The notes beneath the pieces are model-generated. The model did no database searches, was not told where the DNA came from, and was given only the letters and a program-made list of their open reading frames with translations. Shown piece after piece: positions 1-45,688 of a stretch of 45,688 bases of DNA. Position 1 is the first letter of the stretch. Each line of letters opens with the position of its first letter. The translations under genes and the position numbers were made by a program. Source of the stretch: Anaerolineales bacterium (GTDB lineage: Bacteria > Chloroflexota > Anaerolineae > Anaerolineales > Villigracilaceae); contig JAEURH010000016.1 in assembly GCA_016789365.1 (NCBI GenBank), positions 1-45,688 of the forward strand. The letters are read 5' to 3'.

Positions 1-260
1 TAAGAAGTCGCTACCCAAAAAGGACCAATGCCTTTGGCAGAGCAAGTCATAATATTATAGCCATCTGAAAAAGAAACATGAGACTGAAAACCATCTTGCG
101 TTGTAGATTCATGTCTCCAAACACCATACCCTTTTGTTTGCATGGCTAATTTTCTGCAAGCACCATAGGCAGAAAAGCCTGTGGTCTTCCAAAAACCTAA
201 GATTAATATAGTTAAAACAAGAATTGACAAAATAATGAATATGTTTTTTATCTTCTTCAT
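1..260 (-). CDS. Small membrane-anchored protein, cut by the window edge
   Basis: This frame opens with ATG at 258-260 and runs to the left edge without an internal stop; the last two bases read TA, so it may end exactly there or continue. About 86 residues are visible. The N-terminus is basic (MKKIKN) followed by one hydrophobic stretch of about 18 residues, which suggests a signal anchor or signal peptide; the rest is polar with two Cys residues (in GACRKL and MTCSAK) that could form an extracytoplasmic disulfide. A good ribosome site (AGGAGA) lies 5 nt before the ATG. It follows the alpha-galactosidase gene by 11 nt on the same strand, so it is probably the last or a later gene of that operon. 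I do not recognise a family. Confidence 0.6.
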   Translation of the reverse strand, partial: MKKIKNIFIILSILVLTILILGFWKTTGFSAYGACRKLAMQTKGYGVWRHESTTQDGFQSHVSFSDGYNIMTCSAKGIGPFWVATS

Positions 261-271
261 TATGTCTCCTG

Positions 272-1834
272 CTATAAACTTTTCCGTATCTTTTTTACTC
301 TATTATCATCTAGCCATTTGAAGACATGTAATACCGACGGAAAATCTCCAAGCCAACCTAAGAAATTTCCCCAAAGTTTTGTCAAACCCTTTGGTTCATC
401 AGGCAACGCCACAGCAGATGAAAAATCTACAACACGTTCATCCAATTGATACACATAGCGACTCAATTGTTTTACTTTCGGTTCAGCCAATAAAAACTTT
501 CTGACTTGCTCACGTTCGTCAGGGGTCATCCATTGTGGCAAATCAGATGTCGCTTTGAAGTCACAAATCAATGCTAAATCTTGCAATTGAATTTTATGTT
601 CTTCTTCTAACGTATTTTCTTTGGATACAAAATATTCCACGTCTGGGTCAATATGTACTAAATCTTTTAACCACAAACGATTCACCACAGTTCTAACTGC
701 ATTTTTTGTGCCAGGGGTTGAAGGGTTATATAACAAAACTTCGTTGCGATAATTTTCCCATTCATGCGAAACATCAGGACCAATGCGAATCGCATCGCAT
801 ACACCAATGGCGGGCAATATCGGCGTGCCGCAAGTTAAGAAGAAAGCGTTTTCTCCCATCGCTTCATACATCAACTTCAAACATTCACGATAGGCAACTT
901 CACGCGGCATATCGTGATAGCGTTTTCCTTTCAACGCGCCTGCATATAAAAAGTCTAACTTGAAATAATCAAAGCCCCACGCTCGCACTTGCTTCATTAG
1001 CGCAACCAGCCAGCCCCGTACGTCAGGATGCGTTGTATCCAATGCAAATAAATATTCGCCCCAATTAAATCCTGCTGAAACGAATCGTCCGCGTTCATCT
1101 TTCAAAAACCAATCTTTATGTTCATTAAAAAGTTTTGATGATTCGCTTGCAATCAACGGCGCAAGCCATAATCCCGCGCGTCTGTTTGTTGATTTTATTT
1201 TGTCTGCCAACGCTTTCATGCCCGATGGAAATTTTCCGTTTGTGTACCAGTCACCGATATTTTTTTGCCAGCCATCATCCACTTGCAACACTTCAAACGG
1301 CAAATCGCCTAACGCATCAAACGTCTTGAACAAAATTTCTTCATCAATCATCGTGTATAGGCTATACCACGAACACCACACGCGCGGCACATGATTTTTT
1401 TCTACATGACCAAAACGCTTCTTTAATTGATTTGTGTACTCACTAAAAACTTGATTCTCATCCCCAAGCATAATGAACCATTCGGCTTCTTCCGCTTCAC
1501 TTCTACCTTCAAGTTGATTCTGCACCTGATACACATGCGTATCTAGCGATAATGCTCCCAGCAAAAGAATTTTCCCATCCGCAAATTCCACTGCGCCTAA
1601 CCACGAGCCATGCGGATTTGTTTCATAAGCATATTCCACATCAATTTGCAATGGATGAAAAATAGCAGGCTTTTGAATCGGCAAAGGTTTTATATCCGTC
1701 CACGCCGCCAACGACCATGACTGCCATCCGTGACGATAATATTTAATCGGCTGTGATAGCAATTCAACTTGTATATTTTTTGCTTTGATGATTTTGTAAT
1801 TGGTTTGTATTTCTGAAAGTGAAATTGAAATCAT
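272..1834 (-). CDS. Alpha-galactosidase-like glycoside hydrolase, GH36 family
   Basis: A 520-residue protein of the GH36 (melibiase) type, which hydrolyses terminal alpha-galactosidic bonds. The TIM-barrel is recognisable from WCSWYSLY (about 153-160), QVDDGWQ (184-190), the sugar-acid loop DWYTNGKFPSGM (195-206), FKLDF (291-295) with Asp294 as the likely nucleophile, and IGPDVSHEW (351-359) with Asp354 as the likely acid/base. The N-terminal beta domain is shorter than in classical 700-residue GH36 enzymes, so the exact substrate is uncertain. No signal peptide is seen, so it should be cytoplasmic. The start overlaps the stop of the upstream membrane-protein gene by 4 nt (ATGA), indicating translational coupling in an operon with a GT2 glycosyltransferase and a flippase-like protein. 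Confidence 0.85.
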   Translation of the reverse strand: MISISLSEIQTNYKIIKAKNIQVELLSQPIKYYRHGWQSWSLAAWTDIKPLPIQKPAIFHPLQIDVEYAYETNPHGSWLGAVEFADGKILLLGALSLDTHVYQVQNQLEGRSEAEEAEWFIMLGDENQVFSEYTNQLKKRFGHVEKNHVPRVWCSWYSLYTMIDEEILFKTFDALGDLPFEVLQVDDGWQKNIGDWYTNGKFPSGMKALADKIKSTNRRAGLWLAPLIASESSKLFNEHKDWFLKDERGRFVSAGFNWGEYLFALDTTHPDVRGWLVALMKQVRAWGFDYFKLDFLYAGALKGKRYHDMPREVAYRECLKLMYEAMGENAFFLTCGTPILPAIGVCDAIRIGPDVSHEWENYRNEVLLYNPSTPGTKNAVRTVVNRLWLKDLVHIDPDVEYFVSKENTLEEEHKIQLQDLALICDFKATSDLPQWMTPDEREQVRKFLLAEPKVKQLSRYVYQLDERVVDFSSAVALPDEPKGLTKLWGNFLGWLGDFPSVLHVFKWLDDNRVKKIRKSL

Positions 1835-2805
1835 GTTTCTTTTTCCAAAAGTGGAATTAGTAATTGTGAACTCACAAAAGCAAAGCCATTTGCCACTAAC
1901 ACCGAAATCAACAAAGTAAAATGGGTGCCAACAGCAATGGCTAATGCGGTTTCATAAGGATAATTGAAAGCAGTTAATACAGTTGCCCATCCAATTTCAT
2001 GTGTGCCGAGGTTGGCAAACCCCTGCACAGGAATTAAGGTGAGTGCAATCATTACAACAGAAATTAAGGCAATGTGATAAAGCGAAATAGATAGCCCCAT
2101 GCTTTGTGTAGCGAAATAATGATTTAAGTATAAACATAACCAAATCCCTGCTGTTAAAAACAATGTTTTTGCATGAACTTTATTTGCTTGTATCTCTTGT
2201 AGTCCTGTAATAAATTTATTCCAGGCAATACGGATACGTGTGAAAATGTTTTGTTGTTGAGATTCGCCAATATGAACCACAGGCTTTGAAAAGCGTAAGA
2301 GAATGAAAATAACAATGCCTGCTAATAATGTAACGAAGCAAAATAAAACTGCTGAATAAAATACCCATGCAGGCATATCGTTTTTTGAGAATGGTAATAA
2401 AACCGCTAAGATAAATGCCACAACAACCATGTCATAAAAACGGGCGGCTAGCAAAGTGGCAGTACCTTCTGTAAGCGATACATTCAGCCTTTTTTTGGCT
2501 ATGAAGATATACGTCAAGTCACCTGTTTGGGCAGGTAAGAGATATAGCAGAATATTGTGCAAAGCAGATACGGGAATAAATTTGTACCATTGCACCTGAC
2601 GGGAATACATCAGGCTAGTAAAACGCTGGGCGCGCAAGAGAACACTTATCAAATAAGAAAGAAGCGCGAGTGTAAACCATCCCCATTGAATATTTCTAAA
2701 TGCTGTCCTTAGAATTCCCCAATCAAGATTTTGGAAAAGATAAATCAGCAAAACGATTGTTATTACCCCGCTGATGATGTATAGAAGGGTGCTTTGCTTG
2801 TTCAT
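1831..2805 (-). CDS. Lysylphosphatidylglycerol synthase TM-region / UPF0104 family membrane protein
   Basis: A 324-residue polytopic protein with about eight hydrophobic segments. The pattern of the family is visible: an N-terminal TM, WGWFTLALLSYLISVLLRAQR (about 41-61), then a loop with PAQTGDLTYIFI (about 95-106) and a conserved-looking GFANLGTHEIGW (about 262-273) near the end. The family includes the MprF flippase domain and AglD-type proteins that act on lipid-linked sugars. It lies between a GT2 glycosyltransferase upstream and an alpha-galactosidase downstream, with 4-nt ATGA overlaps on both sides, so a role in moving or assembling a glycolipid or lipid-linked sugar is plausible but inferred from context. 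No soluble synthase domain is present. Confidence 0.78.
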   Translation of the reverse strand: MNKQSTLLYIISGVITIVLLIYLFQNLDWGILRTAFRNIQWGWFTLALLSYLISVLLRAQRFTSLMYSRQVQWYKFIPVSALHNILLYLLPAQTGDLTYIFIAKKRLNVSLTEGTATLLAARFYDMVVVAFILAVLLPFSKNDMPAWVFYSAVLFCFVTLLAGIVIFILLRFSKPVVHIGESQQQNIFTRIRIAWNKFITGLQEIQANKVHAKTLFLTAGIWLCLYLNHYFATQSMGLSISLYHIALISVVMIALTLIPVQGFANLGTHEIGWATVLTAFNYPYETALAIAVGTHFTLLISVLVANGFAFVSSQLLIPLLEKET

Positions 2806-3722
2806 GGATTGCCATTGAATGAATTATTTGATTCGCTTCGGTCGAAGCGTAATTGGGCAATTTGTTCCGAGACCAAGCCCACTAAAAATGTTAGCACAGA
2901 GGTTGAAATTAATAACGCTGAAGTTTGCCCATAAGGTGCTTGAATAACAAAAATGCGGAACAACCCATACCCAACACCTAACAAAAAGATAATCAGGCTA
3001 AGCGGAGCAAATATTTTTAACGGAGCATAAAAGACTGCGATTTTAAGAATAATCATTAAAAATCTTAAGCCATCTTGCAGTGGTTTAATTTTACTTTTTG
3101 AAGTTCCGCTTCTTTTTGAAAATTGTATGGATTCATAACCCAAACTATACCCCGCTCGCACAACTGATAATGTAATAGTAGAAGGATATGAAAATTTATT
3201 GGGAAGCAAATATACAAACTGCCTTGCTACATTTGCTTTAACCGCACGAAAGCCAGAAGTAAGGTCTTCAATTTTTCTTCCCGAAATATAGGTGGCAAGT
3301 GTATTAAAAACTAAATTGGCAACGTCTCGATGCGCGGCAGTATCTGATTGGCGATTGCGTGAACCAACTACCATATCATACACGCCAATTTTTTCTACAA
3401 GTTTTGTAATATCTTCTGGGTTATGTTGCCCATCCCCATCTATCGTGACGAGAATCGAACCATGCGCGTTCCGAATGCCTGTTTTTACCGCCGCGCCGTT
3501 CCCAATGTTATATGGATGTTGAATTACAATCGCGCCTGCTTGGTTTGCATGTTTTGCTGTATTGTCTGTTGAGCCATCATCAATCACAATGATTTCGTGA
3601 TGGTTATCTATTTTTTTTACCACTGCCTTAATTTGTGCTACAACCTTTGCAATACCATCCGCCTCATTAAAGGCTGGGATAATGACTGAAATTTTTGGCA
3701 GTTTTTTCTTTTCTTTTGGCAT
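2802..3722 (-). CDS. GT2 family glycosyltransferase with C-terminal membrane anchor
   Basis: A 306-residue glycosyltransferase of the dolichyl-phosphate-mannose/undecaprenyl-phosphate sugar synthase type. The GT-A fold is clear: ISVIIPAFNE (11-20), VIDDGSTDNT (46-55) with Asp48/Asp49, and TIDGDGQHNPED (93-104) with Asp95/Asp97 for nucleotide-sugar and metal binding. Residues about 220-290 hold two hydrophobic segments, so the enzyme is membrane anchored and likely charges a polyprenyl phosphate. It is the first gene of a three- or four-gene minus-strand operon and is divergent from a GT-C-like membrane protein that could use the lipid-linked sugar it makes. Donor sugar cannot be told from the sequence. 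Confidence 0.85.
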   Translation of the reverse strand: MPKEKKKLPKISVIIPAFNEADGIAKVVAQIKAVVKKIDNHHEIIVIDDGSTDNTAKHANQAGAIVIQHPYNIGNGAAVKTGIRNAHGSILVTIDGDGQHNPEDITKLVEKIGVYDMVVGSRNRQSDTAAHRDVANLVFNTLATYISGRKIEDLTSGFRAVKANVARQFVYLLPNKFSYPSTITLSVVRAGYSLGYESIQFSKRSGTSKSKIKPLQDGLRFLMIILKIAVFYAPLKIFAPLSLIIFLLGVGYGLFRIFVIQAPYGQTSALLISTSVLTFLVGLVSEQIAQLRFDRSESNNSFNGNP

Positions 3723-3802
3723 AAATACTCCACTTAAAATGGCGCGAAGATAATACTCGAAACAAGTATAATTGACTAGGTGTTTTTATTTTTAGGAATG
3801 AT
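3723..3802. promoter_or_regulatory. Divergent promoter region between two glycosylation genes
   Basis: This 80-bp AT-rich gap separates the minus-strand GT2 operon from the plus-strand membrane-protein gene. It contains a perfect TATAAT on the plus strand at 3767-3772, placed to drive the plus-strand gene, but I see no good -35 at 17 bp. Minus-strand elements are less clear. Confidence 0.4.
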
Positions 3803-5767
3803 ATGTTGAAAAATAACAAAATTTTACTCTTTGCTATAACGTTGTTTTGGGTTTTCTTAAATTTTTTCTCGTGGCAGGCATGGTTTGCAAAATTTGAAGC
3901 GTTTCGCTTTTTGTTTGCCATGCTTATTTACTTAACCCCAGGCATTCTTACATTTTTACTTTTGTCAGAAGATAAAACCATTTCGCTTCGTTTGCTGGTG
4001 GGTGGGTTTGCCATCAGTTTGTTTGCAACTGGGGTATTTGGCGTTATAGCGCGTGTCTTTCAATTAAATTTTACATTTATTATGTGGGCGTTCGCACTAT
4101 GGGGCATTATTATTTTTTACCTTTATTTTAACAAACCTATTCAAATTCATTTTGATTTTGATAAACCAACTTGGTGGGAAGCCGTTTTGCTTTTTTTGAC
4201 ATTTTCGGCTGTGATGTATTTCGCTTCACTTGTGCGTCAGCCTGTGATTCACGATGATGCATTTACCTACAACGCATTATTGTTTTACTACCAAAATGCC
4301 CCGCAACTTAATTTTGATATGCCTGATGCTTTAAGTAATTTAGAGACGCCTCGTTTTTGGCTGGCATTCTGGCCCCTTGCCGAAGCCATGATTTCTGAAT
4401 TGAGTGCGATAGACGGCTTATTAATCGCAGGTTATTATTTGCCACCATTATTAGCCGTTTTCTCATTTACTGGTGTGTATGTTTTAGCGCGCACTTTAGG
4501 GCTTTCACGCATATTGGCATGTATTGCCATCATTGCACAAGGATTTGGGTTAATGCGGTTAACACTCACCAGCCAATCGGGCAGGCTGTTTTTTTCACGC
4601 ATGACGGAAGATAAAGTGGTTGCCGCTTTTGTGGTTTCATTAATTTTGCTTACACTGGTGGTTGAATATTTATCAAACCCCAATAACCGAAAACTTGTTT
4701 TAATGTGGCTTGTTGCTTGGGCAATGGCGTTTACCCACCCTGTGCAGTTTGGCATGATTTGTATGATTATCGGCTTGTATGGTTTGCCTGCTATATTCAA
4801 AACCGAAACCCGTAGTAAATACATTATTATGATTGTGTTATTAGCGGTAATTACAGTTGTTCCATATTTCTCTCGTTTTGTAGAAGGGGAGAATGCACAA
4901 ACCTTAAGTTTCTCTTTGGAAGATATTGAAGAAAATGATGAATACTTCCGTTTGCGAAGTAACCGCATTGTTATTATTGAAGGCACGCAGTTTTATGGGC
5001 TTGACCCGTATTTAGTGTCTGCTTTGCCGTATCGGATAGGCGCATTAGCCACAGTGGTCAGTTTGTTTTTCTTTTGGCGTAATCAAGTGGCTAGGTATAT
5101 TCTCGCGGCTTTTTTGGTACTAGGCATGGCATACCTTCCATACACAGGCTGGATGGTTGGCATGTTTACCACGCCGTATCAACTCTGGCGGTTGACTTGG
5201 CTTATGCCATTAGGTATTGCTTTTGCGTTTCTGGTTTGGGTTGGTATTGATTTTATCTATAAGATAAAGTGGTTTGACTTGAAAAAAAATTGGTTAAACC
5301 CATTGATATATGTTTCTATAATTAGTTTTTTGTTTGCTTCTATTTTTTACGTTCGTGCATGGACGACAGAAAATTTATTTACAGGCAATATTAATGTGCA
5401 TGATTTTTACACGAACTATGTTAATACTGCGCGGATGATGAATGAATTGGAAGTGGAAAATGGCGCGGTGATTATCGGTGCGCCAGATGTGGCAACGCAT
5501 GGTATTATTCCAAGCCTGACGCTGAAATATGTTCCGCTGGTTTTTCGTGTTGAATCGGGTGGGAATAATACGCAAGTTTGGAATTCGCTCATTGGAGATG
5601 ATATTGCCCCCGATGTGCGTTTAGAACGGTTGAAAGAAAATAATGTTCAATATTTATTGGTGAAAGGTGATTTAGAATGGCTTCAAGTTTTTCTAAATGA
5701 ATATCCAAATAACATTAAGTTCCTCTTTAAAGATCAAAGGCTTTCATTATATAAATTGACGTATTAG
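3803..5767 (+). CDS. Large polytopic membrane protein, GT-C glycosyltransferase-like
   Basis: A 654-residue protein with about twelve hydrophobic segments and a soluble C-terminal part (about 560-654). In the first large outer loop it carries QPVIHDDAFTYNALL (146-160), with His150-Asp151-Asp152; acidic pairs in this loop are typical of GT-C enzymes that take sugars from polyprenyl-phosphate donors. It is divergent from a GT2 enzyme of the type that makes such donors. A ribosome site (AGGA) lies 6 nt before the ATG. It ends in a hairpin terminator. Assignment as a glycosyltransferase is inference from topology and context; I cannot name a family with certainty, and an uncharacterised membrane-protein domain is the alternative. 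Confidence 0.65.
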   Translation: MLKNNKILLFAITLFWVFLNFFSWQAWFAKFEAFRFLFAMLIYLTPGILTFLLLSEDKTISLRLLVGGFAISLFATGVFGVIARVFQLNFTFIMWAFALWGIIIFYLYFNKPIQIHFDFDKPTWWEAVLLFLTFSAVMYFASLVRQPVIHDDAFTYNALLFYYQNAPQLNFDMPDALSNLETPRFWLAFWPLAEAMISELSAIDGLLIAGYYLPPLLAVFSFTGVYVLARTLGLSRILACIAIIAQGFGLMRLTLTSQSGRLFFSRMTEDKVVAAFVVSLILLTLVVEYLSNPNNRKLVLMWLVAWAMAFTHPVQFGMICMIIGLYGLPAIFKTETRSKYIIMIVLLAVITVVPYFSRFVEGENAQTLSFSLEDIEENDEYFRLRSNRIVIIEGTQFYGLDPYLVSALPYRIGALATVVSLFFFWRNQVARYILAAFLVLGMAYLPYTGWMVGMFTTPYQLWRLTWLMPLGIAFAFLVWVGIDFIYKIKWFDLKKNWLNPLIYVSIISFLFASIFYVRAWTTENLFTGNINVHDFYTNYVNTARMMNELEVENGAVIIGAPDVATHGIIPSLTLKYVPLVFRVESGGNNTQVWNSLIGDDIAPDVRLERLKENNVQYLLVKGDLEWLQVFLNEYPNNIKFLFKDQRLSLYKLTY

Positions 5768-5791
5768 TAAAAATTTTTTGTCTTTATATTC

Positions 5792-5829
5792 AACCGCCTC
5801 ACATTCATTATGGTGTGGGGCGGTTTGTT
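5792..5829 (+). terminator. Hairpin terminator after the GT-C-like gene
   Basis: A 12-bp stem (5792-5803 with 5814-5825, one G-U pair) closes a 10-nt loop. The downstream T-tract is short and interrupted (TTTGTTG), so it may be a weak intrinsic terminator. It lies 24 nt after the stop codon and before the Lrp-type regulator promoter. Confidence 0.65.
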
Positions 5830-5912
5830 GTGTAATGCATCGTCAGCCAAAGAAAAAGTTGAAGATGCAGAATCAATTTTCCCCGTGGGCGAGAGGCGCG
5901 TTTATCTATGCC

Positions 5913-5941
5913 TTGACGGTAAATCCGCTATCAGGTATATT
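5913..5941 (+). promoter_or_regulatory. Sigma-70-type promoter of the Lrp/AsnC gene
   Basis: TTGACG at 5913-5918, a 17-bp spacer, and TATATT at 5936-5941. The predicted start of transcription is near 5948, giving a leader of about 27 nt before the chosen ATG at 5975. This spacing supports the later start codon, because the longer reading frame begins upstream of the promoter. Confidence 0.6.
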
Positions 5942-5974
5942 GTCCGTCACTTTCGGAAGGCTGAGATATATCCT

Positions 5975-6469
5975 ATGTATGAATTCGACAAAACAGATAT
6001 AAAAATCGTCAATTTGTTGTTGGAAGATGGCAGAATGTCTGCTTCGGAGATGTCTCGCAGGATGGGCGATATTTCGGAGCGGGCGATTCGTTATCGTGTT
6101 GACCGAATGATTGAGGAGGGCGTGATTCAAATTAGCGCGGTGGTGAGCCCTGAAGCGTTGGGTTTGAATATTAAGGCGGATGTGTGGCTGGAAGTGGAAG
6201 CCGATAAGGTTTTGGAAGTTGCGAAAAAGATGGCGGCGTTTGAAAATGTGACGTATGTGGCTTGTAGTATTGGTCAGAATGACATCAGTATTCAGGTGGT
6301 GGCGAAAGATACGTCGGAAGTTTATTATTTTGTGACGGAGGTGATTCGCAAAGTGCCAGGCGTGAGAAAAACAACCACTTCAATTGTGCCAATTATTTTG
6401 AAAGATGTGTATCAATGGCGTGTGCCAGAACGAATTGCAAATGAGTTTTCGGAAAAGGAAATTATATAA
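5975..6469 (+). CDS. Lrp/AsnC-family transcriptional regulator
   Basis: A 164-residue regulator. The N-terminal winged helix-turn-helix starts DKTDIKIVNLLLEDGRMSA (residues about 5-23) and includes SERAIRYRVDRMIEEGVI (about 33-50); the C-terminal half has the RAM/AsnC_trans_reg pattern with VACSIGQNDISIQVVAKD (about 91-108), which in this family binds an amino acid or related effector and mediates octamer formation. The reading frame is open upstream to 5810, but that extension contains the terminator and promoter, so I start at 5975; GGAAGG lies 14 nt before it. It is followed by three class III aminotransferases and a semialdehyde dehydrogenase, so it probably senses an amino acid or amine and controls them. 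Confidence 0.85.
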   Translation: MYEFDKTDIKIVNLLLEDGRMSASEMSRRMGDISERAIRYRVDRMIEEGVIQISAVVSPEALGLNIKADVWLEVEADKVLEVAKKMAAFENVTYVACSIGQNDISIQVVAKDTSEVYYFVTEVIRKVPGVRKTTTSIVPIILKDVYQWRVPERIANEFSEKEII

Positions 6470-6478
6470 ATAAATAAT

Positions 6479-6575
6479 GTCGTTGCGAGGAGTGCTTTAG
6501 CACGACGAAGCAATCTCCTACTTTGATGATGAGATTGCTTCGCCACATAGAGCAAGAGCGTGGCTCGCAATGACA
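6479..6575. repeat. Dispersed palindromic repeat, family A (full copy)
   Basis: A 97-bp palindrome. The ends GTCGTTGCGAG and CTCGCAATGAC pair with one wobble, and the inner arms GAAGCAATCTC and GAGATTGCTTC pair perfectly. A shorter copy of the same family lies at 34004-34046 in front of ileS. The element ends 18 nt before the ATG of the next gene. No transposase or obvious target duplication was seen. Confidence 0.85.
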
Positions 6576-6593
6576 TAATAAACAGGAGAATTT

Positions 6594-7892
6594 ATGTTTG
6601 GTTCAAAGACGCAAGCATTACAAACTCGTGCTCAAAAAGTTTTGCCGTTGGGGGTGAATTCTAATTTTCGTTTTTGGGGTGATGAAATTACGCCGTATGT
6701 TCAAAAAGCCAAAGGTTCGTATCTTTGGGATGTAGATGGAAAAAAATATATTGACTATCGTATGGCGTTTGGACCAATTATTTTGGGACATGCTTATGAT
6801 GAAGTAGATGCAAAGGTCATTGAAGAGATTCAAAAAGGGATTTTATTTGCAATGACAGGTGAACTTGAAATTGATGTGGCTGAGATGATTATTGAAATGT
6901 CACCTGCCATTGAAATGGTTCGCATGGCTTGTTCGGGAACAGAAGCCACCATGCACGCTATTCGCACTGCCCGCGCTTATACCGGGCGCGATTTGATTTT
7001 GAAGTTTGAGGGCAATTATCATGGTTTTCACGACCATACCTTATGGTCAACATACGCGCCTGTAGAAGCATACGGAAATAGTCGTAGCCCAATCCCTGTG
7101 CCTGCTTCGTCGGGTATTCCAAAATCTATGCGCGAGTTTATTATCACGCTTCCTTTCAATGATGCCGAAGGTTTTGAACGTGTGATGAAATCTTATGGTG
7201 AACAAATTGCGGCTGTGATTACAGAGCCGTGTCAGGGAAATTGTGCGGCGATTAATCCGCAAGATGGGTTTTTAGAATTGATTCGCAAAAAGACTAAGGA
7301 ATATGACTGTGTCTTTATTTTGGATGAAGTGAAAACTGGATTCAGAATCGCAAACGGTGGCGCACAAGAATATTATCGCCTCAACCCTGACCTTGTGACA
7401 TACGCCAAAGCCCTTGGCAATGGGTATCCAGTTGCGGCATTTGGCGGTAAAAAAGAAATTATGGAGATTATCGGTCACGGCGTGGCGCAAGGCGGGACTT
7501 ATACAAATAACAAACCTGGTATTGCAGGTGCTTACGCTACATTGACTTTGTTAAAAACAAAACCGATTCTCAAAACAATTGCAGAACGTGGTCAAAGACT
7601 AATGGATGGTTTGAAAGAAATCTTTGAAGAAAATGATATTCCTGTTGTTATGACAGGGTATCCCGCCATGTTTTCCTTCTCATTGAATATTGATGAAGTC
7701 AAAAGTCAACGCGATTGGGCGAAGAGTGATCAAAACCTTTATCTTGAATTAACAGAGAAAGCCATTACTAAAGGTGTCATGCCAGACCATGACGCCCGCG
7801 AGCCGTGGTTTATGTGCTACTCCCATTCTGATGCAGATATTGATGAGACGTTGAATGTGTATGCTGAGATTGTTAAAGAGGTAAAAAAGTAA
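6594..7892 (+). CDS. Class III aminotransferase, glutamate-1-semialdehyde aminomutase-like
   Basis: A 432-residue PLP enzyme of the HemL-like branch. It shows FGPIILGHAYDEV (59-71), MACSGTEATMHA (111-122), FILDEVKTGFR (241-251) with Asp244 holding the PLP ring nitrogen, and YAKALGNGYPVAAFGG (270-285) with Lys272 as the Schiff-base lysine. The start has a strong ribosome site (AGGAG). Although HemL makes 5-aminolevulinate, no other tetrapyrrole gene is nearby; position behind an Lrp regulator and before two more aminotransferases and a semialdehyde dehydrogenase suggests a catabolic transaminase acting on an omega- or beta-amino compound. The reaction cannot be settled from sequence alone. Confidence 0.8.
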   Translation: MFGSKTQALQTRAQKVLPLGVNSNFRFWGDEITPYVQKAKGSYLWDVDGKKYIDYRMAFGPIILGHAYDEVDAKVIEEIQKGILFAMTGELEIDVAEMIIEMSPAIEMVRMACSGTEATMHAIRTARAYTGRDLILKFEGNYHGFHDHTLWSTYAPVEAYGNSRSPIPVPASSGIPKSMREFIITLPFNDAEGFERVMKSYGEQIAAVITEPCQGNCAAINPQDGFLELIRKKTKEYDCVFILDEVKTGFRIANGGAQEYYRLNPDLVTYAKALGNGYPVAAFGGKKEIMEIIGHGVAQGGTYTNNKPGIAGAYATLTLLKTKPILKTIAERGQRLMDGLKEIFEENDIPVVMTGYPAMFSFSLNIDEVKSQRDWAKSDQNLYLELTEKAITKGVMPDHDAREPWFMCYSHSDADIDETLNVYAEIVKEVKK

Positions 7893-7914
7893 ACAGGTAT
7901 ACAAGTAAACCCGC

Positions 7915-8039
7915 TGGTCGAGTAGTTCCGAGCAAAGCAAGGAACGTATCGAGACCAGATGTACATTGTAAATAAAATTTTTCTTCAAAACTTGTGGTCT
8001 CGGTATGTCGCAAAGAACAAGAGCGCGACTACTCGACCA
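7915..8039. repeat. Dispersed palindromic repeat, family B (copy 1)
   Basis: A 125-bp element whose ends TGGTCGAGTAG (7915-7925) and CTACTCGACCA (8029-8039) are a perfect 11-bp inverted repeat. An inner pair ATCGAGACCA and TGGTCTCGGTAT forms a second stem. A related 120-bp copy lies at 11801-11920 and a half-copy inside the glmS ribozyme at 19478-19512. The element ends 12 nt before the ATG of the next aminotransferase. Confidence 0.85.
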
Positions 8040-8051
8040 CCGAGGATACCT

Positions 8052-9359
8052 ATGACAAAATTAACTTCTCAAGAAATCATTGACCTTAACAAAGAATACA
8101 CATTCTTCTCTTGGTCTAATCAGGGACAAATCAATCCTATCCCGATGGAAAAAGCGGAAGGTGCATACTTTTGGGATGCAGATGGAAAAAGATATTTAGA
8201 TTTTGCTTCTCAATTGGTAAATACGAATGTTGGGCATCAACATCCCAAAGTAGTCAAAGCGATTCAAGAGCAAGCCGCGAAATTAACGTTTGCTGCGCCG
8301 AGCATGGCAACTGAAGTGAGAGGTCTACTTGGGAAAAAACTGTCAGAGATTACGCCTGGTGACTTGAAAAAAACATTTTTCACCTTAGGTGGAGCCGAAG
8401 CGAATGAGAATGCAATCAAAATTGCGAGATTTTATACAGGCAGACATAAAATCCTTGCCCGTTATCGTTCGTATCACGGCGCGACTCTTGGAGCAATGAC
8501 ATTAACTGGTGATTATCGTCGTTTGCCTGCGGAGCCTGGAATCTCTGGGGTAGTGCATTTTCTTGACCCATATTGTTATCGCTGTCCATTTGGTTGGACG
8601 AAAGATACTTGCAAACGTCAGTGTATTGACCATGTCGAAGAGGTGATTCAACATGAAGGTCCAGACCAAATTGCGGCGATTTTCTTAGAAGGAGTGACAG
8701 GCACAAATGGATTAATCATCCCGCCTGATGAATATTGGCCCCGCATGCGAGAAATCTGTGACAAATATGGAATCTTGTTGATTTCAGATGAAGTGATGAG
8801 CGGCTGGGGCAGAACGGGCGAATGGTTTGCTGTGAATAACTGGAACACAGTCCCAGATATTATTACAACAGCAAAAGGAATCACGTCTGGATATGTTCCA
8901 CTTGGTGCAGTGATTGTGCGAGAAAAAATTGCCAAATTTTTTGACGACAAAGTTTTATTTGCGGGCTTAACCTATAACGGACATGCCCTCGCTTGTGCTG
9001 CTGCACTTGCCACAATTGAAGCCTACGAAGAAGATAAGATTTTTGAAAATGCAAAGAAAGTTGGAAAACATTTAGGGAAGCGACTCGAAGAATTGAAATC
9101 CAAACATCCGTCGATTGGAGATGCTCGTTATATTGGCATGTTCTCTGCGATTGAATTAGTTAAGAATCGTGAAACCAAAGAACCAATGGATATTACAGCC
9201 TTGAAAAACTTCATGATTTCAAATGGAGTATATGTTTTCAATTTCAAGAATATTTTGTTCATCGTCCCGCCGTTAGTGATTACAGAGGAACAATTAGACG
9301 AAGGTTTGAATTTGTTGGATGAAGGCTTGGCAGAGTTGATTGATAAGCAGGTAAGTTGA
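8052..9359 (+). CDS. Class III aminotransferase, taurine/beta-alanine:pyruvate-type
   Basis: A 435-residue PLP enzyme. The start is ATG 8052, with GAGG 6 nt upstream; the frame is open to 7959 but that extension is translated repeat. Motifs seen: FFTLGGAEANENAIK (109-123), YRSYHGATLGAMTLTGDYRR (138-157), ISDEVMSGWGRTGEW (244-258) with Asp246, and TTAKGITSGYVPLGAV (272-287) with the Schiff-base Lys275. A four-Cys motif PYCYRCPFG..CKRQC (173-191) is present, which I associate with taurine:pyruvate and related transaminases; it may bind a structural metal. It lies in the Lrp-led amine catabolism block. Substrate could be taurine, beta-alanine or another omega-amino acid. Confidence 0.8.
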   Translation: MTKLTSQEIIDLNKEYTFFSWSNQGQINPIPMEKAEGAYFWDADGKRYLDFASQLVNTNVGHQHPKVVKAIQEQAAKLTFAAPSMATEVRGLLGKKLSEITPGDLKKTFFTLGGAEANENAIKIARFYTGRHKILARYRSYHGATLGAMTLTGDYRRLPAEPGISGVVHFLDPYCYRCPFGWTKDTCKRQCIDHVEEVIQHEGPDQIAAIFLEGVTGTNGLIIPPDEYWPRMREICDKYGILLISDEVMSGWGRTGEWFAVNNWNTVPDIITTAKGITSGYVPLGAVIVREKIAKFFDDKVLFAGLTYNGHALACAAALATIEAYEEDKIFENAKKVGKHLGKRLEELKSKHPSIGDARYIGMFSAIELVKNRETKEPMDITALKNFMISNGVYVFNFKNILFIVPPLVITEEQLDEGLNLLDEGLAELIDKQVS

Positions 9360-9365
9360 AAAAAA

Positions 9366-9394
9366 TTGACATTAATAAGACTTACCGAATAATT
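9366..9394 (+). promoter_or_regulatory. Probable promoter of the membrane-anchored protein at 9422
   Basis: TTGACA at 9366-9371 and ATAATT at 9389-9394 with a 17-bp spacer (or TAATTA with 18). It starts 7 nt after the preceding stop codon and would give this gene its own transcript, separate from the aminotransferases. Confidence 0.5.
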
Positions 9395-9421
9395 AATCGA
9401 ATAAATTAAGGAGTGAAAAAT

Positions 9422-10264
9422 ATGGAATCTTTACCTTGGGATATGATAAGTGTAATTATTGGAGGACTAGGCTTTTTATTAGCTTTGGTTTTGGAATGGA
9501 ATAAATTAGAACCACGTCAACGCATTATAGTTTCTTCGGGTGTTGGGGTCGCTGTTTTTTTGTTGGTATATTTTGTTGCCCGACCTTTGCTTACTTTAGA
9601 ACCAACTCCTACTGCTGATAATGGAGAGACTTCTACAAGCAATACTTATTTTTTTGACGATTTTAATTCAGGAACAGATTTTAATGCAAATTATTGGAGA
9701 CGACGCGGAGATTTAGCATGTAGTACCCAATTAAAGAGTGGCCAAGTTGAATTTAGTTTAACAAACAATATCCCTTCTGCTAGTGTATGTGCCCTTTTGA
9801 CGAAAGAAGATTTATACGAAGAAGTTGGATCTATGGAGGCGGTAATTAGAGCCCAAAACGGAGCAACAGGTGATTATTCTATAGGAGTTATTGAATTTTC
9901 AAAAGGTACATTTGAAGAAGGAACCCAAACTTGGATTATTCAGTGCGGTGTTTTCCAAATACCTAATCAAAATAGTGTACAAGTTTTTTTCAATGTCCAT
10001 AGTACTTATCCGGAAGGAACTCCTGAATTTAACAAAGCAGTTTTGGCAGTAGCTGAACGCTCGTATTCTATGAAATTAGAAATCATTCCAGAATCTGATG
10101 AAGTTGTTTGCTATGCTGATGGTCAAATGATAGGTAGTTATAAAGGAAGTAACCTTACTTCATTGCATGGCGAAATAATTAGTAGAAAGATTCTTGGTTT
10201 TTGGTCATCAAATTCACAAGCAACTTATTATATTGATAGTGTTAATCTATCTCCACCAAAATAA
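9422..10264 (+). CDS. Membrane-anchored extracellular protein with beta-sandwich domain
   Basis: A 280-residue protein of unknown function. Two hydrophobic segments are visible near the N-terminus (about 8-24 and 37-54), then a short linker rich in Thr and Pro (LEPTPTADNGETSTS), then a roughly 210-residue domain beginning YFFDDFNSG and ending SQATYYIDSVNLSPP. That start and end, with alternating beta-type residues between, resemble laminin-G/concanavalin-like carbohydrate-binding folds, but this is a fold guess. The ATG at 9422 is preferred over GTG 9413 because AAGGAG at 9408-9413 is correctly spaced for it. It interrupts the aminotransferase cluster and has its own promoter, so it is probably functionally unrelated, possibly a later insertion. 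Confidence 0.65.
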   Translation: MESLPWDMISVIIGGLGFLLALVLEWNKLEPRQRIIVSSGVGVAVFLLVYFVARPLLTLEPTPTADNGETSTSNTYFFDDFNSGTDFNANYWRRRGDLACSTQLKSGQVEFSLTNNIPSASVCALLTKEDLYEEVGSMEAVIRAQNGATGDYSIGVIEFSKGTFEEGTQTWIIQCGVFQIPNQNSVQVFFNVHSTYPEGTPEFNKAVLAVAERSYSMKLEIIPESDEVVCYADGQMIGSYKGSNLTSLHGEIISRKILGFWSSNSQATYYIDSVNLSPPK

Positions 10265-10323
10265 TATTAATGACACAATTTTGAAAAGCTTATTTAATTT
10301 TCTAATATTTAATACGGTGAATT

Positions 10324-11790
10324 ATGGAAATCTTTAACTACATAAACGGCTCATGGACAAAACCAAACGTCAAAGAATATTTTGATGTGATTAATCCTGC
10401 GACGGGTCAAGTGATTGCAAAGACTCCGCTTGGTACAAAGGCGGATGTTGACTCCGCCGCAAAAGCCGCCAGTGATGCATTCCCTGCGTGGCGCAGAACA
10501 CCGGTCAATGACCGTGTGCAATATTTATTTAAGTTGCGAAATCTCATGCGCGAAAACGCGGATGAGATTGCAAAACTCATCACCAATGAATGTGGCAAAA
10601 CGTTTGAAGAAGCCAAAGCCGAAATGATTCGCGCCTATGAAAATATCGAAGTGGCTTGTGGTATGCCGATGATGATGAAAGGTGATGTCGTTGAAGATAT
10701 TGCGTCGGGCATTGATGAGTTGATGATTCGTCAACCAGTAGGTGTGTGTGCAACCATCGCGCCGTTTAATTTTCCTGGCATGATTCCGTTTTGGTATTTG
10801 CCATATGCAATTGCCGCGGGCAACACCTACATCATCAAGCCTTCTGAAAAAGTTCCGATGACGATGCAATTCATTATGAAACTCATTGAGCAAGTTGGTT
10901 TTCCAAAAGGCGTTGTCAATTTGGTCAATGGTGCTAAAGATGTTGTCGATGGAATTCTTGAGCATCCAACAATTCGCGCAATAACTTTTGTTGGTTCAAC
11001 CAATGTTGCAAAATATATTTATGCCACTGCCGCATCACATGGCAAACGAGTCCAAGCACAAGGTGGTGCAAAAAATCCTGTGATAATTCTTCCTGATGCA
11101 GATATGGAGATGGCGACAAAAATCGTCGCCGATTCAGCCTTCGGGTGTGCTGGTCAACGTTGTTTGGCAGTTTCTTTCGCTGTGACAGTGGGTGATGCTA
11201 AAAACCAATTCACTGAATTAATTTGTGATGCCGCATCTTCTCGCGTTGTTGGTTACGGACTCGACTCAGGCGTACAAATGGGACCAGTCATCAACATGGC
11301 GAGCAAGAGCAGAGTCGAGCAGTTGATAGGACTCGGTCAAAGAGAAGGAGCAACTGTCCCCGTAGATGGACGCGGGACTTTAATCAAAGGCTATGATGGC
11401 GGTTCATTTATCAAACCGACCATTTTGGCAGATGTGCCACGCGGCAGTGAAATCGCAAAGACAGAAATTTTTGGACCCGTGTTGAGTTTGATGCATGTCA
11501 ATACGGTGGATGATGCGATTGAGTTGGTGAATAGTGGGCAATATGGCAACCAAGCCAGCTTGTTTACATCTAGTGGAAATGCCGCCCGAAAATTTAGATA
11601 CGAAGCCGAAGCAGGCAATATCGGAATCAATATCGGTGTCGCCGCGCCGATGGCATTTTTCCCTTTTAGTGGTTGGAAAGATTCTTTCTTCGGCGATATG
11701 CATGGTCAAGGCATGGATGCTGTTGAATTTTTTACACAAAAGAAAATTGTGGTCGAACGTTGGCCCAAAGAATGGACGAGGAAATTCTAG
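10324..11790 (+). CDS. mmsA: CoA-acylating methylmalonate/malonate-semialdehyde dehydrogenase
   Basis: A 488-residue aldehyde dehydrogenase. The nucleophile is Cys280 in [12 protein letters not shown] (273-284); the NAD-binding region shows [12 protein letters not shown] (146-157) and ITFVGST (220-226). The usual catalytic Glu is absent: the segment reads QAQGGAKNP (244-252), which is the pattern of MMSDH-type enzymes that use CoA rather than water to release the acyl group. The expected reaction is methylmalonate semialdehyde or malonate semialdehyde plus CoA and NAD to propionyl-CoA or acetyl-CoA. This fits transamination of beta-alanine or 3-aminoisobutyrate by a neighbouring aminotransferase. 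It is also close enough in place to patA that a role with amine-derived aldehydes is possible. The ribosome site is weak (GGTG). Confidence 0.88.
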
Positions 11791-11800
11791 AAATAGCGGG

Positions 11801-11920
11801 TGGTCGAGTAGTTGCGAGTGATAACTAGCAACGTATCGAGACCACAAGTGAATAGAATAATTTTTTTATAAAACTGTTGGTTTCGATACGGGCGACCAAG
11901 AACGTCGCCCTACTCAACCA
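11801..11920. repeat. Dispersed palindromic repeat, family B (copy 2)
   Basis: A 120-bp element with ends TGGTCGAGTA (11801-11810) and TACTCAACCA (11911-11920) and inner arms CGTATCGAGACCA and TGGTTTCGATACG. It is the sibling of 7915-8039, also directly before an aminotransferase gene, ending 21 nt before its ATG. Confidence 0.85.
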
Positions 11921-11941
11921 ACGATATATAAAGGAAAATTT

Positions 11942-13300
11942 ATGATTGACTACGAAGACGCATTAGATTATTCAGCCCGTTGGATGGATTTGATTCAAAA
12001 AACAGATTTTCCAACCAAAGAGTTGGCGCATCAAATCATTGATGAATCAAAAGATAATTTTGCTGAACACTATAACCGTAATTGGTTGGAATATCGCAAG
12101 TCTGTAACAGAAGCGGGTGATTGGGCATCTGTCGAATGGACAGGTTCAGGTTCAGTTATCAAAGATGTGTTGGGCAGAGAATTTTTAGATTTTCTCGGCG
12201 GCTTTGGCATGATGGATTTAGGCTGGAGACATCCAACAGTGATTGAAACTGTTAAAGCGCAATTGAATTGGTCGCCCATGCCTTCACAGGAATTACTTGA
12301 CCCATTGCGTGGCGTGTTAGCAAAATTGCTTGCATCAATTACGCCCGGTGATTTGAAATACAGTTGGTTTGGTGCTAGTGGAACAGAAGCCAATGAAGCC
12401 GCCATGAAAATTGCAAAACTTTATACAGGCAAAACTGCATTCATTGTCGGTGTACGGGCATTTCATGGCAAAACAATGGGCTCATTGTCTTTAATGGGCA
12501 AATCAGATTTTCGTGCTCAAATGGGAGCAATGTATGGCGGGCAGGTCTATCATGTTCCATTTGGTGATGCAGATGCTGTGGAAAAACAACTTGAGATTTG
12601 TGACAAAGTTGGAGTTGGAGTCGCGGCTGTGATGTTTGAGCCAATTCAAGGTGAGTCTGGCGCGATTGTTCCGCCTGATGATTTCTGGACCCGAATCCGC
12701 GAAGCAACAAAAAAATATAAAGTGTTGTTAATTGCTGATGAAGTGCAAACAGGTTTAGGACGCACAGGGAAATTATGGGGCGTAGAAAATTGGAATGTTG
12801 TGCCAGATATTTTGACAGTGGCAAAGTCATTAGGTGGTGGTGTAATGCCCATTGGTGCAACGATTACCACTGAAGAAATTTATCAACCAATGATGTATCC
12901 AAACCCATTTATGCACACCACTACAACTGGTGGAAATGCTTTAGCATGTTCCGCTGCGATTTCTACCATTCATGTCATATTGAAAGAAAGACTCTGGGAA
13001 CAAGCCGCAGAGAAAGGCGCATACTTAATGCCGCATTTAGAAAATTTTGTTCAACAATACCCGCAAATTTTTGAGCGTGTAACTGGCAAAGGTTTATTAA
13101 TCGGAATGCACTTCAAAAACCCAGAAATTGGTTATAAAGTAGCGGCAGGTTTATTCAAACGTGGTGTGTTGGTTTCTGGCACACTCACTAGTGCACAAAC
13201 TGTTCGTCTTGAACCGCCATTAATTGTCACAAAAGAACAGTTAGATATGCTGTTAGAACGATTACAGGAAACATTAAAAGAAATTGTAAAAAACATATAG
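11942..13300 (+). CDS. patA: Putrescine aminotransferase-like class III aminotransferase
   Basis: A 452-residue PLP enzyme that aligns by eye along its whole length with E. coli putrescine aminotransferase: shared blocks include EYRKSVT (50-56), LGGFGMMDLG (85-94), SQELLDPLRGVLAKLLA (115-131), MFEPIQGESGAIVPP (231-245), ADEVQTGLGRTGK (265-277) with Asp266, VAKSLGGGVMPIGATI (293-308) with Schiff-base Lys295, and HTTTTGGNALAC. The enzyme transfers the amino group of putrescine or cadaverine to 2-oxoglutarate, giving 4-aminobutanal. A gamma-aminobutyraldehyde dehydrogenase is not evident here unless the upstream semialdehyde dehydrogenase serves. Ribosome site AAGGAAAA is well placed. Converges on the mrp gene without a clear terminator. 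Confidence 0.85.
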   Translation: MIDYEDALDYSARWMDLIQKTDFPTKELAHQIIDESKDNFAEHYNRNWLEYRKSVTEAGDWASVEWTGSGSVIKDVLGREFLDFLGGFGMMDLGWRHPTVIETVKAQLNWSPMPSQELLDPLRGVLAKLLASITPGDLKYSWFGASGTEANEAAMKIAKLYTGKTAFIVGVRAFHGKTMGSLSLMGKSDFRAQMGAMYGGQVYHVPFGDADAVEKQLEICDKVGVGVAAVMFEPIQGESGAIVPPDDFWTRIREATKKYKVLLIADEVQTGLGRTGKLWGVENWNVVPDILTVAKSLGGGVMPIGATITTEEIYQPMMYPNPFMHTTTTGGNALACSAAISTIHVILKERLWEQAAEKGAYLMPHLENFVQQYPQIFERVTGKGLLIGMHFKNPEIGYKVAAGLFKRGVLVSGTLTSAQTVRLEPPLIVTKEQLDMLLERLQETLKEIVKNI

Positions 13301-13332
13301 TAAATTTTTTATTATTAAATATCTACTATTCT

Positions 13333-14406
13333 CTATTCAACAATGTTAATCGGCACAGACTTGCTTCCGCCAAATGCGGCAACCGAAACTTTTTGTGCAA
13401 TTTTTTCAGCAATTTCGTTCAATGCTTTGGCAACATTTGATTCGGGATTTGTAACCACAATTGGTTTACCCGTATCACCACCAATACGTACTTGTTGGTC
13501 AATTGGCACGCCGCCTAAAAAGGCAGTCTCTGTCAGTTTAGATAAATGCTCACCGCCGCCTGAACCGAATAAATCCATTTTTGAACCGTCGGGCAATTCT
13601 AAGTAAGACATATTCTCAACAACGCCGAGAATTGGTACTTCTAATTTTTTGAACATATTAATTCCGCGCCCAGCATCTTCAAGTGAAACCAATTGAGGCA
13701 AGGTCACAATCACTGCGCCACTTAATGGTAATGCTTGCGCAAGTGATAATGCCGCATCGCCTGTGCCGGGCGGTAAATCAATAATTAAATAATCTAACTC
13801 ACCCCATTCCACATCGCCTAAAAATTGGCGGATGACGGAATTGAGCATCGGTCCACGCCAAATCAATGGCTCGCCAGGGCGCACAAGCAAACCCATCGAA
13901 ACCATTTTTAATCCATACACTTCAGCGGGGATGATGCGTGGTCCTTGTGGGGGAGGTAAAGATTCGACTCCCAACATCGTAGGCGTGTTTGGTCCGTAGA
14001 TATCCGCATCTAACAACCCGACTCTTGCCCCTGCTTGCGCCAAAGCCACTGCTACATTGACAGCCACTGTAGATTTGCCTACGCCACCTTTTCCAGAACC
14101 AACTGCAATCGCGTTGCGAATCGGAGTTTTCACAAGTCCACGCATACGCCCATCGTTTGGCACATCCGAATCCATTTTGACAGTTATAGTTTTTACACCA
14201 TCCACTTTCATCACGGCTTCTTTACAATCTTTTTCAATTTTCCCGCGAAACGGACAAGCAGGCGTTGTCAACATCACAGTAAATGAAACATGACTTCCTT
14301 CAATTTCAAGGTTCTTAATCATGTTCAAAGTGACAAGGTCTTGACCTAAATCAGGCTCTTGCACAGTGCTTAATGCTTTTAATATGGCTTCATTTGTAAT
14401 TGTCAT
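13333..14406 (-). CDS. mrp: Mrp/NBP35 family P-loop ATPase, Fe-S cluster carrier type
   Basis: A 357-residue protein with an N-terminal DUF59/MIP18 domain (about 1-85, containing ACPFRGKIEKDC) and a MinD-like ATPase domain. The deviant Walker A is GSGKGGVGKST (103-113) and the switch region LLDADIYGPNTPTMLG follows. Family members load and transfer Fe-S clusters. The usual CxxC that holds the bridging cluster is missing: where others have a Cys pair the sequence reads ENMSYLELPDGSKMDLFGSG. The start is ATG 14406 rather than TTG 14418. It follows iscX by 17 nt, supporting a role in Fe-S metabolism. Confident in family; cluster carriage is doubtful without the Cys pair. Confidence 0.88.
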   Translation of the reverse strand: MTITNEAILKALSTVQEPDLGQDLVTLNMIKNLEIEGSHVSFTVMLTTPACPFRGKIEKDCKEAVMKVDGVKTITVKMDSDVPNDGRMRGLVKTPIRNAIAVGSGKGGVGKSTVAVNVAVALAQAGARVGLLDADIYGPNTPTMLGVESLPPPQGPRIIPAEVYGLKMVSMGLLVRPGEPLIWRGPMLNSVIRQFLGDVEWGELDYLIIDLPPGTGDAALSLAQALPLSGAVIVTLPQLVSLEDAGRGINMFKKLEVPILGVVENMSYLELPDGSKMDLFGSGGGEHLSKLTETAFLGGVPIDQQVRIGGDTGKPIVVTNPESNVAKALNEIAEKIAQKVSVAAFGGSKSVPINIVE

Positions 14407-14423
14407 GTCTCTACTCAATAAAA

Positions 14424-14627
14424 TTATTTTTTGTGAATTAACTCTTCATACCAATCCTGATAAATCGAACGTAAAATATCATCATTAGCAAGTTGTGGTT
14501 CGTCATCAAATTCGGGTAATGCTAACGTCCAAGTATAAATTTGTCCCAACGTCACTTCTTCAATGTTTACATCTTTATACTTTCTTTTTAATTCCATCGC
14601 AATGGCGTAGGTTGCTTCCCAATTCAT
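14424..14627 (-). CDS. iscX: IscX-like Fe-S cluster assembly protein
   Basis: A 67-residue acidic protein that matches IscX (YfhJ) by eye: NWEATYAIAMEL at the start, then LALPEFDDEPQLANDDIL (about 35-52) corresponding to the LEDFDDDPQASNEKIL block of E. coli IscX, then a Trp near the C-terminus (YQDWYEEL). IscX binds the cysteine desulfurase IscS and iron and tunes cluster synthesis. Here there is no isc operon in view, but it is directly upstream of the Mrp ATPase. Its start overlaps the stop of the DUF2834 gene by 4 nt. Confidence 0.82.
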   Translation of the reverse strand: MNWEATYAIAMELKRKYKDVNIEEVTLGQIYTWTLALPEFDDEPQLANDDILRSIYQDWYEELIHKK

Positions 14628-14941
14628 TTTGCACTTTCTAAATGTCTTTCACGAAAATAAAAGAATAATGGCAAAGCAAAAGATAAGCCTACCGCAGTTA
14701 ATAGCAAAAATATCCACCAGTTTTTCATTTTGATGCGGCTACCTTCAATTGCCATAAACGTCCATGCAGTAAACACGCTCATCGCCAAATCGGCATTAAA
14801 TGCCGCGCTCATTGGCGTTGCAAACAAACTTGACATGGCTTGAAGCGTTGGCGTTGTTTCCGTTGTGTAAAATTGAAACAGATAATAATACGGAAACACA
14901 AACCCTAAAAATGTAAGCAGTAGATAAATGTTCTTTTTCAC
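14624..14941 (-). CDS. DUF2834 family small membrane protein
   Basis: A 105-residue protein with three hydrophobic segments (about 5-22, 47-64, 75-94) and a cytoplasmic-looking basic tail. The pattern LTFLGFVFPYYYLFQF near the start and ALPLFFYFRERH near the end matches the DUF2834 family as I know it; the function is unknown. The start codon is GTG at 14939-14941 and there is no ribosome site; a TATAAT on this strand at 14954-14949 would put the transcript start at about 14942, so the mRNA is probably leaderless. It leads an operon with iscX and mrp. Confidence 0.7.
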   Translation of the reverse strand: MKKNIYLLLTFLGFVFPYYYLFQFYTTETTPTLQAMSSLFATPMSAAFNADLAMSVFTAWTFMAIEGSRIKMKNWWIFLLLTAVGLSFALPLFFYFRERHLESAK

Positions 14942-14948
14942 AAATGAG

Positions 14949-14978
14949 ATTATAGCATACTGCCATGCGATGTATAAT
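14949..14978. promoter_or_regulatory. Two divergent -10 boxes; leaderless start for the DUF2834 gene
   Basis: TATAAT occurs on the minus strand at 14954-14949 and on the plus strand at 14973-14978. The minus box predicts initiation at the GTG start codon of the DUF2834 gene; the plus box predicts a start near 14985 for the gene at 15036. No strong -35 is seen for either. Confidence 0.5.
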
Positions 14979-15035
14979 CTGATGAATTATCGCCTCTTTC
15001 TTTGGTGATGCCTGATTCGCGTGCGTAAAAATTTT

Positions 15036-15569
15036 ATGAATCTCAACCTATTTGAATTTAACGAAAGCGACTTAAACTCCAATCGCATGGGGTTAATCTC
15101 TGCGCGCCAGCAACAAGCATTAAATCAATATGCTGGTGGCATCCGCAAATCACAATGGGGTTCAGTATGGGTAATAGGTTTCTTCCTGCCATTTGGTTTG
15201 TGCTTGATACTAGGTATGTATTTATCTAATGAAAGCACACGCCAAGCCTTATTTTCTGACCCATTAAATTTTATTATTATTTTGGCTGTCATTCCTATTG
15301 TGATTTTTATCATCGCCTTGGGAATTTTCTTTGCCAACCGCCGTGCCAACAAATTAGAAAATGCAGAATTGAAAAGAGTAGAAGGGATTGTAAAGCATGA
15401 CGAAGAGCATTCTAAATATGGCGCCACTTATTATTTGATTGTAGACGATGTAGAATTTTTGTTTTCTGAAAATGTCAATGAAATATTTCCCGAAGGCTCA
15501 CACTTTCGGATTTATTATTGCGATGCCACACATTTTCAATTGATATTATCTTACGAAAAATTGAGTTAA
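15036..15569 (+). CDS. Hypothetical membrane protein with two TM segments
   Basis: A 177-residue protein I do not recognise. A polar N-terminus of about 45 residues (with NSNRMGLISARQQQALNQYA) precedes two hydrophobic segments (about 48-65 and 80-105), then a basic stretch FANRRANKLENAELKRVEG and a small C-terminal domain of about 55 residues with alternating beta pattern (TYYLIVDDVEFLF, HFRIYYCDATHFQLIL). ATG 15036 is chosen; GTG 15021 is the in-frame alternative, and neither has a clear ribosome site. Its stop codon overlaps that of the convergent dCMP deaminase gene by 3-4 nt in the palindrome GAGTTAACTC. Confidence 0.65.
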   Translation: MNLNLFEFNESDLNSNRMGLISARQQQALNQYAGGIRKSQWGSVWVIGFFLPFGLCLILGMYLSNESTRQALFSDPLNFIIILAVIPIVIFIIALGIFFANRRANKLENAELKRVEGIVKHDEEHSKYGATYYLIVDDVEFLFSENVNEIFPEGSHFRIYYCDATHFQLILSYEKLS

Positions 15570-16000
15570 CTCGCAGGGTTAAATTCTTTCTGAACAAGTT
15601 CAATCCCTGCTGTATTTATAAAGTTTATTGCATTTTCATCAGTGCGATAAGCAACACTATACACAATTTTTGTAATGCCTGCATTAATCAATGCTTTGGT
15701 ACATTGAATACAAGGCAAATGCGTCACATAACAAACAGCACCTTTGGTTGAAATGCCGTGCAAAGCCGCTTGAATAATCGCATTTGTTTCAGCATGAATC
15801 GTGCGCACACAATGACCTTCTACCATTAAGTGACCAATCTCATCGCAATGAGCCTGCCCCGCGGGTGAACCATTAAACCCCGTCGTCAAGATGCGTTTTT
15901 CTCTCACTAGCACACAACCCACAAAGGCACGGTCACAAGTGCTTCGTTCTGAAACAGCAAAAGCAATTTTCATAAAATAAGAATCCCAATCAGGGCGCAT
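15566..16000 (-). CDS. comEB: dCMP deaminase (ComE operon protein 2 family)
   Basis: A 144-residue zinc-dependent deaminase. The catalytic motif is TIHAETNA (67-74) with zinc ligand His69 and proton shuttle Glu71, and HLPCIQCTKALINAG (94-108) with zinc ligands Cys97 and Cys100. HCDEIGHLMVEGHC (51-64) is the extra Cys/His segment usual in dCMP deaminases of this group. The enzyme converts dCMP to dUMP, feeding dTMP synthesis. It is a single gene, divergent from the FabH-like gene and convergent with the hypothetical membrane protein. Confidence 0.9.
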   Translation of the reverse strand: MRPDWDSYFMKIAFAVSERSTCDRAFVGCVLVREKRILTTGFNGSPAGQAHCDEIGHLMVEGHCVRTIHAETNAIIQAALHGISTKGAVCYVTHLPCIQCTKALINAGITKIVYSVAYRTDENAINFINTAGIELVQKEFNPAS

Positions 16001-16090
16001 AGAAACCTCTTTTTATCTCAATTTTACGCTTATTTTACAGCGAAGCCTTTTGTTTCGATTGGTGTTTTAAGCCAAAAGGAGTTTGACCCA

Positions 16091-17329
16091 ATGTCTGAAA
16101 ATTTGAGAAAGTTATCATTTTATGAAAGACCAAACGTTGAAAATGCAATCATCCCGATTGGCGAAGGCGTGCCGATTGGCTTAGAAGGTGTATATAGTAA
16201 AGAACTCGGAATTGGCGGCGTGTATGGCTCATGGGGACAAAGTTACAGCAATGCAAATTTGGTTCCATTTGTGGAACATAGAATTGGCACACCGCTTCAA
16301 CCTGACGACATCCTGAATCTCTCCGAATTAGGTTTTGACTTCCGACAACATATTCAGGATTTAAGCGATGAAGACCATTTGAAATTGGAATTAGAGGTTG
16401 GTGCGCGTTTGCTTCGCAGAGCAATTGAAGTATGTGGCTGGCAAGCAAATGAAGTGGATGGGGTTTTGATTGGCATGAGTGGACCTGTTTCGCATGATTA
16501 CGTCTCGCGCATTGCCCAAATGGCAGGTATTCCTGAATCGGCTTTGAAAGTCAGTGTGCATAAAGCCTGTGATGGTTCAATGGGTGGTCTGCATTTGGCA
16601 TTGAATCCGCTTTTAGCGAAAGATGGCGAAGTGAATATCGCCGAAGAATTGCGTGGCAAAAAAGTTTTAGTTGGCGGCATTGAAGGATTAAGTCGTTTTA
16701 CATCAGGTGTGAAAGATAAAAACGCGCTTCAATTATTTGGTAATGGCATGGGTGTGTTAGGTGTCATCCCAAATGAAAATATGAAATTCTTAGTTGGCAA
16801 AAGTTTTGAAAACTATGATGAAGAAGGTTTGCTGGCGGTGAGAATGTATTATCCACATTCAGGCGATAGTGAGTCATTAGTAGATGTAATTCAAGAAGAT
16901 TCGAGTCATATCCGCATTTCAGGCTTGATGCACGAACCTGATGATGGTGCTTCAATCGAAATGGCTGGTTTGATGGGGATGGTCAAATTGTTTGTGCGAA
17001 CTGGCGTACAAGTTGTGGAAGATGTTTACAAAGATTACCACTCTTTGATGGATAAACTTGGCGAATCTGGCAAGGCGATTACGACTGGCGTTGTTCACCA
17101 TGCCAATTACAAAATTAATGCATTAAAAGCCAAGAATTTAGCCAAACTTGGAATTGAATTTCCAATGCCGTGGTTACTCCATGATTTTGGAAATGTAAGC
17201 GCCGCATCGAATGTAATTTCATTCTTACGTCAATTGCCGAATATCAAACTTGGCGACCATATCATGTTTGATGGTTTTGGTGCAGGCACATATTATGATG
17301 TGATGGCAGTTCAAATGGGAAATAGTTAA
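16091..17329 (+). CDS. Thiolase-fold condensing enzyme, FabH/HMG-CoA-synthase-like
   Basis: A 412-residue enzyme of the KAS III superfamily. The catalytic triad is readable: Cys160 in SVHKACDGSMGG (155-166), His336 in VVHHANYKI (334-342, the HQAN-like motif) and Asn368 in FGNVSAAS (366-373, the GNTSAAS-like motif). That Cys-His-Asn set is FabH-like; HMG-CoA synthases use Cys-Glu-His. It is about 90 residues longer than FabH, with an N-terminal extension. The likely chemistry is acyl-CoA condensation. A well-placed ribosome site (AAAAGGAG) precedes the ATG. There is no fatty acid cluster around it, so the substrate and pathway are open. Confidence 0.78.
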   Translation: MSENLRKLSFYERPNVENAIIPIGEGVPIGLEGVYSKELGIGGVYGSWGQSYSNANLVPFVEHRIGTPLQPDDILNLSELGFDFRQHIQDLSDEDHLKLELEVGARLLRRAIEVCGWQANEVDGVLIGMSGPVSHDYVSRIAQMAGIPESALKVSVHKACDGSMGGLHLALNPLLAKDGEVNIAEELRGKKVLVGGIEGLSRFTSGVKDKNALQLFGNGMGVLGVIPNENMKFLVGKSFENYDEEGLLAVRMYYPHSGDSESLVDVIQEDSSHIRISGLMHEPDDGASIEMAGLMGMVKLFVRTGVQVVEDVYKDYHSLMDKLGESGKAITTGVVHHANYKINALKAKNLAKLGIEFPMPWLLHDFGNVSAASNVISFLRQLPNIKLGDHIMFDGFGAGTYYDVMAVQMGNS

Positions 17330-17338
17330 TACTTTTAC

Positions 17339-17409
17339 ACCACAAAGGAACAAAGGGTCACAAAGGTTTTTTATTAATTCCTTTGTGACCCTTTGTGTTA
17401 CTTCGTGGT
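17339..17409. repeat. Palindromic repeat, family C (copy 1), acting as a bidirectional terminator
   Basis: A perfect 16-bp stem (17351-17366 with 17380-17395) around a 13-nt T/A-rich loop, enclosed by ACCAC/GTGGT ends. It separates the convergent FabH-like and glmS genes, so it can end both transcripts. Related, weaker copies lie at 31450-31510 and 33583-33654. Confidence 0.8.
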
Positions 17410-17417
17410 TAAGATTT

Positions 17418-19259
17418 TTATTCTACAGTCACACTTTTTGCTAAATTTCTCGGCTGGTCAACATCTAATCCGCGTGTGGCGGCGATGTGATACGCAAGCA
17501 ACTGCAAAGGCAAAACAGTGATGATGGGGGAGAGCATCCATGGGCATTCTGGAATCCAAATGACATGGTCTGCCATATCTTTAACTAATTCGTCACCTTC
17601 GGTAGCAATGGCTACCACCTTACCACCACGCGCTTTTGCTTGTTGAATTTGAGAAATCATTTTTTCATGCCATGGGTCTTTTGGAGCAATACAAATCACA
17701 GGCATTTCTTCATCAATCAAAGCAATCGGTCCATGTTTCATTTCGCCTGCTGGATACCCTTCAGCATGAATGTATGAAATTTCTTTTAACTTTAATGCAC
17801 CTTCATAAGCAATCGGCATGTTGATTCCACGACCAAGATATAAACACCCTTTGATATCTTTTAGGGCTTGAGCAACTTTCTCAACTTGAGATTCTGCGTC
17901 TAGCGCACGACCTGCTAAATCAGGAACGAGGCGCAAATCAGAGACAAGTTGTTTGCGAGTCTTATCATCAATCACGCCGCGCATATCTGCAAGTAAAATC
18001 GCAAGCATGTATTGGTCAACCAGCGGAGCAGTAAATGCTTTTGTAGATGCCACGCCAATTTCAGGACCTGTTTGCATGGCAATATACCCATCAGCAACAC
18101 GCATGGCTTGCGAACCAACCGCATTGACAATACTCCACACAATGCCACCTTTGCGTTTGCCTTCTTCCATGGCGGCGAGCGTATCCGCAGTTTCGCCAGA
18201 TTGTGAAATGGCAAGCACCACTGTATTTTCATCCACGATAGGGTCACTGTAGCGGAATTCAGAACCAATTACCACTTCCACTGGGATGCGGGCGATTTTT
18301 TCAATCAAATATTTTCCGACCATGCCAGCATAGGCGGCAGTACCACAAGCAGTGATGTAAATTCTTTGTATTCGTTTTGCAAGTTCAGGAGTTAATTTTA
18401 ATTCGGGTAAACGAATCCGCCCTTCTTTGAAATCCACACGTCCAGCCAGTGTATCAGTGAGTGCACGAACCTGCTCGTGAATTTCTTTCTGCATAAAATG
18501 GCGATATTCACCTTTTTCAGCAGAAACAGCATCCCAATTGATAGTATGAATTTCAGGTTTAATTTCAACACCATCTAACGTTTCAATACGAACACTGTCA
18601 CGAGTCACAATCGCCATTTGTTTTGACTCAAGAAAAATCACTTTGCGCGTGTGTTCAAGAATTGCGGGAATGTCAGAAGCAATATAGTTTTCATTTTCGC
18701 CCAACCCAATCACAACGCCACCTGCATTGCCAATTCGTGCAGTCACAATTTTATCTGGCTCATCCGTAGACATTAACAAAACAACATTAGCACCTTCAAT
18801 TTGTTTGAAAGTTCTTCGTGCCGCTTCTGTAAATGAAACTCCCGCCGCATGATGATGTTCTGCTAAATGCACAATCGTTTCAGTATCAGTATCCGAATTA
18901 AATACAACACCTTCACTACTTAATTCATCTTTTAATTCAAGAAAATTTTCAACAATGCCGTTGTGAACCACAACAGTTTTTCCTGAATTACCAACATGCG
19001 GATGCGAATTTCTTGCCGATGGCGCACCATGCGTCGCCCAGCGTGTATGCCCAATCCCGGGCGCACCATTCAATGGGCTTTTATTTACCAAATCCACCAA
19101 TTGCGATAACTTGCCCGCATCTTTTCGTACATCAATTTGCCCACCATTCATCACAGCAATACCTGCTGAGTCATAACCACGATATTCCAGCCGTTTCAAG
19201 CCGTTGAGAATAATCGGCGTCGCATCACGCGAGCCGAGATAACCGACGATTCCACACAT
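17418..19259 (-). CDS. glmS: Glutamine--fructose-6-phosphate aminotransferase
   Basis: A 613-residue enzyme making glucosamine-6-phosphate for the cell envelope. After Met1 comes the N-terminal nucleophile Cys2 (MCGIVGYLGS), then the glutaminase domain (RGYDSAGIAV, HTRWATHG, HNGIVENF) and two SIS domains (ACGTAAYAG, AISQSGETADT, and YPAGEMKHGPIALID) ending with PRNLAKSVTVE, the usual C-terminus. The frame is open 78 nt further upstream, but Cys2 must be exposed, and GGAGG lies 7 nt before ATG 19259, so this start is secure. Expression is almost certainly controlled by the glmS ribozyme in its leader. Confidence 0.97.
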   Translation of the reverse strand: MCGIVGYLGSRDATPIILNGLKRLEYRGYDSAGIAVMNGGQIDVRKDAGKLSQLVDLVNKSPLNGAPGIGHTRWATHGAPSARNSHPHVGNSGKTVVVHNGIVENFLELKDELSSEGVVFNSDTDTETIVHLAEHHHAAGVSFTEAARRTFKQIEGANVVLLMSTDEPDKIVTARIGNAGGVVIGLGENENYIASDIPAILEHTRKVIFLESKQMAIVTRDSVRIETLDGVEIKPEIHTINWDAVSAEKGEYRHFMQKEIHEQVRALTDTLAGRVDFKEGRIRLPELKLTPELAKRIQRIYITACGTAAYAGMVGKYLIEKIARIPVEVVIGSEFRYSDPIVDENTVVLAISQSGETADTLAAMEEGKRKGGIVWSIVNAVGSQAMRVADGYIAMQTGPEIGVASTKAFTAPLVDQYMLAILLADMRGVIDDKTRKQLVSDLRLVPDLAGRALDAESQVEKVAQALKDIKGCLYLGRGINMPIAYEGALKLKEISYIHAEGYPAGEMKHGPIALIDEEMPVICIAPKDPWHEKMISQIQQAKARGGKVVAIATEGDELVKDMADHVIWIPECPWMLSPIITVLPLQLLAYHIAATRGLDVDQPRNLAKSVTVE

Positions 19260-19349
19260 AGGGGAGCCTCCAATTTTGATTTTAGATATGGATACAAAAC
19301 CATGCGCCTCATTCTTAACTGACGCTTGATTCTGCACTTCAAATTTTTA

Positions 19350-19588
19350 CCATCCTCTGCATTTTGCTCTCACAATCACTTGCGAGGTTTGTCTGCAAAG
19401 TTTTTTCTTGGAGGGAAAGATATTGGATAATGGCATATCCAGAGGGCTTCCGCTGAACTTTCGATTTTCTTTTTTGCTGGTTGCGTGTTGCGAAGCAACG
19501 TATCGAAACAACAAAAAATTAACTCTATTGTGAAATAGAGAACCCTCGTCCTCGTCAACTTTGATTTTTACATCAAAGCCCATGCGCT
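19350..19588 (-). ncRNA. glmS self-cleaving ribozyme with an enlarged core
   Basis: On the minus strand upstream of glmS the ribozyme landmarks occur in order. The cleavage site A|GCGC lies between 19588 and 19587. P1 is CTTTGAT/ATCAAAG, followed by GTTGACGAGG (19559-19550). P2 pairs GAGGG (19547-19543) with CCCTC (19446-19442). The core ATCGA (19465-19461) leads to TTCAGCGG (19457-19450). P3 is TGGATA/TATCCA. A P4-like arm is formed by CTTTGCA/TGCAGAG with an inner stem CTCGCAA/TTGTGAG. Glucosamine-6-phosphate is the known cofactor of this class. Unusually, about 77 nt replace the normal 3-4 nt between the P2 5' strand and ATCGA; this insert has its own hairpin (19540-19523) and a half-copy of repeat family B. 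The 3' end given is approximate. Confidence 0.88.
19478..19512. repeat. Half-copy of dispersed repeat family B inside the ribozyme
   Basis: The plus strand reads TGGTTGCGTGTTGCGAAG followed by CAACGTATCGAAACAA, which resembles one arm of the family B elements at 7915-8039 and 11801-11920 (shared GCAACGTATCGA core). It lies wholly within the insertion in the glmS ribozyme core. Confidence 0.65.
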
Positions 19589-19639
19589 GTCTTTCCCGTT
19601 ATTAAATTTTTCCGTGAGCCTCCTTCATAAGTAAGCAAA

Positions 19640-19645
19640 ATTATA
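19640..19645 (-). promoter_or_regulatory. Probable -10 box of the glmS transcript
   Basis: TATAAT on the minus strand at 19645-19640 predicts a start near 19633, about 45 nt before the ribozyme cleavage site. The -35 position falls in the preceding terminator hairpin and has no good match, so this is tentative. Confidence 0.4.
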
Positions 19646-19652
19646 CCGTAAA

Positions 19653-19680
19653 AAATCCCCGCTATTTGGCGGGGATTTCT
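19653..19680 (-). terminator. Intrinsic terminator of the Tad operon
   Basis: The stem TCCCCGC/GCGGGGA with a 6-nt loop is followed on the minus strand by TTTTTT. It lies directly after the stop of the last TadE-like gene and isolates the Tad operon from glmS. Confidence 0.85.
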
Positions 19681-19685
19681 TATTA

Positions 19686-21218
19686 CTAGGTATCACCAAT
19701 ATCTGTCGGTGTCCGTGTTGGTGTTGGTGTATTAGTACGCGTTGGCGTCGGTGTAACAACTGTTGGTGTACGCGTTGGCGTATTGGTACGGGTTGGTGTG
19801 CGCGTTGGCGTATTAGATGGCGTTGGTGTAGTCGTTGCCGTAGGTGTATTTGTACGAGTTGGTGTGCGCGAAGGCGTTAATGAAATTGTCGGTGTGCGTG
19901 TAATGGTTGGTGTTGGTGTGCGAGAAGCTGTAAGCGTAATAGTTGGTGTGCGCGATGGTGTAAACGTAACTGTAGGTGTTGGAGTATATAACGCTACCGA
20001 GTCAGACATTGTGCAGTTGCCCCAACCGGGGAAGGTAAAGGTTAGGGTGACGCTATAAAGCCCTGCGAAATTTGCATCACTGAAGTCAGCAATCCAATCA
20101 GTTCTGGTTCCGCTACCTGCAATCGGCAAGTCTGGAACGGAAGCGGGGGCATTCACTGGTGAGTTCACAATATTTGTGGCTGGGTTATAGTATTGTGCAC
20201 CAAATTGTGCATAGTCAAAGAATCTACCAGATAAAGGCGATGGTGACCACGTTAATGTGGCATTTACTAAGTAAGCCGTTACAAAATTATCATTTCGGAC
20301 GCGCGCTTCAAAATTATCTCCATTAAAACGGGTACGGTCAATATAAATAAGACTACAAGATGGTGCTGGTGTGTTCGTAGGTGTGCGTGTGTTTGTTGGT
20401 GTAAATGTCATTGTTGGCGTGCGCGTGTTTGTTGGTGTGCGTGTAATTGTAGGTGTAAGTGTTAGCGTTGGTGTTAGTGTTAATGTAGGTGTAAGTGTAT
20501 TAGTTGGTGAAGGCGTAATTGTAGGAGTAACACTTGGAGTATATGTGCTGGTAGGAATTGTAGGCACGATTAATGGCAAAGGCGTATTAATTGCCCTTGA
20601 GGCACGGAATTGCTCTACGATACCTTCACGATATGAAGCAAGGTGAATCATTTCTTCAAACCCAAAAATGGGCAAAACGATAAAAGTAAAATTGTAATCT
20701 GCCGCAACAAATACTCTATTGCCAGGTGCTCCAGGATGTTCATTGCGTACCCCATTAAGTGTACAGTCTGCATAAACTGGTCGAGCCATTAACGGGTAAA
20801 ACGTTACGCGTCCATCTTCTGCTGAGCAGACAGTGATGTTAAAGTAATTTTTATCTGCGGTTGTAGCGTTATCAGGGTTTGTGAAAGTGGATGCATCACG
20901 TAAGAAAAAGCCAACAACAATGCGACGGGTTTCATCTTTAATGGAAGGAATGCGTGCGGCATCTACTTCATTATCATTACTACAATTACGCCCATAAATG
21001 GCTTGACAATAATTTCCATCGTAATTACCAGTTGTTGCGTAGCGAATGCCAAAGCGTGTTGAGTTTTCGATAATAATCCACGCAAAGAGCAAGCGTGAAA
21101 ATTCAATTACTCCAACTAAAACAAGCATTAGCAATGGAATAATTAATGCAAACTCAACCATGGCTTGCGCTTTTGGTTTATTTGGTGAGCCTCTGGGTTT
21201 AAGATTTAATATTTTCAT
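19686..21218 (-). CDS. TadE-like pilin protein with Thr/Pro repeats and a C-terminal beta domain
   Basis: A 510-residue surface protein. A short basic N-terminus ([20 protein letters not shown], about 7-26) leads into one TM helix with the TadE signature Glu ([11 protein letters not shown]), then a mature domain to about residue 215. Two long Thr/Pro stretches of TPTxTxTP type (about 225-285 and 410-505) flank a roughly 115-residue beta-rich domain starting [16 protein letters not shown]. The Thr/Pro regions are likely extended, perhaps glycosylated spacers; the domain between may bind a surface or carbohydrate. A similar domain with a Thr/Pro linker ends the TadE-like protein at 25389-26525. 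ATG 21218 is preferred over the longer frame (GAGGATG upstream). Last gene of the Tad operon. Confidence 0.82.
19700..20540. repeat. Two blocks of degenerate Thr/Pro-coding tandem repeats
   Basis: Within the TadE-like gene, about 19700-19985 and 20365-20540 are made of short degenerate units (plus strand GTTGGTGT, GTGCGCGTTGG and similar) coding TPT/TRTP on the minus strand. They make spurious Val/Gly-rich frames on the plus strand and are prone to copy-number change. Confidence 0.8.
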
Positions 21219-21237
21219 AAGTGCATCCTCAATAAAA

Positions 21238-22779
21238 CTATTGTGCAATTCTTGTGAATATGTTTTCTGCTATCTTTCCAAAAATAACTTGTAAACCTGC
21301 CGCATCTGGTGAATATGAATAAAAACCATGATTTGCGGTTACACCAGTTGAGTCACCAGCGGTTTCAGCAATATATTCTAATAGCTTTTCACCAGCATCA
21401 GGGTCGCCAAGGGTTGTAAACCTTACTAACTCACCTAAGCCAATAGTGAAAATTGTAATACCTTGTCCATCTACTGGGTCTGCAACATTGTCTGCAACAT
21501 CTCTAGCATAGTCGTCTGCATCATACGCAACGTTTCCTTGTGCGTGCCTAGAATCTGCATCGGCATCACGGCAAGGCGGGCTGATTGCGCTAACTGGTGG
21601 TCCCCAAGTAGATGAAGGACAAAAACCAAAATAATTAGGATGGTCAGGATAACCATCAGAGTTAGCATCTGACCATGCAGGTGCAGGATTCAAGAATGGC
21701 ATCGGACTAGAAGCGTTTGCTGGTCCTCCAGCGATGACGATAACTACCCAAAAAGAGTCTTCTCGTTTAGGGTCACGAGTAAATTCTCCAGATGCTCGAT
21801 ATAAGGCTCCTCCAATGTTTGATGAGCCACATGAAGAACGGTCATAACCTTGAGTAAATCTTGCTGAACATTTTTCGCCTAAGTAGTAACCTGGGCTTCT
21901 TCCATAACATGGGTTGCCTGTATCACTACCTGCGGCGGCAATTTCTGCAGCAGTACAAGTATCGCGGCAAGTCCCATAAGGTGTTTCACATTCTGGTGGT
22001 TCGTATACTCTGATGTTTTCTATGGCTGTTCTAACCTCTATCGGGTCATCTGAAAGTACTAAGGGCGTTTCTGATTCACGAAAGCCATTTGGTGATTGGC
22101 TGGTCATTGTCACCACTGCGACTCTATCATACGGAAAAAACATAGTTTCATTTACAAAATCCCATGCAAGTGCTTTAACATCTTCCATGGGTTGACAAGT
22201 ACGGGCATTATTACATAATGCTGGGTCATCCCCAGGGTCACTTTTTTGCGGGTCGCCACTCGTTTCGTATGCCATAGAAAAAGAGGTATCTAAAACCATC
22301 ACAAGGTCAATCGAGGCGGCTTCGCCAACAGATGCCGCGCTAATTGTCGTGCTGTTAATACCAATTACACGAAGAAAGCCAAAAGTTACAGTACGTGTTG
22401 CCTCTACTCGCAGTAACTTACGACGCGGTGTAGTACATAAGGTTGTATCGTGTATAGTGCCATCGGCAGTGTTATCAATTACGCCTGTGTTCGGGTCTGC
22501 TTTACACCTTGAAACCACAATGTTTACGGCATCAGACTGGTTTAGGCGCAAAAAATCTTGAGCGGCAGACGCTAAATCTGCACCACTAAACCCTTTACGA
22601 AACTGAGCGGCAGACGCGACAGAAGCCGAATCTATGGCTCGTTTGAGTTTGCCATATTCGATTAATAAAAGACCACCATCAGTCATTAACCCTACCATGG
22701 CAATTAATCCTACCATGGCAACAGCAATAATAACTATGGCTTGACCTTTTTCTGCTTTTCGTAATATTTTATTAATCAT
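21238..22779 (-). CDS. TadG-like protein with von Willebrand factor A domain
   Basis: A 513-residue protein. The N-terminus EKGQAIVIIAVAMVGLIAMVGLMTDGG (about 10-36) is the Tad_N/TadG anchor helix, followed by the usual AIDSASVASAAQF. A vWA domain begins near 157: DLVMVLDTSFSM (158-169) provides a MIDAS motif with Asp164, Ser166 and Ser168, for metal-dependent adhesion. The domain contains many Cys residues in a central insert (ECETPYGTCRDTC, PCYGRSPGYY), suggesting disulfides outside the cell. TadG-vWA proteins are minor pilin-like components of tight-adherence pili. It lies between two TadE-like genes in the operon. Confidence 0.85.
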   Translation of the reverse strand: MINKILRKAEKGQAIVIIAVAMVGLIAMVGLMTDGGLLLIEYGKLKRAIDSASVASAAQFRKGFSGADLASAAQDFLRLNQSDAVNIVVSRCKADPNTGVIDNTADGTIHDTTLCTTPRRKLLRVEATRTVTFGFLRVIGINSTTISAASVGEAASIDLVMVLDTSFSMAYETSGDPQKSDPGDDPALCNNARTCQPMEDVKALAWDFVNETMFFPYDRVAVVTMTSQSPNGFRESETPLVLSDDPIEVRTAIENIRVYEPPECETPYGTCRDTCTAAEIAAAGSDTGNPCYGRSPGYYLGEKCSARFTQGYDRSSCGSSNIGGALYRASGEFTRDPKREDSFWVVIVIAGGPANASSPMPFLNPAPAWSDANSDGYPDHPNYFGFCPSSTWGPPVSAISPPCRDADADSRHAQGNVAYDADDYARDVADNVADPVDGQGITIFTIGLGELVRFTTLGDPDAGEKLLEYIAETAGDSTGVTANHGFYSYSPDAAGLQVIFGKIAENIFTRIAQ

Positions 22780-22804
22780 TAACTTAATTCCTAAAACAAT
22801 AAAA

Positions 22805-23464
22805 TTAGTTTGGCGGTTCAGCCGCGCCTAAAGGCATAATTGTGTATGAACGCATCATCATAGGGTTAGGCACAAAAGGCGATAGCCAAGGCAGGTTTAA
22901 TACCATTCTATAATTATAGTGAACTTCTACTACTAAAACGCCAGCATTAGGGGAACTACTTGTAAATTGACTTTGAATACTTGTAGCAGTGAAGACGGAG
23001 TTTTGATTACCAAACAATTTATAAGGTCCAGTCGTTGGGAATTGTGTTGCAACACCATTGTTTATGCCATATACAGTAACAATCACATCATCTATGGTTG
23101 AGTCAAGAGGTATTCTACGCCCTTCATAGGTTGGAATTCTCATTTTAGGGTCTAGGCTAGAAGCAACCATGCCAGCAACTGTGCTATAAAAGTTTGTATT
23201 TGGACTAGAGCCATAGCCGCTCATAAAAGGGTCAGAACCACTTCCAAACCTTGCGGCTTCACGGGTAGCATCTAGCAAAGATAGGTAATAGTTTAAGGCA
23301 AACCCAAACTCAACCACGCCAGATAGTAAGACGATGATAATAGGTAAGGTGATAGCAAATTCAACTAAACTTTGCGCCTTTGTTTTACGCAAATTACTCT
23401 TGCTTTTCGCAAGTGGGTTTAGAATTTGGAGTGTGGTTAGAAATTTTTTTAACATAATCTTCAT
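22805..23464 (-). CDS. TadE-like pilin protein
   Basis: A 219-residue protein with a 30-residue basic leader, then KAQSLVEFAITLPIIIVLLSGVVEFG (about 29-54), the TadE signature helix with Glu at the usual place, followed by DATREAARFGSG and a mature domain ending in a conserved-looking hydrophobic tail. TadE proteins are minor pseudopilins of the Tad secretion/pilus system. A possible second start (Met4) has a GAAG nearby. It begins a subgroup of three genes after a 190-nt gap that may contain a promoter or structured leader. Confidence 0.82.
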   Translation of the reverse strand: MKIMLKKFLTTLQILNPLAKSKSNLRKTKAQSLVEFAITLPIIIVLLSGVVEFGFALNYYLSLLDATREAARFGSGSDPFMSGYGSSPNTNFYSTVAGMVASSLDPKMRIPTYEGRRIPLDSTIDDVIVTVYGINNGVATQFPTTGPYKLFGNQNSVFTATSIQSQFTSSSPNAGVLVVEVHYNYRMVLNLPWLSPFVPNPMMMRSYTIMPLGAAEPPN

Positions 23465-23654
23465 GTGCCAGTCTTCTTTTATTCTGGCTTGCAGAACAGC
23501 GGTATCCTGCTTTGGTACTAAGGCTTACCAGATTCAATTTTGGGTGCGATGGGGGGCGTTTAGGAAGCCTAATGTATACAAATAATATTATAAACCACTT
23601 CCATTTATAAAGGGTCTGTGCAAGCAACTTGCAACGCTTACAGAAATGTTAAGC
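23465..23654 (-). other. Intra-operon gap with several predicted hairpins
   Basis: No gene is seen in this 190-nt gap. On the minus strand it shows GCAAG/CTTGC just after the upstream stop, an AT-rich stretch with TATAATATTAT, then short stems TTAGG/CCTAA, GGTA/TACC, GCAG/CTGC and GCCAG/CTGGC up to the next start codon. It could be a second promoter and a structured 5' leader. It does not show the conserved GEMM (cyclic-di-GMP-I) blocks. Confidence 0.35.
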
Positions 23655-24935
23655 CTATTGCCCTAAAACAACCTCAGGCATGGTTAAAGTGTCGTAATTT
23701 TGCTCGTCTTTGTACTTAATGTAGATATTGTCAGACCCATCCACCTCAATAAAATAGCCAATGATTTGGCTGTGGTATGCGGCTCCGCTTACCGCATTCA
23801 GCCCGTTGATGCGCACATCTGCTCCGGGGGCAAGAATGGTACCAGTATAGCTAGATTCGTCGTTCCCATTTAAGACTAAAATGCTTTTGTTATCAATTGG
23901 CATGTAAATTAATAAGCCTTTATTCGGTCCAGTTTGAGGCGCACTTAAATTAATCTGAGCAGCACCATTGATGCGAACACTACCGTGTTCTATAACCAAT
24001 ATCACACTACTTCCTTCTAATTGCTGACCAGACTCTAAAATAAAATCTCCATTAATGCAGTAAATACCACCTTCTAAAAACTTCGTTCCCTCTGCTGGAA
24101 ATACATCCTCATCCCAATTTCCCGCAGTCATGGTGGCAGTGAATTCATCGTATTCTGCAACCCTAGAGCCACACCCTAGTTTAGGCATTTGATACGGTGG
24201 CGGATAAGGAATATATGGCGCACCTGTTTGAATTGGATATGGCGTAATCAACTTTGGCTTTTGAATATCAGCCCCGCCGACTACTGTGATACGACTGCTA
24301 TCATCGCGCACACGCACACTACCACTTCCAAAAGAAATAAAAGCACAATTCGGGTTATTGGAATTGACAAACAACCCGCCGCCTTCTAAATTAATAGTCG
24401 CTTCACTATGAATCCAAAACGCAGGTCGGCGACTACCTGAAATCACTTCACACTCACTGCGCGGTGCCAAACTGACCAAAGCATAACCCGGAAACATCTC
24501 TCCTAACACCGCAGGTTTAGATTGTGACACAGCACTCACCACATTCGTAATATACGGAATACCAATCACATTCGCAAAATATGTTTGTAGGCGAGAGGTA
24601 ATAATAACCTCGATGTATTCAGAATTCCCAACATAAGGTCCAGAAAGAGGCGGAGTATTTAATTCCACTGTATTTGTCTCGCCATCATTGTTATATCCAT
24701 TAGCGGCGGCGGTGGCTAAAGCGGCGGCTCGCCAATTGCCACCTTCAATGCGCGTCAAGGCGGCGGTTAGTGCAGCAGCAGATGCGGCAGTTTCAGCACG
24801 CCGACTATCCGTGTAGGCATTTGTGCCATCAATGGCTAAGGCAGATACACCAATTAAACCAACAATGACAAAGATGATAATGACAATGGCTTGCCCTTTT
24901 TCACTTGCGCGTTTGAAAGAATGATTTATGGACAT
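23655..24935 (-). CDS. TadG-like protein with Tad_N anchor
   Basis: A 426-residue protein. The anchor helix is KGQAIVIIIFVIVGLIGVSALAIDG (about 14-38), followed by RRAETAASAAALTAALTR, which is the classical TadG N-terminal pattern. The rest is predicted extracytoplasmic and rich in Gly, Asn and beta residues (INLEGGGLFVN, SVRINGAAQINLS, ADVRINGLNAVSG), with repeated short strands that suggest a beta-helix or beta-solenoid. No vWA MIDAS is present, unlike the other TadG-like protein in the operon. The start overlaps the upstream TadE gene by 10 nt. Confidence 0.8.
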   Translation of the reverse strand: MSINHSFKRASEKGQAIVIIIFVIVGLIGVSALAIDGTNAYTDSRRAETAASAAALTAALTRIEGGNWRAAALATAAANGYNNDGETNTVELNTPPLSGPYVGNSEYIEVIITSRLQTYFANVIGIPYITNVVSAVSQSKPAVLGEMFPGYALVSLAPRSECEVISGSRRPAFWIHSEATINLEGGGLFVNSNNPNCAFISFGSGSVRVRDDSSRITVVGGADIQKPKLITPYPIQTGAPYIPYPPPYQMPKLGCGSRVAEYDEFTATMTAGNWDEDVFPAEGTKFLEGGIYCINGDFILESGQQLEGSSVILVIEHGSVRINGAAQINLSAPQTGPNKGLLIYMPIDNKSILVLNGNDESSYTGTILAPGADVRINGLNAVSGAAYHSQIIGYFIEVDGSDNIYIKYKDEQNYDTLTMPEVVLGQ

Positions 24936-25387
24936 GGCGGTTGAAGAATTACATTCGTTGCGCTGGCAGTTAATGAAATCGTATCCGAACCGATAATATT
25001 TCCAGCCAGCGGCATCAAAATTGGATATTGATAAATGACATTCACGCGAATACTATTAGCAACGCCACGCGTTATGCCTTGACAATCATCGCCCAAGATG
25101 TCAATTTTTACCTGAACAAATGATGTGTTTCTTAAATCTACGGGCGATGAAAAAACCGCTTCATCACTACGCGGAAGAATGTTGCGTGCCCGATTTTCTA
25201 TTTCTGGCTTGTTGCTTGGGTTGAACGAACCATACAACGCGCCTTCCTGTGCGGCATCGCGCAAAATAGAATACGAAAACAATGCCATACCGAAGTCAAT
25301 TGTGCCTAATAGAATTAAAAGAATCACAGGCAGGCTGATTGCCAACTCAATTAAACTTTGTCCTTTTTCTTGATTCAACATTTTCAT
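24926..25387 (-). CDS. TadE-like pilin protein, short
   Basis: A 153-residue protein with EKGQSLIELAISLPVILLILLGTIDFG (about 7-33) as the TadE helix, then ILRDAAQEGALYGS and a small mature domain ending in two Pro and a Cys. It is the shortest of the four TadE-like proteins here. It starts one base after the stop of the preceding gene (TAAGATG) and overlaps the following gene by 10 nt, so translation of the three genes is coupled. Confidence 0.82.
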   Translation of the reverse strand: MKMLNQEKGQSLIELAISLPVILLILLGTIDFGMALFSYSILRDAAQEGALYGSFNPSNKPEIENRARNILPRSDEAVFSSPVDLRNTSFVQVKIDILGDDCQGITRGVANSIRVNVIYQYPILMPLAGNIIGSDTISLTASATNVILQPPCP

Positions 25388-25388
25388 C

Positions 25389-26525
25389 TTAGTTACTAGA
25401 ATCTATTGGGTAATTGACACAACCCGGTGTACCAATCGTAATGATAATTCTTTCAGTTCCATCAAAGACATTGTAATTTTGATGGAACACAAACTTAATC
25501 GTCGAACTACCTGTTGGGATAATGGGGTAGTAAGCAGGTATAAAGGCAGATGGCGCGAGAATATCCCCATTCCACGGCGCTTGCCCAGTGAATTGAATTT
25601 GCGTCAGGCGAAGCGTGGGGTCGTTGCCATTATGCCCATTGTTATGATTCCATTCTACATATACTTGTGCCACTGTTAAGCGATGACCTGTGTTATTGAC
25701 AATATTCATGCTCATTGCATTATTTTCAAATTCAAGCCCACTATGTGAAACATTGGTTACGCCTGTGCAACTGATAAATGTCGGCGTGACGGAAGAAGTC
25801 CAAGTTGGTGGTGGTGTGAGTGATGGCGTTAAAGTTAGAGTAGGTGATAATGTGCTAAGGGGTGTCTTAAAACCTTGTGTGCCAGAAATAGGCGGCACTT
25901 TCGTAAAAGTAGGCGGAAGCGTTTGTGTTGCCGTAGCATCGCTTGGAATTCTGGATGGCGTAGGTGATTCTGCTCTAAAACCCGTAGGCGCTGCCGAACC
26001 GAAAATAGGAATAGAAATTAAGAAAGTACGCGCATTGGCAGATACAATCGTTAATGGTTCTAATGGCAAAATTTGAACAATAGGTTCGTAGTTAGCAGTA
26101 ACTTGCACAATAATCCTATCGCCATTTTGGATTAAATTATCTTCAATGGGGCAGGTATCTGCATCGGGGTTAGGGTCAATATCTACAATCGGAATTTGCT
26201 CGCCGTTTTTAGTCAGCCCTCTATCATAGGTAATATTAATATCTTCAAACTCAACCAAAATGGCTGATTCGTTTGCTACTTCTCGAATGCCTTCGCAATC
26301 TTGATAAAAGGTTGTTCCGTCATTTACTTCACCAGCACCCGCGCCATAACGCGCCGCCTGTCGTGAAGCATTCGATACTGATGCAAAAATAAATATCAAC
26401 CGTGAAAATTCAATAATGCCGTATAACAAAATAATTAATATCGGCATCACCAACATAAACTCCACCATCGCTTGCGCGCGTGGATGCCTATTTTTTATTT
26501 GAAAAAATTTTTTTATACCAATCAT
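25389..26525 (-). CDS. TadE-like pilin protein with C-terminal beta domain
   Basis: A 378-residue protein. The TadE helix is AQAMVEFMLVMPILIILLYGIIEF (about 18-41), then ASRQAARYGAG and a mature domain to about 185. A Ser/Thr/Pro linker (about 188-250) leads to a roughly 125-residue beta-rich domain starting ISCTGVTNVSHSGLEFE and ending TIGTPGCVNY, likely closed by a disulfide. By eye it is related to the domain of the last TadE-like protein in the operon (shared C..-FENN/FNGDN-NxT/VxNATLTW pattern). The start overlaps the prepilin peptidase stop by one base (TAATG). Confidence 0.82.
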   Translation of the reverse strand: MIGIKKFFQIKNRHPRAQAMVEFMLVMPILIILLYGIIEFSRLIFIFASVSNASRQAARYGAGAGEVNDGTTFYQDCEGIREVANESAILVEFEDINITYDRGLTKNGEQIPIVDIDPNPDADTCPIEDNLIQNGDRIIVQVTANYEPIVQILPLEPLTIVSANARTFLISIPIFGSAAPTGFRAESPTPSRIPSDATATQTLPPTFTKVPPISGTQGFKTPLSTLSPTLTLTPSLTPPPTWTSSVTPTFISCTGVTNVSHSGLEFENNAMSMNIVNNTGHRLTVAQVYVEWNHNNGHNGNDPTLRLTQIQFTGQAPWNGDILAPSAFIPAYYPIIPTGSSTIKFVFHQNYNVFDGTERIIITIGTPGCVNYPIDSSN

Positions 26526-27310
26526 TATTTGGGTAAGAAAAATTGAATTGCCGATGGAAAGTATACAATTAAAAATGCACTGATAATAAAGTAAGGACCA
26601 TAAGGGATAAACATCATTAGCACATTCTTACTATATTTACCAGAAATAATTAACCACAAGATTAATAAGAAACTAAAAATACCGCCTAATAAAATACTCA
26701 TCAAAATACAAAACCAAATTAAATCCACGCCGACGAGAAAACCAAGCACAGTGGCAAGAATCACATCACCTGCGCCGAGAGATTCTTCATCATCGGCTTC
26801 TAAGCCTTGTGCTTGCATTCGTTTGGCACGCAAGCGGGCGAATAAAACGCCAAAATAATAAAATGCTAATAAAATCACGAAACCCAACAAACCGCCTAAA
26901 AGAGTTGGTACAATGCCGCGGGTATACGTCCCCAGCCCCACGGTCAGCAATGAACCGAAAATGCTTGTTGGGTGAAGAATCAGGCGATGCTCCATATCAA
27001 TCACAAACACCACACCTAAATAAATCAATAACAACATGCCGAGCCAATATCCCATTTTGGGTGCTTGAAGCCAAACATACAAACTGATGAAAAAGAGAAC
27101 AGCGTGTGTTATCCAAGTTCTTTTATTTCTAGTATGTCCATTTTCGCAAGGTTGAAAAAATAAATAATCTTTCCAAGTGAAAGAAGCATTGCATTGTAAA
27201 CAAGCGGGTTGCGTGAGTCGCCGTGTGATTGGCAACACGTCTGAAAGATAATTGACGATGATTCCAACCAACAAGCCAACGGTAGCAGGGATAATTAATG
27301 ATATAGTCAT
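26525..27310 (-). CDS. Type IV prepilin peptidase (aspartic protease)
   Basis: A 261-residue polytopic membrane protease that trims leader peptides of pilins, here presumably Tad pilins. The two catalytic Asp are Asp105 in VFVIDMEHRLILHP (101-114) and Asp182 in LGAGDVILATVLGF (178-191). The cytoplasmic zinc loop is present but altered: CLQC (37-40) and then CENGH (55-59) instead of a second CxxC. Unlike E. coli-type bifunctional enzymes the rest of the N-methylase motif is not convincing. It is the first gene of the Tad operon, and its ATG lies right at the predicted transcript start with no ribosome site. Confidence 0.87.
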   Translation of the reverse strand: MTISLIIPATVGLLVGIIVNYLSDVLPITRRLTQPACLQCNASFTWKDYLFFQPCENGHTRNKRTWITHAVLFFISLYVWLQAPKMGYWLGMLLLIYLGVVFVIDMEHRLILHPTSIFGSLLTVGLGTYTRGIVPTLLGGLLGFVILLAFYYFGVLFARLRAKRMQAQGLEADDEESLGAGDVILATVLGFLVGVDLIWFCILMSILLGGIFSFLLILWLIISGKYSKNVLMMFIPYGPYFIISAFLIVYFPSAIQFFLPK

Positions 27311-27317
27311 TTGAATT

Positions 27318-27346
27318 ATTATAATTCTAATTAATTGCGCTGGTAA
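27318..27346 (-). promoter_or_regulatory. Promoter giving a leaderless prepilin peptidase mRNA
   Basis: On the minus strand TTACCA (27346-27341), 17-bp spacer, TATAAT (27323-27318). Initiation about 7 nt downstream would be at 27311, next to the ATG at 27310. No Shine-Dalgarno sequence is present. Confidence 0.55.
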
Positions 27347-27393
27347 AGTTATTATTTTTGATGTAAGCCGATTGCAATGTTTTTAGTAGAATA

Positions 27394-27421
27394 TTGAAAA
27401 CACTTTACAAATTTGTATAGC
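27394..27421 (+). promoter_or_regulatory. Probable promoter of murA
   Basis: TTGAAA at 27394-27399, a 16-bp spacer, and TATAGC at 27416-27421, 18 nt before the ATG. The short leader carries AGGAGA as ribosome site. Confidence 0.45.
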
Positions 27422-27439
27422 ATCATATAGGAGAAATAA

Positions 27440-28720
27440 ATGGAAGAATTCATCATCGAAGGCGGTGTGCCGTTGCATGGAGAGGTTACGCCATCTGGAA
27501 ATAAAAATGCGGCATTGCCTTTGTTGGCGGCATGTTTGTTAACTGCCGAACCAGTCACGCTTCACAACATTCCACAAATTCGTGATGTGTTCGCCATGCG
27601 AAAATTAATTGAAAGTGTTGGCGCACAAGTAGAAGAATTAGACTCAAATACTTGGCGAATCACTAGCCGCGAAATTTTCGCCTCACACCTTGACCCTGAC
27701 CTGTGTCGTAAAATTCGGGCTTCGATTTTGCTTGCAGGTCCCGTTCTCGCACGGACGGGTGGCATCAAACTCCCGCCCCCCGGCGGAGATGTTATTGGTC
27801 GCCGACGTTTAGATACACATATTTTGGCGTTACGCGCATTGGGTGCAAATGTTACCTACAATCGCGTTTTTGATATTGAAGCAAAAAAATTGCAAGGCGC
27901 TGATATTTTATTAGACGAAGCCAGCGTAACCGCTACTGAAAACGCAGTGATGGCGGCTGTGCTTGCCAAAGGTGAGACGAAAATCCGCAATGCCGCTTCA
28001 GAGCCGCACGTGCAAGAATTATGTAACTTCTTAAATTTGCTTGGCGCAAAAATTAATGGCATTGGCTCAAATACTTTGCACATTCAAGGGGTAAAAGAAT
28101 TACATGGTGGCGAATTTACAATAGGACCTGATTTGTTAGAAGTGGTCAGTTACATTGGCGTGGCAGTGGTCACACGAGGGAGCATAAAAATCCATAATGC
28201 TGGCGTTCAACATTTAGAAATGATTCAGCAAGTGTTTCATCGGCTGGGCGTGCACTGGCAAGTGGAAGGTAACGATATTATTGTTCCAAAAGAGCAATCG
28301 CTCAAAATCATTTCAGATTTAGACGGCGCCGTGCCTGAAATCAAAACCAATGTGTGGCCCGCCTTCCCAACTGACTTAACGAGCATTGCCATCACAGTTG
28401 CAACACAAGCAACTGGCTCTGTTCTATTTCACGATTGGATGTTTTCAGGAAGAATGTATTTTACAGATAAACTAGTAGGCATGGGCGCACGAATTATTTT
28501 ATGTGACCCCTATCGCGTTTTGATTCAAGGACCAACTCAACTGTATGCCGAGAAATTAGAAAGCCCAGACATTCGGGCAGGTATGGCGTTATTACTCGCC
28601 GCCTTAGCAGCAGAAGGGACTTCGACAATTCGTAATGTTGTGCAAATTGAACGTGGATATGAAAAAGTAGATGAAAAACTCAAATCACTTGGTGCAAAAA
28701 TCAGCCGTGACTTTGAATAA
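27440..28720 (+). CDS. murA: UDP-N-acetylglucosamine 1-carboxyvinyltransferase (MurA), Cys-to-Asp form
   Basis: A 426-residue enzyme of the enolpyruvate transferase fold, doing the first committed step of peptidoglycan synthesis. GNKNAALPLLAACLL (20-34) holds the substrate-binding Lys-Asn pair; ASILLAGPVLAR (94-105) and PPPGGDVIGRRRLDTHI (112-128) form the active-site loop. Where most MurA have Cys (PGGCxIG) this one has Asp117; Asp at this place is known in mycobacteria and chlamydiae and is linked to fosfomycin insensitivity. The region around 225-240 (PDLLEVVSYIG) differs from the common RIETGTF pattern, so a paralogue with another substrate cannot be fully excluded. It is a single gene closed by a strong terminator. 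Confidence 0.88.
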   Translation: MEEFIIEGGVPLHGEVTPSGNKNAALPLLAACLLTAEPVTLHNIPQIRDVFAMRKLIESVGAQVEELDSNTWRITSREIFASHLDPDLCRKIRASILLAGPVLARTGGIKLPPPGGDVIGRRRLDTHILALRALGANVTYNRVFDIEAKKLQGADILLDEASVTATENAVMAAVLAKGETKIRNAASEPHVQELCNFLNLLGAKINGIGSNTLHIQGVKELHGGEFTIGPDLLEVVSYIGVAVVTRGSIKIHNAGVQHLEMIQQVFHRLGVHWQVEGNDIIVPKEQSLKIISDLDGAVPEIKTNVWPAFPTDLTSIAITVATQATGSVLFHDWMFSGRMYFTDKLVGMGARIILCDPYRVLIQGPTQLYAEKLESPDIRAGMALLLAALAAEGTSTIRNVVQIERGYEKVDEKLKSLGAKISRDFE

Positions 28721-28724
28721 AAAA

Positions 28725-28752
28725 GAAGCCGCAATAGTGCGGCTTCTTTTTT
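28725..28752 (+). terminator. Intrinsic terminator of murA
   Basis: A perfect 9-bp stem GAAGCCGCA/TGCGGCTTC with a 4-nt loop, flanked by AAAA and TTTTTT. It works for murA and, because it is symmetrical, probably also for the convergent lipoprotein gene. Confidence 0.92.
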
Positions 28753-28770
28753 ATTAGCAATATCTCTTTA

Positions 28771-29370
28771 TTAAGGAACCACAATAGTTTCTTTCTTAAT
28801 TTTTACTGCAAACAAGTGATTATCGCCAACACGATTATTGACCGTTCCTGAAGCATTACCAGATTTTCCACCGCCATAGTCAATAATAGCATAAGCATAA
28901 TACTGACCTTTAGGAATTGAAACAACAAGTTTTTGATTTTTACTTAATGTATAAGTTAAAAACCCACATTGACCAAAAGCATTTAACCCAGGTCCCAGCC
29001 AAAGGGAGATAAGAACACTCCCGCCGGTCTCATTTTCAAGGCGGATGTTCGATTGAGGACCTGCTTCACCAACATTCAACGGACCTTCACATGAACCTTG
29101 AGGTTTCGAGGTTGCTGTTGGTGGGGCTACTTCAATAGTCGGAGGGGGAGGAAGTGTAAAAGTTGGCAGTGGTGTTGGGCTAGGTGTTTCAGTTGGCGGA
29201 ACGGGTGTATTCGTTGGTATCGCCGCTTGTGTTTCAGCCACAATCGTCCATGCCGCGGCAACCGCTGTGCCAGAAACTTCTTCGGGTGACAAAGTTGGTT
29301 CTGCCTGTTGACCACACGCCGCCAACAAAATTGAGACGAGAGCCAAAACAGGTATGAATTTTCTTAACAT
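28771..29370 (-). CDS. Secreted lipoprotein with Thr/Pro linker
   Basis: A 199-residue protein with a lipoprotein signal peptide (MLRKFIPVLALVSILLAAC, Cys19 as the lipidated residue). Residues about 20-95 are low complexity, with repeated TPVPPTETPSPTPLPT-like spacer; residues about 96-199 form a small beta-rich domain ending HLFAVKIKKETIVVP. The C-terminal part is related by eye to that of the adjacent lipoprotein gene, so the two are a tandem duplication. Function unknown; location should be the outer face of the membrane. Ribosome site GGAG is well placed. Confidence 0.78.
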   Translation of the reverse strand: MLRKFIPVLALVSILLAACGQQAEPTLSPEEVSGTAVAAAWTIVAETQAAIPTNTPVPPTETPSPTPLPTFTLPPPPTIEVAPPTATSKPQGSCEGPLNVGEAGPQSNIRLENETGGSVLISLWLGPGLNAFGQCGFLTYTLSKNQKLVVSIPKGQYYAYAIIDYGGGKSGNASGTVNNRVGDNHLFAVKIKKETIVVP

Positions 29371-29394
29371 GTATTTCTCCTTATTTTGAAAAAC

Positions 29395-30093
29395 TTACTT
29401 AACTACAATCTTATCTTTGAACAAAGTTATCTGTAAATCATTATCTTTTAATAATGAAAAACTTCCAGCAAACTGCCTACCGCCAACCCAAGCAACATAA
29501 GTATATTGACCTACTGGCGCTTTCACCTTCACCGTTCCATTAACAGGGTATTCAAGAATAGTGACGTAACCATCTTTTGTAACACAACGTAATGAGATAT
29601 ACGCATCTGCTTTCGCTCTATTAACCAAAAAGATACTGCTAGAAGGTAAATTTGGCGGTAAAGTTCCATGAAACTGAGGTTGCGGGTCAACCATGGATGT
29701 AGAGGTAAAAAACGGATTTAATGTTGGGCTTGGCGTTCCAGTAAATGGTAATGTGCCAACAATTACACCAGCACTTGCTGTTTCAGTAACATTTTCTGCT
29801 GTAACTGTACCGGTTCCCAGCGTGGCAGTTAAAGTCAACAACGCAGGGTTTTGCGTTTCAGTAGCCGTTGCAACAACTTCAGTATTTGTAGCAGTAACAA
29901 TCACAGGTGTTTCGGTTGGAACAGCCGTATCCGTTGGAATTGCTTGCAACGTTTGTTGTGAAAGTACTGCCGCAGTCAACTGCAAATCCGCTTCAGAAAT
30001 TGGTGTTGGGTTAGTATCTGCCTGAGGTACAGCAGGCAAACATGCACCGAACAAAAAACTCATAACCATAAAAATTAAAAGCCTTTTCTTCAT
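29395..30093 (-). CDS. Secreted lipoprotein, paralogue of its neighbour
   Basis: A 232-residue protein. MKKRLLIFMVMSFLFGAC gives a lipobox with Cys18. A Thr/Val-rich spacer (about 20-140) leads to a beta-rich domain with AYISLRCVTKDGYV and APVGQYTYVAWVGGRQ, ending LFKDKIVVK, similar to the domain of the downstream lipoprotein. Start 30093 is chosen because GGAG lies 10 nt upstream; a start at 30108 would add five residues. It follows trxA by 24 nt, so trxA and both lipoproteins may be co-transcribed. Confidence 0.75.
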   Translation of the reverse strand: MKKRLLIFMVMSFLFGACLPAVPQADTNPTPISEADLQLTAAVLSQQTLQAIPTDTAVPTETPVIVTATNTEVVATATETQNPALLTLTATLGTGTVTAENVTETASAGVIVGTLPFTGTPSPTLNPFFTSTSMVDPQPQFHGTLPPNLPSSSIFLVNRAKADAYISLRCVTKDGYVTILEYPVNGTVKVKAPVGQYTYVAWVGGRQFAGSFSLLKDNDLQITLFKDKIVVK

Positions 30094-30117
30094 AGCACCC
30101 AACTCCAAATGGATTGA

Positions 30118-30459
30118 CTAATTTTGACCCACAACGCTTAAAAACTGATTAACGACATCTCGCAACATTTTTTCAGGCAAAGCACCAACTTGACGATGTA
30201 CTACTTTACCACCTGAAACAAATAACAAAGTAGGAATCCCCTGAATCCCAAATTTTTGCATCCATTCCGCATGGTCGTCTGTATTTACTTTTGCAATCAC
30301 AATTTTCTCGCCCATTTCGTTAGCGAGTTTATCCAACGTAGGCGCAATCATTTTACAAGGATTACACCATGGCGCCCAAAAATCAACAATCACAGGCACA
30401 TCTGATTGCATAACAACTTTTTCAAATTCAGCATCTGAAATATGAATGGGTTCTGACAT
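30118..30459 (-). CDS. trxA: Thioredoxin with CNPC active site
   Basis: A 113-residue thioredoxin: IVDFWAPWCNPCKMIAP (24-40) with Cys32 and Cys35, cis-Pro in GIPTLLFVSGG, and the usual length and ending. The active site is WCNPC rather than the common WCGPC; Asn in the middle is rare and can shift redox potential. No signal peptide, so cytoplasmic. Ribosome site AAGGAAAA. It leads the minus-strand group with two lipoprotein genes and is divergent from ftsY. Confidence 0.93.
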   Translation of the reverse strand: MSEPIHISDAEFEKVVMQSDVPVIVDFWAPWCNPCKMIAPTLDKLANEMGEKIVIAKVNTDDHAEWMQKFGIQGIPTLLFVSGGKVVHRQVGALPEKMLRDVVNQFLSVVGQN

Positions 30460-30495
30460 ATATTTTCCTTTTCTAACTTCTGATTAAGCGAAAAA

Positions 30496-30521
30496 AGTAT
30501 AACATAATTCCCTGATATAAT
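30496..30521. promoter_or_regulatory. Divergent extended -10 promoters for trxA and ftsY
   Basis: Plus strand: TGATATAAT (30513-30521), an extended -10, predicts a start near 30528, only about 3 nt before the ftsY ATG. Minus strand: TGTTATACT with TATACT at 30501-30496, also extended -10, serves trxA with a normal leader. Neither has a clear -35. Confidence 0.55.
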
Positions 30522-30530
30522 CGCCGCCTT

Positions 30531-31439
30531 ATGAGCATTTTCTCACGTTGGAAAGATGGGCTTTCAAAAACAAGCAAATCTGCTTTTGGGCAAATTGCCT
30601 CAATTCTCGGTGCATCCGAAATTACAAACGAAACATGGGATGAACTTGAAGCACTATTGATTCAAGCAGATTTAGGAATTGAAACCACCACATCTATTTT
30701 AGATTCACTCAAACGCCTCACCCGTGACCTCGGATTGATTCGTGCTAGCGACCTTTATCTTAACTTGAAACAAGAGTTGCGTTCACGGCTTGTAAACCCA
30801 CCAAAATTAAATATTAATCACAAACCAACCGTGATATTAATTGTCGGTGTAAATGGTGCAGGCAAAACAACCACAATTGCAAAATTAAGTTCACGCTTTA
30901 CTAATGAAGGCAAAAAAGTTTTACTCGGCGCGGCAGACACTTTCCGAGCCGCGGCAGTTGACCAACTTGAAGTATGGGCAAACAGGTTGCAGGTCGAAGT
31001 AATAAGCGGTGCCCAAGATAGCGACCCAGGCGCAGTAGCATTCAACACTGTCCAATCAGGAATCGCTCGCGGAGCAGACATCATATTAATAGATACGGCT
31101 GGGCGTTTGCATACACGTTTCAATTTAATGGAAGAGTTGAAAAAAGTATATCGTGTGGTTGGCAAAGCATTGACCAATGCACCCCATGAAGTATGGCTTG
31201 TTTTAGATGCGACCACTGGGCAAAACGCCTTACAACAAGCACGTTCATTTAAGGAAGCAGTGAATGTGACAGGTGTGATATTATCCAAATTAGATTCATC
31301 TGCTCGTGGTGGCATGGCATTTGCAATTCAAAGTGAATTAGGCTTGCCAATTTTGTTTGCAGGCTTAGGCGAAAAGCCAGAAGATTTGACTCCATTTGAC
31401 CCCGACGCATTTATTGAAGGAATTTTACAAAACAATTAA
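30531..31439 (+). CDS. ftsY: Signal recognition particle receptor FtsY
   Basis: A 302-residue SRP GTPase. The N domain (about 1-95) is followed by the G domain with P-loop GVNGAGKTTTIAKLS (about 107-121), the SRP-specific DTFRAAAVDQLEVW, the DTAGRLHTRFNLMEELKK switch, LSKLDSSARGGMAF and GLGEKPEDLTPFDP near the end. It lacks the long acidic A domain of E. coli FtsY, which is normal in many bacteria. It delivers ribosome-nascent-chain/SRP complexes to the translocon. There is no ribosome site, and the predicted leader is only about 3 nt. Confidence 0.96.
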   Translation: MSIFSRWKDGLSKTSKSAFGQIASILGASEITNETWDELEALLIQADLGIETTTSILDSLKRLTRDLGLIRASDLYLNLKQELRSRLVNPPKLNINHKPTVILIVGVNGAGKTTTIAKLSSRFTNEGKKVLLGAADTFRAAAVDQLEVWANRLQVEVISGAQDSDPGAVAFNTVQSGIARGADIILIDTAGRLHTRFNLMEELKKVYRVVGKALTNAPHEVWLVLDATTGQNALQQARSFKEAVNVTGVILSKLDSSARGGMAFAIQSELGLPILFAGLGEKPEDLTPFDPDAFIEGILQNN

Positions 31440-31449
31440 AAACATTTCT

Positions 31450-31510
31450 CACCCAAAGTATCACAAAGGTTTTAATTTTTTCTTTGTGAGCCTTCGTGGC
31501 ACTTTGTGGT
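31450..31510. repeat. Palindromic repeat, family C (copy 2)
   Basis: An imperfect inverted repeat with inner stem TCACAAAG (31461-31468)/CTTTGTGA (31482-31489) around a T-rich loop, enclosed by ACCCAAAGT and ACTTTGTGGT. It ends 15 nt before the prfB start and may terminate ftsY. Confidence 0.65.
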
Positions 31511-31525
31511 AAAAAAGGATATATC

Positions 31526-32612
31526 ATGCAAGATTTATTACAACGATTAAACACAGCCAACGAATTAACTACTCAATTATTGGAGCGTCTTTGACCTGAC
31601 AGGCAAAGAAAAACAACTGATTGAATTAGAAAAAGAAACCGAAGCACCCGATTTTTGGAATAATAATGCCAACGCGCAAAAAGTAATGAAAACCGTTTCC
31701 AATTTGCGAGATGAAGTGGAAACATGGAAAAAAATAAAAAATCAAATACATGATTTAACTGATTTAGCAAAACTAAATGATGAATCTTTGCGCGCCGATT
31801 TAGAAACCGAAATTCAAACTTTAGAAAACAATTTAGAAAAACGTTCTTTCGCCGCCATGTTATCGGGTCCGTATGACCATGACGATGCCATCTTGGCAAT
31901 TCATGCAGGCGCAGGTGGAACCGACTCACAGGATTGGGCTGAGATGCTTCAACGCATGTATATCCGTTGGGCTGAAGGACATAACTTCACAATTGATATT
32001 ATGGACTCAACCGCTGGCGAAGAAGCAGGTATAAAAAGTGTCACCATTGCAATCGGTGGAAAATACGCGTTTGGATATTTGCGTTCTGAAAAAGGCGTGC
32101 ATCGTTTGGTGCGTTTATCTCCGTTTGACGCGAATCACCGTCGCCACACATCATTTGCATTAATCGAAGTTCTTCCACAAGTTTCAATGGAAGAAGCCGA
32201 TATTGAAATAAATCCTAGTGATATAAAAATGGATGTCTTTCGTTCATCTGGCGCAGGCGGGCAAAACGTACAAAAAAATGCAACCGCAGTTCGTCTCACA
32301 CACATTCCAACAGGCATTGTTGTCACTTGTCAAAACGAACGTTCGCAATCACAAAACCGTGAATTCGCCATGAAAATTTTACGCGCACGTTTGTTAGAAC
32401 TTCGTCAAGCCGAAAGAGAAGAAGAACGTGCCGTGCTTCGTGGTGAATACACCAAAGCCGAATGGGGAAGTCAGATTCGCTCGTATGTTTTGCATCCCTA
32501 TCAAATGGTCAAAGACCATCGCAACGATTTTCAAGTAGGCAATGCACAAGCCGTTTTAGATGGCGATTTAGATGATTTTATGGAATCCTATTTGAAAAGC
32601 GGAAGTAAATAA
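31526..32612 (+). CDS. prfB: Peptide chain release factor 2 with programmed +1 frameshift
   Basis: The first frame starts at ATG 31526 (ribosome site AAGGAT) and reaches TGA at 31592-31594 after 22 codons; a +1 shift at CTT-TGA-C continues in the frame from 31593 to the stop at 32612, giving about 361 residues. The shift site has the classical parts: an internal Shine-Dalgarno-like GGAG just upstream, the slippery CTT, and TGAC. RF2 reads UGA, so low RF2 raises shifting, an autoregulatory loop. The mature protein shows RLSPFDANHRRHTSFA and the peptidyl-hydrolase motif SSGAGGQNVQKN. It is not a pseudogene. Family length is about 365 residues. Confidence 0.95.
31582..31595 (+). promoter_or_regulatory. 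prfB programmed frameshift site
   Basis: GGAG at 31582-31585, then CGT, slippery CTT (31589-31591) and TGA (31592-31594) followed by C. The spacing of 3 nt between GGAG and CTT is as in known prfB sites. Confidence 0.93.
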
Positions 32613-32671
32613 CGCTTCTTGCTTAATTGATAATTGATTTTGTTTCAACAACCTTTTCTTATCCCCAAAAC

Positions 32672-32702
32672 AAAAGAGCGGATGTAACATCCGCTCTTTT
32701 TA
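32672..32702. terminator. Bidirectional terminator between prfB and the S1-domain gene
   Basis: A 13-bp perfect stem (32672-32684 with 32688-32700) with a TAA loop, including A and T tracts on both sides. It lies between convergent genes. Confidence 0.9.
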
Positions 32703-32704
32703 TC

Positions 32705-33478
32705 TTAACCACCAGTGGGTAATCTTTTTTCCAACGTGCTGTTGAGAATTTTTTCTTGTGTTTCCGAAGTCGCTTTGAAAGATTTGGCTTGAACTTTATT
32801 CTTGCCTTTGGCTTTATCAAGCGCTTGTTGCCAAGCTACTTGCATTCCAGTAAATTGAGGCTCATTAGAAACTTCTTCTTCCATTTCATAAGTTTCTACT
32901 TCTTTCTTGCCACCTTTGCGTTTGCCTTTTCCTTTACGTTCTTCACGTTCAGGTTTTTCTTCAATCATAGGTTCTGCTAACAAAGCCTTAATGCTCAAGC
33001 GGATTTGGCGTTTGCGGCGGTCCACTTCTAACACTTTGGCTTCAATTTCTTCGCCTTCTTTTAATGCTTCAGCCGCAGTTTTGACGTAGCCATGTGTAAT
33101 TTCACTCACATGGACTAAGCCAGGTCGTTCAGCACCAAACTCAACAAAGGCGCCGTAGGTTTCTAATCGAATCACTTTACCTTTGACAATAGTCTCTGGT
33201 TTAAGGTCTTTCCAGTCATACATCAAAGGTTCAATCATGGTCAATTCAACGCGGTCTTTGCGGATTCGTTTGACCCATGCTGTTACTTCTTGACCTTCTT
33301 TGACAATATCTTCTACTTTATTAACTTCTTTGTCACTTAATTGTGAGATGTGAATCACGCCTGGAATATTTTGACCAATATCTACTAATGCACCCGCGAG
33401 TGTGGTCTTTAAAACTTTGCCGCTTAATTTCGTTTTTGGTTCAAGCGCGAGGCTTGGTGTAATATCTGGTGTTGCCAT
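32705..33478 (-). CDS. Protein with two S1 RNA-binding domains
   Basis: A 257-residue protein. Two S1 (OB-fold) domains are evident, about residues 16-83 (GKVLKTTLAGALVDIG, GVIHISQLSD) and 96-163 (GKVIRLETYGAFVEFG, GLVHVSEITHGYV, RRKRQIRLSIKA). A highly charged linker (about 173-192, KPEREERKGKGKRKGGKK) and a C-terminal tail follow. It resembles the short S1-domain proteins found in Gram-positive bacteria and Chloroflexota, likely binding RNA at the ribosome or in regulation; a role as a ribosomal protein S1 substitute is possible. It is a single gene with a good promoter and terminator. Confidence 0.85.
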   Translation of the reverse strand: MATPDITPSLALEPKTKLSGKVLKTTLAGALVDIGQNIPGVIHISQLSDKEVNKVEDIVKEGQEVTAWVKRIRKDRVELTMIEPLMYDWKDLKPETIVKGKVIRLETYGAFVEFGAERPGLVHVSEITHGYVKTAAEALKEGEEIEAKVLEVDRRKRQIRLSIKALLAEPMIEEKPEREERKGKGKRKGGKKEVETYEMEEEVSNEPQFTGMQVAWQQALDKAKGKNKVQAKSFKATSETQEKILNSTLEKRLPTGG

Positions 33479-33516
33479 AATTTGCTCCTACATGTTAATT
33501 AATGATGCGAAAAAAT

Positions 33517-33546
33517 ATTATACCTGTGGAGAGTATAAATAGTCAA
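33517..33546 (-). promoter_or_regulatory. Promoter of the S1-domain gene
   Basis: TTGACT on the minus strand at 33546-33541, an 18-bp spacer and TATAAT at 33522-33517, about 40 nt before the ATG; AGGAG lies in the leader. Confidence 0.6.
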
Positions 33547-33582
33547 TGTGAAATTTGGTACATGCGAAAACCTTGCTACGAG

Positions 33583-33654
33583 CACGCAGAGAAAATGAGG
33601 AAAGTGGAAAAAAGAAAGTTGCTATTCTCAAAAATCTCTGTGACCTCTGTGGTT
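33583..33654. repeat. Palindromic repeat, family C-like (copy 3)
   Basis: An imperfect inverted repeat with arms CGCAGAGA (33585-33592) and TCTCTGTG (33635-33642) and an outer CTCTGTGGTT end. It lies just upstream of the ileS promoter and resembles the other family C elements in its repeated tgTGRCCTCTGTGG pattern. Confidence 0.5.
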
Positions 33655-33668
33655 AAATAAATCTACAC

Positions 33669-33697
33669 TTGCAGATTAACTTTCCTGTGTGTATAAT
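33669..33697 (+). promoter_or_regulatory. Promoter of the ileS T-box leader
   Basis: TTGCAG at 33669-33674, a 17-bp spacer, and TATAAT at 33692-33697; start near 33704, at the beginning of the T-box RNA. Confidence 0.7.
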
Positions 33698-33703
33698 CTC
33701 GCT

Positions 33704-33996
33704 ATCAAAAACAAAGATGGGAACGAGTAAACTGTTCAGGTCGGCACAGCGAGTCCGAGGTCAGGTGTGAAGCGGATACGAAATGACAGTTGAAAATCAT
33801 CCCGAAGTTGAAATCTGAAAATAGTTGGCTAGTTTTTAGTTTGATAGTTATCTAGTTGCTATGAGTAAGAAATTCGGAGTTGTGAGTCTCCGTTATCAAA
33901 ACAAATGAGAGTCTATTCTTATAAAGAATGGAAATCAGAGTGGTACCGCGTGAGCATTGCTCTCGTCTCTGTGTATGAGATGAGAGTTTTTATTTT
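33704..33996 (+). promoter_or_regulatory. Isoleucine T-box riboswitch with transcription terminator
   Basis: The T-box sequence AGAGTGGTACCGCG is at 33937-33950; the variable base in TGGTACC is T, which would pair with the A73 of tRNA-Ile. Upstream, the Stem I region has the expected AGCGAGTCCGAGG and GAAAATCATCCCGAAG; the likely specifier codon is ATC (33796-33798), for isoleucine. Downstream, CTCTCGTCTC (33960-33969) pairs with GAGATGAGAG (33977-33986) and is followed by TTTTTATTTT, an intrinsic terminator; CAGAG before the T-box can pair with CTCT in its 5' arm to make the antiterminator. Uncharged tRNA-Ile should therefore allow ileS transcription. Confidence 0.93.
33960..33996 (+). terminator. 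Regulated terminator of the ileS T-box leader
   Basis: A 10-bp stem with one G-U pair, a 7-nt loop and a T-rich tract; it is the alternative to the antiterminator of the T-box. Confidence 0.88.
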
Positions 33997-34003
33997 AATT
34001 GAT

Positions 34004-34046
34004 GTCATTGCGAGGAGTGACGAAGTCACGACGAAGCAATCTCCCA
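34004..34046. repeat. Dispersed palindromic repeat, family A (short copy)
   Basis: GTCATTGCGAGGAGTGACG followed by AAGTCACGACGAAGCAATCTCCC matches one arm of the family A element at 6479-6575, with its own small GTGACG/CGTCAC-like hairpin. It lies between the T-box terminator and the ileS start, ending 15 nt before the ATG. Confidence 0.75.
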
Positions 34047-34061
34047 TATCAAGGAGCGAGA

Positions 34062-37000
34062 ATGTTTAAACCTGTAAATGCAAAATTAGATGTGCCTGCC
34101 ATGGAAGATGGTGTTTTGAAATTTTGGAAGAAGCAAGAAATTTTCAAAAAGACCAGCACCGAACGCAAAGGCAAGCCCGAATATATTTTTTATGAAGGTC
34201 CACCAACTGCCAATGGACGACCGGGTGTGCATCATGTGTTGGCGCGCGCATTCAAAGATATGTTCCCGCGCTATAAAATCATGCGCGGATTTAATGTCTC
34301 GCGCCGCGGTGGGTGGGATACGCATGGCTTGCCTGTTGAAATTGAAGTTGAAAAACAATTAGGCTTTAAGAATAAACAACAAATCGAAGAATATGGCATT
34401 GATAAATTTAATGAGTTGTGTAAAAAATCTGTTTTCAATTACATTCAAGAATGGGAAAAGTTAACCGACCGCATCGCTTTTTGGGTTGACCTTGATGATG
34501 CTTATGTAACTTACACCAACGATTACATTGAATCAGTTTGGTGGATTTTGAAAAGTTTTTGGGAAAAAGATTTGCTCTTCAAAGGCTATAAGATTGTGCC
34601 TTATTGCCCCCGTTGTGGCACGCCTCTTTCTGACCATGAAGTTGCTTTGGGCTACGACGAAGCGGTTGACCCTTCGGTGTTTGTGCGTTTTCCATTAGTA
34701 GATAAACCTGATACTTCTTTATTGGTTTGGACAACGACTCCATGGACGTTGCCTGCCAACGTGGCAGTCGCCGCACACCCTGATGTTGATTATGTGACTG
34801 TTGAAAGAGAAAATAAAGAAAAAATTATCTTAGCCAAAAACTTGGTTGAAAAAGTTTTTCGTGATGAGCAAGTTAAAGTAGTTGACTCATTCAAAGGCAA
34901 AAAATTAAAAGGCATGAAATATAAACCTTTGTTTACGTTTGTGCCTTTGGATAAACCCGCGCATTACATTGTGCTAGGTGATTTTGTGACCACAGAAGAC
35001 GGCACAGGGTTGGTACATCAAGCCCCAGCATTTGGTGCCGAAGATATGGAAATGGCAAAACAAAATGATTTGCCTGTGTTATTGACCGTGCAACCCGATG
35101 GCACGTTCATTCCTGAAATCACCCCATGGCGCGGAATCTTCGTCAAAGATGCTGACCCACAAATCATCAAAGATTTAGAGACACGCGGTTTGTTATTTCG
35201 TTCAGAAAAATATACACATACCTATCCATTCTGTTGGCGATGTTCCACTCCGCTTTTATATTATGCGCGCGAGTCTTGGTATATCCGCACGAGCGCGAAG
35301 AAAGATAGATTGGTCAGTTTGAACAAAACTATCAATTGGGTGCCTGAGCATATTAAGAATGGTCGTTTTGGAAATTGGCTAGAAAATAATATTGATTGGT
35401 CGCTTTCGCGCGAACGATATTGGGGTACGCCATTGCCTGTTTGGGAATGTGAAAATGTTAATTGTAAACATCGTGAATGTGTTGGCTCTGTTAAAGAGTT
35501 ATCTGAAAAAGCAGGTAAAGATTTGACCGAGTTAGATTTGCATCGCCCGTATGTGGATGAGGTTTCTTGGAAGTGTGAAAAGTGCAGTGGCAAAATGAAT
35601 CGCGTTAAAGATTTAATTGACGTGTGGTTTGACTCAGGTTCGATGCCGTATGCACAATGGCACTATCCGTTTGAGAATAAAGAAAAATTCGAGGCGCAGT
35701 ACCCAGCTGACTACATCTGCGAAGCGGTTGACCAAACGCGCGGATGGTTCTATTCATTACATGCTATCTCCACGTTGCTCAATGACCAAGTCTCATTCAA
35801 AAATGTAATTTGTTTGGGCCACATTCAAGATGCTGAAGGTAGAAAGATGTCCAAGTCTCTGGGCAATATCGTGCAACCGTGGGATGTGATTAACTTACAC
35901 GGCGCGGATGCATTGCGTTGGTATTTGTTCACGGCGACACCGCCAGGGCAAGAGCGACGCTTCTCTTCTGATTTGGTTGGTGACGTCATCCGCAGTTTTA
36001 CACTTACCTTGTGGAATGTGTATTCGTTCTTTGTGACTTATGCAAATTTAGACAAACCACAAGCTTTGACTGTGACCGCCACAACAAATGAATTAGACCG
36101 TTGGTTGCTTTCTGAATTAAATGTTTTAGTGCGTGATGTGACCAAAGCCTATGATGAATATGATGTGACCAATGCCACACGCCCTGTTGAAAAATTTGTA
36201 GAGACTCTTTCAACATGGTATGTGCGCCGTTCACGCAGACGTTTCTGGAAAAATGATTCATCAGCCGATAAGCAAGCCGCATATTCAACTTTATATACTG
36301 CTTTGGTGACGGTTGCAAAATTAATTGCACCTGCTATGCCGTTCATTGCTGAAGAGTTGTATCAAAACTTAGTTCGTTCAGTAGACGAGACGCAACCTGA
36401 GTCTGTTCACATTGCTGAATGGCCCCAAGTGATGGAAGAATTTATAGACGAATCACTTAATAAAGAAATGCAATTAGTAATGAAATTAGTTTCGTTAGGA
36501 CATTCTGCTCGCCAAAAAGCGAATCGCAAAGTGCGTCAGCCGTTGGCAGAAGCCGCATTTTCATTGGGCAATCCTGCTGAGCGAAATGCTTTGATGAAAA
36601 ATGTAGATGTAATTCAAGATGAATTAAATGTAAAACAAGTACGCTTGTTAGATAGAACAACAGAAGCGGTTTCACATACTGTAAAGCCACTTCCAAAACA
36701 ACTCGGACAAAAATATGGCAATAAATTCCCTGCATTGCAAAAAGCGATTCTGGCGCTGAATCCCGAAGAAGTTGCCAGCACCCTTCATGCTGATAAACCT
36801 GTGGAAGTTAAACTGGATGGCGAAACCTATCAAATCCTTTCGGATGAAGTGGAAGTGAAAGCACTTGCCAAAGAAGGTTTTGCGGTTGCAGAAGAAGGCG
36901 CGTATGTTGCCGCCTTAGTCACTGACTTGACTCCTGAACTCATTGCTGAAGGTTTAGCAAGAGAATTTGTTCGCAGAGTGCAAGACTTACGCAAAACAGC

Positions 37001-37199
37001 CGACTTAGATGTTGCTGACAGAATCGAATTATTCGTTGAAGCCAGTGCTGGATTAAAATCCGCAATCGAAGCGCATAAAGACTACATCACTGCCGAAACA
37101 TTGACTACGAAATTGTCTTTTGAGAATCCGCCAGCCAATGCATCTGTGGTTGAAGATGAATTTGAAAATGAAAAAGTGAAAGTGGGATTGGTAAAGTAG
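34062..37199 (+). CDS. ileS: Isoleucyl-tRNA synthetase, Thermus-like long form
   Basis: A 1045-residue class I synthetase. The HIGH-type motif is GVHH (55-58 in PPTANGRPGVHHVLAR), as in Thermus IleRS (GLHH), and KMSKS is in GRKMSKSLGN (about residues 592-601). The editing domain lies between, with TTPWTLPANVAVAAHPD near its start and TEDGTGLVHQAPAFG. A GWDTHGLPVEIEVEKQLG block and the length place it in the eukaryote-like IleS2 group, which is often insensitive to mupirocin. ATG 34062 is used (AAGGAG 5 nt upstream); the 21-codon upstream extension is translated repeat. Controlled by the T-box. Confidence 0.96.
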   Translation: MFKPVNAKLDVPAMEDGVLKFWKKQEIFKKTSTERKGKPEYIFYEGPPTANGRPGVHHVLARAFKDMFPRYKIMRGFNVSRRGGWDTHGLPVEIEVEKQLGFKNKQQIEEYGIDKFNELCKKSVFNYIQEWEKLTDRIAFWVDLDDAYVTYTNDYIESVWWILKSFWEKDLLFKGYKIVPYCPRCGTPLSDHEVALGYDEAVDPSVFVRFPLVDKPDTSLLVWTTTPWTLPANVAVAAHPDVDYVTVERENKEKIILAKNLVEKVFRDEQVKVVDSFKGKKLKGMKYKPLFTFVPLDKPAHYIVLGDFVTTEDGTGLVHQAPAFGAEDMEMAKQNDLPVLLTVQPDGTFIPEITPWRGIFVKDADPQIIKDLETRGLLFRSEKYTHTYPFCWRCSTPLLYYARESWYIRTSAKKDRLVSLNKTINWVPEHIKNGRFGNWLENNIDWSLSRERYWGTPLPVWECENVNCKHRECVGSVKELSEKAGKDLTELDLHRPYVDEVSWKCEKCSGKMNRVKDLIDVWFDSGSMPYAQWHYPFENKEKFEAQYPADYICEAVDQTRGWFYSLHAISTLLNDQVSFKNVICLGHIQDAEGRKMSKSLGNIVQPWDVINLHGADALRWYLFTATPPGQERRFSSDLVGDVIRSFTLTLWNVYSFFVTYANLDKPQALTVTATTNELDRWLLSELNVLVRDVTKAYDEYDVTNATRPVEKFVETLSTWYVRRSRRRFWKNDSSADKQAAYSTLYTALVTVAKLIAPAMPFIAEELYQNLVRSVDETQPESVHIAEWPQVMEEFIDESLNKEMQLVMKLVSLGHSARQKANRKVRQPLAEAAFSLGNPAERNALMKNVDVIQDELNVKQVRLLDRTTEAVSHTVKPLPKQLGQKYGNKFPALQKAILALNPEEVASTLHADKPVEVKLDGETYQILSDEVEVKALAKEGFAVAEEGAYVAALVTDLTPELIAEGLAREFVRRVQDLRKTADLDVADRIELFVEASAGLKSAIEAHKDYITAETLTTKLSFENPPANASVVEDEFENEKVKVGLVK

Positions 37200-37210
37200 T
37201 AATTAGTAAT

Positions 37211-37238
37211 TTGCTGATAATTCAAGATGTTGTACAAT
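37211..37238 (+). promoter_or_regulatory. Possible promoter of the Hsp70-like module
   Basis: TTGCTG at 37211-37216, 16-bp spacer, TACAAT at 37233-37238. The predicted start falls in the hairpin that follows. Confidence 0.35.
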
Positions 37239-37239
37239 T

Positions 37240-37268
37240 ACCAGAAGGGCGTACATACCCCTTCTGGT
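37240..37268 (+). terminator. Hairpin after ileS
   Basis: Stem ACCAGAAGGG (37240-37249)/CCCTTCTGGT (37259-37268), loop of 9 nt, followed only by TGTG. It may be a weak terminator for ileS or a 5' leader hairpin for the next gene. Confidence 0.5.
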
Positions 37269-37286
37269 TGTGAATGGAGAAACATA

Positions 37287-37475
37287 ATGGACATATATGA
37301 ATTCCAATCTACTATATCTGCTCTGAAAATGATAATTGGTGTGTTAGTAGTTGTTATTGTTATTCTCTTGATCTATATTGCAATTCTAAAGTATAAATTA
37401 AATGTGCTACGTGGTGACAATGGAGAGATGGTCAAACGTTTGAAAATTATATCTCGTAGTAAGATAATTGATTAA
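37287..37475 (+). CDS. Small single-pass membrane protein of the Hsp70-like module
   Basis: A 62-residue protein. A 13-residue polar start (MDIYEFQSTISAL) leads to one strongly hydrophobic helix (about 15-36, MIIGVLVVVIVILLIYIAIL) and then a short basic, possibly coiled-coil tail (KYKLNVLRGDNGEMVKRLKI). The frame is open to 37227 but ATG 37287 has GGAGA upstream. It ends 9 nt before the Hsp70-like gene. I do not recognise the family; it might be a membrane anchor or partner for the Hsp70-like protein. Confidence 0.65.
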   Translation: MDIYEFQSTISALKMIIGVLVVVIVILLIYIAILKYKLNVLRGDNGEMVKRLKIISRSKIID

Positions 37476-37484
37476 GAGGATTGC

Positions 37485-39140
37485 ATGGCTGAACCTAAAA
37501 GGGTAAGCATTGGGATCGATATAGGCACAACTTATTCATCTATGGCTTATGCGGCTGTTCGTACATCCAGTGGCTTCCCTGAACCGATTCCACAATCTGC
37601 AACAGATTCTACGGGATCTCGCATTGAGCGACAGTTTGTGCCAAGTGCTGTATGTGCTTATGTTGAGAATGGGGAAATAAAATGGGCTGTTGGACATAAT
37701 GCGGAGGAAATAGCAAGAGATAGTAGTAAAAAATCTCATATTTATAGAACATTTAAACTGTTTTTAGGTTCATCCTTGCCTGAACAAGATCAAAATATTA
37801 GTATTGATGGGCTTCATATTGAAACTAACCCTGGAGATCTAGCAAGAAAAATCATTTCGTATATGAAAGATTTAACATTTGGAGTTAATGGGGTATTGGA
37901 AGGTTATGGAGTAAGCAGTATTACGGTTTCTACGCCTGCGCTGTGGACGGAAGATAGAAAACTCTATGTGGAAGACATGGTTCGTTCTGTATTCCCCGAT
38001 GTAGAAGTTAGATCATTAGAAGAGCCGATATCAGCTTTATATCATCAAGTAAATTCGGCGAATCATTTATTAAGCGGTCCAGAGAAATACGTTTTGGTGG
38101 TTGATTATGGTGGAGGGACTTGCGATGTTGCTGTAGTTCGAATTAAGAAGAATGCTGAACGTCTCCAATCTGAATCTAAAAGAGTTGCTGATGTGATAGG
38201 TCGAGGCAGTATTGAAAGAGGCGGTGAAATTATTGATCGTATTATTGCCAGAGAGATTATTGGTAAGCACAATCGTAAACATAAAATAAAAATGATCCCT
38301 CATAAACTAATCAAAGAAGCAGAAGCATTAAAAATTTCTTACTCGAATCAAATTCAGGACATGAGAGATACTTCTACTATGTTGAAATATGAGGTTAGTT
38401 ATTCTCGCAATAAAAATTATAAAATCCAAATGAAAAAAAATAGGTTTTCAGAAATACTAGATAACGAGTTAAGTCAAATTAATGAGCCAATTACACAGTC
38501 TCTAATCAATGCTGGAGATATCCTTGGGAAGCGTCTTACCCATGAAAATATTAGACATGTATTTCTAGCAGGTGGTACTACTTTACTGCCATTGGTCAAA
38601 GAAAAGATTCAGCAGATTTTTTCTCAAAGAAAGACATCAGTTAGTTTTAGTAGTCTTGAGCCACGTTTTGCTATTGCCTATGGTAACGCGCTCCACGCTT
38701 ATCATAATGATACGGGTACTGGTTTTAGAATAGGCGTATCTTTACCTGAAAGCATTTGGTTAAAAGGTTTAGGAGGCGTTGGTATTTTGATTGCTAAAAA
38801 AGGGGCATCTTTGCCACTGGAGCATACGGAGCAACTTTTGTTAATAGATAGAAATAAGGATATCAAAGTTGAACTTTATAGAGGAAACAACATTCTGGTG
38901 AAAAACGATAAGAAAATTATGGAACCAATCCCCTTATCTCTGAAAAAACCTTTGGGGCTATTTCCGCGCTTGAAGATATATGTCTTGATCAAAGAGTCTG
39001 GAATCATGGATTTTGAGTTAACTAGGGTTGGAGGAGATATAGATGAAAAAGTGCAAGTCCAACGCCGCGTCCCTGTACGTTCCGATCTGGATGAAATAGC
39101 GGAAAGAATAGGCAAGAACTTAATTCAGGAGGATTTATGA
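37485..39140 (+). CDS. Hsp70-family (actin-like ATPase fold) protein, divergent
   Basis: A 551-residue protein with an Hsp70-type nucleotide-binding domain: phosphate 1 loop VSIGIDIGTTYSSMAYA (about 7-23), phosphate 2 motif VLVVDYGGGTCDVAVV (about 203-218) and adenosine motif VFLAGGTTLLPLVKEKI (about 362-378). After about residue 400 there is a roughly 150-residue beta-rich region in place of the normal substrate-binding domain; no alpha-helical lid and no EEVD or similar tail are seen. DnaK partners (grpE, dnaJ) are absent. Together with the two membrane proteins around it, it may form a membrane-linked module. Codon use (many AGA) differs from neighbouring genes, a sign of transfer. Confidence 0.85.
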   Translation: MAEPKRVSIGIDIGTTYSSMAYAAVRTSSGFPEPIPQSATDSTGSRIERQFVPSAVCAYVENGEIKWAVGHNAEEIARDSSKKSHIYRTFKLFLGSSLPEQDQNISIDGLHIETNPGDLARKIISYMKDLTFGVNGVLEGYGVSSITVSTPALWTEDRKLYVEDMVRSVFPDVEVRSLEEPISALYHQVNSANHLLSGPEKYVLVVDYGGGTCDVAVVRIKKNAERLQSESKRVADVIGRGSIERGGEIIDRIIAREIIGKHNRKHKIKMIPHKLIKEAEALKISYSNQIQDMRDTSTMLKYEVSYSRNKNYKIQMKKNRFSEILDNELSQINEPITQSLINAGDILGKRLTHENIRHVFLAGGTTLLPLVKEKIQQIFSQRKTSVSFSSLEPRFAIAYGNALHAYHNDTGTGFRIGVSLPESIWLKGLGGVGILIAKKGASLPLEHTEQLLLIDRNKDIKVELYRGNNILVKNDKKIMEPIPLSLKKPLGLFPRLKIYVLIKESGIMDFELTRVGGDIDEKVQVQRRVPVRSDLDEIAERIGKNLIQEDL

Positions 39141-39742
39141 TTCCAGTTAGATTATTTTTAATTATTCTTGTTCTTGCGCTTGTTTTTGCAGGTGCGCAAG
39201 GGATGTATCAATCTTTCCCTATAATATGGGATGCTATATTGCAAAGAGTTGCTAATAAAACCCCTGTTACCCAAGTAGAATCTTTTGATAAAGATGGCTT
39301 ATATCCTTCAATTATTGAAGCAAAATCAGAGATTAGACCAGGAGGCGATTTGATAATAGTCATTCGTGGCAAAGATTTTCAAGAAGTTAAGAAATCTATC
39401 AATGTTACTTATAAAGTTCAGACTAAAGACACAGCATTTGTCAAAAGTATTAATCCAACACTTTTCAAGATTGAAATAGAGACTCAAACAGATTACATCC
39501 TTTTGCCAATTAATATAGAAGTAAAGACTAATCAATTGGTCAACTCACCTTCGTACATTCAATTTAGCATAACGCAAGAGGTTGAGGCTGCGGGAGAACC
39601 TAAAATTGTAAGTGACCCTGTTTTATTATCTATAAAAATAGATAATAGTCCTTTTCCTATGGGTGATGTTGTTAAAGCTTTGATAAGCCTGATAGGTTTT
39701 TTGATTGGTGTTTTTGGCACCAAAATTTCAATCGGACTTTAA
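39137..39742 (+). CDS. Membrane protein with Ig-like domain, partner of the Hsp70-like protein
   Basis: A 201-residue protein with a TM helix near each end (about 5-22 and 181-200) and a beta-rich middle domain (about 55-170) of Ig-like appearance: SEIRPGGDLIIVIRGKDF, INVTYKVQTKDTAF, TDYILLPINIEVKTN, PVLLSIKIDNS. The start overlaps the stop of the Hsp70-like gene by 4 nt (ATGA), so the two are translationally coupled. The domain should lie outside the cytoplasm. I do not recognise the family. Confidence 0.7.
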   Translation: MIPVRLFLIILVLALVFAGAQGMYQSFPIIWDAILQRVANKTPVTQVESFDKDGLYPSIIEAKSEIRPGGDLIIVIRGKDFQEVKKSINVTYKVQTKDTAFVKSINPTLFKIEIETQTDYILLPINIEVKTNQLVNSPSYIQFSITQEVEAAGEPKIVSDPVLLSIKIDNSPFPMGDVVKALISLIGFLIGVFGTKISIGL

Positions 39743-39767
39743 TTTCATTATTTCCAGAAGGATATAT

Positions 39768-40520
39768 ATGTCAAAGGCATCCCTCCCCCTTGAAACCAAT
39801 AAGCCAAACTTAATCCGAGTCATCCTTGCATGGGGAGTGCATCTCTTCACTGCTAGTGGAGCAATTTGGGGCTTACTTGCCATCCTCGCAATTTTTGAAA
39901 ACGATTATCGCATGATGATTTTATGGATGGTCTTGGCAGTTTTGGTAGATGGTTTCGATGGTATGTTGGCACGTTGGGCAGATGTTAAAACATATGCCAA
40001 TGGAATTGACGGCGCATTGCTCGATAATATTTTAGATTATCTCAATTATGTTTTAGTGCCTGTTATCTTTATTATCAAAGCAGATGTGCTTCCCGAACCT
40101 GTGCGCTTCTTCACTGCTTGTTTAATTTTGCTCACCTCCGCCTATCAATTCACTCAAACGGATGCAAAGACCGACGACCATCATTTCAAAGGCTTTCCAT
40201 CCTATTGGAATGTCGCCGCTTTATATATGTTGGTAATGAACTTGCCCCAATGGTTAAATTTTGGTTTTCTGATGTTGTTCAACATCATGGTTTTTATTCC
40301 AGTCAAATATATTTATCCCAGCCGTAACAGTTACTTGCGAAACGTCACACTTGCATTTACTTACTTATATGGCGCAATTGGTATTTGGGCGTTACTGCAA
40401 TATCCCAACCACCCAACTTGGGTAGCATGGGCTTCATTGATTTATGTCGCTTACTATATTGGTTTGAGTCTCGTTCCGAAAAATAAAAAAGAATCCCCTC
40501 TCTCTATGGGAGAGGGTTAG
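39768..40520 (+). CDS. pcs: CDP-alcohol phosphatidyltransferase, phosphatidylcholine synthase-like
   Basis: A 250-residue membrane protein with about eight hydrophobic segments. The CDP-alcohol motif is present in the form of Pcs enzymes: DGFDGMLARWADVK (about 64-77) followed by GIDGALLDNILDYLNY (about 81-96), with the Asp residues that bind CDP-diacylglycerol and metal. Pcs condenses CDP-diacylglycerol directly with choline. Start ATG 39768 has AGAAGGAT upstream; the frame open to 39705 overlaps the previous gene. The last codons (SPLSMGEG) are part of a palindromic repeat shared with the next gene's ribosome site. Choline specificity is inferred from family resemblance. Confidence 0.8.
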   Translation: MSKASLPLETNKPNLIRVILAWGVHLFTASGAIWGLLAILAIFENDYRMMILWMVLAVLVDGFDGMLARWADVKTYANGIDGALLDNILDYLNYVLVPVIFIIKADVLPEPVRFFTACLILLTSAYQFTQTDAKTDDHHFKGFPSYWNVAALYMLVMNLPQWLNFGFLMLFNIMVFIPVKYIYPSRNSYLRNVTLAFTYLYGAIGIWALLQYPNHPTWVAWASLIYVAYYIGLSLVPKNKKESPLSMGEG

Positions 40521-40528
40521 GGTGAGGG
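40498..40528. repeat. Short palindrome at the pcs end/GNAT start
   Basis: CCTCTCTC and GGGAGAGGG form a small hairpin, followed by TTAGGGTGAGGG. The element codes the last residues of the phosphatidylcholine-synthase-like protein and supplies the GAGGG directly before the ATG of the GNAT gene. The motif is a common dispersed palindrome type. Confidence 0.6.
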
Positions 40529-40957
40529 ATGCAAATCCAAATCGCTACCCAAGCAGATGCTGAACTCTACGAAGCCTTTCACCGCCTGATTCCACAACTG
40601 ACCAAAAACAATCCGCCCCCATCTCTTGACCTGTTACATGCTCTGCTCGCGGATGAATCATCCACTCTTCTAGTTGCGCGTGATGAAACAAATAAAATTA
40701 TTGGCGCGTTAACTCTTATTGTTTACAAAGTCCCAACAGGAATACGCTCTATCATTGAAGATGTCATCGTAGATGAATCCGCTCGCGGAAAAAAAGTAGG
40801 GGAGCAGTTAATGGTCAAAGCGATTGAGATAGCACAAAAAAAAGGGGCAAGCAATATTTCTTTAACATCAAACCCGCACCGGCTAGCCGCGAATCGGTTA
40901 TATATCAAATTAGGATTTCAAAAACGGGAAACGAATTCTTATCAAATGAAATTATGA
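40529..40957 (+). CDS. GNAT family N-acetyltransferase
   Basis: A 142-residue acetyltransferase. The acetyl-CoA-binding site is EDVIVDESARGKKVGEQLM (about 76-94, the RGxxxG/A-type loop is ARGKKVGEQL), followed by the second helix SNISLTSNPHRLAANRLYIKLGFQKRETNSY. Substrate is unknown. It starts 9 nt after the stop of the preceding gene, so it is probably co-transcribed with it. Confidence 0.88.
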   Translation: MQIQIATQADAELYEAFHRLIPQLTKNNPPPSLDLLHALLADESSTLLVARDETNKIIGALTLIVYKVPTGIRSIIEDVIVDESARGKKVGEQLMVKAIEIAQKKGASNISLTSNPHRLAANRLYIKLGFQKRETNSYQMKL

Positions 40958-40988
40958 CTTGCGACCTGTGACATTCAACCTGAAACCT

Positions 40989-41645
40989 TCAACTTAAGAA
41001 CTGCCTCGTCGCCTTACTCAAATCACGATATTCCCCGCGATATTCTTCAGGAAGCATTTTCGCAATTTCATACATCATCTCATCCGCAATTTGCTGACGA
41101 ATTTCACTTGTCATCTTCACGCCTTCCACATTCAACTTGAATGGCTCACCAACGCGAATATAAAAATCCGTGCGTTTGAAACTTTTCAAATTCTTCAAAT
41201 AATGTTCTCCACCCCAATGCACAATCGGCAAAATCGGTGCGCCAGAATGTAATGCCAACAAAACCGTACCAGGTTGCGCGCGTAAAAGTTTTCCAGTTTT
41301 ATTGCGCGTGCCTTCGGGAGCAATGCCAAAAATATAACCATCCTTAATCATTTGCACGGCAATTTTCAAAGATTTTATATCCGCCTCACCACGCCGCACT
41401 GGAATCACATTCCAGATTCCAAAAATAACTTTCAAAAATAAATTATCAAACGCTTCGGCTTTTGCCCACGCAGTTATTTTGCGTGGTTGTAAATACGCAA
41501 ACATGATAGGCACTTCAACTTGCCCCGTGTGATTCGTAATTGCAATCAAAGGTCCATTCATCGGCACCTTTTGCAATTCTGTCATGTCAAGTTGGCAAGT
41601 TAGGCGTATCCAAATTCTGATAAGAAAAACAGTTAACCAATACAT
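40989..41645 (-). CDS. plsC: 1-acyl-sn-glycerol-3-phosphate acyltransferase (PlsC-type), HX4E form
   Basis: A 218-residue membrane-associated acyltransferase making phosphatidic acid. Motif I reads ITNHTGQVEVPIMF (35-48), where HX4D is replaced by His-X4-Glu; motif III is APEGTRNKTGKLLRAQPGTV (110-129), and PIVHWGG is motif IV-like. The N-terminal helix (1-18) anchors it in the membrane. It is the last gene of the minus-strand operon starting with gluconokinase. The Glu variant is likely active but this was not verified. Confidence 0.85.
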   Translation of the reverse strand: MYWLTVFLIRIWIRLTCQLDMTELQKVPMNGPLIAITNHTGQVEVPIMFAYLQPRKITAWAKAEAFDNLFLKVIFGIWNVIPVRRGEADIKSLKIAVQMIKDGYIFGIAPEGTRNKTGKLLRAQPGTVLLALHSGAPILPIVHWGGEHYLKNLKSFKRTDFYIRVGEPFKLNVEGVKMTSEIRQQIADEMMYEIAKMLPEEYRGEYRDLSKATRQFLS

Positions 41646-41661
41646 AAGCGGCGCGAGTGTA

Positions 41662-42315
41662 TCACACGTTTGGTTTGTATTTCAAGTAATCTTCGGGCGT
41701 ATCTAAATCTTGCAAAATCGTGGGCGTATCCAAATTAACATACTCAATTTCATCTGCATGATTGTTCAAAAAATCTCGTGGTGTTTGATTTTCTTTCATC
41801 TTCAAAATTTCATCCCATAATGATTTCGCCACCAACCACGGATGTCCACGCCGATTTTGATAACTTGGCACGACCAAATTTGATTTACTTTTTTGATACG
41901 CCTCACAAACTGCTCTCACGCTTCTTGACTCAATTTGTGGCTGGTCGCCGAGACATATAATTGTTGCTTCAACCCCCACCCGTCCTCCCCCAAATACGCT
42001 GAGTTGATTTGCTGATTTTTTTATATTTTCATTTGCGTATTTGGGGGAGGTGCCAAAGGCGGAGGGGGTAAGACTTTGCAATCCGAGTTGAAGTGATGAA
42101 AGCATTTCGTGATTGGTCTCGTTAATCGTAATTCGTACATTGTAAATCGGGATTTGTAAATCGGGATTTGTAACAAGCACAATATCCTCAATTCTTGAAT
42201 CCTGAATCGTTTGAATGACTTTTTCTATCACTGTCATATCTCCCCATTTCATCATCATCTTATTTTGCCCCATTCGTGCAGACTTCCCCGCGGCTAAGAT
42301 AATTGCGGAAATCAT
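41662..42315 (-). CDS. MocA-like nucleotidyltransferase containing an in-frame repeat
   Basis: A 217-residue protein of the molybdopterin cytidylyl/guanylyltransferase family. The nucleotide loop is SAIILAAGKSARMGQNKMMM (about 3-22), and the metal-binding block is IICLGDQPQIESR (about 117-129); PSYQNRRGHPWLVAKSLWDEI and DTPEDY close the fold. Between GLQSL and the GDQPQ block, about residues 83-115 come from a 98-bp palindromic repeat (41972-42069). The family does not normally have it here. The neighbouring YqeC-MocA gene has a similar repeat at the same place. Start ATG 42315 (GGGG upstream) is preferred over GTG 42327. Confidence 0.82.
   Translation of the reverse strand: MISAIILAAGKSARMGQNKMMMKWGDMTVIEKVIQTIQDSRIEDIVLVTNPDLQIPIYNVRITINETNHEMLSSLQLGLQSLTPSAFGTSPKYANENIKKSANQLSVFGGGRVGVEATIICLGDQPQIESRSVRAVCEAYQKSKSNLVVPSYQNRRGHPWLVAKSLWDEILKMKENQTPRDFLNNHADEIEYVNLDTPTILQDLDTPEDYLKYKPNV
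41972..42069. repeat. Palindromic repeat, family D (copy 1), inside a coding region
   Basis: A 98-bp palindrome with arms ACCCCCACCC..CCTCCCCCAAATACGC and GCGTATTTGGGGGAGG..GGAGGGGGT. It is translated in the MocA-like gene to residues about 83-115. A second copy lies at 42732-42833. Confidence 0.85.
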
Positions 42316-42333
42316 AGTTTGCCCCACAAATGG

Positions 42334-42421
42334 GTGCGTTGCACTTGGCAGATTAGATAATTCTGAAAATCAGAATCAGTTGCAAGCCAAGAGAATGCCT
42401 GTAAAGAAAGGTGCGACGCAC
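42334..42421. repeat. Palindromic intergenic element, family E
   Basis: An 88-bp element with ends GTGCGTTGCAC (42334-42344) and GTGCGACGCAC (42411-42421), a second pair CTTGGC/GCCAAG and a central perfect hairpin ATTCTGA-AAA-TCAGAAT (42360-42376). It fills the whole gap between the two MocA-related genes, touching the stop of the upstream gene and ending 18 nt before the next start. Confidence 0.75.
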
Positions 42422-43846
42422 TCATGATTCAAAACCTTTAAGTCTTTCATAATCTTCTTTCGTATCTACATCAAAAATCAAAATATCATCATGCCATGGT
42501 AGATAATCTACTTTGTGCTTATCAAATATTGCTCGCCCGCCCACATCGCCAGTTAATTGAAGTAAATCAGGAAAAGTGACCTTATCAAACAAAACTGGAT
42601 TTGCTCTTCTTTCTTCCAATACCAGCGGAGCAATAATGGGTGATAAAGTTTGTGAATGTTTTTCTTTCAAAGCGCGAATGACTTCAACTGGTATTTGAGG
42701 TTGGTCTGCTAAGAGAAAAACACAAGAACCGACCCCCACCCGTCCTCCCCCAAATCCACTAAATTGATTTTCAGAATTTTCTAAAACTTCGGTTGTGGAT
42801 TTGGGGGAGGTGTCCGATAGGACGGAGGGGGCTAAATTTTTTATTCCTAATTTTATAGATTCGCTTTGCCCATTTTTATAGTTTGGATTGTGAATTACAG
42901 TAACTGGCAAATCTTTTAAGCAGGATTCTATGTCAGCGTGGTGAGAGCCTGTTATCACCAAAACAGGTTGCAGGTCCGCATGAAGCGCAGTTTCTGCTAT
43001 GTGACGAATAAACGGCTTGCCTTTCCAATCTAATAATTGCTTGGGCGAACCAAAACGAGTTGAATCACCTGCGGCTAAGATAACTCCAGCAGTTTTTTCA
43101 AAAGTTTGAAAATCATCTTGTTGCAACGAGCCGACCAAAACCGAATCAAAATGATTTAATAATTTTTGCGCCATACTTCCGCCAATGGATAGCAATTCAG
43201 GTGTATCGGCTTGATTGAGTAATGCAATTTTTTTTGCATGTGGTGGGATATTTTTCAACCCACCTTGCGGATGGGTGAGCGCCTTGATAATTGATTCAGC
43301 CGTAATTGATTCGTTGATTTGAAGATTTGTAAGTTGCGAAAAAATTTCCGCACGATGAACATGCTCATCATTTAATTTTTTACCAAGTGCAGATAAACCT
43401 GTGACGTGAATAACAATATCTGTAAACTCTGGAATTGGCGGCTCATGGTCAGCGGGTGCTTTGATTGGCTTTTGACGTGAACCATCGGCCTCAATTAGTA
43501 AAGGGATATTTTTATTTTTACAATATATGTGTAGCCAATTGAGGGTCTCCTCATCAATTGGCTTAGTTTTTTCATTTTCAATTTCACCTGTAAGTAAAAT
43601 GATTCCTTTGTCTGGGATATTTCGTAAATAATTTTTGCTTTTGACGACGATATGATGGTCTGCAAGTTTTGTTTGCCAAGTTCCCAAATGTGTTGTGCAA
43701 GTTAAGAAAACATAACTTGTAATTCGTAATTCGTAAATTTGTTTTGCCAATTGAAACATCGCAGTCGTTTTCCCGCCTGACCCAACAAAACTAATTACCC
43801 CATTTTTATTTTTCTTATCAAGCCTCAATGCCTGCAAAAGATTCAT
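42422..43846 (-). CDS. YqeC-MocA fusion protein containing an in-frame repeat
   Basis: A 474-residue protein of two parts. Residues 1-240 resemble YqeC, a putative accessory protein of selenium-dependent molybdenum hydroxylases: FVGSGGKTTAMFQLAKQI (about 20-37) is a P-loop, then LLTGEI, IEADGSRQKPIKAP and VTGLSALGKKL. Residues about 252-474 are MocA-like: AGVILAAGDSTRFGSPKQLL (about 254-273), VFLLADQPQIP (about 378-388), RRANPVLFDKVTFPDLLQLTGDVGGR. Residues about 338-372 come from a palindromic repeat placed as in the next gene. It likely prepares a molybdenum cofactor variant; no molybdenum enzyme is in the window. Confidence 0.85.
   Translation of the reverse strand: MNLLQALRLDKKNKNGVISFVGSGGKTTAMFQLAKQIYELRITSYVFLTCTTHLGTWQTKLADHHIVVKSKNYLRNIPDKGIILLTGEIENEKTKPIDEETLNWLHIYCKNKNIPLLIEADGSRQKPIKAPADHEPPIPEFTDIVIHVTGLSALGKKLNDEHVHRAEIFSQLTNLQINESITAESIIKALTHPQGGLKNIPPHAKKIALLNQADTPELLSIGGSMAQKLLNHFDSVLVGSLQQDDFQTFEKTAGVILAAGDSTRFGSPKQLLDWKGKPFIRHIAETALHADLQPVLVITGSHHADIESCLKDLPVTVIHNPNYKNGQSESIKLGIKNLAPSVLSDTSPKSTTEVLENSENQFSGFGGGRVGVGSCVFLLADQPQIPVEVIRALKEKHSQTLSPIIAPLVLEERRANPVLFDKVTFPDLLQLTGDVGGRAIFDKHKVDYLPWHDDILIFDVDTKEDYERLKGFES
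42732..42833. repeat. Palindromic repeat, family D (copy 2), inside a coding region
   Basis: A roughly 102-bp palindrome sharing arms with 41972-42069 (ACCCCCACCCGTCCTCCCCC on one side, ATTTGGGGGAGGTG and GGAGGGGG on the other). It is translated in frame in the YqeC-MocA fusion, just before the ADQPQ block, as in its neighbour. Confidence 0.85.
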
Positions 43847-44358
43847 GTTGCAAAGCCTTCTGGCATTTTGATTTCACCATCTAAACCATAATTCAAAATA
43901 TCTTCTTTTCTATCGGGGTATAACTTCAATAATTCTGCCTTGCTCCCACCCGTGAAAATATCGTCTGTAAAGCCGGGTGCTAATGTACAACCAAAGAGAG
44001 AATAATCGCCCAGTGTGTGACCCGCTTGCCAAACGCCAGCAGGTATGACAAATTGCACAAATTGATTTTGGCTAATATCATTTCCCAAAATAATATCTTT
44101 ACTTGAGCCATCAGGAAACAACAAAATTAAACGTAAAGGGTCTCCAGAATAAAAATGCCACATTTCATCAATGGATAATTTATGAAAACAGGAAATACTT
44201 TTTGGTTCATGGCAATACAAACCAATCATGCCTGTTCCATAAGGTTTTCCATTCGGCAAACTTTCTGGAGACCGATATGTGCTGGTAAATAAAGTCCCTT
44301 CAACAGGGAGGGGTTGTAGGTTGTAATGTTCGATGAGAGACTGGATTTTTTTATTCAT
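43843..44358 (-). CDS. DUF985 cupin-fold protein
   Basis: A 171-residue single-domain cupin. Typical DUF985 blocks: LIEHYNLQPLPVEGTLFTST (7-26), STYRSPESLP, TGMIGLYCHEPKSISCFHKL, DEMWHFYSGDPLRL, VIPAGVWQAGHTLGDYSLFGCTLAPGF. The role of the family is unclear; some relatives bind sugars or nucleotides. ATG 44358 is chosen; TTG 44400 is an alternative that would overlap the upstream gene by 35 nt. Its stop overlaps the YqeC-MocA start by 4 nt. Confidence 0.85.
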   Translation of the reverse strand: MNKKIQSLIEHYNLQPLPVEGTLFTSTYRSPESLPNGKPYGTGMIGLYCHEPKSISCFHKLSIDEMWHFYSGDPLRLILLFPDGSSKDIILGNDISQNQFVQFVIPAGVWQAGHTLGDYSLFGCTLAPGFTDDIFTGGSKAELLKLYPDRKEDILNYGLDGEIKMPEGFAT

Positions 44359-44365
44359 AAATTTA

Positions 44366-44809
44366 TCAAGATGCTCGAAATTGAAGAACTTTTTCCTCAA
44401 ATCTTATGTCAACCATAATTTTCATTGTTTGATTTTCATAATCTACTTCTATAAGCTCTATTTCCGAGTCGCTACAGAGTTCACATTCAGGTAGATAAAC
44501 AATCACATTCGATGTACTTTCAGGAGATTTTTCTCCAAAGATAAGAGTTTCTAAGCCCGACTCTTCATCTGCCGATATTCGCACATATCTGTCAGTCGGT
44601 GCGCTACATGAATAACAATAGGGTGGTAATTCTTCTGACTCATGTACCATCAACACAACTTGCCGCGAATTTACATTTTGTTTATTGTTTATATCCTCTC
44701 GGCAGGATGGACAGATATTATTTGCCATTGGAATAACTTGAACATGGCAATGCGGACATTCAATAATTATTGGTGGATTATTTTCTTCTTCCATTTTGTT
44801 AATCTCCAT
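44366..44809 (-). CDS. Zinc-ribbon protein of unknown function
   Basis: A 147-residue acidic protein with four CxxC pairs: CPHC and CPSC (about 18-36, a classical zinc ribbon), CYSC (about 65-68) and CELC (about 108-111), so it may bind two zinc ions. There is no hydrophobic segment. The start could be ATG 44809 or ATG 44794, the latter having GGAG 9 nt upstream. It lies between the YbaK-like gene (11 nt gap) and the DUF985 gene. I recognise no larger family. Confidence 0.65.
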   Translation of the reverse strand: MEINKMEEENNPPIIIECPHCHVQVIPMANNICPSCREDINNKQNVNSRQVVLMVHESEELPPYCYSCSAPTDRYVRISADEESGLETLIFGEKSPESTSNVIVYLPECELCSDSEIELIEVDYENQTMKIMVDIRFEEKVLQFRAS

Positions 44810-44820
44810 TTCTTCTTTTC

Positions 44821-45318
44821 TTAAATCTGTTCAAACACAGATTTTTCTCTATCCGTCAAATTAACCACAATTGCATTACTTGCTTTAATTAAATTTTCAG
44901 GCGTAATCATAATCTCTTCTCCCCATTGACCTGCCCCAGTTCCAAGAATCGGTTCGTTGACTAAAGACGCTTCAAGAAATGACCTGAATCCTGTTGGCTG
45001 CCAACCAAAAGCGGGAATTGACCCGATGATATATCCTGTTACTTCTTTGACTTTTTCAGGCTCAGCCATTTTGATATTTCTTGAACCAATGGCTTTCTTC
45101 AAATTTCCAGAAATTGCATTTTGGTCAGCACCCAGCATTACTAATACACATTCACCAGAATCAACGACTTGAAAAATCAATGTCTTCACGGCTTGTCTTT
45201 CAGGAAAATCTAAAACCTTAGCAACATTAGATGCACCTTTTTCGGTTTCAGGTGAAAAACTTTTTGATTCATACGGAATATTATTTTTTTCGAGATGCAA
45301 ATGTGCAGGTAATTTCAT
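44821..45318 (-). CDS. YbaK/EbsC-type aminoacyl-tRNA deacylase
   Basis: A 165-residue protein of the YbaK/ProX editing-domain family, which hydrolyses misacylated tRNAs in trans. The fold is recognisable by VKTLIFQVVDSGECVLVMLGADQNAI (about 44-69), the conserved Lys in LKKAIGSRNIKMA, VTGYIIGSIPAFGW (the GxxxGxxPxFG motif, about 93-106) and LGTGAGQWGEEIMITPENL. The target tRNA is unknown. Start overlaps the upstream gluconokinase stop by 4 nt. Confidence 0.87.
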   Translation of the reverse strand: MKLPAHLHLEKNNIPYESKSFSPETEKGASNVAKVLDFPERQAVKTLIFQVVDSGECVLVMLGADQNAISGNLKKAIGSRNIKMAEPEKVKEVTGYIIGSIPAFGWQPTGFRSFLEASLVNEPILGTGAGQWGEEIMITPENLIKASNAIVVNLTDREKSVFEQI

Positions 45319-45688
45319 AGACTTAATCCTTTGCGAATGATTTGAATAATTGTTTGTGGTGAATTTGAAATATCAATTGTTAAAACATTTTTCGGTTCTT
45401 CAAGTGCATCAAATTGACTTTGCAATAAAGTTGCGGGCATATAATGATTTTTTCTTTGATTTAATCTCGACTCAATTTGCTGATATGTTCCTTTAAGATA
45501 GATAAACCGAACTTGGTCATTGACCTGTAACATCTCTCTATACGCTTCTTTCAACGCCGAACATGCCAGCACACCCCAAGCCTTTTCTTCGCTGATAGTT
45601 TTTATCAACTTCTGTAAATCATTCAGCCAATGGATTCGGTCTTCGTCCGTCAATGCTATTCCTTTTGACATCTTCTCTTTATTCGTCT
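45315..45688 (-). CDS. gntK: Gluconokinase, 5' part beyond the window
   Basis: The visible part aligns with the C-terminal two thirds of GntK: NKEKMSKGIALTDEDRIHWL at the start of the visible frame, VLACSALKEAYREML (the CSALK block), FIYLKGTYQQIESRLNQR and NHYMPATLLQSQFDALEEP. The internal ATG at 45669-45671 is not the start: the frame stays open to the right edge and matches the family there (NKEKMSKG against NIEKMASG). The P-loop (GVSGSGKS) must lie outside. The enzyme phosphorylates gluconate to 6-phosphogluconate. It probably heads, or lies early in, the minus-strand operon down to plsC. Confidence 0.87.
   Translation of the reverse strand, partial: TNKEKMSKGIALTDEDRIHWLNDLQKLIKTISEEKAWGVLACSALKEAYREMLQVNDQVRFIYLKGTYQQIESRLNQRKNHYMPATLLQSQFDALEEPKNVLTIDISNSPQTIIQIIRKGLSL

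Follow-up and report, generated by a model that had tools for sequence, protein, structure and literature searches.

A glmS ribozyme upstream of glmS

The window, that is, the whole 45,688-nucleotide stretch of DNA analysed here, gave two Rfam matches, a glmS ribozyme (RF00234) among them. The ribozyme lies on the minus strand at 19345..19599, where cmscan aligned it over its full length from P1 to P4 (model positions 1-167; 52.8 bits against a gathering cut-off of 37; E = 1.7e-9), omitting 84 residues at a place where the model has 10. Downstream on the same strand is glmS. Its open reading frame as listed spans 17418-19337 from a GTG; we chose the internal ATG at 19259 as the start, which gives a 613-amino-acid protein beginning MCGIVGYLG (17418..19259, minus strand) and places the ATG about 85 nt past the end of the RF00234 match. 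An earlier note, made from the letters alone, had proposed a minus-strand glmS ribozyme here, and both the RF00234 search and the position upstream of glmS bore this out. Elsewhere in the window is a T-box leader (RF00230; 33705-33973, plus strand; 100.5 bits).

Helix names and numbering follow PMC11602151 and PMC7125110, passages of which describe P2.1 as CGA paired with the UCG of AUCGA, and P2.2 as nucleotides 3′ of the cleavage site paired with the GCGG strand. Read by hand along the minus strand, the window RNA presents, in order, the predicted cleavage site A(-1)/G(1) between A19588 and G19587 (19587..19588; placed by its AGCGC context and the RF00234 alignment), P1, GACGAGG, P2 (GAGGGTT / AGCCCTC), ATCGA, CAGCGG, P3 and P4. 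The A and G of the cleavage site are followed by GCG, and the double pseudoknot can be read from the sequence: CGA within GACGAGG (19552..19554) forms the 5′ strand of P2.1 and pairs with the UCG of ATCGA (19461..19465) through three pairs that are invariant in relatives, and CAGCG (19451..19455) forms the 3′ strand of P2.2, with C19586, G19585, C19584, U19582 and G19581 as partners. The 5′ strand of P2 (19541..19547) pairs with 19448-19442, and the P3/P4 domain, with its purine-rich internal loop and tetraloop, was aligned by RF00234. The ribozyme region folded better than all 200 of 200 dinucleotide shuffles (z = -4.32).

By sequence and structure, then, the window RNA is a glmS ribozyme. 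Since it retains P2.1, P2.2, P3 and P4, the glmS leader is expected to cleave itself in a GlcN6P-dependent manner, and regulation of glmS would follow from this. Given a TATAAT at 19645-19640 (minus strand), read from the sequence just 5′ of the ribozyme, the glmS leader would start about 45 nt 5′ of the cleavage site. A terminator-like inverted repeat at 19649-19682 also lies just upstream of the ribozyme.

Two additional helices in J2/2.1

Between the 5′ strand of P2 and ATCGA, the 3′ strand of P2.1, the window has 75 nt. Under the pairing scheme given in the cited passages, this segment therefore falls in J2/2.1, directly 5′ of a strand that helps to form the cofactor pocket; the earlier note had correctly placed an extra segment in the core junction right before ATCGA. 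A short J2/2.1 is usual for RF00234 members, although not strictly defining. The 75 nt consist of an 18-nt hairpin, helix A (CTCTATTTCACAATAGAG; 19523..19540, minus strand, 5′ end at 19540), a TTAA linker (19519..19522, minus strand; consensus NYAA), a 49-nt hairpin, helix B (19470..19518, minus strand, 5′ end at 19518), which contains GTTTCGATACGTTGCTTCGCAAC, and GAAA.

RF00234 matched 46 of 61 relatives, 36 of 57 genomes of the same genus and 125 of 400 genomes of the phylum. We parsed 127 loci, a non-random set of best matches and hand-picked places, of which 106 gave a core and 21 did not. Among these 106 Chloroflexota loci, J2/2.1 measured 0-4 nt in 31, 21 nt in 1 and 40-108 nt in 74. The 31 short copies are all labelled merely as same phylum, and the long form was found in all parsed loci that share the window's genus, family, order or class except L032, a member of the order whose 21 nt form a single hairpin. 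It also extends to other families of the phylum, such as f36 and f72 (L086, L090, L121, L128 and L129), and, among the matches listed, to metagenome-assembled genomes (MAGs) of Anaerolinea, Bellilinea, Levilinea, Caldilineaceae, Thermoflexales and Oscillochloris. A pattern scan of contigs returned at least 120 loci, of which 80 were read; many of the listed matches outside Chloroflexota were without ribozyme features. The core of L043 (G017, in the window's genus) is identical to that of L232 from isolate CFX11. Two-helix glmS ribozymes were also seen in MAGs named as other phyla, L210 (Spirochaetaceae) and L245 (Paludibacter), which are possibly Chloroflexota contigs in mixed bins.

Covariation was assessed with anchors that are independent of the pairing (after GGTT, before NYAA and before GAAA). 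The junction regex matched 119 of 207 loci, the rest being dropped; 118 had the linker and 113 junctions were distinct. Across these 113, 91.5% of cells were paired in helix A and 88.1% in helix B, compared with 36-55% with the strands slid out of register by 1-2 nt. Individually, all 13 basal pairs of the two helices scored above the highest of 500 shuffles. The loop of helix A is UCAC in the window and GCGA or GCAA in 63 of the 118 junctions. Alignment A1 (MAFFT), which holds 51 of 69 eligible short-B sequences and not the window itself, showed two-sided changes at 7/7 pairs of helix A and 6/6 pairs of helix B. For the whole structure the covariation score was 0.594, against 0.193 for shuffled and 0.08-0.16 for slid versions, and 93.8% of cells were paired against 33-47% when slid; the number of pairs with two-sided changes, 23 against 21.0 in shuffles (43/500 as high), was hardly beyond shuffles. 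P2.1 was invariant in 51/51 of the A1 relatives, P2.2 was 95.3% paired, and the pairs of P2 were compensated.

The two extra helices of J2/2.1 thus belong to the ribozyme architecture of this clade. The earlier note had instead read the segment as an insertion of roughly 77 nt, partly a mobile repeat, in a catalytic core that is standard in all else. In favour of that reading, the repeat does exist, and no such segment is found in the 31 canonical copies parsed. In its one-off form this explanation is refuted by relatives that have both helices: 74 of the 106 parsed loci carry at least 40 nt here, helices A and B covary across the clade, and close relatives retain helix A with other content in B, so that a recent insertion is extremely improbable. 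The segment is repeat in part, as that note said, but the repeat fills helix B alone, in place of a hairpin that relatives also have with other content. Its suggestion that the core tolerates an insert at this point finds its support in conservation and would hold to that extent.

The two helices differ in how their lengths vary. In the 36 same-genus copies measured (a 37th, L049, has no standard linker and lies outside this set), helix A was always 18-19 nt, and 18 nt in 34, while helix B was 16-25 nt in 15, 32 nt in 1 and 38-61 nt in 20. The 20 long B helices might be taken as a sign of a decaying ribozyme in which constraint has relaxed and repeats accumulate. Decay is nevertheless very improbable, given the constant size of helix A in these copies and, in the 51 relatives of A1, the invariant pairs of P2.1 and the compensated pairs of P2.

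Extra stems in the glmS catalytic core have a reported precedent, as McCown, Roth and Breaker are said to have described such stems in Deinococcus-Thermus in 2011. The Chloroflexota form would have this in common with those variants and differs in phylum; dispersed repeats in a stem are not known to be part of the description of the Deinococcus-Thermus variants. Our own search for Deinococcota glmS ribozymes for comparison gave just a 25-base match at chance level; GlmS matches occurred in 19 Deinococcus plasmid records, none among the 60 matches listed.

Dispersed palindromes inside helix B

Dispersed repeats were found in helix B and not in helix A; in the genus, palindromes of unrelated families often occupy the long B helices. 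The window's helix B holds a degenerate copy (19479..19512, minus strand; it fails the strict pattern) of a palindrome, here T, of the form TTTCGATACG..CTTCG..CTCAACC, which also occurs inside B of L051, L054 and L140 and, by eye, inverted in L095 and L142. A second palindrome, C (CCCTCTCC..GGAGAGGG..GTGAGG), is present in plus orientation in L035 and L047 and inverted (minus) in L046, with degenerate copies recognised by eye in L049, L058, L096 and L138. Two families, T and C, thus occur inside B in both orientations. Further content comprises an ACCCTAA/TTAGGGT palindrome in L059 and, from another family, GACCTCACAGGTC in L155; this sequence has 10 sites in G039, one of them in helix B, and a 37-mer of the L155 helix B recurs at 2 other G039 sites. 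Among the long B helices, those of L048, L056 and L141 have content that was not recognised as dispersed.

T-like copies occur at 8 other places in the window's own genome at E <= 0.002, in agreement with the hairpin and dispersed-repeat part that the earlier note had seen in the segment. The window itself has a second copy of the TTTCGATACG palindrome family at 11876..11922 (plus strand; matches at 11881 and 11910). Under strict patterns, T has 3 copies in the own genome, 0 of them in the ribozyme, and is present in 27/57 genus genomes; C has 89 copies in the own genome and is present in 51/57; and ACCCTAA.GGTTT is present in 43/57, the own genome being without it. Reversed patterns of T and C, used as a control, gave 0 matches in 57/57 genus genomes, and the reversed controls of the ACCCTAA.GGTTT and GACCTCACAGGTC patterns likewise gave 0. 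In 7/37 ribozymes of the genus, strict copies lie in helix B (the T copy of the window, being degenerate, is not counted), against 0.02 expected genome-wide or 0.16 if copies were confined to an assumed 12% share; because the patterns were derived from helix B itself, this comparison is descriptive and no unbiased test.

The content of B differs even among close relatives. Between the window and L035, L047 and L048, the flanks of B are 87-90% identical, whereas identity within B itself is 32-55%, against a random mean of 46% and a random maximum of 58%. On a GlmS tree of 42 rows (7 of 49 loci were too short and were left out), forward T, in 4 rows, needs 4 changes, and C, in 6 rows, needs 6. 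All 8 T-like copies outside the window are followed by TCGCAAT, and 7 of the 8 are preceded by GATTGCTTC (by eye); these flanks are the ends of another palindrome. The T palindrome also occurs in P1 of L351 and L361. Its location within another palindrome and in P1 suggests a preference for hairpins. A Y1 transposase family (PF01797) was found in 55/57 genus genomes, with 5 matches in the own genome.

We interpret these observations as follows, with a probability of roughly 0.87: the window RNA is a glmS ribozyme with an architecture found in Chloroflexota, in which J2/2.1, 0-4 nt in canonical copies, carries a helix A whose size is conserved and a helix B that is open-ended and serves as a socket for palindromes. 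Helix B is probably directed out of the core and would need just a closed base; it could therefore act as a socket where palindromes are repeatedly accepted and replaced, and since a palindrome forms a hairpin in either orientation, the core would survive the swap. In the window the socket would hold the degenerate TTTCGATACG-type palindrome. The activity of the ribozyme, the direction in which helix B leaves the core and the route by which palindromes enter are the parts of this interpretation that we infer.

The content of B might instead be functional, with the palindrome tuning the ribozyme. UUUCGAU of the T palindrome is an exact 7-nt complement of AUCGAAA in the core and could compete for this P2.1 strand; the nested minimum free energy (MFE) structure, in which the two are mispaired, reaches -74.6 kcal/mol, compared with -71.9 kcal/mol when AUCGAA is kept free. 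By this preference of 2.7 kcal/mol the window copy could be impaired, although neither the pseudoknot nor tertiary contacts enter into nested folding. Content that differs among close relatives and also occurs inverted is ill-suited to a conserved function, and we consider tuning by B unlikely. Small dispersed bacterial palindromes of the REP or MITE type (PMC2229807 and PMC10969869, in the portions covered) are likewise short, palindromic, multi-copy and found in both orientations; here the palindromes lie inside a ribozyme helix, replacing its own hairpin. If the socket reading is true, it would be a clear case of dispersed palindromes living within a catalytic RNA, and helix B would offer a natural insertion point for engineering. 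It also suggests that, in a well-studied ribozyme, the junction beside the strand of the cofactor pocket can be remodelled to hold two helices, and that one of these is free to be exchanged.

Paralogues upstream of glnA and glutamate synthase genes

For wider searches we used R1, a model of the two-helix form with 51 training sequences, 5 of which are glnA-linked or alike (L115, L176, L177, L182 and L223); the genus paralogues described below were not included. R1 matched the window at 19437-19590 (minus strand) with 103.3 bits. It matched 54/57 genus genomes, often twice per genome, among them 32/32 of the genomes with completeness of 90% or more and contamination of 5% or less. In the phylum it matched 119/400 genomes, some of these matches being canonical forms that score lower. 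A second match in the own genome, at G000:C67:2433-2573 (L350), scored 46.3 bits, and the helix B of this RNA holds the CCCTCTCC palindrome. When 20 such places were fetched, 15 lay before an AraC-MGMT (ada-like) gene, 1 directly before glnA (L368) and 1 before a glutamate synthase gene (L366), and 3 were glmS leaders (L359, L360 and L369).

Two-helix RNAs of the glmS type stand before glnA, or before an ada-eamA-(glnA) row, in L350-L358, L361-L365, L367, L368, L176, L182 and L223, and the paralogues at glnA or the ada-eamA-glnA row begin AGCG[G/A]CUG. The strict form of this start occurs at 31 loci, a set that leaves out L352 and L361: 15 are directly before glnA (16 if L117 is counted), 14 are before the AraC-MGMT gene, 11 of these with glnA further on, L177 ends too early, and L291 is a glmS leader. 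In the own genome glnA itself is unseen because L350, like L307 and L367, ends before it. When 166 distinct cores were sorted on the motif of the gene downstream, 133 were initially assigned to class I. Of these, 106 precede glmS by motif and 6 more by reading, 2 lie before glutamate synthase (L196 and L366) and 1 is of the ada type (L352); the remaining 18 have less than 1500 nt and no motif, and L282, the only one read, is glmS.

Short motifs served to call glnA, ada and eamA, and Pfam confirmed the calls at L353 (MGMT/HTH_18, EamA and glutamine synthetase) and at L368 (glutamine synthetase). Downstream of L366 (G154:C114:37987-38111), Pfam identified Glu_synthase, and the gene after it gave a borderline match to GATase_6; the protein downstream of L196 (about 4858-5080) was judged glutamate synthase-like by eye. 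RF00234 scored the glnA-linked RNAs of L176, L111, L112 and L113 above its cut-off of 37 (43.8, 42.9, 47.7 and 46.6 bits, respectively) and L196 below it (35.7 bits); at E <= 0.01 it gave no glmS match for L182, L350, L353, L362, L366 or L368. In the AGCG[G/A]CUG form, shifting a bulge (GCGC-A-UG to GCG-G-CUG) can let P2.2 persist; P3, the purine-rich P4 loop and a GNRA-like L4 can be made out by eye.

The P1 of copies at the glnA row seems to host dispersed repeats too, T in L351 and L361 and a CTCGCAATGAC-type repeat in L350. At L362, a 6S RNA (RF00013; 4383-4208, minus strand; 71.5 bits) lies shortly upstream of the two-helix RNA of the ada-eamA-glnA row, on the same strand.

A single regulon was considered because of the glutamine theme, glmS and glutamate synthase being users of glutamine and glnA its maker. 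We hold it about evenly balanced whether the Anaerolineae glmS ribozyme is a multi-gene regulator of the glutamine cycle. Its paralogues would then respond to an amine metabolite, either GlcN6P or a related compound, and cut the leaders of glmS, glnA and glutamate synthase, and one J2/2.1 helix would be a permanent socket for mobile palindromes that seek hairpins and are swapped between close species. Compared with the Firmicutes type of RF00234 (T. tengcongensis, B. anthracis and B. subtilis), the cleavage site, P1, P2, P2.1, P2.2, P3, P4 and the place upstream of glmS are common, whereas the Chloroflexota form has two covarying J2/2.1 helices instead of 0-4 nt, a possible long-range helix P0 with the 5′ flank, and paralogues before glnA and glutamate synthase.

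In the 2011 survey by McCown et al., "all but two" of 463 glmS ribozymes reportedly lay in glmS mRNAs. As far as we know, and leaving that survey aside, the paralogues linked to glnA and glutamate synthase would be the first broad regulon of glmS-type ribozymes beyond glmS, and would allow a direct test of whether GlcN6P is still their ligand. Our literature search, with most subscription papers and the 2011 survey outside its scope, found no report of the Chloroflexota two-helix form or of glnA-linked glmS ribozymes, and the portions of PMC11602151, PMC7125110, PMC2258182 and PMC3766115 covered yielded nothing on Chloroflexota glmS variants or glnA-linked glmS ribozymes.

Long-range pairings with J3/4

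Just 5′ of the cleavage site, GGGAAAGA (19590..19597, minus strand) is the complement of TCTTTCCC in J3/4 (19413..19420, minus strand), and the two strands pair in the MFE structure as a possible helix P0. The 5′ flank and J3/4 can form a helix of at least 7 bp in 101/133 class I copies, compared with 151/665 with shuffled flanks, but in only 12/32 class II copies, compared with 31/160; in class II the commonest pair is GGAGA/UCUCC. This complementarity makes P0 a likely further clade-specific helix in class I. We also considered a second helix, in which the Shine-Dalgarno sequence of glmS (UUGGAGG) would pair with the 3′ half of J3/4, a stretch that reads CCUCCAA in the window. This helix reached at least 7 bp in 64/113 glmS-linked copies; it is not established because 238/565 cross-pairings and 114/565 shuffles also did so. 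In ada- and glnA-linked copies (e.g. L350, L351, L356 and L368), a CCCUUCC in J3/4 is complementary to a downstream GGAAGGG, which in several such copies of the genus is followed by CGTTTCTTTTTAATA and resembles a terminator.
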